Shown here one piece after another: positions 1 through 64,000 of a stretch of 64,000 nucleotides of DNA. The position numbers were made by a program, and so were the translations under genes. Position 1 is the first letter of the stretch. Each line of letters opens with the position of its first letter. Origin of the DNA: Sphingomonas sp. (GTDB lineage: Bacteria; Pseudomonadota; Alphaproteobacteria; Sphingomonadales; Sphingomonadaceae); contig NZ_JAFKMA010000002.1 in assembly GCF_017304635.1 (NCBI RefSeq), forward strand, positions 391,244 to 455,243. The letters run 5' to 3'. The notes under the pieces are model-generated. The model was given only the letters and a program-made list of their open reading frames with translations. It made no database searches and was not told the origin of the DNA.

Positions 1-1005
1 GTCGAGACGCATGTGCTGCCCGCCGGGCGGATGCAGGGCGGACCGATCGGCTGGCTGCGTGCCGGCCGCGCGATGTGGGCCGGGCGGACGCAGGCGATCG
101 CGCTGTACAAGGAATTGCAGCCCGCTGCGGTGATCGGCTTCGGCGGCTATCCCGCGCTGCCCGCGTTGCTCGCGGCGTTCAATCGCGGCGTGCCGGCGGC
201 GGTGCACGAGCAGAACGCGGTGCTCGGCCGCGTCAACCGATTGGTCGCCGGCCGTGTCGATGCGATCGCGACGTCGTACAGGGAGGTCGCGCGGCTCGCC
301 ACTCGCCACCGCCGCAAGGTCCGGCTGACCGGCAATCCGGTGCGCGAAGAAGTGCTCGCCCTGCGCGACAAGCCCTATCCGCTGCTGGAGGAGGACGGCA
401 TCTTCCGCGTGCTTGTGACGGGCGGCAGCCAGGGCGCGAGCGTGTTGAGCCAGGTCGTGCCCGATGGGCTCGCGATGCTGCCGGTCAGCTTTCGCCGCCG
501 GTTGCAGGTGACGCACCAGGCGCGGGTCGAGGATATCGATCGCGCGCGCGCCAAGTATGCGGAGCTGTCGATCGCCGCCGACCTCGCGACGTATCTGCCC
601 GACCTGCCCGAGCATCTCGCCTGGGCGCATTTGGTGATCGCGCGTGCGGGCGCCTCGACCGTCGCCGAACTGACCGCCGCCGGGCGTCCCGCGATCCTGG
701 TTCCGCTGCCGACCGCGACCGATGACCACCAGACCGACAATGCTCGCGAGATCGTCGCGGCAGGCGGGGCGCGCGTCATCAAGCAATCGCATTTCACGCC
801 GGCCGAACTCGCCAAGCAGATGCAGCGGCTCGGCCTCGATCCGGAGGCGCTGGCGAACGCGGCGGCGCGGGCGCGGTCGTGCGGGCATCCCGACGCCGCG
901 CGCGACCTGGCTGATCTGGTCGAAGACCTCGACCGCCCGCCCGCCGACGTACCGGTCGGGCCGGCGCAACTCGCATCGCCCGGCGGGGAGGCCGCGTTCG
1001 CATGA
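1..1005 (+). CDS. murG: UDP-GlcNAc:undecaprenyl-PP-MurNAc-pentapeptide GlcNAc transferase, 5'-truncated by window
   Basis: MurG makes lipid II from lipid I at the cytoplasmic face of the inner membrane. The reading frame is open from base 1, so the N-terminus lies outside the window; 334 residues are visible of a usual ~360-390. Visible family motifs are the [14 protein letters not shown] acceptor-side loop, [16 protein letters not shown] at the start of the C-terminal Rossmann fold, and the UDP-GlcNAc-binding stretch [10 protein letters not shown] followed by a DDHQ motif. The stop overlaps the murC start (ATGA), so the two are translationally coupled within the dcw cluster. The coding sequence shows no break in the visible part. 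Confidence 0.95.
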
Positions 1006-2408
1006 CCGGCCTCAAGACGGACATTGGCGCGATCCATTTCGTCGGGATCGGCGGCATCGGCATGTCGGGCATCGCCGAGGTGATGCACAATCTCGGCTAC
1101 AAGGTGCAGGGATCGGACGTCGCGGAAGGCTATGTCGTGCAGGGGCTGCGCGACCTCGGCATCGACGTGAAGATCGGCCACGCGGCGGACAATCTCGGCG
1201 ACGCCGCGGTGGTGGTAACCAGCACCGCGATCAAGCGCGCCAATCCGGAGGTCGAGGCCGCGCTCGAACGCCGCATCCCCGTCGTGCGCCGCGCCGAAAT
1301 GCTCGCCGAGCTGATGCGGCTCAAGTCGAACGTCGCGGTCGCCGGCACGCATGGCAAGACCACGACGACGTCGATGGTCGCGGCTTTGCTCGACGCGGGC
1401 GGAATCGACCCGACCGTCATCAACGGCGGCATCATCAACCAGTACGGATCGAACGCGCGACTCGGTACGAGCGACTGGATGGTGGTGGAGGCCGACGAAA
1501 GCGACGGCAGTTTCCTGCGGCTCGACGGCACGCTGGCGGTGGTCACCAACATCGATCCCGAGCATCTCGACCATTACGGCAGCTTCGATGCGATCAAGGA
1601 CGCGTTCGTCCAGTTCATCGAGAATGTGCCGTTCTACGGCGCGGCGTTCCTGTGCCTCGATCATCCGGAGGTGCAAGCCGTCCTGCCGCGCGTGCGCGAC
1701 CGGCGTATCGTCACCTACGGCTTCTCGACCCAGGCCGACATTCGCGGGGTCAACGTGACGCCGATTCCCGGTGGAAACCGGTTCGAGGCGATCATCCGCC
1801 AGCGCGACGGCACGACGCGATCGATCGAGCATATCGAGCTGCCGATGCCGGGCCGCCACAACGTCCAGAACGCGCTGTCGGCGATCGGCGTCGCGCTCGA
1901 GCTCGGCGTCAGCGACGCGACGATCCAGCAGGGCTTCAAGAAGTTCGGCGGGGTCAAACGGCGCTTCACGCGGGTCGGCGAGGTCGCCGGCGCGACCGTG
2001 ATCGACGATTACGGCCACCACCCCGTCGAGATCCGCGCGGTGCTGGCGGCGGCGCGCGAGGGCGTGTCGAACCGTGTCATCGCGGTGGTGCAGCCGCATC
2101 GCTACACTCGGCTCGGCAATTTGATGGAGGATTTCCAGCAAGCCTTCAACGACGCCGACATGGTCTATGTGACGCCGGTCTATGCCGCGGGCGAGCAGCC
2201 GATCGAGGGCGTCGATGCACAGGCTCTGGTCGACGGGTTGAAACGGCGCGGGCATCGCTCGGCCGCGACGATCGGGTCGGCGGAGGAACTGGCGAAGGAA
2301 CTCGCGCCGGCGATCCAGCCGGGCGACATGATCGTGTGCCTGGGGGCGGGCGACATCACCAAATGGGCGGCTGGGCTGGCCGCCGGGATCGAGGGCGCGA
2401 CGACATGA
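1002..2408 (+). CDS. murC: UDP-N-acetylmuramate--L-alanine ligase
   Basis: Adds L-Ala to UDP-MurNAc, the first ATP-dependent ligation of the stem peptide, in the cytoplasm. It has 468 residues, the usual length. Visible are the N-terminal Rossmann motif [14 protein letters not shown], the Mur ligase ATP loop [10 protein letters not shown] near residue 114, the EADESDGSF segment, [11 protein letters not shown] in the central domain, and DDYGHHP at the start of the C-terminal domain. It starts inside the murG stop (4-bp overlap), and its own stop overlaps the start of the next small gene, so the cluster is one tightly packed operon. Confidence 0.97.
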
Positions 2409-2596
2409 CCGACTGGTTCTCCGCATCGCTCAAATGGCAGCAGCAGGTGGTGGACGCGCAGCGCGCATCGTTGAAGGCCGGGCAGGATGCGACCAACGCG
2501 GCGCAGGCATTCGTGTCGATGCAGGAGGCCGGGCGCAAGGCGGCCGAGGCCAATGCCGCGGCGATGAAGCAATGGCTGAAGCTATGGGGCTGGTGA
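2405..2596 (+). CDS. Small 63-aa protein between murC and murB
   Basis: A short gene whose ATG overlaps the murC stop (ATGA) and whose stop runs into the murB start region, so it is translationally coupled on both sides. The product begins [19 protein letters not shown] and continues as one long Ala/Lys/Gln-rich amphipathic helix ending KQWLKLWGW, with no signal peptide or membrane segment. The helix and aromatic ends recall a phasin-like or membrane-surface-associating peptide, but I recognise no family. The position inside the dcw cluster suggests a cell-wall or division role; this is context only. Confidence 0.7.
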
Positions 2597-3603
2597 CGGC
2601 GATGACCGGCGCGGCCATGCCGGCGGTGCGTGGCCGGTTGACGCACGGTGCCCCGCTCGCGCCGCTGGTGTGGTTCAAGAGCGGCGGGGCGGCGGAATGG
2701 CTGTTCGAGCCGGCCGATGCCGACGACCTCGCGGCGTTCCTCGATGCGCTCGACCCGGACGTGCCGGTGATGGGGCTGGGGCTCGGCTCCAACCTGATCG
2801 TCCGCGACGGCGGCGTGCCGGGCGTGGTGGTGCGGCTGGGCAAGGCGTTCGCGAGCGTCGAGCAACTCGACGACACCACGCTCACGTGCGGCGGCGGAGC
2901 GTCGGGCATCCTCGTGTCGTCGAAGGCGCGAGACGCCGGGATCGGCGGGGTCGAGTTCCTGCGCTCGATCCCCGGCACGGTCGGCGGGTTCGTGCGGATG
3001 AACGGCGGCGCGTACGGGCGAGAGGTCAGGGACGTGCTGGTCGAGTGCGAGGTGGTGCTGCGCTCGGGCGAGCGGCGCACTCTGGCGCTCGGCGATCTCG
3101 GCTACACTTATCGCCACAGCGAATTGCCGGCAGGTGCGATCGTCGTGTCGGCGACTTTTCGCGGCCATCTGGAGGCGCCCGCGACGATCCAGGCCGAGAT
3201 GGACCGCATCGCCGCCGCGCGTGAGGCGTCGCAGCCGCTGCGGTCGAAGACCGGCGGATCGACCTTCAAGAACCCCGAAGGCGACAAAGCGTGGCGCCTG
3301 ATCGACGCGGCGGGGTGCCGGGGCTTGCGCCGGGGAGATGCGCAAGTATCGGAGAAGCATTGCAATTTCCTCCTCAACCTGGGTGATGCGAGCAGCGCGG
3401 ATATCGAGGGATTGGGCGAGGAAGTGCGCAACAGGGTGAAGGCGGACAGCGGCGTGATGCTGGAATGGGAGATCCAGCGAGTGGGGGTGTTCCCCTCCCG
3501 CTTGCGGGAGGGGCTAGGGGTGGGCGCGTCAGGCGTGGACCTCGCACAGGCCCACCCCCAACCCCTCCCCCAACCCCTCCCGCAAGCAGGAGGGGAGCGA
3601 TGA
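2584..3603 (+). CDS. murB: UDP-N-acetylenolpyruvoylglucosamine reductase
   Basis: FAD- and NADPH-dependent reduction of UDP-GlcNAc-enolpyruvate to UDP-MurNAc. Visible are the FAD-binding motifs GLGSNLIV and the GAS..G loop, the SIPGTVGGFVRMNGGAYG block, and GGSTFKNPEGD near the C-terminal domain. Starts at 2584 (ATG), 2593 (GTG) or 2602 (ATG) are all possible; all touch or abut the end of the preceding 63-aa gene. The family normally ends soon after the LEWEIQRVG stretch, but here the frame runs on about 38 residues through an intergenic palindromic repeat (3489-3600), giving a Pro/Gln-rich tail. The stop overlaps the ddl start. Confidence 0.95.
   Translation: MGLVTAMTGAAMPAVRGRLTHGAPLAPLVWFKSGGAAEWLFEPADADDLAAFLDALDPDVPVMGLGLGSNLIVRDGGVPGVVVRLGKAFASVEQLDDTTLTCGGGASGILVSSKARDAGIGGVEFLRSIPGTVGGFVRMNGGAYGREVRDVLVECEVVLRSGERRTLALGDLGYTYRHSELPAGAIVVSATFRGHLEAPATIQAEMDRIAAAREASQPLRSKTGGSTFKNPEGDKAWRLIDAAGCRGLRRGDAQVSEKHCNFLLNLGDASSADIEGLGEEVRNRVKADSGVMLEWEIQRVGVFPSRLREGLGVGASGVDLAQAHPQPLPQPLPQAGGER
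3489..3600. repeat. Palindromic intergenic repeat (CCCTCCCGC family), copy 1, coding for the MurB tail
   Basis: A left unit with an inner hairpin (CCCCTCCCGC-ttgc-GGGAGGGG, then CTAGGGGTGGGC) is followed after ~25 bp by a complementary right unit rich in CCCACCCC and ending GCAGGAGGGGAGCG. The left unit is identical over 37 bp (3489-3525) to the copy at 17277-17313. The repeat lies within the murB frame and its right end supplies the purine-rich ribosome binding site in front of the ddl ATG at 3600. Confidence 0.85.
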
Positions 3604-4535
3604 CATCGCCTCTCCACGTCGTCGTCCTGATGGGCGGCTGGTCGGCCGAACGCGAGGTGTCGCTGACGAGCGGGCGCGGGATCGCGGCCGCGCTGGAGAC
3701 GCTCGGCCACCGCGTCACCGCGATCGACATGGACCGCGACGTCGCCGCGCGGCTGGCCGAGGCGAAGCCCGACATCGTGTTCAACGCCCTCCACGGCACG
3801 CCCGGCGAGGACGGCAGCGTGCAGGGCATGCTCGACCTGATGGGGTTGCGCTACACGCATTCCGGCCTCGTCACCTCGGTCATCGCGATCGACAAGGTGC
3901 TGACGAAGAACGCGCTCGTCCCCCACGGCATCCCGATGCCCGGCGGCCGCATCGTCAAGTCGGCGGACGTGTTCGCGGGCGATCCGCTCCAGCGGCCCTA
4001 CGTCCTGAAACCGGTCAACGAAGGCTCGTCGGTCGGCGTCGCGATCGTGACGGCGGACGGTAACTACGGCAACCCGATCGGCCGCGACGTCGCCGGGCCG
4101 TGGCAGGAGTTCGAGGAACTGCTCGCCGAGCCCTATGTGCGCGGACGCGAGCTGACGACGGCGGTGCTGGGCGACGAAGCGCTCGGCGTGACCGAGTTGA
4201 AGCCCAAGTCGGGCTGGTACGATTACGACGCCAAATATACCGAGGGGATGACCGAGCACGTCTTCCCCGCGCAGATCCCCGACACGATCGCTGCCGCCTG
4301 CCAGCGGATCGCGCTGGAGGCGCATCGGCTGCTCGGGTGCAAGGGCTGCTCGCGGTCCGATTTCCGCTGGGACGATGAGCGGGGCGAGGACGGACTGTTC
4401 CTGCTCGAGGTCAACACCCAGCCCGGCATGACGCCGCTCAGCCTCGTCCCCGAACAGGCGCGGCATCGCGGCATCTCCTACCCGCAACTGGTCCAGCGCA
4501 TCATCGACGAGGCGCTGGGCGAGGGGGGCGCATGA
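3600..4535 (+). CDS. ddl: D-alanine--D-alanine ligase
   Basis: ATP-grasp ligase that makes D-Ala-D-Ala for the pentapeptide terminus. It is 311 residues, as usual. Landmarks are VVVLMGGWSAEREVSLTSG at the N-terminus, the NEGSSVGV loop of the ATP-grasp central domain, and LLEVNTQPGMTPLSLVPEQA with the Mg-binding E and N. The ATG at 3600 is chosen because it overlaps the murB stop and is preceded by AGGAGGGGAG at ideal spacing; that site comes from the repeat element. The stop overlaps the ftsQ start (ATGA). Confidence 0.96.
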   Translation: MTSPLHVVVLMGGWSAEREVSLTSGRGIAAALETLGHRVTAIDMDRDVAARLAEAKPDIVFNALHGTPGEDGSVQGMLDLMGLRYTHSGLVTSVIAIDKVLTKNALVPHGIPMPGGRIVKSADVFAGDPLQRPYVLKPVNEGSSVGVAIVTADGNYGNPIGRDVAGPWQEFEELLAEPYVRGRELTTAVLGDEALGVTELKPKSGWYDYDAKYTEGMTEHVFPAQIPDTIAAACQRIALEAHRLLGCKGCSRSDFRWDDERGEDGLFLLEVNTQPGMTPLSLVPEQARHRGISYPQLVQRIIDEALGEGGA

Positions 4536-5455
4536 GCCGCAAGCCGACGCGCGGCCGCCCGACCCAGAAGGCGGTGGTGCGCCGCAAGAAGAAGGCGTCG
4601 ATCATCGACCGCATCATGGCGCGCATCCCGCTCAGCCATGGCGCGCTTCATCGCGTCGCGACCTGGACGATCGTGATCGTGGTGCTGGGCGGTGTCTATA
4701 TCGCCGGCAGCGTGTCGGGGGTGAATGCGAAGGTCGGCACCGCGATCGCCGAACAGGTCGGCAAGGCGGGCCTGCGCGTCGAACAGATCGAGGTGCGCGG
4801 CGTGAAGCGGATGGACGTGACGACGGTCTATGCCGTCGCGCTCGACCAGAAATCGCGCGCGATGCCGCTGGTCGATCTCGACGCGGTGCGCAATAAACTA
4901 ATGCAATATCCCTGGGTGCTCGATGCGCATGTCTCTCGGCGGTTGCCCGACACGCTGTTTATCAGGATTGATGAACGCACTCCCGCCGCGGTCTGGCAGA
5001 CGAACAATCAACTCTACCTGATCGATCGTGACGGCAATTATCTGGAGCAGGTTTCACAAGACGCTATACCTGAACTTCCGAGAGTCGTTGGGCCTGATGC
5101 GAATAAGCAGGAACCGGCATACCAGGCGCTTATGAATTCAGTCCCAGCTTTACGCCCTCGAGTGCAAGCGGCGATTTGGGTTGGTAACAGGCGATGGAAT
5201 TTGCAATTCGACACCGGTGAATTGTTGCTACTGCCAGAAGACGGCCCCGCTGACGCACTCAGGCTTTTCGCACAAAAAAACGCCGCGCAGCCAATGCTTG
5301 GGCACGGTCTGGTTAGGATCGACATGCGTGATCCGACACGCATGGTTATTAGAAAAGCGGGGCCGGGCCAGAATTCTTCTGATCCAGCGCCGACTTCGAA
5401 TAAGCCGACGACGGCAGAAAAATCGGACCGCGCCGCTTTGCGCGATCCAGTATAA
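4532..5455 (+). CDS. ftsQ: Cell division protein FtsQ
   Basis: Bitopic divisome protein linking early and late division proteins. Layout: a basic cytoplasmic tail (residues 1-40), one transmembrane helix (~42-62), a POTRA domain starting about LRVEQIEVRGVKR, and a beta domain. Length 307 aa is normal. Base composition changes sharply inside the gene: up to about 4890 codons end almost always in G or C, while from there to the stop A/T-ending and rare codons are common (AAT, TTA, AGG, GTT, a run of seven A at 5274-5280). The protein is intact and still FtsQ-like. ftsA follows after 9 bp. Confidence 0.93.
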   Translation: MSRKPTRGRPTQKAVVRRKKKASIIDRIMARIPLSHGALHRVATWTIVIVVLGGVYIAGSVSGVNAKVGTAIAEQVGKAGLRVEQIEVRGVKRMDVTTVYAVALDQKSRAMPLVDLDAVRNKLMQYPWVLDAHVSRRLPDTLFIRIDERTPAAVWQTNNQLYLIDRDGNYLEQVSQDAIPELPRVVGPDANKQEPAYQALMNSVPALRPRVQAAIWVGNRRWNLQFDTGELLLLPEDGPADALRLFAQKNAAQPMLGHGLVRIDMRDPTRMVIRKAGPGQNSSDPAPTSNKPTTAEKSDRAALRDPV

Positions 5456-5464
5456 GGGGGCATT

Positions 5465-6730
5465 ATGGCAAAGGCGGCACCCGAAGGACTGATTACCGCG
5501 CTCGACATCGGATCGTCGAAAGTGTCGGCGATGATCGCGCAGAAGGGCGACGGCGGCGAACTGATCGTACTCGGCACCGGGCAACGGGAATCGAAGGGGA
5601 TCAAGCGTGGCTGCATCGCCGACATGGCGGCGACCGAAGTCGCGGTGCGCGAGGCGGTCGAGCAGGCCGAGCGGATCGCGCAGACCAATATCGAGAACGT
5701 GTGGGTCGGGTTCTCGGCCGGCGGGCTGGTCAGCGACGTCGCCTCGATCGAGTTCGAAATGGGCGGGCATCGCATCGAGCAATCGGACATCGACGCGCTG
5801 CTCCGCGCCGGGCGGGAGTCGATCGATCCCGCCGGCCGCATGGTGCTGCATGCGCAGCCCGCGCTCTACACGCTCGACGGCATTACCGGGGTCAAGAACC
5901 CGCTCGGGCTGCATGCCGACCGGCTGGGCGTCCACATCCACGTGATCGCCGCCGACGGCTCGCCGGTGCGCAATATCGGGCTGTGCGTCGCCAAGTCGCA
6001 CCTGGAGGTGAAGTCGATCATCGCCGCCCCCGTGGCGACGGGTCTCGCCTGTCTGAGCGCGGAGGAGCGCGAGCTCGGCACCGCCTTGGTCGAGATGGGG
6101 GCGGGGATCACCAACGTGTCGCTGTTCGCGGGCGGCATGCTGGTCGGGCTGACGACGATTCCGATGGGGGCGGCCGACATCACCGACGACATCGCCTCGA
6201 CCTTCGGTGCCAGCCGCAGCCAGGCGGAGCGGATGAAGTGTTTCCACGGTTGCGCCAACGCGTCCCCGCGCGACAATCACGAGATGATCGAGATCACGCC
6301 GCTGTCCGACGACGGATCGAGCGAGAGACCGCGCATCACCAAGGCGCAGTTGATCGCGGTGATCCGCCAGCGGCTCGAACTGTTGCTGGCCGAAATCGGC
6401 AAGGCGCTGGCGGCGATGAAGTTCGACGGCACGGTCGGGCGTCAGGTCGTGCTGACCGGCGGCGGGGCAGAACTGAAGGGGATCGCCGATTATGCACAAT
6501 CCTCGCTCGGGCGATCGGTGCGGGTGGGGCGGCCACGCGGCCTCGCCGGGCTACCCGATGCGCATGCCGGGCCGGCATTCGCGACGCTGGCGGGACTGGT
6601 CCATCACGCGGCGACCGATCCGATCGACCTGCGCGGGCTGGCGACCGCCGAGCGCCAGACGGTGCATCGCTCGACCTCGCCCCTGTCGCGCGTGCGCCGC
6701 TTGATCCAGACCGCCAAGGCCAACTATTAA
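5465..6730 (+). CDS. ftsA: Cell division protein FtsA
   Basis: Actin-like ATPase that anchors FtsZ filaments to the membrane. 421 residues with ITALDIGSSKVSAMIA (phosphate-1), the 1C domain after GIKRGCIADM, LVEMGAGITNVSLF (phosphate-2), VVLTGGGAELKGI (adenosine motif), and a basic amphipathic C-terminus (SPLSRVRRLIQTAKANY) that fits the membrane-targeting helix. A good ribosome binding site (AAGGGGGC) precedes the ATG. High GC resumes at this gene, in contrast to the 3' half of ftsQ just upstream. Confidence 0.96.
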   Translation: MAKAAPEGLITALDIGSSKVSAMIAQKGDGGELIVLGTGQRESKGIKRGCIADMAATEVAVREAVEQAERIAQTNIENVWVGFSAGGLVSDVASIEFEMGGHRIEQSDIDALLRAGRESIDPAGRMVLHAQPALYTLDGITGVKNPLGLHADRLGVHIHVIAADGSPVRNIGLCVAKSHLEVKSIIAAPVATGLACLSAEERELGTALVEMGAGITNVSLFAGGMLVGLTTIPMGAADITDDIASTFGASRSQAERMKCFHGCANASPRDNHEMIEITPLSDDGSSERPRITKAQLIAVIRQRLELLLAEIGKALAAMKFDGTVGRQVVLTGGGAELKGIADYAQSSLGRSVRVGRPRGLAGLPDAHAGPAFATLAGLVHHAATDPIDLRGLATAERQTVHRSTSPLSRVRRLIQTAKANY

Positions 6731-6835
6731 CAGAATACGTAAATCGGGTACCATTTGTGGTGGATCATCCCCCGCTGCTGGTGCAAGACGTAGTAGATTA
6801 CATCCCGGTGACGGGACGAGGCGGAGATAGTGAGC

Positions 6836-8308
6836 ATGGTCGAATTCCTTCCCCCCGAGGTGGATGAGCTGACCCCGCGGATCGCGGTCATCGGCGTCGG
6901 CGGCGCGGGCGGCAACGCGATCGCCAACATGATGCGCAACGACGTCCAGGGCGTCGAATTCCTGGTCGCGAACACCGATGCGCAGGCGCTGAAGCAGAGC
7001 CAGGCGGGGCAGAAGATCCAGCTCGGCGCGAAGATCACCCAAGGGCTGGGCGCGGGCAGTCGGCCGGAGATCGGCCGCGCCGCCGCCGAGGAAACGATCG
7101 AGAGCGTGACCAAGACGCTCGAAGGGTCGCACATGTGCTTCATCGCCGCCGGCATGGGCGGCGGCACCGGCACCGGCGCCGCTCCGGTGATCGCCAAGGC
7201 CGCGCGCGACATGGGCATCCTGACCGTCGGCGTCGTCACCAAGCCGTTCAGCTTCGAGGGCAATCGTCGCGCCAAGGCGGCGGACGCCGGCATCGACGAA
7301 CTGCAGAAGTATGTCGACACGCTGATCGTCATCCCCAACCAGAACCTGTTCCTGGTCGCCAACGCCAACACGACGTTCAAGCAGGCGTTCGAGATGGCGG
7401 ACGAAGTGCTGCAACAGGGCGTGCGCGGCATCACCGACCTGATGGTGATGCCGGGCCTCATCAACCTCGACTTCGCCGACGTCCGCTCGGTGATGCAGGA
7501 GATGGGCAAGGCGATGATGGGCACCGGCGAGGCCGATGGCGACAACCGCGCCATCGAAGCCGCGTCGAAGGCGATCGCCAACCCGCTGCTCGACGGCGTG
7601 TCGATGAAGGGCGCGAAGGGCGTCATCGTCTCGATCACCGGTGGCGAGGACATGCGCCTGCTCGAGGTCGACGAAGCCGCGAACCATATCCGCGAGCTGG
7701 TCGACGACGACGCCAACATCATCTGGGGCTCGGCGTTCAATCCCGATCTGGAAGGCAAGATTCGTGTCTCGGTCGTCGCGACCGGAATCGAGGCGGACAC
7801 CAGCGCGACGGCGTCGCCCGCCGCGTCCGAGCCGGCCGGCCGTGCCTTCTCGTTCGGCCGCCGCAGCGGCGAAGCGGTCGCCCCGGTGAAGGTGTCCGAA
7901 CCGGCCCCCGCGCCGACGCCGGAGCCCGAAGTGCATGCCGCCGTCGAAACGCCGGCCGAGCCCGCGCCGCTCGAACTGTCCGAGCCGGCCCCCGCGACCG
8001 CCGAAGCGCCCGCCGCTCCCGAACCGGCCGCGTCGGAAGACGAATTGGTGCTCGGTTCCGATGTCGCGGTGCCCGAAGAAGCGCCGACCAAGCCGGTACT
8101 GTCGTTCGGTGACGATTTCGGTCATGGCGGCGCGTCGATCGCGCCCGGCAGCCAGGACGACGAGGCGCCCGCGCCCAAGGCGAAGCTGGGCGGTACGCTG
8201 TTCGAGCGGATGCAGAGCGTCGCGCGCGGCGCGTTCGGCGACAATGAGGAACCGTCGAAGGACTCGCTCGACATTCCGCGCTTCCTGCATCGCCAGAACA
8301 ATCAGTGA
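6836..8308 (+). CDS. ftsZ: Cell division protein FtsZ
   Basis: Tubulin-like GTPase that forms the Z-ring. Visible are [16 protein letters not shown], the tubulin signature [18 protein letters not shown], and [14 protein letters not shown] in the C-terminal domain. It is followed by a Pro/Ala/Glu-rich linker of about 130 residues and the conserved end [11 protein letters not shown] that binds FtsA and other partners. At 490 aa it is long because of the linker, as usual in alphaproteobacteria. The ATG at 6836 is preferred over GTG at 6830 because GGAG lies 9 nt upstream of it. A 105-bp gap separates it from ftsA, leaving room for its own promoter. Confidence 0.97.
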
Positions 8309-8328
8309 ATTGAGCCGCAAGGCCGTGT

Positions 8329-8360
8329 CGCCGGGGCGTTCGTCGCCCCGGCGTCTCGTT
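8329..8360 (+). terminator. Rho-independent terminator after ftsZ
   Basis: A perfect 10-bp stem CGCCGGGGCG / CGCCCCGGCG with loop TTCGT (8339-8343) is followed by TCTCGTTTTGG. It probably ends the dcw transcript. Confidence 0.75.
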
Positions 8361-8421
8361 TTGGCGCGCATGCCGCGCACGTTCGATTTCCGTTCAGCCA
8401 CGGATCGGCATAGGTGACGGC

Positions 8422-10545
8422 ATGACGTTCCGCCGAGTTCTGACCGCCGCCGCGCTGGGATGCGCGGCGATCGGCAGTGCCCATGCCCAGACCAGCGAAG
8501 ACAATCGCGCCGCCGACGCGCTGGCCGCCGACATGCGGCTGCTCGCCGCCAACCCGCTCGACATCGAGGCGCTGGTCACGGCCGGCGAACTGACGCTGAA
8601 GCTGGGCGATCCGACCGCCGCCGCCGGTTTCTTTACGCGCGCGGAAAAGCTCGATCCGAACAATCCACGGGTCAAGGCGGGGTGGGGCAGCCTGATGGTC
8701 CGCGCCGAACGCCCGGGCGAAGCGCTGCGCCGGTTCCAAGAGGCCGAGGCGCGCGGGCTCGACCCGGCGCGCTATGCCGCTGACCGCGGCCTCGCCTATG
8801 ATCTGGTCGGGCAGCAGGAGCGCGCGCAACGCGATTATCGGCTGGTGCTGCGGAACGGTGTCGATGATGAAGTGACGCGGCGTTACGCACTGTCGCTCGC
8901 TATTTCGGGGCGGAAGGACGAGGCGCTGAAGCTGCTCGACCCGCTGTTGCTGCGCAGCGATCGCGCGGCGTGGCGCAGCCGCGCGTTCGTGCTGGCGATG
9001 ACCGGCGACACGGCGGGCGCGGAGAAGATCGCGCAGACGATGATGTCGCCGGGGCTGGGCGCAGGGCTGGCGCCGTTCTTCCGTCGCCTGCCGCAACTGT
9101 CCGCCGCCGATCGTGCCTTCGCGGTCAATTTTGGCGAGCTTGCGGAGACGCCGGCGCGGGTCGCCGATGCGCGGCTGGTCCCGGCCTTGCCGACGCTCGG
9201 ACCCGATCCCTATGCGCCGAAGCCGGTGGTCGCGGCGCTGCCGGCACCGGTGATGGTCGCCGACACCGGCAACAAGCGCGACAAACGACGCCGGCGCAAC
9301 GAAGCGCCCGTCGCGGTTGCTCGCGCGCCCGCGCCCTCGCCGACACCGACGCCGACACCTGCTCCAACGGCCGTCGCGATGGTGCCGCCTCCTTCCGCCG
9401 CGCCGCGCATGACCACGGTGCCGCCGCGCGTCGCTGTCGCGCCTGTTACGACGCCGCCAAGCGCCCCGATCGTCGCCGTCGCCGTTCCGATTCGGACCCT
9501 GTCGACCCCGGCTCCGACGCCGACACCGGTTCGCTCGGCACCGACGATAGCAGCGTCGTCGACCGTGCCGCCGGTGATCGTCCGGCCAACCCCCACTCCT
9601 GTCCCGACCTCGCCGGTCTCGACGGCGAGCCCGGCGACGATCGCTCGCGTTGCCGCGGCCGAGCCGACTCCACCCGTCGTCGTCCCGGCCGCGCCGGTCG
9701 CCACGCCGGAGCCGCCCCAACGCGGCGTCGCCGATCAGCCGAGCGCGGCGGAAGCCGGCGTTCCCGCGCCGACCGTCGTCGCGCGCGCCAGCGAGGACAG
9801 CGTGCTCGCCCGGATCGTCGCCAACACCGTCGCGACGCCGGCACCGGCGCCGCGTCCCGCGCCCACTCCCGTTCAGATCGCCAAGGCCGAACCGAAGCCC
9901 GCTGCCACCAAGGCACCGACGAAATCGACTCGCACGCGTGCCGGCAAGGACGAGACGGCGACCACCGACGCGCCCGTGACGACCGCGCGGACCAAGCGCG
10001 GTCGCGATCTCGCCGCGGCGATCCCGGACGACAGCGGCGTGCCGACCCGCGATGCGCGCGGCCGCCCGATCAAGGTCGCGGTCGCCGACGACGTGCCCGC
10101 GCTCGACAAGAACGGCTGCCCGCTGCCGCCGACCCCGACCAAGAGCAGGACGTCGGGCAAGCGCGGCGCGACGGCCGCCGCCGCTCGCAAGGTGCCGTTG
10201 TCGGCGAAGTGCAAGGCGCTCGCCGCTGCGGCGGCCGAAAAGGCGAAGGCCGATGCCGAGGCGAAGAGCTCGCCGGCGCGTGTCTGGGTCCAGGTCGCGG
10301 GCGGTGCCAACGAGGCAAGTCTCGAAAAAGCGTGGCAGATCATGCGCGACCGCGCGCCGGCCCTGTTGCGCGGGCGGCAGGGCTGGACGACGCCGCTGCG
10401 CGCCACCAACCGCGTGCTGACCGGTCCGTTTAACGATACGGATGAGGCGCAGAGCTTCGTGAACAAGCTGACCAAGGCCGGCGTCCCCGCCTTCGTCTTC
10501 ACCAGCACCAAGGGCCAGAAGGTCGAGAAGCTGAGCGGGAAGTAG
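8422..10545 (+). CDS. Secreted SPOR-domain protein with TPR region
   Basis: 707 residues. The N-terminus is a signal peptide ending AHAQ (cut after about residue 23). Residues ~25-220 are Ala/Leu-rich helical repeats of the tetratricopeptide type, e.g. GELTLKLGDPTAAAGFFTRA and KLDPNNPRVKAGWGSLM. The middle ~300 residues are a low-complexity Pro/Thr/Ala/Lys linker. The last ~80 residues (RVWVQVAGGANEASLEKAWQ to FVFTSTKGQKV) are a SPOR domain, which binds glycan strands lacking stem peptides at the septum. A periplasmic cell-wall or division role is inferred from the SPOR domain and proximity to ftsZ. The linker length is likely variable. Confidence 0.85.
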   Translation: MTFRRVLTAAALGCAAIGSAHAQTSEDNRAADALAADMRLLAANPLDIEALVTAGELTLKLGDPTAAAGFFTRAEKLDPNNPRVKAGWGSLMVRAERPGEALRRFQEAEARGLDPARYAADRGLAYDLVGQQERAQRDYRLVLRNGVDDEVTRRYALSLAISGRKDEALKLLDPLLLRSDRAAWRSRAFVLAMTGDTAGAEKIAQTMMSPGLGAGLAPFFRRLPQLSAADRAFAVNFGELAETPARVADARLVPALPTLGPDPYAPKPVVAALPAPVMVADTGNKRDKRRRRNEAPVAVARAPAPSPTPTPTPAPTAVAMVPPPSAAPRMTTVPPRVAVAPVTTPPSAPIVAVAVPIRTLSTPAPTPTPVRSAPTIAASSTVPPVIVRPTPTPVPTSPVSTASPATIARVAAAEPTPPVVVPAAPVATPEPPQRGVADQPSAAEAGVPAPTVVARASEDSVLARIVANTVATPAPAPRPAPTPVQIAKAEPKPAATKAPTKSTRTRAGKDETATTDAPVTTARTKRGRDLAAAIPDDSGVPTRDARGRPIKVAVADDVPALDKNGCPLPPTPTKSRTSGKRGATAAAARKVPLSAKCKALAAAAAEKAKADAEAKSSPARVWVQVAGGANEASLEKAWQIMRDRAPALLRGRQGWTTPLRATNRVLTGPFNDTDEAQSFVNKLTKAGVPAFVFTSTKGQKVEKLSGK

Positions 10546-10607
10546 GGGAGGCAGGAAGCAGGGAGCAGTAATAGGAAGTGACACGCCCTATCGTTTCGCC
10601 TTCCGGA

Positions 10608-10650
10608 TCCCTGTTCCCTGTTCCCTGTTCCCTGTTCCCTGTTCCCTCGT
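10608..10650. repeat. Tandem 7-bp repeat (TCCCTGT)n upstream of dgt
   Basis: Five consecutive TCCCTGT units (10608-10642) plus a decayed sixth (TCCCTCGT) lie 20-60 bp before the dgt start. This is a simple-sequence tract prone to slippage; as a 7-mer outside the coding region it could change promoter or leader length. Confidence 0.9.
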
Positions 10651-10669
10651 CTGTGACTACATCGCCGCG

Positions 10670-11836
10670 ATGTCCGCGCTCGCCCCCTACGCCTCCGATC
10701 CCGCGCTCAGCGCTGGGCGGCTCTATCCCGAGGAGGAGACCACCGCGCGGGGGCCGCGCGACGCGTTCCAGCGCGACCGCGACCGCGTCATCCATTCGAT
10801 CAGTTTCCGGCGGCTCCGCCACAAGACTCAAGTATTCCTTGCCCCCGACGGCGATCACTTCCGCGTTCGCCTGACGCACAGCCTGGAGGTCGCGCAGATC
10901 GGCCGCACCATCGCGCGGGCGCTCGGGCTCAACGAGGACCTGACCGAGGCATTGTGCCTCGCGCACGATATCGGCCATCCGCCGTTCGGCCATGCCGGGG
11001 AGGATGCGCTGCAGGCCGCGCTGGCGGGGCAGGGCGGGTTCGATCACAACGGCAACACGCTGCGCGCGCTGACGCTGATCGACAGTCCGTATCCGCGCTT
11101 TCCGGGGCTCAACCTGACATGGGAGACGCTGGAGGGTCTGGCCAAGCATAACGGCCCGGTCGCGTCGCCCCAATGGGCGCTGACCGCGGCCGACGATGCG
11201 TTCCCGCTCGAACTCGAAACGTTCGCGTCGCTGGAGGCGCAGGTCGCGGCGCTGGCCGACGACATCGCCTATGACAATCACGACATCGACGACGGGCTGC
11301 GCGCCGGGCTGCTGAGCCTCGACCAGATCCTGGCGGTGCCGATGATCGCCGCGCGCTGGGACCAGTGCCGCGCGCGCTTCCCCGACATCGCGCCGGCGCG
11401 GTTGGCGGGCGAGCTGGTCCGCGGCCAGATCGGCGCGATGGTCAACGACCTGATCGCGACGAGCCGTGCCGCGATCGCCGACGCACGCGTGACCTCGTCC
11501 GACGATGTCCGCGATGTCGGGCGCGCGTTGATCGCCTTTTCCGACCGGATGCGCGAGGACGAGCGCACGCTGAAACGCTTCATGTACGCCAACCTCTACC
11601 ACCATCCCTCGCAATTGGCGGCGGCGGCGAAGGCTCAGCAGATCGTCGGCGGCCTGTTCGACGCTTATCGCGCCGATCCGTCGCTGATGACCGGTGATTG
11701 GCCCGCGCACCTTCCCGCCGACGAGCCGTGGCGCAGCCGCCACATCGCCGACTACATCGCCGGGATGACCGATCGCTATGCCATCGCCCGCTATCGCGAG
11801 GCGGTCGGCCCGATCGACCTGCCCGAGGGGTTCTGA
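10670..11836 (+). CDS. dgt: Deoxyguanosinetriphosphate triphosphohydrolase-like protein (HD domain)
   Basis: 388-residue HD-superfamily phosphohydrolase of the dGTPase type, which splits dGTP/dNTPs to deoxynucleoside and triphosphate. Family marks are the N-terminal RDAFQRDRDRVIHSISFRRL, RLRHKTQVF, HSLEVAQIGRTIARALGL, and the metal-binding LAHDIGHPPFGHAGE with the HD pair. A second conserved histidine/aspartate region DDIAYDNHDIDDG follows. It belongs to the short 'dGTPase-like' subgroup common in alphaproteobacteria. The leader carries a 7-bp tandem repeat. It stands alone between two SPOR/DUF genes. Confidence 0.93.
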   Translation: MSALAPYASDPALSAGRLYPEEETTARGPRDAFQRDRDRVIHSISFRRLRHKTQVFLAPDGDHFRVRLTHSLEVAQIGRTIARALGLNEDLTEALCLAHDIGHPPFGHAGEDALQAALAGQGGFDHNGNTLRALTLIDSPYPRFPGLNLTWETLEGLAKHNGPVASPQWALTAADDAFPLELETFASLEAQVAALADDIAYDNHDIDDGLRAGLLSLDQILAVPMIAARWDQCRARFPDIAPARLAGELVRGQIGAMVNDLIATSRAAIADARVTSSDDVRDVGRALIAFSDRMREDERTLKRFMYANLYHHPSQLAAAAKAQQIVGGLFDAYRADPSLMTGDWPAHLPADEPWRSRHIADYIAGMTDRYAIARYREAVGPIDLPEGF

Positions 11837-11925
11837 CGCGACATTCGGCGGCCAAGTCAGGGCCGCTCTGGGACAATTGTGCGACAATGCTGCGGTAGGT
11901 CGAGCGTCGAGAAGGAGACACGCGC

Positions 11926-13485
11926 ATGGCCGATGCCAGCATTGCGCTCAATCGCTTCGGGCTCGGTGCCCGACCCGACGAGAGCGTTCCGGCGGATCCG
12001 AAGGGGTGGCTGCACCGCCAGTTGGAGGCGTTCGAACCGCAGCCGGCGGCGATCGGCGCCGTGCCGGGACGCGAAAAGGTCGCGGGCGAACTCGCCGATT
12101 GCTACGAACAGCAACGCATGTTGCGGCAACAGGGCATCACGCGGCGCAGGCCCGCCGCGGCGCCCGGCGCAGCGCTGCCCTCCGGGGCCGTTGCTGCGCC
12201 GTTGCCCGGTGCGCCGGCCGAGGGTGCGGCCACCGCGATGCAAATGGCGCCCGGCGCGCCGCCGGCACCCGCCGCTCCGCCGATCCAGGGCAATCCCGCG
12301 ATGGCCGCACGACGCGTCGCAGGGCAGGAGATGCGCCAGGATTATGTCGATCATGTCGGTGCGCGGATCGATGCCGCGCTGCTGTCGCCGACGCCGTTCG
12401 CCGATCGCCTCGCGCATTTCTGGGCCAACCATTTCGCCGTCTCGATCGACAAGCTGCAAGTCATCGGCTTGGCTGGTCCGCTCGAGTTCGAGGCGATCCG
12501 CCCGCATCTGATGGGTAAGTTCGGCGACATGGTGAATGCGGTCGAGCGGCATCCGGCTATGCTGCTCTATCTCGACCAGGCGGTGTCGATCGGCCCCAAC
12601 AGCACAGCGGGGCAGTTCGCGCAGCGGCGTCCGCGCCCGGGCGGCAACAAGCTCGGCCTCAACGAGAATCTCGCGCGCGAGATCATGGAACTGCACACGC
12701 TCGGCGTGCGGTCGGTCTACACCCAGGCCGACGTGACCGAGTTCGCGCGCGCGCTGACCGGCTGGACCGTCTCCGGCATCGGGCGCGGGCCGGGGGCGCG
12801 GATGGCGGGGACCGACGGCAGGCCGGGCGAGTTCGTCTTCGCCGAACGGCTGCACGAGCCCGGCGAGCGTACCATCATCGGCCGGCGGTACGGCCAAGGC
12901 GGCGAGCGGCAGGCGCAGGCGGTGCTCGACACGCTGGCGACGCATCCCGCGACCGCCCAGCACATCGCGACCAAGCTGGCGCGCCACTTCGCCGGCGACA
13001 CCCCGCCGCCGGCGTTGGTCGCGCGGTTGCAGGCGAGTTTCCTCAAGACCGGCGGTGACTTGCCGTCACTTTATCGCGTGCTGATCGACAGCCCCGAATG
13101 CTGGACGCCCGCGCCGGTCAAGTTCAAGACGCCGTGGGAGTGGAGCGTCTCCACCTATCGCGCGCTCGGCCTCAAGCAGGTGCAGCCGCTCGCTGGCGTG
13201 GGGTTGCTCAACCAGCTCGGCCAGCCCACCTGGAAGCCGGGATCGCCCGCCGGCTATGACGACATCGCCGCGAGCTGGGCCGGACCCGACGCGCTGCTCC
13301 GCCGGGTCGAGGCGGCGGAACGCTTCGCGACTCGCGCCGGAGCGCAGGTCGATGCGCGCAGCCTCGCACCGAAACTCTTCCCGGCCGCGCTGACGCCGGC
13401 CACCGAACAGGCGCTCGCGCGCGCGGAAAGCCCCGGCCAGGGGCTCGCGCTGCTGCTGGTGTCGCCCGAAATGCTCAGGAGGTAA
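11926..13485 (+). CDS. DUF1800 family protein
   Basis: 519 residues. The start MADASIALNRFGLGARPDE and the central block ADRLAHFWANHFAVSIDK, then GLNENLAREIMELHTLGV and VTEFARALTGWTV, are the hallmark segments of DUF1800. The biochemical function is unknown; the family is nearly always encoded next to a DUF1501 protein, as here (2-bp gap). An AAGGAGA site precedes the ATG. Residues ~75-125 form an Ala/Pro-rich insert between the first helices and the core. No clear signal peptide is visible, unlike its partner. Confidence 0.9.
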   Translation: MADASIALNRFGLGARPDESVPADPKGWLHRQLEAFEPQPAAIGAVPGREKVAGELADCYEQQRMLRQQGITRRRPAAAPGAALPSGAVAAPLPGAPAEGAATAMQMAPGAPPAPAAPPIQGNPAMAARRVAGQEMRQDYVDHVGARIDAALLSPTPFADRLAHFWANHFAVSIDKLQVIGLAGPLEFEAIRPHLMGKFGDMVNAVERHPAMLLYLDQAVSIGPNSTAGQFAQRRPRPGGNKLGLNENLAREIMELHTLGVRSVYTQADVTEFARALTGWTVSGIGRGPGARMAGTDGRPGEFVFAERLHEPGERTIIGRRYGQGGERQAQAVLDTLATHPATAQHIATKLARHFAGDTPPPALVARLQASFLKTGGDLPSLYRVLIDSPECWTPAPVKFKTPWEWSVSTYRALGLKQVQPLAGVGLLNQLGQPTWKPGSPAGYDDIAASWAGPDALLRRVEAAERFATRAGAQVDARSLAPKLFPAALTPATEQALARAESPGQGLALLLVSPEMLRR

Positions 13486-13487
13486 TC

Positions 13488-14639
13488 ATGCTCGACCGCC
13501 GCTCCTTCATCGTCAACGGCGCGGGGCTCGCCGCGCTGACGCTGGCGCCGCGCATGGCGTTCGCCAAGGCCGAGACCGACCGCCGCTTTGTCTTCATCAT
13601 CCAGCGCGGCGCCGCCGACGGGCTCGGCACGATCGGCGCGGTCGGCGATCCCGCCTTCGCCGGCGCGCGAGGGCAACTCGCGGCCGACTTCGCGAACGCC
13701 AAGAAGCTCGACAGCATGTTCGCGCTGCACCCGGCGATGACTTCGCTCGGCCAGATGTACGACGGCGGCGAGGCATTGTTCGCGCACGCGGTCGCCTCGC
13801 CGTACCGCGATCGCTCGCATTTCGACGGGCAGAACGTGCTCGAAAGCGGCGGACTCGGCGCGTACCAGGTCAAGGACGGCTGGCTCAATCGCATGCTCGG
13901 GGTAATCCCGTCGGGCGAGGCGAAAGCGATCGCGGTATCGGCCACGGTGCCGCTGGCGCTGCGTGGGAGCCATGAAGTGTCGAGCTACGCTCCGTCGGCG
14001 CTGCCGCAAGCGTCGGACGACCTGATGGCGCGGGTGGCGGCGCTCTATCAGGGCGACGGTCAGCTCCATGGCCTGTGGTCGGAAGCGATGAGCACGCGGA
14101 TGCTGACCGGCGACCTGACGGCCGCGAACGCCGCCAATGCCGCGGCGACGGGCACGCTCGCCGCCAAGCTGCTCGCCCCCGCTAACGGCGCGCGGATCGC
14201 GATGATCGAGACCGGCGGGTGGGATACCCATGCCGGGCAGCGCGGGCGGCTGGCGGCGCAGCTCAAGGGGCTCGACGCGATGCTGGCGGCGCTCAAGACC
14301 GGGATGGGCCCCGACTGGAGCCGGACGATGGTGGTGGTCGCAACCGAGTTCGGCCGCACCGTCGCGGTCAACGGCACCGGCGGCAGCGATCACGGCACCG
14401 GCTCGGCGGCGATGCTGGTCGGCGGCGCGGTGAAAGGTGGGCGCGTACTCGCCGACTGGCCCGGGTTGGCACACGGGCAGCTGTACGAGAATCGCGATCT
14501 CAGGCCGACGCTCGGGCTGGACCAGTTCGTGGCGGGCGCAGTCGCCGGCCATTATTCGGTCGAACCGGCGCGCGTGATGGCGACGCTGTTCCCCGACACG
14601 AAGGGTGCGGCGGCGGTGCAGGGACTGGCGCGGGCGTAA
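13488..14639 (+). CDS. DUF1501 family protein, Tat-exported
   Basis: 383 residues with a twin-arginine signal: LDRRSFIVNGAGLAALTLAP ending in AFAKA, so export through Tat (tatABC are ~6 kb downstream). The mature protein resembles the sulfatase/alkaline-phosphatase-fold DUF1501 group: VFIIQRGAADGL, DRSHFDGQNVLESGG, ETGGWDTHAGQ, VVVATEFGRTV and GGSDHGTGSAAMLVGG carry the conserved Asp/His residues typical of metal ligands. AGGAGGT lies just upstream of the ATG. It forms a two-gene operon with the DUF1800 gene. Substrate unknown. Confidence 0.9.
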   Translation: MLDRRSFIVNGAGLAALTLAPRMAFAKAETDRRFVFIIQRGAADGLGTIGAVGDPAFAGARGQLAADFANAKKLDSMFALHPAMTSLGQMYDGGEALFAHAVASPYRDRSHFDGQNVLESGGLGAYQVKDGWLNRMLGVIPSGEAKAIAVSATVPLALRGSHEVSSYAPSALPQASDDLMARVAALYQGDGQLHGLWSEAMSTRMLTGDLTAANAANAAATGTLAAKLLAPANGARIAMIETGGWDTHAGQRGRLAAQLKGLDAMLAALKTGMGPDWSRTMVVVATEFGRTVAVNGTGGSDHGTGSAAMLVGGAVKGGRVLADWPGLAHGQLYENRDLRPTLGLDQFVAGAVAGHYSVEPARVMATLFPDTKGAAAVQGLARA

Positions 14640-14640
14640 G

Positions 14641-14765
14641 ATCCTCTCCGTTCACGGGGAAGTGGCGCGCGTAGCGCGGCGGAGGGGGAGCGCCGCGAGC
14701 GTTGCGCGTGCGGCTTGCCCCCTCCGTCAGCCTGCGGCTGCCACCTCCCCGCAAGCGGGGAGGAT
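14641..14765. repeat. Composite inverted repeat before argS
   Basis: Outer arms ATCCTCTCCG... (14641-14666) and ...CGGGGAGGAT (14740-14765) are imperfect reverse complements over 26 bp. Between them sit inner complementary GC-rich blocks (GGCGGAGGGGGA near 14678 against CCCCCTCCGTC near 14720). This is a mobile-looking intergenic palindrome, distinct in sequence from the other repeat families in the window. Confidence 0.75.
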
Positions 14766-14824
14766 TTGAAGCGAACGATCCCTTCGGCTACAGGCGCCGC
14801 TTCCTGTCATCGTCGGATCCGAAC

Positions 14825-16552
14825 ATGCCGCTTTATCCCCGTTTTGCCGCGCATATCGATGCGGCGCTCGATGCCCTGACCGCGAGCGGTGACTTGCCGG
14901 CGGGGCTGGCGCGCGGGGCCGTAACGGTCGAGCCGCCGCGCGACGCCAGCCATGGCGATCTCGCGACCAACGCGGCGATGGTGCTGGCCAAGCCCGCCGG
15001 GACCAATCCGCGCGCGCTGGCGGAAAAGATCGCGGCCGAACTGGCGAAGGTCGATCAGGTCGCCGCGGTCGCGGTCGCCGGTCCCGGCTTCATCAATCTC
15101 ACGCTGACCGATGCGACGTGGCGGAGCGAGCTCGCCGCGATCGTCGATGGCGGCGATGTCTATGGCCGCTCGACCAAAGGGCAGGGGCAGACGGTCAACA
15201 TCGAATATGTCTCGGCCAACCCGACCGGCCCGATGCACATGGGGCATTGCCGGGGGGCGGTGGTCGGCGACGCCTTGGCGTCGCTGCTCGAATGGGGCGG
15301 CGCGACGGTCATCCGCGAATATTACGTCAACGATGCCGGCGGTCAGGTCGACGTGCTCGCGCGCTCCGCGCACCTGCGGTACCGCGAGGCGCTGGGCGAG
15401 GCGGTCGGCGAGATTCCCGAGGGGCTGTACCCCGGCGATTATCTGATCCCGGTCGGCCAGGCGCTGGCGCAGGAGTTCGGCGACAAGTACGCGGCCGCGC
15501 CGGAGAGCGAGTGGGTCGTGCTGTTCCGGACGACCGCGGTCGCGGCGATGATGGCGCTCATCAAGGCCGACTTGGCGTTACTCGGCATTCATCACGATCT
15601 GTTCTCCTCCGAGGCGGCGTTGCAGGCCGCGAAGAAGCCCGAGGCGGCGGAGGCGGAACTGCGCGCGCGGGGCCTCGTCTATGACGGCGTGCTCGAAGCG
15701 CCGAAGGGCGAAACGCCGGAGGATTGGGAGCCGGTCGAGCTGCCGCTGTTCCGCTCGTCGCAGTTCGGCGACGACCAGGATCGTCCGATCAAGAAGTCGA
15801 ACGGTAGCTGGACCTATTTCGGTGCCGATCTCGCCTACCATTGGCAGAAGGCGCAGACCGCCGACGCGCTGATCGACATTTGGGGCGCGGATCATGCCGG
15901 GACGGTCAAGCGGATCGTCGCGGCGGTGCAGGCGCTGACCGAAGGGCGGACGCGGTTCGACGTCAAATTGGTCCAGATGGTGCGGCTGTTGCGTGGTGGC
16001 GAACCGGTCAAAATGTCCAAGCGGGCCGGTAACTTCGTGACGCTTGCTGACGTCGTGCGCGAAGTCGGCAAGGACGTCGTGCGCTTCACCATGCTGACCC
16101 GCAAGGCGGATGCGCAAATGGATTTCGACTTCGCCAAGGTGGTGGAGGCGTCGAAGGACAATCCGGTATTCTACGTTCAGTACGCCCATGCCCGAATCGC
16201 GTCGCTCGGCCGGCGGGCGGCGGAGGCGGGAATCACGTGCGGTGCCGCCGACCTGTCCCTTCTTGATACGGAAGACTTGGCGCTGGTGAAGCTGGCCGCG
16301 CAATTCCCGCGGGTGGTGGAGACCGCGGCGGCAGCCCGCGAGCCGCATCGGATTGCGTTCTATCTCTATGACTTGGCGGCGGAATTTCATGCGGCTTGGA
16401 ATGTCGGCAACGACTGGCCGGAGCGCCGCTTTGTCCTGACCGATAACCACGATCTCACCTGCGCGCGGCTTTTCCTGGGACGTGCGATCGGGCAGATTAT
16501 CCGCAATGGTCTCGCCATCATGGGGGTCGAGGCGGTCGAGGAGATGAAGTGA
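14825..16552 (+). CDS. argS: Arginyl-tRNA synthetase
   Basis: Class I aminoacyl-tRNA synthetase, 575 residues. Visible are the N-terminal add-1 domain with [20 protein letters not shown], then [15 protein letters not shown], whose HMGH is the HIGH motif, the KMSK loop as [10 protein letters not shown], and a C-terminal DALR anticodon-binding domain ([15 protein letters not shown] onward). The ATG at 14825 is chosen because conserved sequence begins right there; an in-frame upstream start would run through the repeat. The stop overlaps the next gene (TGATG). Confidence 0.97.
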
Positions 16553-17274
16553 TGGCGGGCGCCCAGTGGAGCGAGCCGACCGTGACCGACGATGATCGGT
16601 TGCCGTGGCTGGAAACGGCGGATGACGAGCAGCCGACCTCGCTCGGCCGCGTGATCGGGCTGGTGCTGGTCGGGCTGGTCGCGCTCGCGGCGATCTTCGG
16701 TGGCGTCTACTGGTTCAAACATCGCCCGCAGCCGGCCGGCAACGGCGACCTGATCGCGCCGCCGGTGGGACCGTACAAGGTCAAGCCGGACGATGCCGGC
16801 GGGCTGAAGGTGCAGGGCGAGGGCGATGCCGCGGTCGCGGCGAGCGGCGGTGCCGGCGGCAACGGCGCGATCGCCGCCAAGAACCTGCCCGAGACGCCGA
16901 TCGTCGGGAAGAAGGCGCCGTCGGGCACGTCGGCCAGCGGCGGATCCTCGACCGCGACCGCCAGCGTCGCCGGGTCGGGCGGCAAGCTGACCGCGCCGCC
17001 GCCCGGACGCCCGGTGCCGATCTCGTCGGGCGGGGGCGGTGGCGCGCTGGTCCAGCTCGGCTCGTTCCCGAGCGAGGGCAGCGCCAATTCGGCGTGGAGT
17101 CAGTTGTCGAAGCGCTTCAGCTATCTCGCCAACCTCGGCAAATCGATCGAGAAGGCGGAAGTCAATGGCCGCACCTTCTATCGCCTGAAGGTCAATGCCG
17201 GCAGCGCGAGCGCGGCGCAGGACCTGTGTGGCAAGATCAAGGTCGCCGGCGAGGCGTGCATCGTCACGAGTTGA
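16552..17274 (+). CDS. Membrane-anchored SPOR-domain protein
   Basis: 240 residues. A short cytoplasmic N-terminus with DDRLPWLETADDE is followed by one transmembrane helix (about residues 35-56, VIGLVLVGLVALAAIFGGVYW), a Gly/Ala/Ser/Pro-rich periplasmic linker, and a C-terminal SPOR domain (GALVQLGSFPSEGSANSAWS to ASAAQDLCGKIKVAGEACIV). The domain binds denuded septal peptidoglycan. The start overlaps the argS stop. This architecture is regularly found between argS and nagZ in alphaproteobacteria, which supports a cell-wall role together with NagZ downstream. Confidence 0.88.
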   Translation: MAGAQWSEPTVTDDDRLPWLETADDEQPTSLGRVIGLVLVGLVALAAIFGGVYWFKHRPQPAGNGDLIAPPVGPYKVKPDDAGGLKVQGEGDAAVAASGGAGGNGAIAAKNLPETPIVGKKAPSGTSASGGSSTATASVAGSGGKLTAPPPGRPVPISSGGGGGALVQLGSFPSEGSANSAWSQLSKRFSYLANLGKSIEKAEVNGRTFYRLKVNAGSASAAQDLCGKIKVAGEACIVTS

Positions 17275-17276
17275 GC

Positions 17277-17413
17277 GTTCCCCTCCCGCTTGCGGGAGGG
17301 GCTAGGGGTGGGCAAAGAAGCGGCCGGGACCCAGTCCCGATCGCTTTTTTGTGGCAGCACAAATGCTGGCCGCGCGTACGCCCACCCCCGACCCCTCCCG
17401 CGAGCGGGAGGGG
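17277..17413. repeat. Palindromic intergenic repeat (CCCTCCCGC family), copy 2
   Basis: The left unit 17277-17313 is identical to 3489-3525. The complementary right unit (CCCACCCCCGACCCCTCCC...GGGAGGGGAG) begins near 17381, with ~65 unrelated bp between. As with copy 1, the right end makes the ribosome binding site of the next gene, nagZ. Confidence 0.87.
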
Positions 17414-17419
17414 AGAGAG

Positions 17420-18427
17420 ATGCTTATGAAACCCGTCATCTACGGCCTGTCCGGCCTGGCCCTGACCGCCGACGAGCGCGCTTTCTATCGTGAAGCCGAT
17501 CCATGCGGCTACATCCTGTTCAAGCGCAACGTAGCCGATCGCGCGCAACTCCGGGCGTTGACCGACTCGCTGCGGGATCTGTCGGGGCGCGACGACGTGC
17601 CGATCCTGATCGATCAGGAGGGCGGACGGGTGCAGCGGCTGGGCCCGCCCGAATGGCCCGATTTCCCAGCCGGGCCAGTGTTCGACGCGTTGTACGATAT
17701 CGCGCCTATGTCGGCGATCGAGGCGGCGCGCGCCAACGCCCACGCGACCGCGCTGATGCTGGCGGAGGTCGGCATCAACGTCGATTGCTGGCCATTGCTC
17801 GACGTGGCGCAGCCCGACACGACCGAGGCGATCACGATCCGCGCGCTGGGGCATGAGCCGATGCGCGTCGCCGCGATGGGCCGCGCGATCCTGGAGGGGT
17901 TGCAGGCTGGTGGCGTCGTCGGGGTGGTCAAGCACATGCCGGGGCATGGCCGCTCGCACCTCGACACCCATCTAGCGCTGCCGACGGTGACGGCGTCCGA
18001 AGCCGAGCTGGACAGCGACCTCCGGCCGTTCCGCACGCTCGCGCATGCGCCGATGGGCATGACAAGTCACATCGTATTCGAGGCGTGGGACCGGGAGCGC
18101 CCAGCGACGCTGTCGCCAGTGATCGTCGAGGAGGTGATCCGCGGCAAGATCGGCTTCGACGGGCTGTTGATGACCGACGATATCGACATGAAGGCGCTGT
18201 CGGGCACGGCGGGCGAGAAGGCGGCGGGGGCGATCGCGGCGGGGTGCGACGTTGTGCTCGATTGCTGGGGCCGGATGGACGAGATGGCCGAGATCGCCGA
18301 GTTGCTGAGCGACATGCCGCCCCGCTCGCTCGACCGGCTGGAGCGCGCGATGGCGACGATCGGCGCGCCGGAGGGGGATTTCGCGGAACAGATCGCCAAG
18401 CGGGATGCGTTGCTGGCGTTGGTTTGA
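17420..18427 (+). CDS. nagZ: Beta-N-acetylhexosaminidase NagZ
   Basis: GH3-family cytoplasmic hexosaminidase that removes GlcNAc from anhydro-muropeptides during wall recycling. It has 335 residues. Signature segments are PILIDQEGGRVQRL and VVKHMPGHGRSHLDTH, which carries the catalytic His/Asp loop (KHxPGHG), and the nucleophile Asp in LLMTDDIDMKAL. The ATG at 17420 follows GGGAGGGGAGAG; an ATG at 17426 is an alternative. It lies beside a SPOR-domain gene and before scpAB. Confidence 0.95.
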   Translation: MLMKPVIYGLSGLALTADERAFYREADPCGYILFKRNVADRAQLRALTDSLRDLSGRDDVPILIDQEGGRVQRLGPPEWPDFPAGPVFDALYDIAPMSAIEAARANAHATALMLAEVGINVDCWPLLDVAQPDTTEAITIRALGHEPMRVAAMGRAILEGLQAGGVVGVVKHMPGHGRSHLDTHLALPTVTASEAELDSDLRPFRTLAHAPMGMTSHIVFEAWDRERPATLSPVIVEEVIRGKIGFDGLLMTDDIDMKALSGTAGEKAAGAIAAGCDVVLDCWGRMDEMAEIAELLSDMPPRSLDRLERAMATIGAPEGDFAEQIAKRDALLALV

Positions 18428-18440
18428 TCCCAACCAAGGT

Positions 18441-18548
18441 CGTCATCCCCGCGAAAGCGGGGACCCAGCTCCAGCCCATGCCTCACGAAACGACCGTGGC
18501 GTTGGGGGATAGGGTGGGAGCTGGGTCCCCGGCTTCGCGAAGATGACG
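18441..18548. repeat. Inverted repeat (CGTCATCCCCGCGAAAGCGG family) between nagZ and scpA
   Basis: The arm 18441-18472 (CGTCATCCCC, GCGAAAGC, GGGGACCCAGCTCC) pairs with 18517-18548 (GGAGCTGGGTCCCC...AGATGACG). The inner loop is ~44 bp. A possible scpA ATG at 18543 lies inside the right arm and is less likely as the true start for that reason. Confidence 0.85.
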
Positions 18549-18602
18549 GTGATGGGCAGAGCCGCAGGTGACAATCCGGCCGCGATCCGCTTACATCCGC
18601 CG

Positions 18603-19334
18603 ATGGACCCCGATCCCGACACGCTGACGCTCGACATAGATGGGTGGGAGGGGCCGCTCGACCTGCTGCTGGCGCTGGCGCGGTCGCAGAAGGTGGATCT
18701 CAAGCAAATCTCGATCCTTGCCCTCGTCGAGCAGTATCTGGCCTATGTCGAGCAGGCGCGGGCGCTCAAGCTGGAGGTCGCGGCCGATTATCTCGTGATG
18801 GCGGCGTGGCTGGCGTATCTGAAGTCGGCGCTGCTCCTCCCGCGCGATCCCGAAGTCGAGCCGAGCCCCGAGGAACTGGCGCTGCGGCTGCAATTGCGGC
18901 TCGAACGGCTGAATGCGATGCGCGAGGCTGGCGCACGGTTGCTGGCACGCGATCGGCTGGGGCGTGACGTGTTCGCGCGGACCGCGCCCGAGGGGTTGCG
19001 CACCGTCCGCAAGTCGCTGTGGCAGGCGGAGATTTACGACCTGATCGCCGCCTATGGCCAGATCAACGCGCGCAACCGGCCGGTCTTCCACGTCGTCCAT
19101 GAGCGTCCGGTGATGACGCTCGACGCCGCGCTGGAGCGCGTATCGCGGTTGCTCGGCGAATCGCTTGACTGGGCGACGATCGAGACCTTTCTGCCGCCGG
19201 GGTTCGACGGGGCGTTCCGCAAGTCGGCGCTGGCGTCGAGCTTCGTCGCGGCATTGGAACTCGCGCGGCTGGGCAAGGCTGAGCTGCGCCAGCAATCGCC
19301 ATTCGCACCGCTCTACCTCAAGGCCGCCGGATGA
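18603..19334 (+). CDS. scpA: Segregation and condensation protein A
   Basis: Kleisin subunit that bridges SMC heads in chromosome condensation, with ScpB. Recognisable by LTLDIDGWEGPLDLLLALAR and VDLKQISILALVEQYL at the N-terminus, AADYLVMAAWLAYLKSALLLP, and the winged-helix C-terminus (TIETFLPPGFDGAFRKSALA). Start at 18603 gives 243 residues; ATG at 18543 would add 20 residues that lack family character and partly lie in a repeat. It overlaps scpB by 4 bp. Confidence 0.92.
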   Translation: MDPDPDTLTLDIDGWEGPLDLLLALARSQKVDLKQISILALVEQYLAYVEQARALKLEVAADYLVMAAWLAYLKSALLLPRDPEVEPSPEELALRLQLRLERLNAMREAGARLLARDRLGRDVFARTAPEGLRTVRKSLWQAEIYDLIAAYGQINARNRPVFHVVHERPVMTLDAALERVSRLLGESLDWATIETFLPPGFDGAFRKSALASSFVAALELARLGKAELRQQSPFAPLYLKAAG

Positions 19335-19933
19335 GCGAGGAGCCCGACCCATTCGAGCGCGCGGTCGAGGCGGTGCTGTTCGCCGCCGCCGAGCCGCTGA
19401 CGCTCGACGCGATCCGCGCGCATGTCGGCGAGGGCGACGTGCGCCAGGCGCTCGATCGCATCGCGGCGTTCCATGCCGGGCGCGGCATCGAGCTGGTCCG
19501 GCGCGGTGACCGCTGGCATTTCCAGACCGCGGGCGACCTCGCCCACCTTCTCCGCCGCGACCGCGAGGAACCGCGCAAGCTGTCGCGCGCTGCGATCGAG
19601 ACGCTGGCGATCATCGCCTATCACGAGCCGGTGACGCGGGCGGAGATCGAGGCGATCCGCGGCGTGCAGATTTCGAAGGGAACGCTCGACGTGTTGATGG
19701 AGGCGGGCTGGGCGCGCCCGGCCGGCCGGCGCGAGACGCCGGGGCGTCCGCTCACCTATGCGACCACGCCCGACTTCCTGACGCATTTCGGGCTCGCCAG
19801 CCGCCGCGACCTGCCCGGGATCGACGATCTGCGCGCGGCCGGGCTGCTCGATCCGATCGATCTCGCGCTGGCGGATGCGGTTTTGGGCGATAGCGACGAC
19901 GAAGAAGTGGCAAACGCGGCCGAAGACGCTTAA
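19331..19933 (+). CDS. scpB: Segregation and condensation protein B
   Basis: 200-residue partner of ScpA, two winged helices. Family marks: EAVLFAAAEPLTLDAIRAHVG, the central LSRAAIETLAIIAYHEPVTRAEIEAIRGV, and GWARPAGRRETPGRPLTYATT. The start overlaps the scpA stop, so the pair is co-translated. The C-terminal tail is acidic and short. Confidence 0.94.
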   Translation: MSEEPDPFERAVEAVLFAAAEPLTLDAIRAHVGEGDVRQALDRIAAFHAGRGIELVRRGDRWHFQTAGDLAHLLRRDREEPRKLSRAAIETLAIIAYHEPVTRAEIEAIRGVQISKGTLDVLMEAGWARPAGRRETPGRPLTYATTPDFLTHFGLASRRDLPGIDDLRAAGLLDPIDLALADAVLGDSDDEEVANAAEDA

Positions 19934-19980
19934 ATAGGGCGATATCCAATGCCGCATGTCGCGTTCGAGGAGATTGAGTG

Positions 19981-20208
19981 ATGGGTAGTTTCAGCCTGGT
20001 CCATTGGCTGATATTCGGCGTGATCGCGATCCTCGTGCTCGGCGGTGGCCGCTTCTCGAATATGATGGGCGACGTCGCCAAGGGTATCAAGCAGTTCAAG
20101 AAGGGCATGGCCGACGACGACGAGACGCCACCGCAGCGGCTGGAAGCGAAGCGCGCCGATCCGGTGATCGACGCCGAGGCGCAGCGCGTCCGCGACGCCG
20201 AGCGTTAA
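19981..20208 (+). CDS. tatA: Sec-independent translocase subunit TatA
   Basis: 75 residues: a short periplasmic N-terminus, one transmembrane helix ([18 protein letters not shown]), the conserved amphipathic helix with [14 protein letters not shown], and a charged tail. The F-G hinge is replaced by GGGRF, which is normal in sphingomonads. GAGGAGA 8 nt before the ATG decides the start over an upstream GTG. First gene of tatABC; forms the pore for folded, twin-arginine proteins such as the DUF1501 protein upstream. Confidence 0.94.
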
Positions 20209-20231
20209 CAGCCGGACAGGAGTCCGGTCGC

Positions 20232-20735
20232 ATGATCCTGGATATCGCCCCGACCGAATTGCTGGTGCTGGGCACGGTCGCGTTGCTCGTCATCCCGCCG
20301 AAGGACCTGCCGCGCGCGATGCGGATCGCCGGGCAATGGGTCGGGCGTGCGCGGGGCATGGCGCGCACGTTCCGCTCCGGGTTCGACGACATGATCCGCG
20401 AATCCGAGTTCCAGGAAATGGAGCGCAAGTGGAAGGCGGAGAACGAGCGGATCATGCGCGAATTTCCGCCGACGCCGGACCAGGCCGCGCTAATGGCGCC
20501 GCACGAGCCCGCACCGCACGAGCCGGCTTCCGTCGAGCCGCTGCCCCAGGTCGAGCCGACCGCGCCGGTGGTCGACATGCCCGTCGCGGAAGAACCGGCG
20601 ATCGCGCCGGTCAAGGCCGCGCCCAAGCGGCGCGCGAAGCCGGCGGCGGGCACCACCGTGACCGCGCCCGCGCCGCGCAAGCGCGTGCCGGCGAAATCAA
20701 CGGCTCGCCCGCGCGCGAAGCCGGCCAAGCCCTGA
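20232..20735 (+). CDS. tatB: Sec-independent translocase subunit TatB
   Basis: 167 residues: MILDIAPTELLVLGTVALLVIPPKDLP is the TatB-type N-terminal helix with the conserved E and P, then an amphipathic helix (RGMARTFRSGFDDMIRESEF), then a long Pro/Ala/Lys tail. With TatC it forms the signal-peptide receptor. AGGAG precedes the ATG. It lies 23 bp after tatA and 4 bp before tatC. Confidence 0.93.
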   Translation: MILDIAPTELLVLGTVALLVIPPKDLPRAMRIAGQWVGRARGMARTFRSGFDDMIRESEFQEMERKWKAENERIMREFPPTPDQAALMAPHEPAPHEPASVEPLPQVEPTAPVVDMPVAEEPAIAPVKAAPKRRAKPAAGTTVTAPAPRKRVPAKSTARPRAKPAKP

Positions 20736-20739
20736 CGCG

Positions 20740-21522
20740 ATGATCGATCCCGAAGACGAAATGGCGATGGACGCCAGCCGCGCGCCGCTGTTCGAGCATC
20801 TGGTCGAATTGCGCAAACGGCTGCTCATCAGCCTCGCGACGCTGGCGGTGCTGTTCGGCATCTGCCTTTATTTCGCCGAGCCGATCTTCGGGTTCCTGGT
20901 CAAGCCGCTGGTCGCGGCGGGGCAGAAAAAGGTCTATTACGCGCAATTGTTCGAGGCGTTCTTCGTCCAGCTCAAGGTCGCGTTCTTCGCCGCCACCGTG
21001 CTCTCGTTCCCGGTCGTCGCCAACCAATTGTGGCAGTTCATCGCCCCCGGCCTGTACCGCAAGGAAAAGCGCGCGCTGCTGCCGTTCCTGCTGGCGACGC
21101 CGGTGCTGTTCGCCGCGGGTTGCGCGATGGCCTATTACGTCGCGATCCCGGCGGCGTTGCACTTCCTGCTGAGCTATCAGACCGATGTGGGCGGAGTGCA
21201 GCAGGAAGCGTTACCGATGGTCGGCAATTACCTGACCGTCATCATGCAGTTCCTGTTCGGGTTCGGGGTGTCGTTTCTACTGCCAGTCCTACTGATGCTG
21301 CTCGAGAGGGCGGGGATCGTGACGCTCCAGCAATTGGTGAAGGCGCAGCGGTACGCGATCCTCGGTTGCTTTGCGGTTGCGTTGTTCCTGGCGCCGCCCG
21401 ACGCCGGGTCGATGGTGATGCTGGCGGCGCCGCTGGTCGGGCTGTTCTACCTGACGCTGGTTGCGATCTGGCTGACGCACCGCCGTCGCGCAAAGACGGA
21501 TCACGTCGAAGCTGCCGGCTGA
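20740..21522 (+). CDS. tatC: Sec-independent translocase subunit TatC
   Basis: 260 residues with six hydrophobic segments. Conserved marks are the N-terminal LFEHLVELRKRLLIS, which contacts the twin-arginine signal, the FFVQLKVAFFAATVLSFPV segment, and LWQFIAPGLYRKEKRALLPF. Last gene of tatABC. Downstream is a structured intergenic region (candidate small RNA on the other strand). Confidence 0.96.
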   Translation: MIDPEDEMAMDASRAPLFEHLVELRKRLLISLATLAVLFGICLYFAEPIFGFLVKPLVAAGQKKVYYAQLFEAFFVQLKVAFFAATVLSFPVVANQLWQFIAPGLYRKEKRALLPFLLATPVLFAAGCAMAYYVAIPAALHFLLSYQTDVGGVQQEALPMVGNYLTVIMQFLFGFGVSFLLPVLLMLLERAGIVTLQQLVKAQRYAILGCFAVALFLAPPDAGSMVMLAAPLVGLFYLTLVAIWLTHRRRAKTDHVEAAG

Positions 21523-21559
21523 GCCGCATCGCGGCCTGCCGTTCCAAATCATTGCTCTG

Positions 21560-21665
21560 AAAAGAATTTAGGCCCGAAAGCGTCACCGGGGGGGGAGGGG
21601 TGGACGCTTCCGGGCCTATGTCTTGGATAGCGAGAGCGGGGGGGGCATAAGGTCGCTATCCGAAG
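21560..21665 (-). ncRNA. Candidate EcfG-dependent small RNA with two C-rich hairpin loops
   Basis: Read on the minus strand, a stress-sigma-factor promoter (21671-21695) directs a transcript starting near 21664. It folds into hairpin 1, a perfect 9-bp stem GGATAGCGA/TCGCTATCC at 21661-21653 and 21633-21625, whose loop carries eight consecutive C. It then folds into hairpin 2, a 16-bp stem with one mismatch (21618-21603 with 21584-21569), whose loop reads CCCC-U-CCCCCCCC, followed by a U-rich run (AAAUUCUUUUC) that would terminate. No open reading frame fits. The loop is complementary to strong purine-rich ribosome binding sites. The design resembles GsrN of Caulobacter (stress-sigma-dependent, C-rich loop); sequence homology is not claimed. 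Confidence 0.65.
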
Positions 21666-21670
21666 ATCAG

Positions 21671-21695
21671 AACGGCTCTCACCAAAATGGGTTCC
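21671..21695 (-). promoter_or_regulatory. EcfG-type (general stress) promoter for the small RNA
   Basis: On the minus strand GGAAC (21695-21691) is followed by 16 nt and CGTT (21674-21671), an exact match to the alphaproteobacterial EcfG consensus GGAAC-N16/17-CGTT. It lies 34 bp beyond the phyP stop codon and points away from phyP toward the two hairpins. Confidence 0.75.
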
Positions 21696-21734
21696 CAAAA
21701 AAAGCGCGCGGCGGCATCTTTTTTCCGCAACCGA

Positions 21735-23324
21735 TCAATCGCGTCCGGTGACCGGGATCGCGATTTCATATGACCCCGTCAGCGGGTCGTGATGCAGCGG
21801 CGCGCGGAGCTGCCGCGACAGGCCCTCGACGACGCGAGCATAACGCTGGCCGAGCGCTTCCTTCAGCGCGTCGCTTTCGACCAGGGCCGGCGAACTCGTG
21901 CGGAGGATCGCCGCCATCGGCGTCTCGCCCGCGCGCACCGACAGCCGAATCTGCGCCGCCGGATTGATCCGCGTCGCCAGCTCGATCAACTCGGTCAGCA
22001 GGAAGGCGATCGCGATCGCCACGTCCTGGCTGACCAGGAACGGCTCGATCTCGAGCAGGATGCTCATCCGCGCGCCCTCGGGACTGGTCGCGCGGATGTT
22101 CGACGCGAGCTCGCCGATCACCGCGCGCAAGGCGAGGCCACGATTGTCCTCCATCTCCGCGAAATGGTGGCGATGGACGACCGACAGCGCATCGACCCGG
22201 CGCTGGATCGAGGCATAGGCGAGCATCGCCTCGTCGGCCTGCGCGCTACGCGAATGGAGGTTGATGAGGCTGGAGATGACCTGCAGGTTGTTCTTGACGC
22301 GGTGATGGACCTCGCGTGTCAGCTTGGTCTGGCGCACCAGTCCCTCCGCCAATCCCGCCTCGTGCAGGATCAGGGTGCGGCTGAGCGACCGGAAGGTCTC
22401 GCCGAGCTCGCGGATTTCCTGGGCGGGAAGAGCGCGGAGCATGTTGGGATCGATCGTCTCGCCGGGGCGATAGGCGGCGATCTGCGTCCGCAGCGAGCGC
22501 AACGGCCGAACCAGCATGCGATCGACCACCAGCCACGCGACTGCCGCCGCCAGCAGCCACATGACGATCGGCACTAGCAACGACAGCAGGATCGGCTGCG
22601 TGAACACGCTCGCGCTGGTCGACATGCCGACCGCGAGGTTGCCGATGTTGAGGATCGTCTTTTCCGCCGGGTGCACCGCCAACACCGAATTCGCGGCCGG
22701 TTCGCGCAGCACCAGGACATCGGCATCGTTATCGATGATGCGCAGGGTCTCGGTATAATCGCCCGAGAAGGCGCTGGGCTTGGCGATCGTGCGAAGGAAC
22801 GCGATGGGGAAGAACGCCGCGCCGCGCGTCGCCCCGTCGGCACTCGTCACCGACAGGACCAATCCGCGATCGGCGACGATCCGCGACGCGACCGGTCCGC
22901 CGGGCAGCGCCGCCGGTGAGACGATCGGCAGGCTGTCGCCGCACAGCGTACGGCCGCTGCGATCGGTGATCCGGAAGGTCGGGCCGGCGACGCCCTGTTG
23001 CGTGAAAACGCCGATGGCGCGCGCGCAACTCGGCGCGTCGGCGGGGTCGTGACCCAGCGCGTTCATCGCCGAGATCAGGGCGGTCATGTCGCCGACCAGT
23101 TCGATCGCCAGATGCCGTCCGCTTTCCTGCGCGGCGAGGCGTAGCTGCGAGCTTGCCTCTTGCCCGGCCTGCCGCGTGGTGGACAGCGTCGCCAGCACCG
23201 CGACGATCGCGAACGGCAGCAGCACCGCCAGCAGGATGACGAAGATCTTCGCGCCGGTCGGCATGCGCGCGATCCGTGCGCCCAGTGTCGATCCTGGGTG
23301 CCGGCGGGCCGCGCTGTCGTTCAT
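21735..23324 (-). CDS. phyP: PhyP-like membrane sensor of the general stress response (HisKA_2 type, degenerate ATPase)
   Basis: 529 residues: transmembrane helices at ~26-48 and ~246-268 enclose a periplasmic sensor region, followed by a HAMP-like stretch and a HisKA_2 dimerisation box EVHHRVKNNLQVISSLINLH (His 341 in HRxKNNLQ). The C-terminal HATPase part is atypical. The expected N-box (NELxxNAxKHA) reads TELIELATRINP, and I see no G1/G2 glycine boxes, so ATP binding is doubtful. A phosphatase-type negative regulator of PhyR, as reported for PhyP of Sphingomonas, fits better than a kinase. It is 3 bp downstream of nepR in the same operon. Confidence 0.8.
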   Translation of the reverse strand: MNDSAARRHPGSTLGARIARMPTGAKIFVILLAVLLPFAIVAVLATLSTTRQAGQEASSQLRLAAQESGRHLAIELVGDMTALISAMNALGHDPADAPSCARAIGVFTQQGVAGPTFRITDRSGRTLCGDSLPIVSPAALPGGPVASRIVADRGLVLSVTSADGATRGAAFFPIAFLRTIAKPSAFSGDYTETLRIIDNDADVLVLREPAANSVLAVHPAEKTILNIGNLAVGMSTSASVFTQPILLSLLVPIVMWLLAAAVAWLVVDRMLVRPLRSLRTQIAAYRPGETIDPNMLRALPAQEIRELGETFRSLSRTLILHEAGLAEGLVRQTKLTREVHHRVKNNLQVISSLINLHSRSAQADEAMLAYASIQRRVDALSVVHRHHFAEMEDNRGLALRAVIGELASNIRATSPEGARMSILLEIEPFLVSQDVAIAIAFLLTELIELATRINPAAQIRLSVRAGETPMAAILRTSSPALVESDALKEALGQRYARVVEGLSRQLRAPLHHDPLTGSYEIAIPVTGRD

Positions 23325-23327
23325 CGC

Positions 23328-23516
23328 TCAGCCCAGCTTGCGGAGCAGATCGAGCATCTCGTCGGGAACGGGTTCGCTGACGGCATTGTCATACACCGAC
23401 CGCAGCGCGCTGCCGACCGCCTCATCCTTGCGTTTTCCACCGTCGTCACCGGATCCGCCGGATTTGCTCCGCTTCGGTGACGGCTTGTCAGACTGCAAAA
23501 CGATCCCCTTCGACAT
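23328..23516 (-). CDS. nepR: Anti-sigma factor NepR
   Basis: 62 residues. After a basic, disordered N-terminus the two-helix NepR core is clear: DEAVGSALRSVYDNAVSEPVPDEMLDLL. NepR sequesters EcfG until phosphorylated PhyR binds it. The start at 23516 (MSKGIVLQ) is chosen because upstream codons are not NepR-like. phyP follows after 3 bp and phyR is divergent. A GGAAC-N16-GGTT promoter lies 80-105 bp upstream. Confidence 0.88.
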   Translation of the reverse strand: MSKGIVLQSDKPSPKRSKSGGSGDDGGKRKDEAVGSALRSVYDNAVSEPVPDEMLDLLRKLG

Positions 23517-23597
23517 CCGCCATGGTGAAACGGTGTAACGCGCACGTGCGCCCCGCATATACGATCCCCCGGCGAAATTACGCCACGGCCCTCGTGA

Positions 23598-23622
23598 AAC
23601 CAAAAACGCCGTCGATTGTTCC
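23598..23622 (-). promoter_or_regulatory. Probable EcfG promoter of nepR-phyP
   Basis: On the minus strand GGAAC (23622-23618), 16 nt, then GGTT (23601-23598), one mismatch from CGTT. Predicted start near 23590, 75 nt before the nepR ATG. It fits autoregulation of the anti-sigma operon. Confidence 0.55.
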
Positions 23623-23627
23623 GCCAT

Positions 23628-23653
23628 CGAACAGAAATAAGTCATGTTGCGTT
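23628..23653 (+). promoter_or_regulatory. Probable EcfG promoter of phyR
   Basis: CGAAC (23628-23632), 17 nt, CGTT (23650-23653): one mismatch from GGAAC-N17-CGTT, 54 bp upstream of the phyR ATG and pointing at it. It is back to back with the nepR promoter (5-bp gap). Confidence 0.5.
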
Positions 23654-23706
23654 AATCAGGTCGCGCCCGCACAAGGACGGCCGTTTTCGGGGAGTCCCTT
23701 ATCACC

Positions 23707-24513
23707 ATGTCGCTCGGTCAGCAGCTTGCCCCTCATCTACCGTTTCTCCGCCGCTATGGCCGCGCTCTGACCGGCAGCCAGGAACATGGCGACCGCTACG
23801 TCCGCGCCGCGCTGGAGGCGATCGTGGCGGCGCCGGAGGAGTTTCCGCGCGATGTCGATCCGCGGCTCGGCCTGTATCGCACGTTCCAGGTGATCTGGCG
23901 GACGACCAACCGCGACGACGAAGTGGCGCTGAGCGAGGATATCGAGAGCGGCGACGATCAGGAGGCGATCGCGCGCGCGCGGCTCGCGAAGATCACCCCG
24001 CTGTCGCGCCAGGCGCTGTTGCTGACCGCGATGGAGGGTTTCAGCGCGGAGGATGCCGGCTTCCTGATCGACACCGATGCCGACAGCGTCGACGCGCTGG
24101 TTGCCGAGGCGCTGGCCGAGATCGAGAAACAGACTCGCGCTCGCGTGCTCATCATCGAGGACGAGCCGATCATCGCGATGGACATCGAGACGATCGTCCG
24201 CGACCTCGGCCATGACGTGACCAGCGTCGCGGTAACGCGCGACGAGGCGGTGGCGTCGGCAATGGCCGATCGCCCGGGTCTTGTCCTGGCCGACATCCAG
24301 CTTGCCGACGACAGTTCGGGGATCGACGCGGTCAAGGACATCCTGACCGAGTTCCAGGTGCCGGTGATCTTCATCACCGCCTTTCCCGAGCGCCTGTTGA
24401 CCGGCGAGCGGCCCGAGCCGACGTTCCTCATCACCAAGCCGTTCCAGCGCTCGACGGTGAAGGCGGCGATCAGCCAGGCGTTGTTCTTCGACGAGGCGAC
24501 GGTACCGGCCTGA
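23707..24513 (+). CDS. phyR: General stress response regulator PhyR (sigma-like plus receiver)
   Basis: 268 residues. The N-terminal ~140 residues mimic an ECF sigma factor (sigma2/sigma4-like helices), followed by a receiver domain from about residue 146 with acidic pair E151/D152, phospho-acceptor D196 (GLVLADIQLAD), T224 and K244. The FITAFPE stretch is the 'FAT GUY' receiver signature of PhyR and partners. When phosphorylated, the sigma-like domain captures NepR and frees EcfG. Divergent from nepR, with ecfG just downstream. Confidence 0.95.
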   Translation: MSLGQQLAPHLPFLRRYGRALTGSQEHGDRYVRAALEAIVAAPEEFPRDVDPRLGLYRTFQVIWRTTNRDDEVALSEDIESGDDQEAIARARLAKITPLSRQALLLTAMEGFSAEDAGFLIDTDADSVDALVAEALAEIEKQTRARVLIIEDEPIIAMDIETIVRDLGHDVTSVAVTRDEAVASAMADRPGLVLADIQLADDSSGIDAVKDILTEFQVPVIFITAFPERLLTGERPEPTFLITKPFQRSTVKAAISQALFFDEATVPA

Positions 24514-24621
24514 TCGTACAGCTGTCGGACGAACGGGCGAGCCTTTCGCCGGCCGGCTGCATCGATTCCGCGATTGCGCGACAAATGGCGAAATCGATGG
24601 CGGCAAAGTTCCGTCGGTTAC

Positions 24622-24646
24622 GGACCCAAAACGGATTTGGCGCGTT
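24622..24646 (+). promoter_or_regulatory. Possible EcfG promoter upstream of ecfG
   Basis: GGACC (24622-24626), 16 nt, CGTT (24643-24646); one mismatch from consensus. The predicted start (~24653) would sit on the start codon of the 52-aa gene, so it may mainly serve ecfG or give a leaderless message. Weak call. Confidence 0.35.
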
Positions 24647-24654
24647 CGACCGGG

Positions 24655-24813
24655 ATGGCTGATCCTAACCAACCCAGAATCCGCGAATCCGGTGAAGAAG
24701 CGCGTGCCGGCGAGACATCCGGCCACATGCGCTGGGTGCTGGGGATCTCGATCCTGCTGGCGGTCGTCGTGCTGTCGCTGCTCGTCTGGGGGCCGTACCT
24801 TTTCCATAAGTAA
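24655..24813 (+). CDS. Small single-pass membrane protein between phyR and ecfG
   Basis: 52 residues: a polar N-terminal half (MADPNQPRIRESGEEARAGE) and one transmembrane helix (WVLGISILLAVVVLSLLVWG) close to the C-terminus. No family recognised. It lies 141 bp after phyR and 80 bp before ecfG, all in one direction, so it is probably cotranscribed with the stress regulon core. The ribosome binding site is weak. Confidence 0.6.
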   Translation: MADPNQPRIRESGEEARAGETSGHMRWVLGISILLAVVVLSLLVWGPYLFHK

Positions 24814-24893
24814 CGCGTAGCGGTTGGCTTTCGCGCCAATCGTCTTATCTATCGGGCCAAGGTCGCGAATTTGCGCCCGTGCCACGGAGCTTC

Positions 24894-25589
24894 ATGACCG
24901 ACACCGCCACTGCCACTGCCGATCAGGGGGAACCGACCGAGCACGTCGCTCTGTCCGACCCCGAGTTCAAGCAACAGCTCGCGCAAGTCATTCCGCACTT
25001 GCGCGCGTTTGGCCGTTCGTTGTCGGGCAGCCGCGATCTGGCCGACGACCTCGTCCAGGAAACGCTGATGAAGGCGTGGGCGGCGCGGCAACGGTTCCAG
25101 GCCGGCACCAACATGCGCGCCTGGACCTTCATCATCCTGCGCAACCTGTATCTCAGCCAGATGCGCCGCGCGCGGTTCAAGGGCGAGTGGGACGATCTCG
25201 TCGCCGACCGCATCCTCGCCGCGCCCGCCAGCCAGGACAAGCATGTCGAACTTGGCGACATGCAGCGCGCGTTGCTGCACCTGCCGCAGCCGCAGCGCGA
25301 GGCGCTGATCCTGGTCGGCGCCGGCGGCTTCGCCTACGAAGAGGCGGCCGATATCTGTCAGGTCGCGGTCGGCACGATCAAGAGCCGCGTCGCGCGCGGT
25401 CGCGTCGCGCTGGAGGGAATCCTGAGCGGCAACGTGCTGGCGTCACGCAATCAGGCGCCGAGCAACCAGGGCCGCACCGCGCTCGACACGATCATGGACG
25501 AGGTCGACGAACTGAGCGGCGATCATCATCCCGCGCCCGACGAAGGCGACGAGGACGAGCGTCACAATGAGGACGATCAGTCGTTCTGA
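24894..25589 (+). CDS. ecfG: General stress ECF sigma factor EcfG
   Basis: 231 residues. Sigma2 region: FGRSLSGSRDLADDLVQETLMKAW and MRAWTFIILRNLYLSQMRR. Sigma4 region: LPQPQREALILVGAGGFAYEEAADICQVAVGTIKSRVARGR. EcfG directs transcription from GGAAC-N16/17-CGTT promoters. ATG 24894 is chosen because GGAG precedes it. An unusually long Asp/Glu/His-rich tail of ~35 residues follows sigma4. The last 13 bp overlap the 3' end of an opposite-strand nepR-like gene. Confidence 0.95.
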   Translation: MTDTATATADQGEPTEHVALSDPEFKQQLAQVIPHLRAFGRSLSGSRDLADDLVQETLMKAWAARQRFQAGTNMRAWTFIILRNLYLSQMRRARFKGEWDDLVADRILAAPASQDKHVELGDMQRALLHLPQPQREALILVGAGGFAYEEAADICQVAVGTIKSRVARGRVALEGILSGNVLASRNQAPSNQGRTALDTIMDEVDELSGDHHPAPDEGDEDERHNEDDQSF

Positions 25590-25750
25590 TCGAGACGAGC
25601 GAGCAGCTTGTCGATGTCCGTGGGCAAAGCCGACGGGCGTGCGAATACCTGACGTAACGCACTGCCGACGCCGTCGCTGTCGCGCGGCCGTCGTGCCACC
25701 TGACGCATCCCCGTCGCACCGGTCGGAATAGGCGAGATGGCTGGACTCAT
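25577..25750 (-). CDS. Second NepR-like anti-sigma factor, convergent with ecfG
   Basis: 57 residues, read on the minus strand from ATG at 25750 to TGA at 25577. After a basic N-terminus the sequence DGVGSALRQVFARPSALPTD then IDKLLARLD follows the NepR pattern (VGSALRxVY...P.P...LLxxL) seen in the neighbouring nepR, so it is a NepR paralogue. It overlaps the ecfG 3' end by 13 bp tail to tail, so its transcript would be antisense to the ecfG end. I see no good EcfG promoter upstream. It probably also binds EcfG, or a related sigma factor; this is inferred. Confidence 0.72.
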   Translation of the reverse strand: MSPAISPIPTGATGMRQVARRPRDSDGVGSALRQVFARPSALPTDIDKLLARLDQND

Positions 25751-25870
25751 GCGGCAAAAACCCGTCCCGCGACGATTTGTTTCTCTTTTGTTGCCGCAGC
25801 TGCGATTAATTTGAATCAGCCCGTAACGATTGGCGGAATACTGTGATTATTATGCTACGCGCCGCCCGCG

Positions 25871-28555
25871 ATGAGTAACGCCGCCGTCTTCGTCGATGCG
25901 ATTGCGCGCGCCCACGCGCACGCGCCGTTCCTGCGGCTCGAACTGGAACGGCAATCGGCGGTCGCGGCAGCGCTGGCGGGCGGGGACGTGCCGGCGCCGG
26001 CCGCGCTCGATCCTGCGGTCGCGATCGGCGTCGCGCTGCGCCGTGCACGGCGGCAGGAAGCGTTGGTGGTGGCGATCGCCGATCTGGCCGGCGCGTTCGA
26101 TCTGACCGCCGTCACGACGCGGCTGACCGCCTTCGCCGACCGCGCGCTCGACGTGGCGATCCGCGCCGCGATCGCCGAGCGCACGCCCGATGCCGAGCCG
26201 CTGGGTTTCACCGCGATCGCGCTCGGCAAACAGGGCAGCGGCGAGCTCAACTATTCATCCGACATCGATCCCATCCTGCTGTTCGATCCGACGACCCTGC
26301 CGTGCCGCCCGCGCGAGGAGCCGGAGGACGCCGCCGTCCGCATCGGCCGCCGCGTCGTCGAACTGCTCCAGGCGCGCGACGGGGAGGGGTACGTGCTCCG
26401 CGTCGACCTGCGGCTGCGCCCGTCGCCCGAGGTCACGCCGATCGTGCTGCCGGTCGATGCCGCGATCTCCTATTACGAATCGCAGGCGTTGCCGTGGGAG
26501 CGCGCGGCTTTCATCCGTGCGCGTGCCGCCGCCGGCGATATTGCGCTCGGCCAGCGCTTTCTCGACGCGATCCGCCCGTTCGTCTGGCGCCGCTCGGTCG
26601 ATTTCGGCGCGGTCGGCGAGATTCGGGCGATCACGCGTCGCATTCGCGACCATCATGCGCAGGGGCAGAGGCTCGGCCCCGGCTTCGACCTGAAGCGCGG
26701 GCATGGCGGCATTCGCGAGATCGAGTTCTTCGCGCAGGTCCATCAGCTCGTCCATGGCGGCCGCGACGCGTCGCTCCGCGCGCCGGCGACGCGTGACGCC
26801 CTGGCGGCACTGGCGGCGGCCGGGTGGATCGGCGCCGACGAAGCGGCGGCGCTGAGCGAGGCCTATATATTCTACCGCACGGTCGAGCATCGGTTGCAGA
26901 TGATCGACGACCGCCAGACGCATTCGCTCCCACGCCAGCCGGACGCGCTCGACAATGCCGCTCAACTGGGCGGGTGGGCCGATGGCGCCGCGCTGATCGC
27001 CGACCTGGCGCCGCGCGTCGCGACGGTGAGCCGGCTCTACGACTCGCTCGATCCGCCCGAAAGCGACGCGCTGTCGGGCGATAACGATGTGCTGGCGGAG
27101 CAATGCGCGCGGCTGGGGTTCGACGACGCGGCGACAGCGGTGCAGCTGATCGAGCGCTGGCGCGGCGGATCGTATCCCGCGCTGCGCAGCCCGGCGGCAC
27201 GGCAGGCGCTGGAGGCCGTACTGCCCGCCCTGGTCGCCGCGCTGGGTCAGGCGCCCGATCCGCGCGCCGCCCTGGTCCGTGCCGATGCGATGCTGTCGCG
27301 GTTGCCGAGTGCGATCAACTTCTTCCGCCTGCTCGAGGCGCGGCCGCCGCTCGCGCAACTGGTCGCGACGATCCTCAGCCATGCGCCGCCGCTCGCCGAC
27401 GCGCTCGGCCGGCGCCCCGAACTTCTCGACGGGCTGATCGACGCCACCGCGTTCGCGCCGGTCGGCAGCGTCGAGGAGCTCGCCGCCGAAATGGCGCGGG
27501 GGGAGGCGCGGGACGATTACCAGTCGCTGCTCGAACGCGCGCGGCGAGTCGTGGGCGAGAAGCGCTTCGCCCTCGGCGCGCAGATGGTCGCGGGCGCGGC
27601 CGATCCGCTGGCGGTGTCGCACGGCTATGCGCGCGTCGCCGACGCCGCGATCGCGGTGCTGGCCGAGGCGACGGTCGCAGAGTTCGCCCGCGCACATGGT
27701 CGCGTACCCGACAGCGAGCTGCTGATCCTGGCGCTCGGCCGGCTTGGCGGCGGAGCATTGACGCAAGCGTCCGATCTCGACCTGATCTACCTGTTCACCG
27801 GCGATTTCGCGGCGGAATCGGACGGCGCGAAACCGCTCGGCGCGGTGCATTACTACAACCGCCTGGCGCAGCGGGTGACGGCGGCGCTGTCGGTGCCGAC
27901 CGCGTCGGGTCCGCTCTACGAGATCGACACGCGGTTGCGGCCATCGGGCGCGCAAGGGCCGCTGGTCGTCTCGCTCGACGGGTTCGCGCGATATCAGCGC
28001 GAGGATGCCTGGACGTGGGAGCATATGGCGCTGACGCGGGCGCGGCCGGTGTTCGGATCGACAGCCGCGCGCGCTGCGGTCGAGACGATCATCGCCGACG
28101 TGCTGACCGCCCCGCGTGATCGTGCCAAGATGATCGCCGACGCGACGTCGATGCGCGTCGACATGGCGACGCACAAGCCGCCGGCCGGCCCGCTCGACGT
28201 CAAGCTGTCGCCCGGCGGGCTGGTCGATCTGGAGTTCGCGGTCCATGTCCTGCAACTGGCGAATGGCGGTGTCGCGCTCGATCCCGATCTCGACCCCGCG
28301 ATTACGATGCTGGCCGAGCGCGATTTGGCGCCGGCCGCGCTGGGCGACGCCTATCGCCTACTGACGCGCGTGCTGGTGCTGCTGCGGCTGGTCGCGCCCG
28401 ACAGCCAGCCGCCGTCGCCGCCGACCCGCGCGCTGATCGTCGCCGCGCTCGGCATCACCGATTGGGACGCGCTGGTTGCGCGGCTCGACGCGACGCGGCA
28501 GGAGGTCGCGACGATGTGGGCAAGCGTGAGCGGAGGATCGCATGGCGGGACTTGA
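25871..28555 (+). CDS. glnE: Bifunctional glutamine-synthetase adenylyltransferase/deadenylase
   Basis: 894 residues; adds AMP to, and removes it from, glutamine synthetase according to nitrogen state. It contains two nucleotidyltransferase domains: the N-terminal de-adenylylation domain with GKQGSGELNYSSDIDPILLF and the C-terminal adenylylation domain with LGRLGGGALTQASDLDLIYL, each with the DxD metal pair, joined by helical regions. It overlaps bcp by 14 bp. Promoter position is uncertain; the upstream gap also holds the start of the opposite-strand nepR-like gene. Confidence 0.95.
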   Translation: MSNAAVFVDAIARAHAHAPFLRLELERQSAVAAALAGGDVPAPAALDPAVAIGVALRRARRQEALVVAIADLAGAFDLTAVTTRLTAFADRALDVAIRAAIAERTPDAEPLGFTAIALGKQGSGELNYSSDIDPILLFDPTTLPCRPREEPEDAAVRIGRRVVELLQARDGEGYVLRVDLRLRPSPEVTPIVLPVDAAISYYESQALPWERAAFIRARAAAGDIALGQRFLDAIRPFVWRRSVDFGAVGEIRAITRRIRDHHAQGQRLGPGFDLKRGHGGIREIEFFAQVHQLVHGGRDASLRAPATRDALAALAAAGWIGADEAAALSEAYIFYRTVEHRLQMIDDRQTHSLPRQPDALDNAAQLGGWADGAALIADLAPRVATVSRLYDSLDPPESDALSGDNDVLAEQCARLGFDDAATAVQLIERWRGGSYPALRSPAARQALEAVLPALVAALGQAPDPRAALVRADAMLSRLPSAINFFRLLEARPPLAQLVATILSHAPPLADALGRRPELLDGLIDATAFAPVGSVEELAAEMARGEARDDYQSLLERARRVVGEKRFALGAQMVAGAADPLAVSHGYARVADAAIAVLAEATVAEFARAHGRVPDSELLILALGRLGGGALTQASDLDLIYLFTGDFAAESDGAKPLGAVHYYNRLAQRVTAALSVPTASGPLYEIDTRLRPSGAQGPLVVSLDGFARYQREDAWTWEHMALTRARPVFGSTAARAAVETIIADVLTAPRDRAKMIADATSMRVDMATHKPPAGPLDVKLSPGGLVDLEFAVHVLQLANGGVALDPDLDPAITMLAERDLAPAALGDAYRLLTRVLVLLRLVAPDSQPPSPPTRALIVAALGITDWDALVARLDATRQEVATMWASVSGGSHGGT

Positions 28556-29006
28556 TGTGGGGGGCGCGCTGCCCGACCTCGAGCTGGCCGGCGCCGACGG
28601 GCCGATCCGGCTGCGCGACTATGTCGGCAAGCCGCTGGTGCTCTATTTCTACCCGAAGGACGACACCGCCGGCTGCACCAGGGAAGCGCAGGAGTTCAGC
28701 GCGGCGGGTGCCGACTTCGCGAAGGCTGGCGCGGCCGTGCTCGGCGTTTCCAAGGACACGCCCGCGAAGCACGCCAAGTTCACCGCGAAATACGACCTGA
28801 CGGTGCCGCTCGCCAGCGACGAACAGGAAGTGATCGAAGCGTTCGGCGCCTGGGTGCCCAAGGTTCTGTACGGGCGTGAATATATTGGCATCGACCGCTC
28901 GACCTGGCTGTTCGACGCGACGGGCGCGCTGGTGCGCATGTGGCGCAAGGTGAAGGTGCCGGGGCATGTCGACCAGGTGCTGGCGGCGGTTCGCGAACTG
29001 GCTTGA
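28542..29006 (+). CDS. bcp: Thiol peroxidase of the BCP/PrxQ family
   Basis: 154 residues, thioredoxin fold. LYFYPKDDTAGCTREAQEF carries the peroxidatic Cys45. Position 50, where many BCPs have the resolving cysteine, is Gln, and no other Cys is present, so this is a 1-Cys member needing an outside thiol. The conserved Arg is in YIGIDRSTWLFD. It reduces hydroperoxides in the cytoplasm. The start lies inside glnE, giving translational coupling. Confidence 0.92.
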   Translation: MAGLDVGGALPDLELAGADGPIRLRDYVGKPLVLYFYPKDDTAGCTREAQEFSAAGADFAKAGAAVLGVSKDTPAKHAKFTAKYDLTVPLASDEQEVIEAFGAWVPKVLYGREYIGIDRSTWLFDATGALVRMWRKVKVPGHVDQVLAAVRELA

Positions 29007-29017
29007 GAGTCCGTTTG

Positions 29018-29043
29018 CGAAACTCGCGAGAGTGCGAGTTTCG
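29018..29043 (+). terminator. Hairpin after bcp
   Basis: Perfect 10-bp stem CGAAACTCGC / GCGAGTTTCG with 6-nt loop, 11 bp beyond the bcp stop. There is no U-run, so termination is only probable; a second, much larger palindrome starts 3 bp later. Confidence 0.5.
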
Positions 29044-29045
29044 AA

Positions 29046-29127
29046 GCGGTGCCGGCCCGCTCCCCCGCCCGACCGCCCAGACATCGTACCCTATGGGCGG
29101 CCGGGCGGGGGAGCGGGCCGGCACCGC
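29046..29127. repeat. Large palindrome (GTGCCGGCCCGCTCCCCC family)
   Basis: Arms 29046-29077 and 29096-29127 are reverse complements over 32 bp with one mismatch, around an 18-bp loop. A lone half-copy (CGGTGCCGGCCCGCTCCCC) lies at 31304-31322 just after erpA. The remaining sequence to 29400 shows no gene and no clear promoter. Confidence 0.88.
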
Positions 29128-29400
29128 AACCGGGCTCCCGAGACTCGGCGGACAAGGCCGAATCGCGCACCGTATTGGACGAAAGCGTCACCCGCATTGC
29201 ATCGTCGTTGACACGCGATTCAACGACTCGCCGCGCGAAGCTGCCGGTCTGACCCGCGATCTTAACCATTAGGGTTGCGCGTCGCGCGGGAGTGGGCAGG
29301 GTCCGGTTCGTGGCATCGGGCGGGTAGAGTGGGCCCCGGTGCAGTATCGAAAAAGCGGGGCCGCCGACTGGTGGTCGTCACCAGGGTTGGCCGGGGACAC

Positions 29401-30588
29401 ATGATTGATCTGACGAGTTTGCGCGGCGCGCTGGCGCGCTTCGGGCAGTTGTTCAAGACGCGCGATTTCATCTTCCATGATGGCCGCGATCTGCGGCGGT
29501 TCTCGATCGCCGGCCGTACGCAGGTCGGGCTGGCCGCGGCGGGCGCCGTGTCGCTGTGTTTCTCCGCTTATGGCGTCGCGCAGGTCGGCTCGCACGCGAT
29601 CGCGCTGACCGGGCTCGCAGGCAAGCCGCTGACCGCCGAAGCGCAGGTCGCGCAGATGGAAACTCAGGTCGCCGACATGCAGGCGAAGATCCAGCAGATC
29701 CGCTATGTCGCCGATGTCCGCGCCAAGCGGATCGAGGCGCGCCAGGCGATGATCGCCGCCGCGCTCGACGGGCAGGGCAAGGTTCAGCCGGTCGCGTACC
29801 AGCCGATCGACCCGACCGCCGCCAAGGTCGCCGCCGCCTATGTCGCGCCGCTGACCAAGGTCGAGCAGGCGCAGGTCGGCTTGGCCGTCCGTGCCCGCGC
29901 CGCGACCGAGCGGCGCTATGCAGTCGCCGTCCAGCGCGCGAAGGCGGTCGGCATCGACCCGCGCCGCTTCATGCCGCGTGGCACCGCGATGGGCGGACCG
30001 CTGATCGCCGCCGATAGTGCGGAGGCGACTGCCGATCTCGCCGCCGATGCGCAGTTCCGCGCGCTGTTCCAGACCTGGAAGAAGCTCGACACGCTCGAAA
30101 ACGGTCTGATCTCGATCCCGTCGGTGCAGCCGGTCGCGAACCTCAGCTTCACCAGCAATTTCGGCATCCGCAGCGATCCGTTCCGCGGCACCGCGGCGTT
30201 CCATCCGGGCGTTGATATCCCCTGCGGCGTTGGCACCGCGGTCTATGCCACCGCCGATGGCGTGGTCGATCGCGCCGAGCGCTTGGGCGGCTACGGCAAT
30301 CTGGTCGAGATCGATCATGGCCGCGGCATCCAGACCCGCTTCGGCCACTTGTCGAAGATCCTGGTCACCGCCGGCGAGCATGTGAAGCGCGGCCAGCTGA
30401 TCGCGCTGTCGGGTTCGACCGGTCGCTCGACCGGCCCGCACCTCCATTACGAGGTCCGCATCGACGGCCGCGCGGTCAACCCGGTGCCGTTCCTGACCAC
30501 CGCCGACTATAGCGTTGCGGTGCGCAGCCCCGACCTGCACGCGGTGCCCGTCAGCAACGGCCCTGCCGCGAGCGACAGCGCCGACTGA
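29401..30588 (+). CDS. Membrane-anchored M23 (LytM-type) peptidase
   Basis: 395 residues. A cytoplasmic N-terminus (~40 aa) and one hydrophobic helix (TQVGLAAAGAVSLCFSAYGVA) are followed by a periplasmic coiled coil (AEAQVAQMETQVADMQAKIQ onward) and a C-terminal M23 domain. The M23 metal and catalytic motifs are HPGVDIPCGVGT and GPHLHYEVRIDG (HLH). It cuts peptidoglycan cross-bridges or acts as an amidase activator; with all visible zinc ligands present, activity is likely. ATG 29401 follows GGGGA. A strong terminator follows at 30613. Confidence 0.9.
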   Translation: MIDLTSLRGALARFGQLFKTRDFIFHDGRDLRRFSIAGRTQVGLAAAGAVSLCFSAYGVAQVGSHAIALTGLAGKPLTAEAQVAQMETQVADMQAKIQQIRYVADVRAKRIEARQAMIAAALDGQGKVQPVAYQPIDPTAAKVAAAYVAPLTKVEQAQVGLAVRARAATERRYAVAVQRAKAVGIDPRRFMPRGTAMGGPLIAADSAEATADLAADAQFRALFQTWKKLDTLENGLISIPSVQPVANLSFTSNFGIRSDPFRGTAAFHPGVDIPCGVGTAVYATADGVVDRAERLGGYGNLVEIDHGRGIQTRFGHLSKILVTAGEHVKRGQLIALSGSTGRSTGPHLHYEVRIDGRAVNPVPFLTTADYSVAVRSPDLHAVPVSNGPAASDSAD

Positions 30589-30612
30589 TCGCGCCACGAG
30601 ATAAGAGAGGAT

Positions 30613-30640
30613 GGGCCGCGCCGGGCGACCGGCGCGGCCC
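30613..30640. terminator. Strong hairpin between the M23 peptidase and Cys-rich genes
   Basis: A perfect 12-bp stem GGGCCGCGCCGG / CCGGCGCGGCCC closed by a GCGA tetraloop, then AATTCGTTTG on the plus strand. It lies between the converging peptidase (+) and small Cys-rich gene (-) and could serve both. Confidence 0.75.
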
Positions 30641-30656
30641 AATTCGTTTGGGGCGC

Positions 30657-30854
30657 TCAATCCTCGCGCGGATGACCTGATCCACCGCAATGACGGCGCA
30701 TCCCGCTAAAATTGGTGCAATCCGAATGCGGACTTTGGTCATTGAGGATGCGAACCTGGACGCAGCCGCAACTCCACCGCTTGATGATCGCCGAGGTCCC
30801 GCAACCATGTCGGCAACCGCAATGCTGATGCCGCTCTTCGAGCAATCTCGCCAT
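30657..30854 (-). CDS. Cys/His-rich 65-aa protein
   Basis: 65 residues, starting MARLLEERHQHCGC, with seven cysteines (12, 14, 18, 29, 31, 46, 56) and six histidines arranged as HQHCGCRHGCG, WSCGC, HSDC and RRHCGGSGH. This suggests zinc or another metal binding, or a redox role. No family recognised. Support for a real gene is the excellent ribosome binding site GGGGAGGGG a few bases before the ATG and the terminator hairpin just downstream. It is divergent from erpA. Confidence 0.6.
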   Translation of the reverse strand: MARLLEERHQHCGCRHGCGTSAIIKRWSCGCVQVRILNDQSPHSDCTNFSGMRRHCGGSGHPRED

Positions 30855-30964
30855 TTTGCCCCTCCCCTTATCCGCAAACTACCATCGCCGAAGCAGCTGG
30901 TGCGGAGCGACGCGTCCATTCTGGGCGGATTGCGATCTGTCGGGCGCGCGCCTATCTCCCCGGC

Positions 30965-31303
30965 ATGGCAACGCTCGCTTCCGACATCGCGCTGACTTCC
31001 GCCGCTGCCAGGCGCGTGGCGTGGATCGCCGAGCGGCAGGGCAAGCCGGCCGTGCTGCGGCTGTCGGTCGAGGGCGGCGGCTGTTCGGGGTTCCAGTACA
31101 AGTTCGGGCTCGCCGACGGGCCGGAGCCGGGCGACGCGATCGCGGAGGTCGATGGCGTGAAGCTGGTGGTCGATGACGTGAGCCTCGACCTGGTGCGCGG
31201 GTGCGCGGTCGATTTCGTCGACAATCTGGGCGGCGCGCATTTCACCGTCGACAATCCCAACGCGGCGTCGGGCTGCGGTTGCGGCACGAGCTTTTCGGTG
31301 TAA
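30965..31303 (+). CDS. erpA: Iron-sulfur cluster carrier (A-type, ErpA/IscA)
   Basis: 112 residues with the three ligand cysteines of A-type carriers: C40 in EGGGCSGFQY and C104/C106 in ASGCGCGTSF. It delivers Fe-S clusters to apo-proteins in the cytoplasm. The absence of isc/suf genes nearby and the sequence style favour ErpA over IscA/SufA, but the assignment within the family is not certain. A half-copy of the GTGCCGGCCC repeat follows directly. Confidence 0.88.
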   Translation: MATLASDIALTSAAARRVAWIAERQGKPAVLRLSVEGGGCSGFQYKFGLADGPEPGDAIAEVDGVKLVVDDVSLDLVRGCAVDFVDNLGGAHFTVDNPNAASGCGCGTSFSV

Positions 31304-31337
31304 CGGTGCCGGCCCGCTCCCCGGCAGGGCACAAAAA

Positions 31338-32108
31338 TTGAAGATCGTCACCTACAACGTCAACGGCATCAAGGCGCGGATCGACCGGCTGGTCGAATAT
31401 CTGACCGAGGCGCAGCCCGACATCGTCTGCCTGCAGGAGCTGAAGTCGCAGGACGACGGCTTTCCGATCGATGCGATCCGCGCGGCGGGCTATGGCGCGG
31501 TATGGCACGGGCAGAAGTCGTGGAACGGCGTCGCGGTGCTGGCCAAGGATGCCGATCCGGTCGAGCGCCAGCGCGGGCTGGCGGGCGATCCCGACGACGA
31601 GCATAGCCGATACCTGGAGTGTGAGGTCGACGGGCTGGTGGTCGGCGCGCTGTATTTGCCCAACGGCAACCCGCAGCCCGGTCCCAAGTTCGACTACAAA
31701 TTGCGCTGGATGCAACGCCTGGCGGACCGCGCGCGCGACCTGCTCGCGGAGGAAAAGCCGGTGGTGCTGGCGGGCGATTACAACGTCATCCCCAACGACG
31801 ACGACACCTATTCGGTGCGCGCGATGCAGGACGATGCGCTGATGCAGCCGGAAAGCCGCGCCGCCTATCGCGCGCTGCTCGCGCAAGGATGGACCGACGC
31901 GCTGCGTACACGGTATCCGAAGGGCGGGGTGTGGACCTTCTGGGATTACCAGGCGAGCGCGTGGCAGCGTGATGCGGGGTTCCGCATCGATCACCTGCTG
32001 CTCAGCCCGCTGGCCGCCGACCGCCTGGTCGATGCCGGCGTCGACAAGGATTATCGCGGGCGCGAGAAGGCGAGCGACCACGCGCCGACCTGGGTGCGGC
32101 TGCGCTGA
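31338..32108 (+). CDS. xth: Exodeoxyribonuclease III
   Basis: 256 residues, endonuclease/exonuclease/phosphatase fold: apurinic-site endonuclease and 3' repair exonuclease. Motifs: MKIVTYNVNGIKAR, IVCLQELK (metal-binding Glu), LYLPNGNPQPGPKFDYKL, LAGDYNVIPNDDD, WTFWDY, FRIDHLLLS and SDHAPTW (catalytic Asp-His). The only start that keeps the conserved N-terminus is a TTG at 31338. Confidence 0.95.
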   Translation: MKIVTYNVNGIKARIDRLVEYLTEAQPDIVCLQELKSQDDGFPIDAIRAAGYGAVWHGQKSWNGVAVLAKDADPVERQRGLAGDPDDEHSRYLECEVDGLVVGALYLPNGNPQPGPKFDYKLRWMQRLADRARDLLAEEKPVVLAGDYNVIPNDDDTYSVRAMQDDALMQPESRAAYRALLAQGWTDALRTRYPKGGVWTFWDYQASAWQRDAGFRIDHLLLSPLAADRLVDAGVDKDYRGREKASDHAPTWVRLR

Positions 32109-32109
32109 C

Positions 32110-32322
32110 GCCGCGACGGCGTTCGACCTCCAGAAGATGCTCCACCGCAAGGGCGAGTTCGAAAACGGGAACCCCGCCGGCCACACCACGCAATCGATCG
32201 CCGCGGTGTCGCTCGCCTTCCTGCCCAAAAAGCGCATGCAGCTCGACGTGCTGGTCGGCGCCGGGCTCAATCACGACACGCCCGACGTCCGCATCGTCAC
32301 CGGTGGCGCGATCCTGTTCTAG
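32110..32322 (+). pseudogene. C-terminal remnant of an outer-membrane beta-barrel gene
   Basis: The frame just after xth reads FDLQKMLHRKGEFENGN, then AAVSLAFLPKKRMQLDVLVG, then LNHDTPDVRIVTGGAILF and stops. The alternating pattern and final aromatic residue are those of the last strands of an outer-membrane beta-barrel (transporter or phenol-degradation MetA-like family). No upstream part exists: the frame runs antisense-like into xth. It therefore looks like a decayed 3' end rather than a working 60-aa gene, though a start at 32137 cannot be excluded. Confidence 0.5.
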
Positions 32323-32328
32323 ACTACG

Positions 32329-33477
32329 CTAGAGCGACTTGCCGTAGATCTGATAGACCTTGTTGACGTGGCTATCGATCGCGTCGGCGATCGCGTTCAT
32401 GCCCTGGTTGTCGTCGAGCACCCAGCCGATCTCGCCGCGCTTGGCGCCGTATTTCTTGATCGACGAGCGGCGGATATATTCGATCATCATGAAGGCGAGC
32501 TGGCTGGCGAGCCGCGACGCCTGCAACTCCTTGACTACGCCCATCAGCGGCACGCGCATCGTATGCACCTTGGGCGCACGCAGCCACCACAGCAACTTCG
32601 CCCAGCCGAATGGCAGCAGATTGCCGTTGAGTGGCTTGATCGCCTCGTTGAGGTCGGGGAGCGTAATCATGAACGCGACCGGCTTGCCGTCGAGTTCGGC
32701 GATGCGGATCAGGTCGTTGAACACGATCGGCTTCAGCTTGACGCCGACGTCCTTGATTTCGGGCGGGGTGAGGGGGACGAAGCCCCAATTGTCCGCCCAG
32801 GCGTCGTTGAGGATCGCCAGGATGATCGCGGCTTCCTGATCGAACTTCGACTTGTCGACCTCGCGGATGCGGATGCGCGGGTTGCGCTCGCCGGCCGCGA
32901 CGATGCGTCCGATCAGCGGCGGAAACTCCTTCGTCACGTCGAGATCGTAGGTCTGTAGCCGCTTGACCGGCTCGTAGCCCGCACGCTCGATCCAGCCGCG
33001 ATATTCGGGCTTGGCATGCCCCATCATGATCGTCGGCGGATGGTCGTATCCTTCGATCAGCAGGCCCGGCTCCTCCCAGATCGACTGCGAGATCGGCCCC
33101 AGCGCGCGCGTCATGCCCTGGTCGCGCAGCCAGCCCTCGGCCGCGGCGAGCAACGCGGTGAAGATATCCTCGCGCTCGGCATCCATCAGGCCCCATTGCC
33201 CCACGCCCGGCCCGAACCCCTTGTCGGCGGGCATGGTCAGCGCCAACGTATCGATATGCGCGGAGATGCGCCCGACGACGCGGCCGTCTTCTTCCGCCAG
33301 GAACAGTTGCGCCTTGGCGTGGCTGTACCAGCCGTTCTTTTCCGGCGTGATGAGCCCCAGCGCTTCGCCCTTCAGCGGCGGCACCCAGTTGGGATCGTTC
33401 TCGTACAGGCGGAAGGGCAAGTCGACGAACTTCTTGCGGTCGGCCTTGCTGTCGATCGGGCGGATGGTAACGGGCAT
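32329..33477 (-). CDS. GNAT-fold N-acetyltransferase-like protein
   Basis: 382 residues of a conserved alphaproteobacterial family with an N-terminal GNAT-like half (VTIRPIDSKADRKKFVDLPF; AEEDGRVVGRISAHID) and a second similar half (NDLIRIAELDGKPVAFMITL). The region around PISQSIWEEPGLLIEGYDHP is typical of the group. Acceptor substrate unknown. It is convergent with xth and divergent from the desaturase gene. Confidence 0.75.
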   Translation of the reverse strand: MPVTIRPIDSKADRKKFVDLPFRLYENDPNWVPPLKGEALGLITPEKNGWYSHAKAQLFLAEEDGRVVGRISAHIDTLALTMPADKGFGPGVGQWGLMDAEREDIFTALLAAAEGWLRDQGMTRALGPISQSIWEEPGLLIEGYDHPPTIMMGHAKPEYRGWIERAGYEPVKRLQTYDLDVTKEFPPLIGRIVAAGERNPRIRIREVDKSKFDQEAAIILAILNDAWADNWGFVPLTPPEIKDVGVKLKPIVFNDLIRIAELDGKPVAFMITLPDLNEAIKPLNGNLLPFGWAKLLWWLRAPKVHTMRVPLMGVVKELQASRLASQLAFMMIEYIRRSSIKKYGAKRGEIGWVLDDNQGMNAIADAIDSHVNKVYQIYGKSL

Positions 33478-33626
33478 CGATCACCTCGTCATGGGGGTCG
33501 CGGCTGGGTAAGCGAGCCTCTGCCCGCCGACAATGGCCGTATTCGGGCAAGCGCAGAAATTCCGATCACTGTGATCGGCCCCCGTTCGTCGTTGGTTTGC
33601 CACCGTTGCGCCACTATATCAGGGCA

Positions 33627-34730
33627 ATGGCCGCACCCATGGATACCGCCGTCACGATCGATCGCCGCGCCGCGGCCACGCCGCCGGCCGCGTCGGCGCG
33701 CCCGCGCATCGCCGACGACAAGGCGATGCTGAAGGCCGCCGCCGACCTGACGCGCGATCTCAACACGCCCAATCCGGCGATCTATTGGGGCGACATGCTC
33801 GCCTCGGCGCTGGTCGGATATGGCGCGCTGGTCGCCGCGATCCTGGTGCCGTCGCCGGCGCTGGCGATCGTCGCCGGCCTGATCGCGGCGCTGGCGCTGT
33901 ATCGTGCGGAGAGCTTCATCCACGAGCTGACTCACATCAAGCATTCGGCGGTGCCGGGGTTCCGGCTCGGCTGGAACCTGATCGTCGGCATCCCGCTGCT
34001 GACGCCGAGCTTCATGTACGAGGGCGTGCATAACTTGCATCACGCGCGCACCCGGTACGGCACGGTGGAGGATCCGGAATACCTGCCGCTTGCGCTGATG
34101 AAGTGGTGGACGTTGCCGGTGTTCATCCTGGTCGCCGCGCTGGCGCCGGTTGCGCTGCTGGTGCGCTATGCGGTGCTCAGCCCGTTGTCGGCGGTGATCC
34201 CGGCGCTGCGCCGCACGGTTGTCGCGCGTTTTTCGGGATTACAGATCAACCCGTCATTCCGTCGTCGCCCGCCGGAAGGCGAGGCGCGCACCCTGTGGCA
34301 CCGGCTGGAGATGGGCGCGAGCGTTTATGCCATCGCGCTGATCGCGCTGACCGCGACGGGCGTCATCCCGCTCAAGGCGTTCCTGATCTTCCTGGCCGTC
34401 GCGTCGGCACTGGCGGTGACCAACCAGGTCCGCACGCTGGTCGCGCACCTGTGGGAGAATGAGGGCGACGCGATGACAGTCACCGCGCAGTATCTCGATT
34501 CGGTCAACGTGCCGCCGCCGGCGTTCCTGCCGATGCTGTGGGCGCCGGTGGGCCTGCGCTACCATGCGCTGCACCATCTGCTGCCGGGGTTGCCGTATCA
34601 CGCGCTGGGGACAGCGCATCGCCGGATCACCGCGGCGCTGGAGGCGGAGTCGCCGTATCACAAGGGCAATTATACAGGCCTGCCGTTCCTGGTCGGAAAG
34701 ATTGCTCGGAGCACGATGGGCCGCCGCTGA
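33627..34730 (+). CDS. Membrane fatty acid desaturase
   Basis: 367 residues with three histidine boxes of the di-iron membrane desaturase family: HELTHIKH (99-106), HNLHH (135-139) and HALHH near the C-terminus, and several hydrophobic segments between. It introduces double bonds into acyl chains, or hydroxylates lipids; the exact substrate is not readable. Start 33627 is preferred over upstream codons; 33639 is also possible. The stop codon lies in the stem of a hairpin. Confidence 0.85.
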   Translation: MAAPMDTAVTIDRRAAATPPAASARPRIADDKAMLKAAADLTRDLNTPNPAIYWGDMLASALVGYGALVAAILVPSPALAIVAGLIAALALYRAESFIHELTHIKHSAVPGFRLGWNLIVGIPLLTPSFMYEGVHNLHHARTRYGTVEDPEYLPLALMKWWTLPVFILVAALAPVALLVRYAVLSPLSAVIPALRRTVVARFSGLQINPSFRRRPPEGEARTLWHRLEMGASVYAIALIALTATGVIPLKAFLIFLAVASALAVTNQVRTLVAHLWENEGDAMTVTAQYLDSVNVPPPAFLPMLWAPVGLRYHALHHLLPGLPYHALGTAHRRITAALEAESPYHKGNYTGLPFLVGKIARSTMGRR

Positions 34731-34748
34731 AATAGCGGAGCTATTTCA
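34728..34748 (+). terminator. Hairpin at the desaturase stop codon
   Basis: Perfect inverted repeat TGAAATAGC-GGA-GCTATTTCA; the left arm begins with the TGA stop. Probable terminator and left end of a composite repeat. Confidence 0.6.
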
Positions 34749-34990
34749 CGATCAGCGGCCCATCCGGCCGGCATCGCGACAAGCGATGGCCGACGACGCG
34801 GCTTTGCCGCGGCGAGTGTCTTATCACCTGATGATGTCGGGATAACCCACCCCTGTCATTGCTTCGCCAGGCTCGCAATGATGGCATAGCGCTCAGATAA
34901 CGCAGTGGGCATGGGCGAAGCCCATGACGTCGGTCGGCGCTGGCGCGCCGCCGACCGGAGCGCCGCTAACCGCGATTTAGCTGTCGCTAA
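34728..34990. repeat. Composite intergenic repeat (TAGC-GGA-GCTA / GACGACGCGGC family), copy 1
   Basis: Contains the TAGC-GGA-GCTA hairpin, the block GACGACGCGGCTTTGCCGCG (from 34792), and a hairpin GATTTAGC-TGTC-GCTAAATC near 34975. The first two elements recur with variation at 45082-45165. No gene is visible in 34731-35005. Confidence 0.65.
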
Positions 34991-35005
34991 ATCTTGGCGG
35001 CGCTC

Positions 35006-36106
35006 TCATTCCTCCGTCCTAATCAGCACCGCTTCGCCGATCAGCAGGAACAGAACGAACGGCGCCCACGCCGCGAGCATCGGCGGGTACGCACCGAGAT
35101 TGCCCATCGCCAGCGCGAAATTGTCTATCACGAAATAGGTGAATCCCAGCCCCATGCCGATCACCGCGCGGATGAACAGCTTGCCCGATCGCGCGATACC
35201 GAACGCCGCGACCGCACCGAGCAGGGGCATCAGCACCGCCGACAGCGGGCCGGACAATTTATGCCACAGCTCGCCCTCATAGCTCTTGGTCGGGCGGCCG
35301 GCATCCTTCAGCGCGCCGACATCCGCCTTCAGTTGCAGGAACGACAGCCCCTCGGGATCGATATTGGCGAGCGTGAACTGGTCGGGCCGAACGCCCTTCG
35401 CCACCACCACCGAACCGATATTGCTGAGCTTGCCGCTTGCCACGTCGAAGCGCTGCGCCGGCCAGATCCGCCAGCCATCGCCGTCCCGCACGCCGTTCGC
35501 CGCGGTGATCGTCGCCTGCTGGGCGCCGGCGTCGTCGCGATCGACCAACGTGAACCCGCTCAGCACGACCTTGCCGCCGACATCGCGGACCAGGTTGACC
35601 CCGATCAGGTCCTCCCTGCTTCGCGTCCACACGTTGGTGCGGTCGCCCTTGTCGATCGGGATCGGCGCGTAATTGACCTTCTTCCACGCATCGAGCGTCG
35701 CCGACGCGCGGCTGACGATGCGGTCGTTGAACGCGAAGCTCAATGCGGCGACGCCGATCGCGGTGACGATCATCGGCGCCAGGATCTGGTGCGCCGACAG
35801 GCCCGACGCCTTCAGCGCGATGACCTCGCTGTTCTGGTTGAGCGTCGAATAGGTGATGATCGCGCCGAGCAGCACCGAATAAGGCAGGAAGCGCGCGATG
35901 ATCTGTGGCGTGCGCAACGAGATATACTGCCACACCTGCGCTTGGCCGTTGCCCGGATAGGCGAGGATGTAGCCCGATTCGCTCAGCGCATCGAGGAATT
36001 GCAACACCAGCACCAGCGCGGCCAGCACCGCGAACACGCGCACGACGAAGGTCTTCGCCATGTAGAACGACACGGTGCGCGACGGGAAGAATTGCAACGC
36101 GGTCAT
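35006..36106 (-). CDS. lptG: LPS export ABC transporter permease LptG
   Basis: 366 residues of the YjgP/YjgQ family: N-terminal and C-terminal groups of three transmembrane helices flank a periplasmic beta-jellyroll region. Marks include YILAYPGNGQAQVWQYISLR, the hydrophobic LLGAIITYSTLNQNSEVIAL (coupling helix) and ALKASGLSAHQILAP. With LptF and LptB it extracts LPS from the inner membrane. The start overlaps the lptF stop (ATGA). Confidence 0.9.
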   Translation of the reverse strand: MTALQFFPSRTVSFYMAKTFVVRVFAVLAALVLVLQFLDALSESGYILAYPGNGQAQVWQYISLRTPQIIARFLPYSVLLGAIITYSTLNQNSEVIALKASGLSAHQILAPMIVTAIGVAALSFAFNDRIVSRASATLDAWKKVNYAPIPIDKGDRTNVWTRSREDLIGVNLVRDVGGKVVLSGFTLVDRDDAGAQQATITAANGVRDGDGWRIWPAQRFDVASGKLSNIGSVVVAKGVRPDQFTLANIDPEGLSFLQLKADVGALKDAGRPTKSYEGELWHKLSGPLSAVLMPLLGAVAAFGIARSGKLFIRAVIGMGLGFTYFVIDNFALAMGNLGAYPPMLAAWAPFVLFLLIGEAVLIRTEE

Positions 36107-37353
36107 GCCGGTGCTCCAGCCGCGGGCGTCGGGTTGGCATCCTCCGCATCGCCGTCGCCCGGCGGCGCCAGGCGACGCGTCGGCAACCAGCGGCGCACCG
36201 CCTTGGCCAGTTTCGCGAACACACGCTCCAGCGCGCCGATCGGCTGGCCGCCGGGTACGTAGGCAATCGTGTAATACATCCACAGCACCAGCGCCGCGAA
36301 GATCGCGAACGGCACCCACAGCGCCAGGAATGGGTCGATCTTGCCCAGGCTGCCGACCGACTGGCCGTATTCGTTGACCTTGAAATACGTCACGATCATC
36401 ACGATCCCGAGGAATACGCCGAGCGCCGAGGTCGAGCGTTTCGGCGGCACGCCCAGCGCCATCGCCAGCATCGGCAGCAGGAACATCGCCGCGACTTCGG
36501 TCAGGCGGAAGTGGAACGCGGCGCGGCTGGTGTCGCGCAGTTCCTCGTTGCTGTTGCTCGACCGGCCGAGCACGGCGAGCTCGGGCAGGGTACGTTCCAG
36601 CTTGTTCTCGCCGCGCCCGCGGAAGGGATCGGTGCGGGGCAGGGGGATCGGGATGTCCCACAAGGTAAACCGCAGCACGCGCGGCGTCGCGATCCCCTTT
36701 TCGGTGCGGACCAATGTGCCGTCGGTCAGGCGGAAGATGATCTCGTCGGCATCGGTCGAGCCGAGAAAGCGGCCCTGCGTCGCGGTGACCGAGAACGAGC
36801 CGCCCTGCTTGTCGTTCTGGTGGAGGAAGATGCCCGACAGCTGCCGCCCCTCGTCGTGGCTCTGCTCGATGCGGACCGTGGGGCCGTTATTGGGGAAGGT
36901 GGTGAACTCGCCGACCTTGATCGACGCCCCCAGTGCGCCGGTGCGCAATTCGTAGCGCAGCCGCTCATATTCGAACCGCGCCTTGGGCTGGATGTAGCCG
37001 ACGATCGCCAGGTTCAGCACCGCCAACACGATCGCGTACATGTACGGTACCACCAGCAGGCGGTTGTAGCCGACGCCGACCGCGCGCAACACGTCGAGCT
37101 CCGACGATGTCGCGAGACGCCGGAACGCCAGCAGACAGCCGAGCAGCAGCCCGACGGGTATGCCGAGCCCCATATATTCGGGCAGAAGGTTGGCGAGCAT
37201 CCGCCACACGACGCTGACCGGGCCGCCCTCGGTCACGACGAAGTCGATCAACCGCAACATACGGTCGAGCACCAGCAGCATCGCGAAGATCACCATCGTC
37301 GAGAACAAGGGCAACGCGATCAGCCGGGCCATGTAGCGATCGATGGACTTCAT
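36103..37353 (-). CDS. lptF: LPS export ABC transporter permease LptF
   Basis: 416 residues: MKSIDRYMARLIALPLFSTM at the first helix, coupling helix FRRLATSSELDVLRAVGVGY, a periplasmic jellyroll, and C-terminal helices. Pairs with LptG, with which it overlaps by 4 bp. Outer membranes of sphingomonads carry glycosphingolipids in place of LPS, so what this Lpt pair transports here is an open point, made more interesting by the sphingolipid genes 2 kb upstream. Confidence 0.88.
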   Translation of the reverse strand: MKSIDRYMARLIALPLFSTMVIFAMLLVLDRMLRLIDFVVTEGGPVSVVWRMLANLLPEYMGLGIPVGLLLGCLLAFRRLATSSELDVLRAVGVGYNRLLVVPYMYAIVLAVLNLAIVGYIQPKARFEYERLRYELRTGALGASIKVGEFTTFPNNGPTVRIEQSHDEGRQLSGIFLHQNDKQGGSFSVTATQGRFLGSTDADEIIFRLTDGTLVRTEKGIATPRVLRFTLWDIPIPLPRTDPFRGRGENKLERTLPELAVLGRSSNSNEELRDTSRAAFHFRLTEVAAMFLLPMLAMALGVPPKRSTSALGVFLGIVMIVTYFKVNEYGQSVGSLGKIDPFLALWVPFAIFAALVLWMYYTIAYVPGGQPIGALERVFAKLAKAVRRWLPTRRLAPPGDGDAEDANPTPAAGAPA

Positions 37354-37452
37354 GGGCGGGCGGCGATGATCCTTGGGGCCGACGAACGGCGCAAAGCGTG
37401 GCTATAGGCAGCAGTCGATGACCGGGCAACGGTCGGGGCGGGGGAAAGATGC

Positions 37453-39399
37453 CTATTCGGCCGCGATCGCATGCGCGGTACCGGGGCGAGCCGTCGCCAT
37501 CGCCTCGCCGATCGCCTGCGCCAGCCCGGCGATCGTGAAGGGCTTGCGCAGCACCGGGCGCCCACCGAAATCGGCCGCGACGCCGTCGCCGGCATAACCC
37601 GTCACGAACAGGATCGCGAGGTCGGGGTGTCGCAGCAACAGGTCGCCGACCATCTCCGGCCCGGTCCGGCCCGGCATCAGCACGTCCGACACGACGAGGT
37701 CGAAAGGACCCTGCCGATCGAGCAAGGCTGGCGCCAGGAACGGATCGTTGCAGGTCGTTACGCGATGGCCGAGCTCGCCGAGAGCGGCGGCGGTGGCCGC
37801 CAGCACGCGCGGATCGTCCTCGACCAGCAGGATGGCGAGCGGTGCGCCGTCAGCCGTCGACTCGGTCGGAGCGGCACCGGCCGGCACCTTGCCGACCGGC
37901 TCGCCCAGGTGACGCGGCAGATAGAGCGTCACCGTCGTCCCCGCGCCCGGCGTCGAGGTGATGGCGACGTCGCCGCCCGACTGGCGGACGAAGCCGAACG
38001 TCTGGCTGAGCCCGAGCCCGGTGCCGCGGCCGACCGGCTTGGTCGTGAAGAACGGTTCGAACACGCGGTCGAGTATCTCGGGCGCCATGCCGCAGCCGCT
38101 GTCGCCGACCGCGATCGCGACGTGATCGCCCGCCGCGCAGTCGCCTACCTCGCCCGCGGCCAGGCTCACGCCGCGCGTCGCGATCGTCAGCACGCCGCGC
38201 CCCTCCATCGCGTCGCGTGCGTTGACCGCCAGATTGACCAGCGCATTCTCGAGCTCGTGGCGATCGCAATGCACCGCCCAGCCGGCGCCGTCGTCGCTGC
38301 GATTGACGGTGATCGCATCGCCGAGTGTACGGTCGAGCAGGTCGGACATGCCGGCCACTGCCTCCGCCGGCACCATCGCCTCCGGGCTCAACGCTTCCTC
38401 GCGCGAAAAGACGAGCAAGCGCCGCGTCAGCGCGGCGGCGCGGTCTGCCCCCTCGGCGGCGCTGTCGAGGTGACGCCGCGCTGCGGCCGTGTCGCCGTCC
38501 AACGCGCGTTGCGCCAGTTCGAGCCCGCCGAGAACGACCGCCAGCATGTTGTTGAAATCGTGCGCAATGCCCCCGGTCAGCTGGCCGATTGCCTCCATCT
38601 TCTGCGCCTGGCGAAACTTGGCCTCCTGTTCGCGCAAAGCGGCGGTCGCGGTGGCGACGGCATCCTCCAGCGTCTTGGCGCGCTCGCGCTCGCTTTCCGC
38701 CTCGGCGCGGGCATTGGCGCGCTCGTGCATCGCCGCCAGCGTCAGCCACGCCAGCACGATCGCGCCGAGCACGACCAGCACGCCGAACACCGACAGCAGG
38801 GTCGTGATCGTCGTCGACCGATGCACCGACGCCACCGCCGCCTGGGTGCGCTTGTCGAGCAGGCCGCGTTCGGATTCGATGATCGTGTCGAGGTCGCGGT
38901 CGATCTCGCTCAGCGACCGCGACTTTCCCGCTTCGTAGAACCGGGCATAGGCCTGGCGGTCCCGGCCATAGGCCGTGCTGCTGGCCGTAACCGCCAGTTC
39001 GCGCCCGCGTTCCTCATAGGCGGCGCGGAGGCGATCGATCGGCGCCTGTTGCGCAGGATTGTCGTCGGTGATCGCGTCGAGCCGGTCGATCTGGTCGCGC
39101 GCGCGGTCCCATTCCTCGGTGAAGCGCCGGCCGATCTGTTCGTCGCCGCTGACGACGTAGCGACCGAGCGCGGCCTCCGCTTCGGCGATCGTGCTCGACA
39201 GCGATCGCGTCAGGATCATCACGTCGTAGCTGTGGCTTTGCAGGCGCAACGCTTCATCGCGGCGGGCGTTCGCGCTGTCCTGGATCGCGAACAGGGCGAT
39301 CAGAATGCCGACGCCGGCAACCGCCAGCATCGCGAGCGCGACTCCGCGCCACGCCTTGCGTGCCGTGTCGACGAACCCTTCGCCCACGCTCCCGCCCAT
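37453..39399 (-). CDS. CHASE3 hybrid sensor histidine kinase
   Basis: 648 residues: transmembrane helix (~20-40), CHASE3-type periplasmic sensor, second helix (~200-222), coiled coil, HisKA with GQLTGGIAHDFNNMLAVVLG (His in AHDFNN), HATPase with NALVNLAVNARDAM, GDSGCGM and GRGTGLGLS, then a C-terminal receiver (ILLVEDDPRVLAATAA; phospho-Asp in LVVSDVLMPGRTGPE). The HDFNN-type kinase with attached receiver is a common alphaproteobacterial orphan hybrid. No response regulator lies beside it. Confidence 0.9.
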   Translation of the reverse strand: MGGSVGEGFVDTARKAWRGVALAMLAVAGVGILIALFAIQDSANARRDEALRLQSHSYDVMILTRSLSSTIAEAEAALGRYVVSGDEQIGRRFTEEWDRARDQIDRLDAITDDNPAQQAPIDRLRAAYEERGRELAVTASSTAYGRDRQAYARFYEAGKSRSLSEIDRDLDTIIESERGLLDKRTQAAVASVHRSTTITTLLSVFGVLVVLGAIVLAWLTLAAMHERANARAEAESERERAKTLEDAVATATAALREQEAKFRQAQKMEAIGQLTGGIAHDFNNMLAVVLGGLELAQRALDGDTAAARRHLDSAAEGADRAAALTRRLLVFSREEALSPEAMVPAEAVAGMSDLLDRTLGDAITVNRSDDGAGWAVHCDRHELENALVNLAVNARDAMEGRGVLTIATRGVSLAAGEVGDCAAGDHVAIAVGDSGCGMAPEILDRVFEPFFTTKPVGRGTGLGLSQTFGFVRQSGGDVAITSTPGAGTTVTLYLPRHLGEPVGKVPAGAAPTESTADGAPLAILLVEDDPRVLAATAAALGELGHRVTTCNDPFLAPALLDRQGPFDLVVSDVLMPGRTGPEMVGDLLLRHPDLAILFVTGYAGDGVAADFGGRPVLRKPFTIAGLAQAIGEAMATARPGTAHAIAAE

Positions 39400-39445
39400 G
39401 GTCGTTACCCTAACGACAGCGACCTGCGCGGAAAAGCATGAACGA

Positions 39446-40708
39446 TCAGTTAATCGCGCCGGCTACCCGTCCCGCCGCCGCGAAGCGCTCCAGCACGGCG
39501 TCGAGCTGCGCCGATGTATGCTCCGCGCACAGCGAACAGCGCAGCAGGAACGTGCCGGCTGGGGTCGCGGGCGGGCGCGCCATGTTGACGTACACGCCGC
39601 TGTCGAGCAGCGCCTGCCACATCGTCACCGCCTGTTCCTGGTCGTCCAGGATCACCGCGACGATCGCGCTGTCCGGTGCGTCGGTGCCGAGCCTAAAGCC
39701 GAGCTTCGTCAGGCCGCCGTGCAGCTGGCGCGCATTTTCCCACAGATGCTGGCGCTTGTTGTGGGCATGCTGCAACTTGCGGATCGACGCGGCGGCGGTC
39801 GCGACCACGCTCGGCGGCAGGCTGGCGGTGAAGATGTAGGCGCGGCAGGCGAGGCGGATCGCCTCGAACTTCGGGTGGTTCGACACGCAGAACCCGCCGA
39901 CGGTGCCGACCGACTTCGAGAAGGTGCCGACGATGAAGTCGACATCGCCCTCGCACCCCTGCGCCTCGTACACGCCGCGGCCGTTGGGCCCGTAGAATCC
40001 CATCGAGTGCGCCTCGTCGGACAGCACCATCGCCTCGTGCTTCTTGGCGACCGCGACCATTTCCTTGAGCGGCGCGACGTCGCCGAGCATCGAATAGACG
40101 CCCTCGAGCACGACCAGCTTGCCGGCTTCCTTGGGCAACCTGCCGAGGCGCTTGTCGAGGTCTTCGACGCTGTTGTGACGAAAGCGGACGATCTCCGCAT
40201 AACCCTGCTTGCAGCCGTCATAGATCGAGGCGTGGCTGTCGGCGTCGAGGATGACGTATTCGCCCTTGCCGGCCAGCGTCGAGATCATGCCGAGATTGGC
40301 CATGTAGCCGGTGGAGAACACGATCGCGCCGGTGGTGCCGTAGAAATCGCGCAACGCCTGCTCGACTTCCATGTGATCGCGGAAGGTACCGTTCAGCATG
40401 CGGCTGCCGTTGGTGCCCGACCCGAACTGGTCGAGCGCGTCCTTGCCCGCCTGGATGACGTCGGGGTCGAACGTCATGCCCATATAATTGTAGGTGCCGA
40501 GCAGGATCGTGTCCTTGCCCTTGATGACCGCCTCGGTCGGCGACTTCACCTGCTCCATCACGATCGCGAAGGGGTCGGTCACGCCGGTGTCGATCAGCGC
40601 CTGCCGCTCGGCGATCAGGCCGTCGAACTTCGACATCAGGTCGGTTTCGGGCGCGACCGAAGCGGGATCGGCGGGGAGCTTTTCGGCGGTCTGGCCGGCG
40701 TCGGTCAT
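39446..40708 (-). CDS. spt: Serine palmitoyltransferase
   Basis: PLP-dependent alpha-oxoamine synthase that condenses L-serine with palmitoyl thioester to 3-ketodihydrosphingosine, the first step of sphingolipid synthesis. 420 residues, the length of the S. paucimobilis enzyme, with matching active-site positions: H159 (DADSHA), D231 and H234 (SDEAHSMG), and the PLP lysine K265 (GTFSKSVGTVGG). An acyl carrier protein gene lies 4 bp upstream in the operon, suggesting an acyl-ACP donor. Confidence 0.95.
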   Translation of the reverse strand: MTDAGQTAEKLPADPASVAPETDLMSKFDGLIAERQALIDTGVTDPFAIVMEQVKSPTEAVIKGKDTILLGTYNYMGMTFDPDVIQAGKDALDQFGSGTNGSRMLNGTFRDHMEVEQALRDFYGTTGAIVFSTGYMANLGMISTLAGKGEYVILDADSHASIYDGCKQGYAEIVRFRHNSVEDLDKRLGRLPKEAGKLVVLEGVYSMLGDVAPLKEMVAVAKKHEAMVLSDEAHSMGFYGPNGRGVYEAQGCEGDVDFIVGTFSKSVGTVGGFCVSNHPKFEAIRLACRAYIFTASLPPSVVATAAASIRKLQHAHNKRQHLWENARQLHGGLTKLGFRLGTDAPDSAIVAVILDDQEQAVTMWQALLDSGVYVNMARPPATPAGTFLLRCSLCAEHTSAQLDAVLERFAAAGRVAGAIN

Positions 40709-40712
40709 CGGA

Positions 40713-40955
40713 TCAGCCCTTCAGCTTCTGCACCGCGTCGACGAGCTGGCCGACCGTCTCGATCTCGGCCTGCATGTTCATCGTGATGATGATGTCGAAC
40801 TCGTCCTCGATCGCCGCCACGAAGTCCATGACGGTCAGCGAGTCCCATTCCAGATCGTGCTGGAACGTGGTCGCGTCGCTCAACGCCACCTGCTTCTTGT
40901 TGAACGGCTGGATAAGGCCGGTGACCTTGTCGAAAATCTCTGCGCGGTCGGTCAT
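40713..40955 (-). CDS. acp: Acyl carrier protein for sphingolipid synthesis
   Basis: 80 residues with the phosphopantetheine attachment serine in DLEWDSLTVMDFV and typical ACP helices. The start at 40955 (MTDRAEIF) is chosen because TTGGGGA lies at good spacing; a TTG at 40967 is in frame but less likely. It is transcribed with spt, 4 bp apart, and probably carries the acyl chain for it. Confidence 0.9.
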   Translation of the reverse strand: MTDRAEIFDKVTGLIQPFNKKQVALSDATTFQHDLEWDSLTVMDFVAAIEDEFDIIITMNMQAEIETVGQLVDAVQKLKG

Positions 40956-41027
40956 GTCATTCCCCAAGTCGAAGCGGCCAAGTCGGTGCGGGCGGTGCCA
41001 GCGAAATGCGGCGGCTTTATGCCCCGC

Positions 41028-41933
41028 CTATAGCAAGCCGGCGGCGCGATACCATGCCGCGGTCGCGGCGAGCGCCGCCGGTGTATCGGTCCGTGCGCGC
41101 CACACATCGGCGGGGGGGCGGGCATGGCTGACCCAGTCGCGGTGCAGCAGGTAGCCGACGCGATCCGGCGTGAGTTTCCTCAGCGGCCCGCCGACGCGCT
41201 GCCCGATCCACGACGCCGTGCGCAGGAGGGGGGCAGGGAGCGAGAATGCGAGGACGCGGCGCCCGACCGCCGTTCCGACCGCGCGGCCGAAGGCGCGATG
41301 CTCCCAGCCGCCCGGCGTCCCGTCGTCGGGCTCCACCGTCGTCCGCGGGAACATCGCGGGATCGGCCGTCAGCACGAGGAATTCGGCGAGATCACGCGCA
41401 TAGATCCAGGATGCCCGACCGCCCTTGGCCGGCATCGGCGTCACGCCGCGTGCGGCGAACTGGAACAACGGCAGTGTCTCGGTATCGCGCGGGCCGAATA
41501 CGCCCGGGGGCCGCACGATGGTCCAGTCGAGAGGGCTCGCGGCCACCAGCGCCTCGGCCCCGGCCTTCGACCAGCCATAATCGCTCAAGGTCGGCTCGCG
41601 CGCGGACAGCGACGACACATGCACGAATCGCGCGATGCCGGCAGTCTGCGCCGCCGTCAGCATGGCGCGCGTCCCCTCGATATTGCCGGCGGCGAACGCG
41701 GCGCGATCGGGCGCATCGACCAGCCCGGCGACGTGCAATACCGCATCGGCGCCACGCATCAGTTCAGCGAGGCTCGTTGGGTCGTCGAGCGCCCCGGCAA
41801 TCCACGTCACGCCCATTTGCGCCGGTTGCGGCCGCCGCGTCAGCGCGCGAAGCTCGTGACCTGCCGCGAGCACCGTCTCGATCACATGGCTACCGACGAA
41901 CCCGGTGCCGCCGGTCAGCGCAATCACGGTCAT
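41028..41933 (-). CDS. NAD(P)-dependent epimerase/reductase, candidate ceramide reductase
   Basis: 301 residues, atypical short-chain dehydrogenase with Rossmann motif LTGGTGFVGSHVIE and the YGWSK motif (YxxxK: DYGWSKAGAEAL). It lies directly upstream of acp-spt on the same strand. In Caulobacter an NAD-dependent epimerase-like enzyme next to spt and acp reduces the keto-ceramide, so a CerR role is likely here; this is from gene order and fold, not proof. It overlaps proB by 4 bp. Confidence 0.75.
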   Translation of the reverse strand: MTVIALTGGTGFVGSHVIETVLAAGHELRALTRRPQPAQMGVTWIAGALDDPTSLAELMRGADAVLHVAGLVDAPDRAAFAAGNIEGTRAMLTAAQTAGIARFVHVSSLSAREPTLSDYGWSKAGAEALVAASPLDWTIVRPPGVFGPRDTETLPLFQFAARGVTPMPAKGGRASWIYARDLAEFLVLTADPAMFPRTTVEPDDGTPGGWEHRAFGRAVGTAVGRRVLAFSLPAPLLRTASWIGQRVGGPLRKLTPDRVGYLLHRDWVSHARPPADVWRARTDTPAALAATAAWYRAAGLL

Positions 41934-43039
41934 GCCAGCACCATGTGGTTGCGATGGACGAGGGCGGCGCGCGGCGCGTGGCCCAGGATCGCGCCGGCTT
42001 CGTCGCTGCGCTTTCCGGCGATCCGCGCGGCGTCGGCAGCGTCATACTCGGCCAGCCCGCTGGCGATGATCCCCGCCGGCCCGCTGATCGCGACGAGGTC
42101 CCCGCGCACGAACCGGCCCTCGACGCCAGTGGCACCGGCGGGGAGCAGGCTCCGACCGTCGCGCAAAGCGGCGACGGCGCCCGCATCGACATGGATCGTC
42201 CCGCGAACGCTCAGCCGTCCGCCCAGCCACGCCTTGCGCGCCGGCGCGCTGCCGGTTGCCGCAAACACCGTCCCGCGCCCGGTCTCGGCAAAGCGCGCCA
42301 GCGGGTGAGCGACACGCCCGTCAGCGATGGCGAGCGCGATTCCCGCGCGCGTCGCGATCCGCGCGGCCTGGACCTTCGAGGTCATGCCGCCCGACCCCAT
42401 GCCCGACGACGATCCGCCCGCCATCGCCTCGATCGCGGCGTCGATCCGCGCGACATGCGGAATCAGCGTCGCGCCGGGCTGCGCCGGATCGCGGTCGTAG
42501 AGGCCGTCGACATCCGACAGCAGTAGCACGCCCTGCGCGCCCGCCGCCTGCGCGACTCGCGCGGCCAGCCGGTCGTTGTCGCCGAACCGGATTTCCTCGG
42601 TCGCGACGCTGTCATTCTCGTTGATGACCGGCACCGTGCCCAACGTCAGCAGCCGGCCGAGCGTCGCCGCGGCATTGAGATATCGCCGCCGATCCTCGAG
42701 ATCGTTGAGCGTCACCAGCATCTGCGCCGCGGTCAGCCCCTGGTCGCCGAGCAGTTCGGCCCAAATCTGGCTCAGCGCGATTTGCCCGGTCGCGGCGGCG
42801 GCCTGCGCATCCTCCAGGCTGGCGCGCCCGCCCTTCGCCAGTCCCAGCCGCCGCGCGCCCAGCGCGATCGCGCCCGACGACACCACCGCGACTTGCTGGC
42901 CACCACTGACGCGCGCGGCGATATCGGCCGCCAGGCCCGCCAGCCAGTCGCGCCGCACCTCGCCCGCCGCCGTCACGAGCAGCGACGATCCGACCTTGAC
43001 GATCAGGCGCGGGCAGGCGGTGGGGGCGAACCGGTCCAT
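41930..43039 (-). CDS. proB: Glutamate 5-kinase
   Basis: 369 residues; phosphorylates glutamate in proline synthesis. Amino-acid kinase domain: RLIVKVGSSLLV, VVSSGAIALGARRLG, NDLEDRRRYLNAAATL, PVINENDSVATEEIRFGDND, GGMTSKVQAARIA. A C-terminal PUA domain (GTIHVDAGAVAAL onward) is present. The start at 43039 (MDRFAPTA) is chosen over 43135 because conserved sequence begins there. It overlaps the reductase gene by 4 bp, so it shares its transcript with the sphingolipid genes. Confidence 0.93.
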   Translation of the reverse strand: MDRFAPTACPRLIVKVGSSLLVTAAGEVRRDWLAGLAADIAARVSGGQQVAVVSSGAIALGARRLGLAKGGRASLEDAQAAAATGQIALSQIWAELLGDQGLTAAQMLVTLNDLEDRRRYLNAAATLGRLLTLGTVPVINENDSVATEEIRFGDNDRLAARVAQAAGAQGVLLLSDVDGLYDRDPAQPGATLIPHVARIDAAIEAMAGGSSSGMGSGGMTSKVQAARIATRAGIALAIADGRVAHPLARFAETGRGTVFAATGSAPARKAWLGGRLSVRGTIHVDAGAVAALRDGRSLLPAGATGVEGRFVRGDLVAISGPAGIIASGLAEYDAADAARIAGKRSDEAGAILGHAPRAALVHRNHMVLA

Positions 43040-43191
43040 AGCGGCAGCTAGCGACTTCTGCCCGGCGACGCCAACCGCAATGTGCACCACCGATGCACGT
43101 CGCGGCGTGTGCAGAATTAGGACGATATTAATCATTTCATCTTGATGAACAACGGCTTAATTTCGCATCAATTCTAGCGAAAGGGCGGAAT

Positions 43192-43911
43192 ATGAAGCTG
43201 TTTTTGATGAGTGGCGCTGCGATCGCGGCCGCCATTGCCGCGCCAGCCCAAGCTGGCACCTACAACGTGACCGTCCAGGAAGCGTCGGGCGTCGGCCAGT
43301 TCGATGCCGTCACCGGTAGCGCGGCGCTGTTCGCGGGCAAGTCGGATGTGTCGACCGCGACGTTCACCTACACCGGTGAGCTCAACTTCTCGGGCACCGG
43401 GCCCCAGAACACGACCAACGCCGGCGACCTGACGTCGACGTTCTTCGGTGCCAACTCGGCGAACATCTCCAATTATTCGGGTAGCGGTCCGACGACCGTC
43501 GCCTATGGCGCGAACGGCGCGAACTTCAATTCGCTGGCGGGTTTCCTGAATACCAGCGGCAGCATCTCGGGCTTCGGATACGGGTCGCTGTACACCTTCA
43601 CGTCGCTGGCCGGCAATTACGGTGGCCAGGTCTTCACGATCACGCACGACGACGGCATCGCCGTATATGCGAACGGCGTTCGCGTGCCGGGCACGACCGC
43701 GGGCCCGACCGGTGCGATCACCGAGACGATCACGTTGCCGACCGGCACGACGAGCTATTCGTTCGTCTATGGTCGTGAGAACGGCTCGCCCTCGATCCTG
43801 CAAGTGACGGCTGCGGTGCCCGAACCGGCGACGTGGGGCATGATGATCCTCGGGTTCGGCCTGATGGGCGCGGCGCTGCGTCGTCGCAAGACGAGCGTCG
43901 CCTTCGCCTGA
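43192..43911 (+). CDS. Secreted PEPxxWA-CTERM protein
   Basis: 239 residues. Signal peptide ending PAQAG, a Thr/Ser/Gly/Asn-rich beta-type mature region, and the C-terminal sorting tripartite signal: AVPEPATWGMMILGFGLMGA followed by LRRRK. This is the PEPxxWA variant of PEP-CTERM, processed by an exosortase system in sphingomonads and linked to exopolysaccharide production. AAGGGCGGA precedes the ATG. The region around FTITHDDGIAVYANGV resembles carbohydrate-binding beta folds; target unknown. Confidence 0.88.
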   Translation: MKLFLMSGAAIAAAIAAPAQAGTYNVTVQEASGVGQFDAVTGSAALFAGKSDVSTATFTYTGELNFSGTGPQNTTNAGDLTSTFFGANSANISNYSGSGPTTVAYGANGANFNSLAGFLNTSGSISGFGYGSLYTFTSLAGNYGGQVFTITHDDGIAVYANGVRVPGTTAGPTGAITETITLPTGTTSYSFVYGRENGSPSILQVTAAVPEPATWGMMILGFGLMGAALRRRKTSVAFA

Positions 43912-43928
43912 TTGGCAACACCGACAGC

Positions 43929-43964
43929 AAAAGGGCCGTCGATCGCTGATCGGCGGCCCTTTTT
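43929..43964. terminator. Rho-independent terminator after the PEPxxWA-CTERM gene
   Basis: Stem AAAGGGCCGTCGATC / GATCGGCGGCCCTTT (one mismatch), loop GCT, then TTTTT-like tail. A-tracts on the other side let it work for obgE-direction readthrough as well. Confidence 0.85.
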
Positions 43965-44017
43965 CGTTACGTGACTGACCGTCCAGTCTCATCTGGTTCG
44001 CGTGTGGGGCGTCTCGA

Positions 44018-45067
44018 TCAGACCGGCGACCATTCGATCGCGTCTTCGCCTTCGTCGTCGTCCGACACGGCACCGGGGGCGGGGCCGATCTTTTCGATCA
44101 GTTTGTCGAGCACCCAGTCGATCCCGGTCCCGCCGACGCCGGAGATCGGCAGGACCTCGGCGCCGCTCGCTTCCTCGAGCTCGGCCGACAGCGCGGCGAT
44201 CAGTTCGTCGTCCAGCGTGTCGATCTTGTTGAGCGCGACCACAACCGGCTTCTCGTCGAGCCCGGCGCCGTAGGCCGCGAGTTCGTCGCGGACGATGCGA
44301 TAGCTTTCGGCGACGTCGTCGTCATTGGCGTCGACCAGGTGGAGCAGCACGCGGCACCGCTCGATATGCCCCAGGAAGCGATCGCCGATCCCCGCACCCT
44401 CGGCCGCGCCCTCGATCAGGCCGGGGATATCGGCGATGACGAACTCGCGCTGGCGGTGGCGCACCACGCCCAGCTGCGGCCGGGTGGTGGTGAAGGCATA
44501 TTCGCCGACCTTGGCCTGCGCGTTGGTGACGGCGTTGATGAAGGTCGACTTGCCGGCATTCGGCAGCCCGAGGAGCCCGGCATCGGCAAGCAGCTTGAGC
44601 CGCAGCCACACCCACGCTTCCTCGCTCGGCCAGCCGGTGCCGTGCTGGCGCGGGGCGCGGTTGGTCGAGGTCTTGTAGCTGACATTGCCGCGCCCGCCGT
44701 CGCCGCCGCGCATGAAAGTGACCTGCTGGCCGACCGCGGTCAGGTCGAGCAGCAACGTGCGATCCTCGTCGTCGGCCAGGATTTGCGTGCCCACCGGGAC
44801 CTTGATGACCAGATCGTCACCGCCCGCGCCGGTGCGATTGCTGCCCGATCCGCCCATGCCGCGCGGCGCCCGGAAATGCTGGGTGTAGCGAAAGTCGATC
44901 AGCGTATTGAGGCCCGCCACCGCCTCGAAGATGATGTCGCCGCCCTTGCCGCCGTTGCCGCCATCGGGGCCGCCATATTCGATGAACTTCTCACGCCGGA
45001 AGCTGACGGCGCCGGGACCGCCGGCGCCCGAGCGGACGAAGATCTTTGCCTGGTCGAGAAAATGCAT
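44018..45067 (-). CDS. obgE: Obg GTPase
   Basis: 349 residues. N-terminal Obg fold ([34 protein letters not shown]) followed by a G domain: [17 protein letters not shown] (P-loop), [20 protein letters not shown] (switch II), and NKID. Essential ribosome-assembly and stress-related GTPase. Its usual neighbours rpmA and rplU are 1.5 kb upstream on the same strand, separated here by TetR and GNAT genes. Confidence 0.95.
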
Positions 45068-45081
45068 GGCGCGCGGCCTAC

Positions 45082-45165
45082 CGCTTTAGCGGAGCTAAAG
45101 CGAGGCCCGAGCGCGCCCGGCTGGACTCGCCTCGGCGAGGACCGACGACGCGGCTTCGCCGCGGC
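45082..45165. repeat. Composite intergenic repeat (TAGC-GGA-GCTA / GACGACGCGGC family), copy 2
   Basis: Hairpin CGCTTTAGC-GGA-GCTAAAGCG (45082-45102) and the block GACGACGCGGCTTCGCCGCG with its own stem (45149-45163) match the two elements at 34728-34815 in order and spacing style. It fills the gap between obgE and the TetR gene. Confidence 0.65.
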
Positions 45166-45168
45166 GAC

Positions 45169-45765
45169 CTAACCCAGCCGCCGCCCGTTCACCAGCACCT
45201 GATACGCCAGTTCCCGCGCCCGATCGCGCGGCAACCACAGCGCGCGCGTCAGCGGCGCCCCGAACAGCGCATCGCCCAGCGCCATCAGCACCAGTTCGAG
45301 CGTCTCGTCCTCGATCGGCTGCTCGTCCTTCGAATGGCCCTCGCTCAAGTCGTCGACCAGATCGTGGATCGCCTGCAGGATCGGGTCGAGCGCGTCCTCG
45401 TTGCCCGACAGGATCATCCAGCTCGCCAGCGCGCCGGCGCCGCCGGTGTCGAACGCATCGAACGCCAGGTCGACGACTTCGCGCGGATTGGGATCGTCGG
45501 AGGCGCGCTGGCGGATCACCGCCTCGCGGATCGTCGTGGTGATGAACCCCGCCATCCGCTCGATCAGCGCCTTTTGCAGCCCGGCCGCCGAGCCGAAATG
45601 ATGGAGCAGGTTGGCGTGCGTCCGCCCGATCCGCGCCGCCACCGCCTTCAGCGTCACCGCCTGCGGGCCGAGCTCGACCAGCAGGTCGCGCGCGGCGTCG
45701 AGCGCGGCCTCGCGCGATTCCTCGGGACTCAGGCGGCGACGGACGGGCAGGGGCGTAACGGACAT
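45169..45765 (-). CDS. TetR-family regulator
   Basis: 198 residues: N-terminal TetR helix-turn-helix (REAALDAARDLLVELGPQAV, VAARIGRTHANLLHHFGS) and a helical ligand-binding domain. The HTH variant 'RTHANLLHHFG' is a sphingomonad subgroup. Ligand and targets are unknown; the divergent or neighbouring gene is not obvious. Confidence 0.85.
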   Translation of the reverse strand: MSVTPLPVRRRLSPEESREAALDAARDLLVELGPQAVTLKAVAARIGRTHANLLHHFGSAAGLQKALIERMAGFITTTIREAVIRQRASDDPNPREVVDLAFDAFDTGGAGALASWMILSGNEDALDPILQAIHDLVDDLSEGHSKDEQPIEDETLELVLMALGDALFGAPLTRALWLPRDRARELAYQVLVNGRRLG

Positions 45766-45840
45766 GACTTGGCTGTCGGCGGTTTGTCGCGCGAAATCAA
45801 TCCGCCGCCGTCCGCGCGAACGGACGGCGGCGGTGATCGG

Positions 45841-46386
45841 TCATGCCGCCAGTGGCATCGGCGCTGCCGGTTCGTCGGCATCGAACGACAGCGTCATCTC
45901 GACCACTTCGACCTCGCGGCCGAACGCGAGCGAGTGCTGCCTGACGATCCGCCCGGTGGCGACGAAGCCCAGCTTGCTCAGCACGCGGCCCGACGCGGCA
46001 TTGCCGACCAGCCAGCCGGACTTGAGCCGCGGCAACTTGAGCCCATGCTGTGCGAGCGAGACGACCGCATGCCCCGCCTCCGTCGCGTAGCCGCGCCCCC
46101 AGGCAGCGGGAGTCAGCCAATATCCCAGTTCGGGCACCTCGCCATCGTGATGGATGCCGATGACGCCGATCGGCTGGTCCTGCTTCGCCCGCTCCGTGAT
46201 GACGAAGCGCGGTCCGCCGTCCTGCCATGCGGTGCCGAGAAACCAGTCGGCATCAGCCTCCGTGTAGGGCCATGGCACGCGCGAGAGCTTCTTGACGACA
46301 TCTTCGTGCCCGATCGCGCGCGCGAGTGCGGGCGCATCTTCGGGCCAGCCGGGCCGCAATGCCAGTCGGGGCGTAATCGCGAACAT
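45841..46386 (-). CDS. GNAT-family acetyltransferase (RimJ/RimL-like)
   Basis: 181 residues. Begins MFAITPRLALRPGWPEDAPA and has the acetyl-CoA motif PELGYWLTPAAWGRGYATEA and SGWLVGNAASGRVLSKLGF, as in RimJ/RimL-type protein N-acetyltransferases. GGAGAG precedes the ATG at 46386, which fixes the start. Substrate unknown. Confidence 0.88.
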   Translation of the reverse strand: MFAITPRLALRPGWPEDAPALARAIGHEDVVKKLSRVPWPYTEADADWFLGTAWQDGGPRFVITERAKQDQPIGVIGIHHDGEVPELGYWLTPAAWGRGYATEAGHAVVSLAQHGLKLPRLKSGWLVGNAASGRVLSKLGFVATGRIVRQHSLAFGREVEVVEMTLSFDADEPAAPMPLAA

Positions 46387-46462
46387 CTGCACTCTCCGTA
46401 TCGTATGCGCCGCTCGCACGCCGATGTGACGGTCGCGCGACGCCTGAGGGGGAGGGAGCAAG

Positions 46463-46497
46463 AAAAAAGGGAGCCGGGGCGACCCGTCTCCCTTTTT
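46463..46497 (-). terminator. Terminator after rpmA
   Basis: Stem AAAAAGGGAG / CTCCCTTTTT with an inner GGG-GCGA-CCC hairpin. Runs of A and T on both sides let it act bidirectionally; on the minus strand it ends the rplU-rpmA transcript. Confidence 0.85.
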
Positions 46498-46558
46498 GAT
46501 GGTCTTCTTGCGAAGACTTCGGGTCGCCCTGGTGGGCAACCCGGACGGTTACCCGATG

Positions 46559-46828
46559 TTATTCTGCGGCTTGCGCCATAATGTCTACCGAGCAGAACTT
46601 TCGGCCGAGCTTGCCGTCGTGGAACACCACGCGGCCGTCGACGAGCGCGAACAGGGTATGGTCCTTGCCCATGCCCACGTTGCGACCCGGATAGAATTTG
46701 GTCCCGCGCTGACGCACGAGGATATTGCCGGCGACGGCTTCCTGCCCGCCGAACTTCTTCACGCCGAGGCGGCGACCGGCCGAATCGCGACCGTTGCGCG
46801 ACGAACCGCCTGCTTTCTTATGTGCCAT
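46559..46828 (-). CDS. rpmA: 50S ribosomal protein L27
   Basis: 89 residues: [20 protein letters not shown] at the start (peptidyl-transferase-centre tail) and [20 protein letters not shown]. Follows rplU by 12 bp in the standard rplU-rpmA operon. Confidence 0.97.
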
Positions 46829-46840
46829 CTCGACTCTTCC

Positions 46841-47215
46841 TTACGCTTCGGCAGCGGCCGGGGCGTCGCCCTCGGCCTTCTTGGCGGCGGCCTTCTTCGG
46901 CGCTGCCTTCTTCTCGGCGGCGCCGATCGACACAATCTTCAGGATCGTGTGGTTCTGGCGGTGGCCGTTGCGGCGACGATAGTTATGACGACGGCGCTTC
47001 TTGAAGACGATGACCTTCTCGCCCTTCGCCTGCGCGATGATCTCGGCCGCGACCGTCAGCCCGTCGACGCTCTTCAGCTCCGAGCCTTCGCCCGCGAGCA
47101 GGACGTCACCCAGCGTCACCGACGCGCCGGCTTCTCCGTCGATCTTCTCGACGACGATCTTGTCTCCGGCGGCGACGCGATATTGCTTGCCGCCCGTGCG
47201 CACGACTGCGAACAT
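46841..47215 (-). CDS. rplU: 50S ribosomal protein L21
   Basis: 124 residues: [20 protein letters not shown] and [20 protein letters not shown] are the conserved blocks. A C-terminal Ala/Lys/Glu-rich extension of ~25 residues goes beyond the ~103-aa core and is common in sphingomonads. Start 47215 is used; in-frame codons upstream add only four residues. First gene of the operon; the 280 bp upstream hold its promoter and that of the divergent receptor gene. Confidence 0.95.
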
Positions 47216-47494
47216 GGCCCTCATCACTTTTCGAATGTACGAACCCCGGCAAGCACAGCCTGCCCGGGAAAGAGGGGCCAGCTAGGCGAACCGGCGCAGC
47301 GTGTCAACCGCGCGAGGCCATATCGTCGTGCGGCGACAGGATGTTGCCCTAACGCCACACCCCGGCGCACTATTGTGCAAGCGCAGCATTATGCCGTTGT
47401 TACATTACGATGACGCCATATGTTCCTGATCGACGTCGCATCGGGAGGAGGAAGCCCGATGCGACGGACGGTATCGCAACAGGGGGATAGCGAC

Positions 47495-50080
47495 ATGAAT
47501 CGCGCGACCATCATCATCAAATCCATGCTCACCGTTTCGGTGTTCGCGATCGCGGCGCCGGCCTTCGCGCAGGACGCGCCGGCGGATCAGGACCCGGCCA
47601 AGGACGTCATCGTCACCGGCTCGCGCATTCCCGGCCGGACCATCGCCGATTCGCCCGTTCCGATCGACGTCATCGGCGGCGATGCACTGAAGAATTCAGG
47701 CTATACCGAGACCAGCAAGGTCTTGAACCAGCTCGTCCCGTCGTTCAACTTCCCGCAGCCGTCGCTGACCGACGGCACCGATTCGCTGCGTCCGGCGACG
47801 CTGCGCGGGTTGCAGCCCGACCAGACGCTGGTGCTCATCAACGGCAAGCGTCGCCACCAGGCCGCGCTCATTAACCTGAACGGCTCGGTCGGGCGCGGTG
47901 CGACGCAGGTTGATCTTAACGAAATCCCGCCGATCGCGATCGACCGCGTCGAGGTGCTGCGCGACGGCGCCTCGTCGCAATATGGTTCCGACGCGATCGC
48001 CGGCGTCATCAACATCCAGCTGTCGAAGGCGGTCGGGGTCAGCGGCTCGGTCACCTACGGCAAGTACGACACGACGATGGACGGCGTGTACGACGTGGCC
48101 GGAGTCGCGACCACCAACGGCGTGCCGACCGTCGCGACCGCGGGCTCGAACGCGCAGGGCGACATCCTGCAGCTCAACAACGGCAGCGAGCGCAAGCGCC
48201 ACGACGGCGACACGCTGACGCTGGCGGCGCGCGTCGGCGTGCCGGTCGGCCCCGGCGGCTACCTGACCTTTACCGCGCAGTTCCGCGACCGCGATCCGAC
48301 CAACCGCTCCGGTCCCGACCCGCGCCGCCAGTATTTCACCGTCGGCGATGCGCGCGAACTGACGATCAATCGCTTCACCCATGGCTATGGCGACGGCAAG
48401 GCGACCGACTACAACCTGTTCCTGAACGCGGGGATGGACCTGGGGCCGAACTTCCAGCTCTATACCTTCGGCAGCTACGGCATCCGCGACGGGATCGGCG
48501 CCGGCTTCTATCGCCGCTCGGACGACCCGCGTAACCGCGACTGGGCGGCATCGACGACGACGTTCGTGCCCTATTATGCCGACGGCTTCCTGCCCAAGAT
48601 CTATAGCGAGATCGAAGATGTGTCGGCGGCGGTCGGCGTGAAGGGGACGCTGGGCGAGTGGAACACCGATTTGTCGGTGGTCTATGGCTCGAACCAGCTC
48701 AATTACCAGACGATCGACAGCTTCAACACGTCGCTCGGCGGACTGAACTCGCCCAAGCGGTTCGACGCCGGCGGCATCGCGTTCGGCCAGACCACCGCGA
48801 ACCTCGACGTCAACCGCAAGATCGACGTGGGCGGGCTGTCGAGCCTGGGCATCGCGTTCGGTGGCGAGTGGCGGAACGAGAACTTCAAGATCCGCGCCGG
48901 CGACGTGCCCAGCTACGTCAACGGTCCGTATTCGGTGAACGGTGCTGCCGGCGGCGCGCAGGTGTTCCCCGGCTTCCGACCGTCGAACGCCATCGATACC
49001 AGCCGCGATAGCTTCGCGGGCTATGCCGAAGTCGATGCCGACGTGACCAAGCAGTTCACGCTACAGGCCGCGGGCCGGTACGAGCATTTCAGCGATTTCG
49101 GCAGCACGGTGAACGGCAAGGTCGCGGCGCGGTTCGAGCCGGTCCGCGGTATCGCCGTGCGCGGGTCGATCTCGACCGGCTTCCGCGCGCCGAGCCTCGC
49201 GCAGCAATTCTTCGCCACCACCTCGACCAACAGCACGGTGGTCAACGGCGTGTCGCAGCTGATCGAGGTCGGCACCTTCCCGGCGACCAGCCCGGTCGCG
49301 ACCGCGCTCGGCGGCAAGCAGCTGAAACCGGAAAAGGCGCTCAACCTGGCGGGCGGCCTCGCGCTCAACCCGTTCAGCGGGTTCAGCCTGACGGTCGATT
49401 ACTACAACATCCGCATCAAGGACCGCGTGACGCTGACCGAAAACCTGACCGGGACCGCGGTGGTGAACCTGCTGACCGGGGCGGGTATCACCAACGTCAC
49501 TTCGGCGCGGTTCTTCGTCAACGGCGTCGATACGCGCACGCAGGGCGTCGATGTCGTCGCGAGCTATCGCGTGCCCGATTTCGGGTTTGGCAAGATCTCG
49601 CTGACCGCCGGCTATAACTATAACGAGACGAAGATCATCCGCCGCGCCGACCTGCCGTCGCTGCCCGGCGTGGTGCTGTTCGGGCGGCAGGAATCGTACC
49701 GCCTGACCGACGGCCAGCCGCGCACGAAGATCAACCTGTCGGCGGACTGGGATTACGGCCCGGTTGGCGCCACGGTCCGCACCAACCGCTACGGCACGGT
49801 GTGGAGCGCGGCGAGCGGCACCCTGACGGCGCCGCTCGGCACCGTCGCGGGCGACTTCAAGATGACGCCGAAATGGGTGACCGACGTCGAACTGCGCGTC
49901 CATCCAGTCAAGGAAATCACGCTGGCGGTGGGTGCGGACAACGTGTTCGACGTCTATCCCGATCGCCTGCCGCTGGGCGGGGCGTTCGCGCCGAACAGCT
50001 ATTTCCTGCCATATTCGTCGCTGTCGCCGTTCGGCTTCAACGGCCGGTTCCTGTACGGTCGCGTGGCGTTTAATTTCTAA
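47495..50080 (+). CDS. TonB-dependent outer-membrane receptor
   Basis: 861 residues. Signal peptide (MLTVSVFAIAAPAFAQD), then plug domain with KDVIVTGSRIPGRTIADSPV, TLRGLQPDQTLVLINGKRRH and VEVLRDGASSQYGSDAIAGV, then a 22-strand-type barrel ending in FNGRFLYGRVAFNF with terminal Phe. The ATG at 47495 is chosen for the preceding GGGGGA and the signal peptide right after it; upstream in-frame ATG codons add a non-signal sequence. Substrate unknown; the plug is of the oxidised-sugar/oar-like group frequent in sphingomonads. Confidence 0.92.
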   Translation: MNRATIIIKSMLTVSVFAIAAPAFAQDAPADQDPAKDVIVTGSRIPGRTIADSPVPIDVIGGDALKNSGYTETSKVLNQLVPSFNFPQPSLTDGTDSLRPATLRGLQPDQTLVLINGKRRHQAALINLNGSVGRGATQVDLNEIPPIAIDRVEVLRDGASSQYGSDAIAGVINIQLSKAVGVSGSVTYGKYDTTMDGVYDVAGVATTNGVPTVATAGSNAQGDILQLNNGSERKRHDGDTLTLAARVGVPVGPGGYLTFTAQFRDRDPTNRSGPDPRRQYFTVGDARELTINRFTHGYGDGKATDYNLFLNAGMDLGPNFQLYTFGSYGIRDGIGAGFYRRSDDPRNRDWAASTTTFVPYYADGFLPKIYSEIEDVSAAVGVKGTLGEWNTDLSVVYGSNQLNYQTIDSFNTSLGGLNSPKRFDAGGIAFGQTTANLDVNRKIDVGGLSSLGIAFGGEWRNENFKIRAGDVPSYVNGPYSVNGAAGGAQVFPGFRPSNAIDTSRDSFAGYAEVDADVTKQFTLQAAGRYEHFSDFGSTVNGKVAARFEPVRGIAVRGSISTGFRAPSLAQQFFATTSTNSTVVNGVSQLIEVGTFPATSPVATALGGKQLKPEKALNLAGGLALNPFSGFSLTVDYYNIRIKDRVTLTENLTGTAVVNLLTGAGITNVTSARFFVNGVDTRTQGVDVVASYRVPDFGFGKISLTAGYNYNETKIIRRADLPSLPGVVLFGRQESYRLTDGQPRTKINLSADWDYGPVGATVRTNRYGTVWSAASGTLTAPLGTVAGDFKMTPKWVTDVELRVHPVKEITLAVGADNVFDVYPDRLPLGGAFAPNSYFLPYSSLSPFGFNGRFLYGRVAFNF

Positions 50081-50090
50081 AAGCGGGCGG

Positions 50091-50116
50091 CCCCGGATTG
50101 CGTCAACAATCCGGGG
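50091..50116 (+). terminator. Hairpin after the TonB-dependent receptor
   Basis: Perfect 10-bp stem CCCCGGATTG / CAATCCGGGG with 6-nt loop, 10 bp after the stop; no U-run. A second, canonical terminator follows at 50184. Confidence 0.6.
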
Positions 50117-50183
50117 ACTCGTCACGTCGGGCAGCGGTGCAGCGCAGCCGCTCCGTCTGACGACGTGCTGCAGCCGAAAAGGG

Positions 50184-50209
50184 AAAGGGGGCTTATCGGC
50201 CCCCTTTTT
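50184..50209. terminator. Rho-independent terminator
   Basis: Stem AAAGGGGGC / GCCCCCTTT with loop TTATCG and flanking T-run. Lies between the receptor (+) and hspQ (-) and can serve both directions. Confidence 0.8.
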
Positions 50210-50296
50210 CGCTATCTGATGATTGCCACTACGCCCCCAGCCGAGTCGCACTACGATTGCGTGCAGACACGCCCACGCAAATCTGCCCGTTCCCGA

Positions 50297-50677
50297 TCAG
50301 TGCCGATGCTGCGGCCGCAACGTATACCGCCCGTCTACCAGATCGCTGAACAATCCCGCGATCGCCGGATGGTCGACCGGCTCGTCGCTCTCGTCGTGCA
50401 GCAGGTTCTGCTGACTGACATAGGCGACATAGCTCGAATCGGCATTTTCGGCGAGCAGGTGATAGAAGGGCTGGTCCTTGGCCGGACGGATCGCCTCCGG
50501 GATCGCCTGATACCATTCCTCGTCGTTGGCGAAGACCGGATCGACGTCGAAGATCACGCCGCGGAAATCGAACATGCGATGGCGCACGACGTCCCCGATC
50601 GCGAAGCGCGCGGTGGCGACGGGCGGCATCGGCACGCCGGCGGTGGACTTAATATCGTGGCTTTCGGTACGCGACAT
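50297..50677 (-). CDS. hspQ: Heat-shock protein HspQ (YccV-like)
   Basis: 126 residues. Core KPYIDR-less start at MSRTESHD, then ARFAIGDVVRHRMFDFRGVI, FDVDPVFANDEEWYQAIPE and the typical PFYHLLAENADSSYVAYVSQ with QNLLHD. Binds hemimethylated DNA in vitro and tunes Lon proteolysis in enterobacteria. Start 50677 is chosen over 50704 as conserved length fits. Adjacent to tRNA-Ser on the opposite strand. Confidence 0.88.
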   Translation of the reverse strand: MSRTESHDIKSTAGVPMPPVATARFAIGDVVRHRMFDFRGVIFDVDPVFANDEEWYQAIPEAIRPAKDQPFYHLLAENADSSYVAYVSQQNLLHDESDEPVDHPAIAGLFSDLVDGRYTLRPQHRH

Positions 50678-50810
50678 GCGATCAATGTAGGGTTTTCGTC
50701 GCACCGCACAAGCAGGGTGCTTGCGCGACGCGATGGCCTGCGTTAGAGGCGCCGCCTTCGACCCGCCCTCGCGCCGATCCGGCGTGCATCCGGCGAGGAC
50801 CTGCCGACGC

Positions 50811-50900
<90 letters not shown>

Positions 50901-51082
50901 TTTCTTGTACCGCAGCGGTTCGTAACAGACCACTGTAGTCGACTTTTTCTCTCTGAAATCTGACACTTGCTCGATCAGCTCGGCCATGGCCGTTCGCACC
51001 CGTTCGCACCCATTCGGCGAATCGGCGGTGCTCATGCGTGGTACGCGCGGTCAAAATACATGGTACTTTCGGGAGAAAGACA

Positions 51083-52432
51083 TTGCTGACCGATACGAAG
51101 GCGCGGACCGCGAAGCCGCGCGACAAAGCTTATAAACTCACCGACTCAAACTGCCTCTACCTCCTCGTCACGCCAAGCGGCGGCAAACTTTGGCGCTGGA
51201 ACTACAAATACGAAGGCAAGCAGAAGGCCATGGCTTTCGGGAGCTATCCGACGGTGGGGCTGACCGATGCCCGGTTCAAGCGAGACGAGGCACATGCGCT
51301 TTGGGTTGAGGGCCATGATCCCGGCGTCGTGAAGAAGTTGCGGATCGAGGAAAATCTCGAAGCGGGCCGGCGAACCTTCGAACGTACAGCGCGCCTTTGG
51401 CACGACAATGCCAAGTCGCAGTGGGCAAAGCGTCACGCCAACGACATTCTGCGCAGTCTCGAACGAGACGTGTTTCCAGAAATCGGTGCATTGCCAATCG
51501 CTCAGCTTACACCTCCGCTGATCCTCGCAGCGTTGCGCGAGGTTGAAGCGCGTGGGTCGATCGAGACGGCGAAGCGGATCCGGCAGCGAATCGAGGCCGT
51601 TTTCGATTACGCCATTGCCGAGGGGTTCGCGGACAAGAACCCTGCCGAGAGGTTGGGGGCGGTCCTAAAGCCGCTGCGTCGCGGCAGACAGCCCGCGATC
51701 ACTGATCTCGTGCCGCTGCAAAAGATGATCCTCGCGGCGGAAGAGGATTTCGCCCGGCCGGTTACGCGACTTGGACTGCGCCTGCTGGCCCTGACGTCAG
51801 TTCGCCCTAATGAGTTACGCGGGGCGTGTTGGTACGAGTTCGAGGAGCTGAATGGCAAGGAACCGCTCTGGCGGATTCCGGCCGCGCGAATGAAGGGCGA
51901 TCTTGATCGCAAGGAAGAAGCCGACGGCGACCATCTCGTCCCCTTGACGCCGCAGGCGGTGGACGTCCTGCGAGCGCTTTGGCCGCTGACGGGGGAGGGG
52001 GATCTGTTGTTTCCCAGTTGCCGCAAGCCAGATCGGCCGATGAGCGAAAACGCGATCGGCTTTCTTCTTCACCGCGCCGGGTATCACGGCCATCATGTCC
52101 CCCACGGTTTTCGCGCCGCTTTCTCGACGATCATGAACGAATGGGCCGAACGCAAAGGCAAGGAGGGCGATCGCGCGATTATCGATCTGATGCTCGCGCA
52201 CGTGCCTAGGGAGAAGGTGGAGGGTGCCTATAACCGCGCGCGCTACATGCCACGCCGGCGTGAGCTAGCCGGGATCTGGGCCGACATGCTGACCGAGGGT
52301 ATGCCGTCGCCGATGGTCCTCGTGCAGAGGCCCACGCGACCGCTCGGTCCAAGCCCGCGCCGGTTCAGGCCTCTACCCGTCGAAGCTGCGTTCCGCTTTC
52401 CGACAAGAGTCGTGCGGCGCAGCGCTGAATGA
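51083..52432 (+). CDS. int: P4-type tyrosine integrase
   Basis: 449 residues. N-terminal DUF4102-type arm-binding domain (LTDTKARTAKPRDKAYKLTD; LYLLVTPSGGKLWRWNYKYE), core-binding SAM-like domain, and catalytic domain with R (TSVRPNELRGACW), HGFR (HHVPHGFRAAFS) and the Tyr nucleophile (VEGAYNRARY). The start is taken as TTG at 51083, giving the family's usual MLTDTK beginning after GGGAG; an in-frame upstream start at 51038 is less likely. Integrates islands into tRNA genes, consistent with tRNA-Ser next door. Confidence 0.92.
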   Translation: MLTDTKARTAKPRDKAYKLTDSNCLYLLVTPSGGKLWRWNYKYEGKQKAMAFGSYPTVGLTDARFKRDEAHALWVEGHDPGVVKKLRIEENLEAGRRTFERTARLWHDNAKSQWAKRHANDILRSLERDVFPEIGALPIAQLTPPLILAALREVEARGSIETAKRIRQRIEAVFDYAIAEGFADKNPAERLGAVLKPLRRGRQPAITDLVPLQKMILAAEEDFARPVTRLGLRLLALTSVRPNELRGACWYEFEELNGKEPLWRIPAARMKGDLDRKEEADGDHLVPLTPQAVDVLRALWPLTGEGDLLFPSCRKPDRPMSENAIGFLLHRAGYHGHHVPHGFRAAFSTIMNEWAERKGKEGDRAIIDLMLAHVPREKVEGAYNRARYMPRRRELAGIWADMLTEGMPSPMVLVQRPTRPLGPSPRRFRPLPVEAAFRFPTRVVRRSAE

Positions 52433-52518
52433 ATGTGCTAGGTGCGCCGTGTCCACTGGGCGCGGCGTTCAAGCGCGTCGATTAAGCTTTCTGTCCAGGG
52501 TTTGCGCGGAGGCTAGCC

Positions 52519-53070
52519 TTGGGCGGCCGCTACGCGGTGACAACGGTATCGCGTCCGCGCGACGTGGACCGGATCGTCGCCGGACGTTTTGAGGATACAA
52601 ACCGCCTCTTCGTTCCACCGCAGCATTATGACGTTCGAGTGGATGCCGACGGAACGCCCGAGGTATGGGCAGAGCATATCGCTGCGCTGCTTGCGCCGAC
52701 GTTCGACCCGAAGCGGCCGACCGCGCTTTTCGTGGGCCGTTACCAGCCATTCCACGATGGCCATCGTGCGCTGGTCTTCAAAGATCTCCAGCGCGTCGGG
52801 CAAGCGTGCATAACGGTCCGCAATACGGAAGGCACATCGCCCAGTGATCCATTTGGCTTCGAGTATGTGAAGGCTCGCATTGAGACCGACCTCCGCGACT
52901 ATGCAGGCCGCTTCATCGTTGTCCAACTTCCAAACATTGCTGCAATATTCTACGGCCGCGACGCAGGATACCAGGTTGAGCAACCAAGTGTTGATGCTAA
53001 TATCGCCGCTCTGTCGGCTACAGAAGTAAGGCGACAGATGCGGCTTCAAACAGCCGTGCCGTCGACGTGA
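52519..53070 (+). CDS. Nucleotidyltransferase of the HxGH family (NMNAT-like), possibly a truncated two-domain protein
   Basis: 183 residues. The second half is a nucleotidyltransferase: ALFVGRYQPFHDGHRALVF (HxGH motif) and a C-terminal LSATEVRRQM like the ISxTxxR of NMN adenylyltransferases. The first ~60 residues (DTNRLFVPPQHYDVRV, EVWAEHIAALL) look like the end of an adenylylsulfate-kinase-type domain whose P-loop part is absent. It may be a remnant or a naturally short protein. The TTG start with GGAGG 6 nt upstream argues that it is expressed. Substrate unknown. Confidence 0.65.
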   Translation: MGGRYAVTTVSRPRDVDRIVAGRFEDTNRLFVPPQHYDVRVDADGTPEVWAEHIAALLAPTFDPKRPTALFVGRYQPFHDGHRALVFKDLQRVGQACITVRNTEGTSPSDPFGFEYVKARIETDLRDYAGRFIVVQLPNIAAIFYGRDAGYQVEQPSVDANIAALSATEVRRQMRLQTAVPST

Positions 53071-53451
53071 GATCAACCCGACAGGCGGCAGTATCGAATA
53101 TTCTACATTCCGAATATAGGGAAAGACTTGATATTTAAACGCGACGCAGCTTGCGCTAGAAGACGAAAATCCTGCAATATTGACGAATTATCTTCACTGT
53201 GCGCTCATATGTGCCGACGTTGTCAGCTGTCTATACTAATACCGTTGTGGAAATCAACTACCTAATCGAGGCCGCAACCACCGAGTGTGGCTCTATTGAA
53301 AGTACCTGCTCCAAGCGCACGGCGCACTGGACGGCGCGCCTTCAACTGTTTCTTTACCGTGCCACGTTAGCAGCGTAGGTGATCATGGTCGAGCTTCGTC
53401 CGGCCGGCAAATCCGCTCTGCGAGATTTGCGCAACTGCCAGATGCGGTCGC
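53071..53451. other. Non-coding stretch, AT-richer
   Basis: 381 bp with no convincing gene. The part next to the MucR-like gene holds GCAAATC (53407-53413) and GATTTGC (53424-53430), an inverted repeat that may end that transcript. The left part (GAATATTC...GAATATA) is AT-rich and may contain a promoter, but I cannot define one. Confidence 0.5.
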
Positions 53452-53895
53452 TCACTTCGTCTTAGACTTCAGGGTTTGGCCCGGCTTGCGACCGAGACCA
53501 ATCTTTTTCGCCATAGCGCGTCGCGTCTCGCTGTAGGTCGGTGCAACCATTGGATAATCGACTTTGAGATTGTAGCGCTCACGATATTGGTCAGGTGTGA
53601 GGCCGTGCGTGGATAGATGGCGGCGCAACGTACGATATGGCTTGCCGTCGATCAGACTGATGATGTGGTCACGGGATGCCAGCGACTTGCGGACGCTAAC
53701 GACCGGCTCGTAGATCGGAGTGCCGCCGACTTCCGCCGCGTCGGCCGACGCCATGGGCGTGATGGCGCCTTGCATCGACTTAAAGAACGCTAGGGCGTCG
53801 TCAGCGCTGGCTCGCGTGTTCGGGTTCGCCAGCCATGCAGCGGTCAGCTCCGCGGCGATTTCGATTATGTCAGTGGAGGAGGTATCTTCGGTCAT
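53452..53895 (-). CDS. MucR/Ros-family regulator without zinc-finger cysteines
   Basis: 147 residues. The C-terminal half follows Ros/MucR closely: DGKPYRTLRRHLSTHGLTPD, YRERYNLKVDYPMVAPTYSE, AMAKKIGLGRKPG. In the usual zinc finger the motif reads ICLEDG with cysteine; here it is ISLIDG and the protein has no cysteine at all, while the two His (RRHLSTHG) remain. Some natural MucR relatives also lack Cys, so DNA binding is still plausible. The start at 53895 follows GGGGA. Island location suggests control of island or surface genes. Confidence 0.85.
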   Translation of the reverse strand: MTEDTSSTDIIEIAAELTAAWLANPNTRASADDALAFFKSMQGAITPMASADAAEVGGTPIYEPVVSVRKSLASRDHIISLIDGKPYRTLRRHLSTHGLTPDQYRERYNLKVDYPMVAPTYSETRRAMAKKIGLGRKPGQTLKSKTK

Positions 53896-54351
53896 TGTTG
53901 GCAATCCCCAGAAATGCGCCAGAGCCAAAGCTGATTATGGCCGGGCCGTCAACGACCATTTGTGTCAGTAGAACCGGCTTGCTTTACGATGGACCCTCCA
54001 ACCAGATGCTACAACCGGATTGTTTTGCCACCACGCCGATGGTGGTGCGATCACTCGATGTACTTCTTGAGCTTGTTGCTTTGAGGAAGCGGCGAAAAAG
54101 TTATGCGCCGATCGGTTGCGAAGTAGGGGCGGTACTGTTGGTCTTGGTCGTGCGGAAGTGAATTATTAGGATTGAAGTAAGCTTCACCCAAGTAGAATCA
54201 CAAACTGCGGATACGCGAAAAGTAAAATACGAAACTTTCGGCAAAAATAAAAGTTTATCTCGCTAAGCTGGCATTAAGTGCTTGCTGAGCTAGATAATCC
54301 ATTCATCACGCTTAAATAACGCATCTTACGCTGTACACGAAAGGACCATTA
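53896..54351. other. Low-GC non-coding stretch
   Basis: 456 bp, among the most AT-rich of the window, especially 54160-54350. Short open frames here have no ribosome binding site or family character. It likely holds promoters for the flanking genes. Confidence 0.5.
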
Positions 54352-54603
54352 CTAGTGATCAGGAATCGAGGAATCAGAAACAATAGAATTAACTGAGCGT
54401 AAGCCGGCCAAGCAAGCCTGATATCGCATCGCGGCTAGTGATGTTGGATTGGCATTGGCAAAGATGGAGAGTATCTCGTCGTCTTGCGCGTCCCTCGCCT
54501 TACCCGCAGTTGTGGTGGAGAAGGTGTTAGGCGACGTTAGGGCATCATTGGTCAACTGCACAATGGCCACTGCTTTGGACAGAGATTGATGATAGGCAGA
54601 CAC
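54352..54603 (-). CDS. Small hypothetical protein (83 aa) at the edge of the RiPP locus
   Basis: 83 residues, GTG start with AAGGAG 9 nt upstream. Sequence begins MSAYHQSLSKAVAIVQLTND and ends SIVSDSSIPDH, with one cysteine; no membrane segment, no family recognised. It is rich in Ser/Thr/Asn/Ala. Its start overlaps the divergent nucleotidyltransferase-like gene by 15 bp, so one of the two starts may be wrong. A second small substrate peptide for the locus is possible but unsupported. Confidence 0.4.
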   Translation of the reverse strand: MSAYHQSLSKAVAIVQLTNDALTSPNTFSTTTAGKARDAQDDEILSIFANANPTSLAAMRYQACLAGLRSVNSIVSDSSIPDH

Positions 54604-55443
54604 TGCGATGAGCTCCTTGGCAGGGATCCGGCCGTTCTCGCGGCTCAGATCGATCGTGAATTGAGTGAATTGTATCCTAACCGGAACTTTTCGGCGTACC
54701 TACACGGTTCGAGCGTTGCAATTGACGACTGGGCGCTAGTACCTCCTGCAGATGTCGATCTGTTTGTAATGGTCCCTCGCCTCGATGCAAAGTTGTTTGA
54801 CGATATCCGACGCCGTTTCTCCGCGCTCGAAGTCCGAACGTTGCGCATGGTGCCAATCTTTGATGTCGGGCCAGTGGTTTACCCTACGGCAACAGCGCCG
54901 TCTCAACTCGCTCTTCAGGTCCAGATCGTAATTGGGCAGGAAATGCTTTCGCCGTTGACCCAAGATAGCCTGCAGCGCGGCGGGTCCTTGATCGGCGGCA
55001 ACGTGCTGAATGCAGAAAACCGACCATTGTCTCTTAGTTCGATCCAGCGTTGGCTCGGTTGGGATCTGATATTTGCCAGAGCGGTGACCTTAGACAAAAC
55101 AGCCTTTTTCTGGCGCTGGGTGTCGGATCAAGCGCCGCGTCGGGCCTTCCATCTCATTTCGCTGAGCGAGCCTCGTGCCCGCCAAAAGGCAACCGCATAC
55201 GCCGCTCGTCGGTTGCTGGAATGGAGCTTCGTCCTGCAACCGGTATTGGGCTCAAATGGTCGGCACGTCCCGCCTCCAACAGCGCTGGTTGACCTCGCCA
55301 TGGCGTGTCAGAGTCCAGATGAATTTGAGCGGGTCTGGGCTGAGAGCGATCAGCTCGAGGGCATTGTCGACGCCTGCCTCAGCGAAAACCGAGCGCTTTG
55401 GGCATGCATACGATCTATCGGACGAAGGCACTATTCACGATAG
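54589..55443 (+). CDS. Nucleotidyltransferase-fold protein in the RiPP locus
   Basis: 284 residues. The segment AYLHGSSVAIDDW (G40-S41), followed by ADVDLFVMV (D55 and D57), is the GS...DxD metal/nucleotide site of the polymerase-beta-type nucleotidyltransferase fold; a helical C-terminal half follows. It might nucleotidylate a peptide, a sugar or a small molecule. Its 3' end overlaps the 3' end of the kinase/lyase gene by 9 bp, tying it to the locus. No close family recognised. Start 54589 (ATG) preferred over TTG 54586. Confidence 0.6.
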   Translation: MIGRHCDELLGRDPAVLAAQIDRELSELYPNRNFSAYLHGSSVAIDDWALVPPADVDLFVMVPRLDAKLFDDIRRRFSALEVRTLRMVPIFDVGPVVYPTATAPSQLALQVQIVIGQEMLSPLTQDSLQRGGSLIGGNVLNAENRPLSLSSIQRWLGWDLIFARAVTLDKTAFFWRWVSDQAPRRAFHLISLSEPRARQKATAYAARRLLEWSFVLQPVLGSNGRHVPPPTALVDLAMACQSPDEFERVWAESDQLEGIVDACLSENRALWACIRSIGRRHYSR

Positions 55444-56757
55444 TTGGGCTGCAGCGAGACACGTGCCGACGCTTTCAGGGTTGAGGGCGAACAGTTCTCG
55501 CTTCATCGCTTCGACAGCCCATGCCTCAATGTCATCCGCTGAATCGAAGGACAGCAAAAACGCAGGTAGGTCGATCACTCGATCGGACTCGCTAAAGCTG
55601 TCTCTCAATTCCCGGTGCAGCACGGAGTATAGAAAATGAACCCGCTCGCGTGTAGCGACGTCGCTGATGGTCGGGTTTGCGAAATGATAGGTCCGAATCG
55701 AATCGAACGCCGCAGTCACCATCTCGCCGGCGCTTTCGAAATCTATTGCAAGTACTTCCCCGTTGCCGCTAGCCAAAAAGTTGGCAAGCTTGGGATCGCC
55801 GACGTACAATTTGGCGGCATGAATATGAGCGAGAATATGAAGCGCGCTCTCAAGATGTTCTATCGTGAGTTTGCCGCTTCTCTTGAGATGGAACAAACTC
55901 GTTCCATCGACGCGATCCAGTATCATGACATTGCGATCTTCGTATTCGTGAAACGCGTGCATGGCGGGAGCGACGTGCTGTAGATTGTGAACATGCAATA
56001 GCCTGAAAAACTGGTGCTCCGTCCGCAACAGGTCCATACCGTCGCGACCATCGGGTAGCGTCATTCCGCACCGGTATCCGACTTTGAGCACACGCTCGGT
56101 GCACGTCTCGCTCGACATGTCGAGCGCCGCAAATACCCCGCCTTTGCCGCCATGGCTCATAACCTCGTATATCGGAAAGCCGGCAAGAAGTTGATCGAAC
56201 GCGGTTCGATCAGGCGGAGCCTCCAGAAACGGGAGAAATGGGTCCTGCAATTCCGCGCGGATCCACTGCGCAGCCCGTGATCTGTCATCCTCGATTTGAC
56301 GGTTGCCGACGTTAAGCGTCGTGCCGTGAAAACTGCCAAACCGATACGATAGGGGGTAGCCGCCGCCCATCTCGATCGCAAACGGAGGTTTGGGGGAGGT
56401 GTAGCGAAACGGGCTAAGCGCCCCTTTCAATTGCATCACTAAGTCATCACTTACTTGATCGGCTCTCAGGTAGGCGACGATGACCTTTCCGACTTGCGAC
56501 AACCCATACAACCCAGCGTTCATCTTTCTCAGGGCCTTGTCCGTCGCGACATATTTGTAGCTGATGTTGTGCCGCTCAAATATGGGTGACACCGCTTGAA
56601 GCGTCCCGACAAAATGTGGCCGACTTGCCGAGATATAGAGCTTCCAGCCCTGCGCTTCGACGGGATCGACGCCGACGAAATGCCACTTCCCGTCAGTAAT
56701 GAGCGCCGCTCCTGGCGGTGGTGGAATGACGATCGATGTGTAGCGGTCCGAGAGCAC
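55435..56757 (-). CDS. Class III lanthipeptide-synthetase-like lyase/kinase, no cyclase domain
   Basis: 440 residues. Residues ~20-150 match the N-terminal region of LanKC enzymes: QGWKLYISASRPHFVGTLQA, SYKYVATDKAL, GKVIVAYLRAD, FRY...PLSYRFGSF. Residues ~195-400 are a Ser/Thr-kinase-like domain with Gly-rich loop (SHGGKGGVF), VLK (K225), GDPKLANFL (D321, N326) and IDFE (D339) in place of DFG. LanKC enzymes continue with a LanC-like cyclase of ~400 residues; this protein ends after the kinase. Such enzymes phosphorylate Ser/Thr and eliminate phosphate. GTG start with GGAGG just upstream; follows the precursor gene by 76 bp. Confidence 0.78.
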   Translation of the reverse strand: MLSDRYTSIVIPPPPGAALITDGKWHFVGVDPVEAQGWKLYISASRPHFVGTLQAVSPIFERHNISYKYVATDKALRKMNAGLYGLSQVGKVIVAYLRADQVSDDLVMQLKGALSPFRYTSPKPPFAIEMGGGYPLSYRFGSFHGTTLNVGNRQIEDDRSRAAQWIRAELQDPFLPFLEAPPDRTAFDQLLAGFPIYEVMSHGGKGGVFAALDMSSETCTERVLKVGYRCGMTLPDGRDGMDLLRTEHQFFRLLHVHNLQHVAPAMHAFHEYEDRNVMILDRVDGTSLFHLKRSGKLTIEHLESALHILAHIHAAKLYVGDPKLANFLASGNGEVLAIDFESAGEMVTAAFDSIRTYHFANPTISDVATRERVHFLYSVLHRELRDSFSESDRVIDLPAFLLSFDSADDIEAWAVEAMKRELFALNPESVGTCLAAAQLS

Positions 56758-56833
56758 CTATGCCTCCAGCGAAATAGCGATATGCCAGCGCATCTTGTGA
56801 ACACGCCGGCACATCAGGATAGGTCACGGATGA

Positions 56834-57124
56834 TTAGTAGGCGCTTGTCGGGATAAAGATTGTGGTTAGCGTGATCGTCAGCCATGTTGACATTTCTTCG
56901 CTGGCTTCGGTCGGCTGAGCCGCAGCGAGATCGGTGCTGTTGGTGATAAAGCCGACGAGAGCTTCAGCGCGCTCGTCATCGCTCACCTTCCCGCGCAATG
57001 CCTCGCGAAGCGCTGTGTAACGCGCGGGGTCAGCTCTGATCTCGCTGATTGTCTCAAGTGCCCGGGCGCGCTCGCCTGCGCGTTCTTCAGCAGACAGCTC
57101 TTGAAGCGCTGACAGTTTTGCCAT
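56834..57124 (-). CDS. Candidate RiPP precursor peptide, Cys-free
   Basis: 96 residues. The first ~70 form a charged helical leader (ELSAEERAGERARALETISE; SDDERAEALVGFITNSTDLA). The tail, STWLTITLTTIFIPTSAY (79-96), is short, hydrophobic and contains six Thr, two Ser, three Ile and no Cys, the look of a core peptide. GGGA lies ~8 nt upstream of the ATG. It is the first gene of a minus-strand unit with the LanKC-like enzyme and is divergent from the radical SAM gene. No Cys anywhere in the peptide, so no lanthionine can form. The leader/core boundary is a guess. Confidence 0.72.
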   Translation of the reverse strand: MAKLSALQELSAEERAGERARALETISEIRADPARYTALREALRGKVSDDERAEALVGFITNSTDLAAAQPTEASEEMSTWLTITLTTIFIPTSAY

Positions 57125-57456
57125 TTCCGGTTCCCTTTCGATAAGTGGCGTGTCATCTTGTCCAATCGCTCTGATCGTTAAACTGCGGCGATCGGCGGGT
57201 AGATAGTGCCATTGTTGCGTATCAAAGCAATTCGGCCAGCACAGAAAATAGGGTCCGATATGAAGGTAAAAGCACGTGGATTTGAAGGGAACATCCATTC
57301 AAAACTGCGCCAATTCCGGAGCAAATAACTCTTAAACTTTCGCGGAGGGTGACCATACTCCTATGCTTGCTGGGGCACAGGGCTTCGCCGGTCGGAAGAT
57401 GCCACGCCACCTGCATCGGGCAGCGAGTTTGGCAAATAGCTCCGGGAGTTTGAACG
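57125..57456. other. Divergent control region of the RiPP locus
   Basis: 332 bp between the precursor (-) and radical SAM (+) starts. No gene is visible. It must hold promoters for both operons. GGGAG precedes the radical SAM GTG, and a segment near 57330-57360 (TTAAAC...CATACT) is a weak promoter-like candidate. Confidence 0.5.
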
Positions 57457-59382
57457 GTGATCGACAACACAAATCACAGTCGCGCGACGCCTGGTCCCGT
57501 CGCGCTGGTCAGCATGCCGTGGTTCTGGTCCTACATGCCATCCATTCAGCTGGCCATTATCAAGCGGTGCTTAAATGACCTCGGGGTGGAATCGAATGTC
57601 TTCGAATTCTATGCCGACTTCGTCAAGCTTACCGGGCAGGCGTTATATACGACGATAGCCAATAGCGAGCCATACTTGGCGGACGGCCTTTTTACACAAG
57701 ACTATTACGGAGATCGGCGTGAGGCTGAGCCCGGAATGAGCCAGTGCTCCTCCCTCAGCTTGGTCGATGTCGAGTCCGAACTGCGTTTACTCTTTCCGCC
57801 CGTGATCGATCGCTTCCTCGACGCTTGTCTGGCGGATACGGATTGGAGTCAGTTTCGCGCGATCTGCTTTTCGCTGACGGCGCAACAGACCGGTGCCTCG
57901 ATGGCGCTAGCAAAAAGGATTAAGGAGCACTGCCCTGATCAATTCATCGTCGTGGGAGGAGCGGCATGTCACGGTGAGATGGGTGCAGCGCTCCTCGAAT
58001 TATGTCCCGAGTTCGATGTTGCGGTACAGGGTGAAGCCGAGCACGTGCTGCCTGAGCTTATTCGTGCCCTTGACGGCCAAATGTCTTGGGCAGAAGTGTC
58101 AGGCGTTAGCTGGCGAGACGTCCATGGCGAGGTTCGGCGCAATTCCTCGACCAAGCTTCATCAGTTGCGTATCCCGCGGAGCGCGCTGAATTTCGACGCC
58201 TACTTTGATCGCATTCGTCGGACTGGGGCGCTGCAGCTGAAGCAAGTTTGGATCCCGTTCGAGAGTAGCCGCGGTTGCTGGTACGGTGAAAAAACGCAGT
58301 GCACGTTCTGTGGGCTAAACGAAATTATTCAGTATCGCGAGCGGGACAATGGGGGTCTTTTAGCCGAGCTTGAAAGTTATGAGCGTCGCTATGCCGTAAC
58401 GAGTTTTTTTGCGGTTGACCTCATCATGCCGCGAAGTTTCTTTAAAGGGTTCCTTCCCGACCTGGAGAAAGCGGGCAAGGATTGGAAAATATTCTACGAG
58501 GTCAAGTCGAACATGCGTAGAGAGGAGATCGCACTGTTATCGCGATCTGGGGTGACGTGGATCCAGCCCGGTATAGAGAGCCTCGATGATGACGTGCTGG
58601 CCCTCATGCGAAAAGGAGTGAAGGCGGCGCATAACGTGCAGACGCTACGCTTATCGCTCGAGGGAAACGTGGCGGTAAGCTGGAATATCATTTTCGGGTT
58701 CCCGGGAGAGAAACCGGAAAGTTACTTTTCGATGGCGGCGCTATTCCCAAGCCTTCACCACCTTGACCCGCCAGGTGGCCTAGGGGTGTTCGAGGTTCAC
58801 CGGTTCAGCCCGTTTCACGACTCCCCGGAGGCGCTCGGTATTGTCGTAAAGGGCCCTCATCCCAAGTATCGTTCAGTTTTTCCGGTCGACGAGAAATTGC
58901 TGAACAGGCTGGTCTACCGTTTCGAATTTGATTTTATCCAGGCGCCGGGCGCAGATTTGGCGCGAGCACATGCGGCGGTCTCAGGAGCCGTCGTTGCGTG
59001 GCAGGACGCGCGGCGACGCGGCGCGGCATTTGAGGCGATAGAATTGAGCAGCGGTGAAATGCTTTTGAAGGACTCACGTCATACATCCAGTGCCGTGACG
59101 ACAAGATTGAGTGCTCACCAATCAGTGTTGCTTGGGTATTTGTTAGAGATGCGAGCAGAAGCTAGGTTGGAAGCCGAATTTGAACGGTTTGCACCATCGG
59201 CATATCGCGCTCTCGGTGGTCGTGAAGGGCTGCCGAGACTGCTCGATCGCTGGGAGCGCGATGGCATTGTCCTGAAATTGTCGGGCTACGTGCAGGGGCT
59301 CCCGACACTCCAATCAGCGTCGGTTCCTGACGAGTTCTTGTCCCGTTCCCGACCGGCGCCGGTCGAAGAGATCGCCGCTTGA
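57457..59382 (+). CDS. RiPP-maturation radical SAM enzyme (B12-binding-type N-terminus)
   Basis: 641 residues. N-terminus VALVSMPWFWSYMPSIQLAI and a Rossmann-like region (ICFSLTAQQTGASMALAKRI; FIVVGGAACHGEMGAALLEL; DVAVQGEAEHVLPELI) look like a cobalamin-binding domain. The SAM cluster motif is C274-x7-C282-x2-C285 within RGCWYGEKTQCTFCGLN, the variant typical of 'RiPP maturation radical SAM protein 1' (TIGR03975, from memory). GIESLDDDVLALMRKGV and FPGEKPESY belong to the radical SAM barrel. A C-terminal ~170-residue region follows. GTG start after GGGAG. Probably modifies the neighbouring precursor, for example by C-methylation. Confidence 0.88.
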   Translation: MIDNTNHSRATPGPVALVSMPWFWSYMPSIQLAIIKRCLNDLGVESNVFEFYADFVKLTGQALYTTIANSEPYLADGLFTQDYYGDRREAEPGMSQCSSLSLVDVESELRLLFPPVIDRFLDACLADTDWSQFRAICFSLTAQQTGASMALAKRIKEHCPDQFIVVGGAACHGEMGAALLELCPEFDVAVQGEAEHVLPELIRALDGQMSWAEVSGVSWRDVHGEVRRNSSTKLHQLRIPRSALNFDAYFDRIRRTGALQLKQVWIPFESSRGCWYGEKTQCTFCGLNEIIQYRERDNGGLLAELESYERRYAVTSFFAVDLIMPRSFFKGFLPDLEKAGKDWKIFYEVKSNMRREEIALLSRSGVTWIQPGIESLDDDVLALMRKGVKAAHNVQTLRLSLEGNVAVSWNIIFGFPGEKPESYFSMAALFPSLHHLDPPGGLGVFEVHRFSPFHDSPEALGIVVKGPHPKYRSVFPVDEKLLNRLVYRFEFDFIQAPGADLARAHAAVSGAVVAWQDARRRGAAFEAIELSSGEMLLKDSRHTSSAVTTRLSAHQSVLLGYLLEMRAEARLEAEFERFAPSAYRALGGREGLPRLLDRWERDGIVLKLSGYVQGLPTLQSASVPDEFLSRSRPAPVEEIAA

Positions 59383-59401
59383 TCGCTCATCCGCATCAAG
59401 C

Positions 59402-60433
59402 ATGCTTTCTTCTAACGTGAGCGGAAAGGTTTTCGTGCCGCCGACGCCGACCTCCCCGTCGCGCGTTGATCGGGCGATCGTCGGCGCGATCCTTCGGGAA
59501 GCCCTCACGATTCCCGTAACAATGGCAGTGTGCTTGGTCGTTTTGCTCGGTACCCTCGCTTGGGGCATCGGCACCGTTAGGCGCTTAGGCAGTGATCGGG
59601 CGGCTCTAACCGCGGCTCTCCTCGTGTCGCTTATGGCAACTGTCGTGCACATTTCATGGCGTAGGAGACTGATTGCGCTGCAGGGAGACGGACTTTGTGT
59701 GCCAGGTGCCCGGGCACCGGGAGCGTCGCTTCGCTATGTCGGATCCTACCATGTTGCAGGCTTAGTCGGCACGACGCTGTTAGTATCGACGGTTACGTTG
59801 GACGGCGAAGGTCTCGCGATCTCGGCTTATCTCGGCAGCGTCGCAATTGTTGAGCTGGCTTGGCTGATGCTGCATGCCATTCGACGGGCAAGAGGCGATG
59901 GCGTATGGCGTAAGACATACAGCAGATTTCGCCTACGATCAGGCGGGTTAGCGTGGCGGGTCATCATTCCGGGTGTGGCAGGAGTGAGCGTGCTTACTTT
60001 GGCTGTCGCTCATAACAATGCTATGCGAGCGTTCGCCGGTTTTGTCGTATTCGTCGGCTTGATTGCTATCACGCCGGTCAGCGTCAAACTTGTCAATTTC
60101 GAGCGCCAGACTGGTCATGGAGCACGCGCTATTGTTGGCCGGCGCCTTGCCGCAGGGTTTTGTCTTGGTGTGGTCTTGAGCCCCTGCATCTTGGTGGACC
60201 GACCCGGCGCGATGGTGCTGTACGCCCTATGGGCTGGGGTGATGCTATATCGATGCTGCGAAACCCTAACCTCAATCGTTTTCCCCAAGCCTGTGACCGG
60301 CTTCGCTCTCGCAGCCGAAATCCTGCTGGTAGGCGTCGTTGCGGCCCTGTTTCTGCCGCTTGCGCCAATCGCATACGGATGCGTTACCTGGTATCTCGCT
60401 CGACGGGCCAACAAAAAGCGTTGGATGTTATGA
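59402..60433 (+). CDS. Polytopic membrane protein, ABC exporter permease partner
   Basis: 343 residues with about eight hydrophobic helices (e.g. TMAVCLVVLLGTLAWGIG; AALTAALLVSLMATVVHISW; FVVFVGLIAITPVSV; GFALAAEILLVGVVAALFLP). No recognisable permease family motif. The ATG at 59402 lies 19 bp after the radical SAM stop, and the stop overlaps the start of an ABC ATPase (ATGA), so it is the likely membrane half of that transporter. Probable role: export of the mature peptide, or self-protection. Confidence 0.7.
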   Translation: MLSSNVSGKVFVPPTPTSPSRVDRAIVGAILREALTIPVTMAVCLVVLLGTLAWGIGTVRRLGSDRAALTAALLVSLMATVVHISWRRRLIALQGDGLCVPGARAPGASLRYVGSYHVAGLVGTTLLVSTVTLDGEGLAISAYLGSVAIVELAWLMLHAIRRARGDGVWRKTYSRFRLRSGGLAWRVIIPGVAGVSVLTLAVAHNNAMRAFAGFVVFVGLIAITPVSVKLVNFERQTGHGARAIVGRRLAAGFCLGVVLSPCILVDRPGAMVLYALWAGVMLYRCCETLTSIVFPKPVTGFALAAEILLVGVVAALFLPLAPIAYGCVTWYLARRANKKRWML

Positions 60434-61140
60434 GCCGCATCGACATTCGTAAGGTCAGCGTGGTTCGAGGCGGAACGCCGGTCGTTCACCGCGCGACATT
60501 CGGTGTCGCAGCCAGTACTTGGTTCGGCGTGATCGGTGCAAACGGTTCTGGCAAGACCTCGTTGCTTCGTGCAATCGCCGGACGTCTCGACATTGCCGAG
60601 GGTGAATGTGCAATTGCCGGCACAGAGTTGTCGACCGATCGGTTCCGACGCGCGCAATGCATCGGCTTCATGCCAACTATTGAATCGCTACCGACCGTGC
60701 TGACTGGAAGGCAGATTCTTCGATTGGCGGCGCCGCGAGGATCTGACGGCCTGCATTCCCTGGGTCCCATCAACGCGGCGCTGCACATTGGCGCGCTCTT
60801 GGATCAGCCGGTCGCCCATTTCTCGTCGGGCATGCGTCAGCGACTAGCCATTGCTTGCGCATTCGCGTCGGGTGCCTCTGCGATCATCCTTGACGAACCA
60901 TTCAACTGGCTTGATCCAGTTGCCGCCTTTGACACCCGTACGGCTTTGGCGGCGATGGTCGCTGCCGGACTGACCCTCGTAACGGCGCTCCATGACATGT
61001 CGGTGTTTGCGCGGTGTTGCCACGCCGGTATCGTAATGAGCGATGGTGCCGTCGCCCTAAGCTTGTCCGACAGCGACCTGCGCCACGGCCAGCAGGATCC
61101 TGCTGCCTTTGAGGATCGCCTGATTGCTGCGCTGCGGTAA
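60430..61140 (+). CDS. ABC transporter ATP-binding protein of the RiPP locus
   Basis: 236 residues. Walker A GANGSGKTSLLRAIAG, a Q-loop-region stretch GFMPTIESLPTVLTG in which the expected Gln is not obvious, signature FSSGMRQRLAIACAFASG, Walker B ASAIILDEPFNWLDP, and H-loop TALHDMSV. Translation is coupled to the membrane protein by a 4-bp overlap. Drives export or immunity. A C-terminal ~40-residue tail is not typical. Confidence 0.88.
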   Translation: MSRIDIRKVSVVRGGTPVVHRATFGVAASTWFGVIGANGSGKTSLLRAIAGRLDIAEGECAIAGTELSTDRFRRAQCIGFMPTIESLPTVLTGRQILRLAAPRGSDGLHSLGPINAALHIGALLDQPVAHFSSGMRQRLAIACAFASGASAIILDEPFNWLDPVAAFDTRTALAAMVAAGLTLVTALHDMSVFARCCHAGIVMSDGAVALSLSDSDLRHGQQDPAAFEDRLIAALR

Positions 61141-61164
61141 GATGGCCGGTGGCTCGGCACCAGG

Positions 61165-61713
61165 TCAGCCGCGTGGGCTGAACAGTCCATTTTGATCCGA
61201 CATGTGATGATCACCTCGTCGCGCATCACCGATGGCGGTTAGCCGCTGCGCGGTGCTGGCCCAAGTTTCCAAGAGGCTGAGGCCCCGATCTGACAGGGCC
61301 ACGTGTGACCGACGGCGGTCCTCGGCGTCTTCTCGCCGCTTCACCAAACCTTCTCGTTCCAACGCTGCCAAATGTCGCAAAGCGGTGCTGGGCGCGGCGG
61401 CGGCGGCGGCGCAAGCACTTGTCACGGACACTACCGCCCCGCACGCTCGAGCGACGTAAAGATCAAGGAGCAGATCCCACGCTGGCTCGCCGAAGAGCTT
61501 GGCATGGCCTCCAAACACCGACTCCCGGCTGCGGCGTGCCCGGTAGATCGCTCGGATGTACCCGACCCGGCTGTCGCTGTTGACGTCGTCGGCGCCAGTC
61601 GAAAGTGTCGGATTTTGGCAAGCTGAAGCGCCGCATCCGTGCCATTCGACCAACAACGCCTGGATATCATCAAGAAATTGCGGAGCGGTCCGCGACCGGG
61701 CGTTATCGTTCAT
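61165..61713 (-). CDS. MarR-type winged-helix regulator
   Basis: 182 residues. After an ~55-residue N-terminal extension comes FGEPAWDLLLDLYVARACGA, then the winged helix (APSTALRHLAALEREGLVKR; DRRRSHVALSDRGLSLLE), as in sphingomonad MarR-like proteins. It is convergent with the ABC genes and the last gene of a minus-strand run. It may control the RiPP locus, but no operator was identified. Confidence 0.8.
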   Translation of the reverse strand: MNDNARSRTAPQFLDDIQALLVEWHGCGASACQNPTLSTGADDVNSDSRVGYIRAIYRARRSRESVFGGHAKLFGEPAWDLLLDLYVARACGAVVSVTSACAAAAAAPSTALRHLAALEREGLVKRREDAEDRRRSHVALSDRGLSLLETWASTAQRLTAIGDARRGDHHMSDQNGLFSPRG

Positions 61714-61725
61714 GGGGGTGCTTAC

Positions 61726-62154
61726 TTACGTTGCTGCGACACGAAGGCGGCAGCGTCGTCGATATCGGACAGTACCCCCGCCGACGATCAGCGGAAGCGG
61801 TAGCGCGAAAAGCCGCAGGGCCAAGCCATAGGAAAACGGTGGTGTCGAATGTGCCAGCATGACGATCTCCGTCAGCACTGCATCGAGTTGAAACATCGCT
61901 GCCCACATCGGCCAGTATCGGTCGGCGGTACAAGCTAGGACGATCAAGGCGATCGCTTCGCACGCGTCGACCGCGAAAAACCAAGCGTCCGTGGTGATGT
62001 ACAATTGTCCCGAATGCGCTGCTGCAACGTTTGACAATATCATCCCACACAGAATGATAGCGGCGCCCCATCGCTCCGGTTTGCCACCACCGACCAAGGC
62101 GAAAACACTGCCCCACAGAAGGCCGGCAAGATAAATATATTGGTAGATCGACAT
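61726..62154 (-). CDS. Four-helix membrane protein, unknown
   Basis: 142 residues with four hydrophobic helices (YLAGLLWGSVFALVGG; GAAIILCGMILSNVAAAH; ACEAIALIVLACTAD; SYGLALRLFALPLPLIVGGG) and a basic C-terminus. No family recognised. It lies 12 bp upstream of the MarR-type gene and is probably cotranscribed with it. Confidence 0.65.
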   Translation of the reverse strand: MSIYQYIYLAGLLWGSVFALVGGGKPERWGAAIILCGMILSNVAAAHSGQLYITTDAWFFAVDACEAIALIVLACTADRYWPMWAAMFQLDAVLTEIVMLAHSTPPFSYGLALRLFALPLPLIVGGGTVRYRRRCRLRVAAT

Positions 62155-62196
62155 GCCAGCCCGCTTTTACAACCGAGGCGCAAGCGAAGCGCATCG

Positions 62197-62550
62197 TCAG
62201 GCAACCTTATCACGCTTGATCGGCGTGATAACAGCGCCGTGGGGCGTGCCGGGGGCGGGCAGGGGGCACAGTGCGCCGCTGTCTTCCATGACGTTATGCT
62301 TCACGGCGCAGTCGACAACCTCGCGATGAGCGCGTGCCAACTCTCCAAGGCCTTCGGTCAGTTTTGCCACGCCTGCGCCTAGTAACTCGACGCCGCGCTG
62401 GCATTCTAGATTATGAAACGCATCACTTTGACGTGCTTCGAACATCGCAGTGCCTAAGGCAAAGATGTCGATCATCGTCTTATTGGCGGAGTGCTCTGCC
62501 GCGTGAAAAGCAGTAGCGATCTTCTCGGCGTGACGGGTAATTTCGGACAT
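62197..62550 (-). CDS. Hypothetical 117-aa helical protein
   Basis: 117 residues starting MSEITRHAEKIATAFHAAEH with GGAGGAAG just upstream, which fixes the start. Long amphipathic helices with many His/Glu/Ala (SANKTMIDIFALGTAMFEAR; GVAKLTEGLGELARAHREVV) resemble phasin-like or haemerythrin-shaped bundles, but the metal pattern is not present. Unknown function; part of a minus-strand run between LuxR-type and membrane genes. Confidence 0.65.
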   Translation of the reverse strand: MSEITRHAEKIATAFHAAEHSANKTMIDIFALGTAMFEARQSDAFHNLECQRGVELLGAGVAKLTEGLGELARAHREVVDCAVKHNVMEDSGALCPLPAPGTPHGAVITPIKRDKVA

Positions 62551-62603
62551 TGTCTTCCTCCACGATGGCAGGCCATCGCGCGCGAGTTTGGGACCAGAGA
62601 AGG

Positions 62604-63062
62604 TCAACGGATACCGAGGGCGATCTCTTGAGCGACCCGCAGTCCGGTTGTCAGCTGAGCAAAGATGAAAATGATCGCAAGTGCTCCCGCCAATATCCAG
62701 GCAAGGCGCCTCACGACCGTTAGCTCATTGTTTTCCTTCCCGTTACGAAAGATTGACAGCTCGCTCGCCCATCGGAGAAGCGGGCTTCGCTCCGGAGCGA
62801 CTGGTGTCATTGACGATATGGAAGAGGCAACCTCTGGCGGTTCCGTAGGTAAATCTACGTAGGCGGGCACCTGTTCAATGACCCGGACAGCTTCGAGGCG
62901 GCTACGCGCACCCAATGTTGATATTGCCCGGGCGATGTGCGTATCGACGGTCCTAGGAGAGATACCGAGTTCTCGCGCAATTTCCTTTGACCGCAAGCCT
63001 CGCCCCGCCAGCTCAAGGATTTCGCGCTCTCGGGGGCTAAGTTGCTCAATGGGATGCGACAT
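62604..63062 (-). CDS. LuxR-type regulator with C-terminal membrane anchor
   Basis: 152 residues. The LuxR/NarL helix-turn-helix is at the very N-terminus (LSPREREILELAGRGLRSKE, then IARELGISPRTVDTHIARAI), with no sensor domain before it, and a single transmembrane helix lies near the C-terminus (LAWILAGALAIIFIFAQLTT). The reversed order (HTH cytoplasmic, anchor behind) recalls membrane-bound one-component regulators of sphingomonads. Target unknown. Confidence 0.85.
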   Translation of the reverse strand: MSHPIEQLSPREREILELAGRGLRSKEIARELGISPRTVDTHIARAISTLGARSRLEAVRVIEQVPAYVDLPTEPPEVASSISSMTPVAPERSPLLRWASELSIFRNGKENNELTVVRRLAWILAGALAIIFIFAQLTTGLRVAQEIALGIR

Positions 63063-63472
63063 CGTTTCCGTCCGCCGTGATTCGGTTCAGACTAAAGTGG
63101 AGGAAATCACGGTTCAATTTGATTATGCTACAGTACGGACGATCAACGCTGATCGCCCTGTCCGGCGCCTCAATTGACCAGCAAGTTGACCGGCAGTGGT
63201 GACCTGATCTGTCAATGGTGCACTTCGGGCTGCTTCGGCGGCTCGCCGAATCGCCGCTGCGTGACGATGCGTTGCTGGCCGATCGTTCGGCCGGTCCTGC
63301 GCCGCGGTTGACCGTACGGCGTTTGCGGAAATGCAAAGCCTACTCGACACAATCGCGCAGACCGACATCCTCGTGTGACCCTCAGTGCTCGTTGAGCACG
63401 TGATCGTCATTGGCGCGACTGCGGCCAGCCCTGCAAAGGCGGCCACATGCTGATCATCGCTGGCCCTAAGTA
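63063..63472. other. Non-coding stretch
   Basis: 410 bp with only short, composition-driven open frames. I see no RNA gene, insertion sequence end or terminator in it. Confidence 0.45.
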
Positions 63473-63721
63473 ATGCTGCTGGCTATCGCGACCTCACGCG
63501 AACCGGGTGTTGCCAGTCGTCCTACCGTGCAAATCAAGTTACAGAAGCGCAGTGAAAATTTGTCCTTTCATGCGACCTGGGAAAGCGAGCTAAAGTCGTC
63601 CGTTCACGCGGACGTTTTTGTCGACGATGTAGCTGCCAGTCGCCGCGCGATCGAGCTCGTCAAGCTTTCCAAGCACGGATCGATGTCCGTACTGACAACA
63701 GGTGCGGAACACTTAAACTGA
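63473..63721 (+). CDS. Possible small hypothetical protein (82 aa)
   Basis: An ATG-to-stop frame encoding MLLAIATSREPGVASRPTVQ and ending LTTGAEHLN. The second half (VHADVFVDDVAASRRAIELV) reads like a protein, but there is no ribosome binding site and no recognised family. It could be the end of a decayed gene. The remaining 63722-64000 shows no gene. Confidence 0.28.
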   Translation: MLLAIATSREPGVASRPTVQIKLQKRSENLSFHATWESELKSSVHADVFVDDVAASRRAIELVKLSKHGSMSVLTTGAEHLN

Positions 63722-64000
63722 GTAATCGCGCACTTGATCTAACGAGATCACGAAGACATCTGTTATAGGAGCCGGGTGGCTGGCGCGAATGTCCAGGCAG
63801 TCGCTAAAGGCGCCAGTACATGCCCTCAAGCATGAGCACAACGCCCGGTCAAATTTGGCGCGTAACGCCAAAGAAAATAGGAGGAGATTTCATGCGAAAT
63901 GCGACTCTCTACTGTTTAACGTGAATAAACATTAAAGACCTATACAGCTAGGTGGGTCTGGTGACTGCGATCTATAAAAGAGCGATATTTAGGTGGAGAT

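What the first reader, a model, noticed from the sequence alone, without database searches (positions are those of the whole stretch)
54352..61713. Undescribed RiPP locus: Cys-free precursor, cyclase-less LanKC-like enzyme and radical SAM enzyme
The sequence shows, around a divergent control region, a 96-aa precursor-like peptide (tail STWLTITLTTIFIPTSAY), a 440-aa protein with the lyase-like and kinase domains of class III lanthipeptide synthetases but no LanC domain, and a radical SAM protein with the C-x7-C-x2-C motif of the RiPP-maturation group. Alongside them are an ABC exporter pair, a nucleotidyltransferase-like protein and a MarR regulator. Established knowledge: LanKC enzymes phosphorylate Ser/Thr and eliminate phosphate, and LanC-like domains add Cys thiols. 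Inference: since neither a Cys nor a cyclase exists here, the product would be a linear, dehydrated or phosphorylated Thr-rich peptide with an additional radical SAM modification. I know of no described class with this combination.
Basis: partly seen in the sequence, partly recalled or inferred. Interest (0 to 1): 0.92.

Follow-up and report, generated by a model that had tools for sequence, protein, structure and literature searches.

The report
Cyclase-free LanKC-like peptide-modifying locus
A bacterial gene cluster makes a small cysteine-free peptide and appears to decorate its threonines with an altered relative of lanthipeptide enzymes that lacks the ring-closing part, plus a radical methylating enzyme; a matching cluster occurs in a second genus, so it looks like a real pathway, but its chemistry is untested.

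Summary
The window (a Sphingomonas-like genome) has a 96-aa Cys-free peptide, a 440-aa lyase-kinase protein (K) without LanC domain, and a B12-type radical SAM protein (TIGR03975, C-x7-C-x2-C). Qipengyuania proteolytica has a matching locus: peptide (44% identity), K (41%), radical SAM (50%), ABC ATPase (48%), a small helical protein (27%, weaker support) and a membrane protein in the same place (26%, no blastp match). Both peptides lack Cys; neither genome has a LanC-like gene over cut-off. The first 21 fold-search rows for K are class III lanthipeptide synthetases. New here: (1) LanC-free K-like enzymes form their own side of the tree (23 of 77 rows, 99/99), 6 of 22 loci read having Thr-run peptides; (2) of 83 rows only these two enzymes have replaced ThurKC His67 (Tyr) and Asp152 (Ala) while keeping phosphate clamp, base lysine and kinase residues. 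Most likely K phosphorylates core threonines with weak or no elimination (phospeptin-like) and the radical SAM enzyme C-methylates (PoyC-like); dehydration is a close rival. 'Nothing similar described' is too strong: phospeptin and polytheonamide use cyclase-less LanM-type enzymes. My searches showed no LanKC-type version. No chemistry was tested.

The parts
54352..54603 (-). X: 83-aa small, predicted helical protein of unknown function, counterpart of L016:1361-1606
   Evidence: 27% identity; local score z 8.3, 0 of 2000 shuffles; blastp E 0.003-0.006 against the ORFs of five loci; low-confidence helical model, pLDDT 57.6
54586..55443 (+).
   Evidence: no Pfam or PHROG match, NCBIfam 11.2 bits at best; no homologue in L016
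55435..56757 (-). K: 440-aa LanKC-like lyase-kinase without LanC domain; Tyr41 and Ala127 in place of ThurKC His67 and Asp152
56834..57124 (-). Precursor peptide, 96 aa, Cys-free
   Evidence: orthologue in L016, z 29; no Pfam or NCBIfam match
56837..56890 (-). Predicted core STWLTITLTTIFIPTSAY; I84 T85 T87 T88 F90 I91 S94 A95 Y96 identical in both loci
   Evidence: alignment A4 of two sequences; the core boundary is inference
57125..57456 (.). Divergent intergenic control region
   Evidence: no sigma-70-like site, no Rfam match, RNA fold z -1.48
57457..59382 (+). B12-type radical SAM C-methyltransferase, TIGR03975, C-x7-C-x2-C
59402..60433 (+). Membrane protein, presumed ABC permease
   Evidence: 8 hydrophobic segments; 26% identity to the L016 gene in the same place, but no blastp match at E 0.05 and no family match
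60430..61140 (+). ABC transporter ATPase
   Evidence: ABC_tran 71.1 bits; 48% identity to the L016 gene
61165..61713 (-). MarR-like winged-helix regulator; membership doubtful
   Evidence: HTH_27 25.1 bits; no homologue in L016

Best explanation
A RiPP pathway for an uncyclised peptide. K binds the precursor and its kinase domain phosphorylates the conserved core threonines (T85, T87, T88, perhaps Ser94). The attached lyase-type site still has the phosphate clamp and the base lysine but has lost the His and Asp that serve acid/base catalysis, so elimination is slowed or absent and phosphothreonine is the main state left on the peptide, as in phospeptin. The radical SAM enzyme C-methylates residues of the same core, most likely beta-branched ones (Ile84, Leu/Val86, Ile/Val89, Ile91, or Thr). 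The peptide is exported by the ABC pair without thioether rings. Shown by sequence: gene content, conservation across two loci, absence of LanC and Cys, residue changes. Inferred: every reaction, leader binding, the core boundary, export.
For: Matching locus in Qipengyuania proteolytica, L016. Over its whole length K fits LanKC models best, and the first 21 Foldseek rows are LanKC entries. On 83 K-like rows the His67 site is H in 80, Y in 2, gap in 1, and the Asp152 site D in 75, E in 6, A in 2; the Y and A rows are the window and L016 at both sites. Clamp and base residues (K65, K94, K117, R163, R191 equivalents) and kinase K225, E247, D321, N326, D339 are kept in both. In ThurKC, H67A stalls with dehydrated and phosphorylated intermediates and D152A forms at most 5 Dha/Dhb (PMC10604976, section 9 read). 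EmbM: lanthipeptide dehydration domain alone, changed elimination residues, poly-phosphorylated linear product (PMC9259500, passages); no cyclase domain, Cys-free substrate (PMC9505594, passages). PoyC has C-x7-C-x2-C and C-beta-methylates Ile/Val (PMC11285071, passages). No LANC_like over cut-off in either genome.
Against: The base lysine and clamp residues are kept, and Tyr41 could act as an acid, so elimination may persist; the H67A and D152A single mutants of ThurKC still dehydrate partly. K65A, K94A and R163A of ThurKC gave no modification at all, so conservation of those residues neither proves nor excludes elimination. The pair has also lost an Asp that is 99% uniform in the kinase part of the other rows (column of residue 372, R/K here), the Pfam kinase score is under its cut-off, and by sequence alone the kinase half matches an S6 kinase as well as any LanKC, so kinase activity itself is unproven. 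Only two loci are known. No product mass is available.
Confidence: 0.48

Rival explanations
1. Dehydration pathway: K phosphorylates and then eliminates, with Tyr41 or another group replacing His67 as acid, giving one or more dehydrobutyrines in a linear peptide that is also C-methylated, in the manner of polytheonamide (PoyF plus PoyC).
For: Lys65-, Lys94-, Lys117-, Arg163- and Arg191-equivalents kept; LanC-free relatives that keep His and Asp/Glu sit next to Thr-run peptides, so dehydration without cyclisation is plausible for the wider group; PoyF/PoyC precedent (PMC9505594, passages).
Against: Both acid/base residues are replaced, by the same letters, only in this pair among the 83 rows.
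Confidence: 0.37
2. Other fate: the modified peptide is changed further (for example hydroxylated, since the Qipengyuania locus has a 2OG-Fe(II) oxygenase, or crosslinked), or K is a leader-binding partner whose catalysis is lost.
For: 2OG-FeII_Oxy_3 35 bits in L016:348-1340; lost kinase-part Asp.
Against: No homologue of that oxygenase among the window ORFs searched; the core kinase residues are intact.
Confidence: 0.1
3. Not a RiPP: a signalling kinase next to unrelated genes on a genomic island.
For: Locus lies downstream of a tRNA-Ser and an integrase in lower-GC DNA and is rare; the kinase half matches an S6 kinase well.
Against: Conserved leader, core and partner genes in another genus with a different gene order; LanKC-type lyase domain and fold.
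Confidence: 0.05

Closest known systems
Class III lanthipeptide synthetases (ThurKC, SalKC, PneKC, CuvL)
   Same: N-terminal RamC_N lyase-type domain plus Ser/Thr-kinase-like domain; first rows of the fold search
   Different: No LanC domain; His67 and Asp152 equivalents replaced; Cys-free precursor; C-methyltransferase partner
Phospeptin (EmbA/EmbM, 'Ca. Eudoremicrobium malaspinii')
   Same: Cyclase-less lanthipeptide-synthetase relative, Cys-free Thr substrate, elimination residues changed (PMC9259500, PMC9505594, passages)
   Different: EmbM is LanM-type, not LanKC-type; leader Nif11-like; described as having a sole maturase, so no radical SAM enzyme
Polytheonamide (PoyF, PoyB/PoyC) and other proteusins
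   Same: Cyclase-less dehydratase with a C-x7-C-x2-C B12 radical SAM C-methyltransferase (PMC9505594, PMC11285071, passages)
   Different: PoyF is LanM-type; proteusins are defined by a nitrile-hydratase-like leader, for which this leader gave no match
LanC-free LanKC-like group found here (Salipiger, Fictibacillus, a cyanobacterium, Kitasatospora, Propionibacteriales, Tateyamaria, others)
   Same: No LanC; precursor-like peptide upstream in many; same side of the tree
   Different: Keep His and Asp or Glu at the lyase site; no TIGR03975-like ORF in the stretches searched; 3 of the 6 Thr-run loci have Cys in the tail

Membership tests
Class III lanthipeptide synthetase (LanKC) | RamC_N lyase-type domain | tested here: met
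   PF25816 54.8 bits, cut-off 27
Class III lanthipeptide synthetase (LanKC) | Kinase domain with catalytic residues | tested here: inconclusive
   K225, E247, D321, N326, D339 present and CurKC kinase domains among the first fold matches; but Pfam Pkinase 22.9 bits is below its cut-off 31.7 and a near-uniform Asp is replaced
Class III lanthipeptide synthetase (LanKC) | C-terminal LanC-like cyclase domain | tested here: not met
   protein ends at 440 aa; NF038151 matched to model position 404 of 833, 89.2 bits against cut-off 575; no PF05147 match in the genome
Class III lanthipeptide synthetase (LanKC) | Lyase acid/base residues His67, Lys94, Asp152 (ThurKC) | tested here: not met
   Tyr41, Lys68, Ala127
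Lanthipeptide precursor | Cys in the core for thioether rings | tested here: not met
   0 Cys in both precursors
TIGR03975 RiPP radical SAM C-methyltransferase | Score over curated cut-off | tested here: met
   479.6 against 281.85 bits; orthologue 481.6
TIGR03975 RiPP radical SAM C-methyltransferase | B12-binding domain | tested here: inconclusive
   PF02310 24.6 bits, below its cut-off 32.1
TIGR03975 RiPP radical SAM C-methyltransferase | C-methylation of the peptide | not testable with these tools
   needs expression in a B12-proficient host
Proteusin | Nitrile-hydratase-like leader | tested here: inconclusive
   no NHLP or Nif11 match for either precursor; a weak profile link (hhalign probability 36) to leaders of the LanC-free group, 3 of 11 of which match an NHLP-clan model below its cut-off
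Phospeptin-type RiPP | Cyclase-less LanM-type maturase | tested here: not met
   K is LanKC-type
Phospeptin-type RiPP | Phosphothreonine as end product | not testable with these tools
   needs mass spectrometry
Class VI lanthipeptide (LanKCb, streptococci) | Defining features of LanKCb | not tested
   I saw the defining paper (He 2023) only as named in a review (PMC12328550, passages) and did not look it up

The most novel reading that the evidence does not exclude
A new RiPP class in which a LanKC-derived enzyme, freed of its cyclase and with a rebuilt Tyr/Ala elimination site, leaves phosphothreonines (or does another reaction at phosphothreonine) on a Cys-free strand-like core that a PoyC-type radical SAM enzyme also C-methylates: a phosphorylated, C-methylated linear natural product.
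Probability: 0.4. Interest if true: 0.85.

Novelty: new variant of a known kind. Interest (0 to 1): 0.72.

Why it matters
It shows that the kinase-lyase half of class III lanthipeptide synthetases occurs in several phyla without the cyclase, on its own side of the tree, and that one lineage has rebuilt the elimination site while teaming with a radical SAM methyltransferase. A large lanthipeptide survey that starts from the LanC domain (Walker 2020, PMC7268733, passages) would not see it. It makes a clean question testable: does loss of the His/Asp pair convert a dehydratase into an enzyme that leaves phosphorylated peptide?

Tried and rejected
Plasmid searches: K gave 6 records, none covering 80% of it; I opened 2 of the 6 (Salipiger, LanC-free; Haematobacter, full LanKC). 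The radical SAM protein gave 86 records; I opened 4 and none showed this system: Paracoccus L006 has a YcaO-like gene by my reading of its translations; Niallia and S. clavuligerus show no kinase in the listed genes; Streptomyces NBC_01340 had no annotation and was not read further. Both precursors against plasmids: no match. Viral contigs with K: no match. First genome-contig scan with K alone: 27 pattern matches, none a relative. K was searched in 397 family, 295 genus, 385 class and 396 order genomes (overlapping sets): an orthologue only in the own genome and in G1213, whose contig and position equal L016. The other matches (2 in family, 1 in genus, 1 in class, 6 in order) were 3 full LanKCs (G347, seen twice; G307; G576), one lone RamC_N-like domain (G699), and 5 kinase-part stretches in frames of 741-976 aa that I did not examine. 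1 of 60 genomes of the Qipengyuania genus has K. Precursor profile: 1 of 295 genus genomes, the own one. Radical SAM profile in 100 relatives: 39 match at E 0.001, but besides the own gene only G1077 (two) and G405 (one) score below 1e-70; no K homologue in the 14-kb stretches around them. Two loci with a full LanKC, L078 and L094, also hold a TIGR03975-like ORF (35% and 32% identity to ours) 3-4 kb from it; I did not pursue whether they form one cluster. Leader homology with the LanC-free group is only suggestive. I dropped 6 rows as partial (L022, L045, L052, L058, L079, L090) before the tree. One row counted as 'full' there (L047, 668 aa) shows no LanC by my profile; that profile was trained on 45 of the same rows, so its positive control is circular. 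The tree warns of long branches: window K, L016 and L057 meet, and letter make-up departs in many rows. One of the two scan patterns allowed only H or Y at the His67 site, so that tally is biased; the Asp152 site was in no pattern. Dehydrazoles (LanM-type dehydration domain fused to a class III cyclase; PMC10676384, passages) and noursin (full LanKC; PMC10206099, passages) were considered and do not fit. Promoter, Rfam and fold scans of the control region gave nothing of note. No repeat of 14 bases or more of the tRNA end was found within 33 kb. The fold of X was too poorly predicted to search.
Full report
What is there. The window lies at G000:C1:391244-455243 of a 3.18 Mb genome. Downstream of a tRNA-Ser (50811-50900) and a tyrosine integrase (51038-52432), GC falls from 64-67% (47-50 kb) to 51-59% (54-61 kb). 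In this stretch are a 96-aa peptide and K on the minus strand, 76 bases apart, and a radical SAM gene, a membrane protein and an ABC ATPase on the plus strand.

Families. The radical SAM protein scores 479.6 bits with TIGR03975, cut-off 281.85, and has C-x7-C-x2-C, the motif that a review gives for PoyC (PMC11285071, passages). K scores 54.8 bits with RamC_N, cut-off 27, and matches the LanKC model over its first half only. Among solved structures by sequence, the first two rows are 871-aa 'protein kinase domain-containing' chains matched in the lyase part, which I take for LanKCs from their sequence; the third is a human S6 kinase (1.1e-5, kinase part); named LanKCs follow at 4e-4 to 1.4e-3. 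So sequence places the lyase half with LanKCs and leaves the kinase half open. By fold the case is clearer: with an AlphaFold model (16 sequences, pLDDT 75.3, pTM 0.72) the first 21 Foldseek rows are LanKC entries, before any other kinase. Superposition is poor over the whole length (rmsd about 8-11 for the full-length entries), so domain arrangement is not established.

A second locus. A scan of genome contigs (84,980 species) with an alignment of K and four relatives matched 466 stretches, 234 of them relatives, 80 kept. The best by far (40% identity, 1e-82) is in Qipengyuania proteolytica (L016). There, on one strand, lie a 2OG-Fe(II) oxygenase gene, X, radical SAM, membrane protein, ATPase, precursor and K. 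Identities: radical SAM 50%, ATPase 48%, K 41%, precursor 44%, X 27%, membrane protein 26%. The precursor pair has z 29 and X z 8.3 against shuffles, 0 of 2000 as good in each; X has blastp E 0.003-0.006, and the membrane proteins have no blastp match at E 0.05, so their kinship rests on place and hydropathy. Gene order differs: in the window X, K and precursor are on the opposite strand to the other three. In the core, I84, T85, T87, T88, F90, I91, S94, A95 and Y96 are identical. Neither precursor has Cys. Neither genome has a LANC_like match over cut-off; the window genome had no match at E 1, Qipengyuania one of 11.1 bits against 23.2.

A LanC-free group. Of the 80 loci, 53 K-like ORFs have a LanC by my profile and 27 do not; of the 27, 5 are partial and one (L047, 668 aa) sits among the full ones, leaving 21. 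In a tree of 77 rows (6 partial rows dropped) the 23 LanC-free rows, window and Salipiger included, fall on one side of a branch with 99/99 support; it is a clade only if the root lies on the other side. They come from Acidobacteriota, Verrucomicrobiota, Cyanobacteriota, Bacillota, Actinomycetota and Pseudomonadota. None of the 24 stretches searched shows a LanC in another ORF of 60 aa or more. Of 22 LanC-free loci read for Ser/Thr-rich small genes, 6 (L018, L024, L032, L035, L057, L004) have a peptide with Thr runs or DTTAF repeats beside K. Of 19 loci read again with a ribosome-site filter, 8 more have an upstream ORF of 104-127 aa (L017, L019, L020, L021, L029, L033, L037, L039); five of these, aligned with the Thr-run peptides, share a leader layout and all five have a Cys in the tail. 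In the rest I found no convincing peptide.

The elimination site. In ThurKC the lyase acid/base residues are His67, Lys94 and Asp152, and residues placed at the phosphate include Lys65, Lys117, Arg163 and Arg191 (PMC10604976, section 9 read). I placed them on K through a phmmer alignment of a relative with ThurKC and a family alignment of 83 rows. His67: H 80, Y 2, gap 1. Asp152: D 75, E 6, A 2. The Y and A rows are the window and L016 in both cases. Lys65 is K in 82 with one gap, Lys94 82 of 83, Lys117 83, Arg163 83, Arg191 76. Among 47 columns at least 90% uniform in the other 81 rows, the pair keeps 28, including the clamp, the base and the kinase residues, and changes 19 in one or both. 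The 19 include a 99% uniform Asp of the kinase part (R and K in the pair), which speaks for caution about the kinase too.

Reading. Two cyclase-free precedents frame the mechanism. In phospeptin, a LanM-type enzyme with changed elimination residues leaves a diphosphorylated, Cys-free linear peptide (PMC9259500 and PMC9505594, passages). In polytheonamide, a LanM-type dehydratase domain (PoyF) works with PoyC (PMC9505594, passages). The window locus looks like a cross of the two, built on a LanKC-type enzyme. I put phosphothreonine slightly ahead of dehydrobutyrine because H67A of ThurKC shows phosphorylated intermediates and both acid/base groups are gone here; the retained base lysine and a possible acid role for Tyr41 keep dehydration close behind.

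Novelty. In ten searches of the open-access library I saw no LanKC-type enzyme without LanC paired with a radical SAM methyltransferase, and no account of the LanC-free group; I judged most results by their listing and opened passages of ten papers. Most subscription papers are not in that library, and the class VI paper (He 2023) was not looked up. I file it as a new variant of a known kind: a RiPP with a LanKC-derived maturase, not a lanthipeptide.

Limits. Two loci only; all chemistry is inferred; the place of the pair inside the LanC-free group rests on long branches; the roles of X, the nucleotidyltransferase-like gene and the MarR-like gene are unknown. On rechecking I softened the kinship of the membrane protein and of the kinase half; the odds did not need to change.

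Noticed in passing
L018:7281-7601; L024:5964-6302; L035:7510-7857; L032:7593-7823; L057:7541-7915; L004:8074-8358 and 8470-8745: Peptides with Thr runs (or DTTAF repeats) directly upstream of LanC-free LanKC-like enzymes in six distant lineages; possible poly-dehydrobutyrine RiPPs.
   Followed up: partly
L017:7596-7922; L019:7407-7775; L020:1402-1731; L033:7370-7753; L037:331-699: Acidobacteriota LanC-free loci whose upstream peptides share the leader layout but have a conserved tail Cys instead of Thr runs.
   Followed up: partly
L078:14668-16518 and L094:13601-15757: TIGR03975-like radical SAM ORFs 3-4 kb from full-length LanKC genes (Actinophytocola, Tengunoibacter).
   Followed up: no
L016:348-1340: 2OG-Fe(II) oxygenase gene upstream in the Qipengyuania locus with no homologue in the window: a possible hydroxylation step.
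   Followed up: partly
window 50811-53928: tRNA-Ser, tyrosine integrase and a MucR/Ros regulator mark a likely genomic island; a MucR-like ORF (by reading) lies about 22 kb further on in L120, and no att repeat of 14 bases or more was found.
   Followed up: partly
window 52519-53070: 183-aa protein with a GRYQPFHDGH nucleotidylyltransferase-like motif (recalled) but no Pfam match at E 0.01.
   Followed up: no
L012:8867-10072: A RamC_N-like stretch without kinase or LanC in its 401-aa ORF, beside a subtilisin-like protease gene (by reading), in a 1.7 Mb alphaproteobacterial genome.
   Followed up: no
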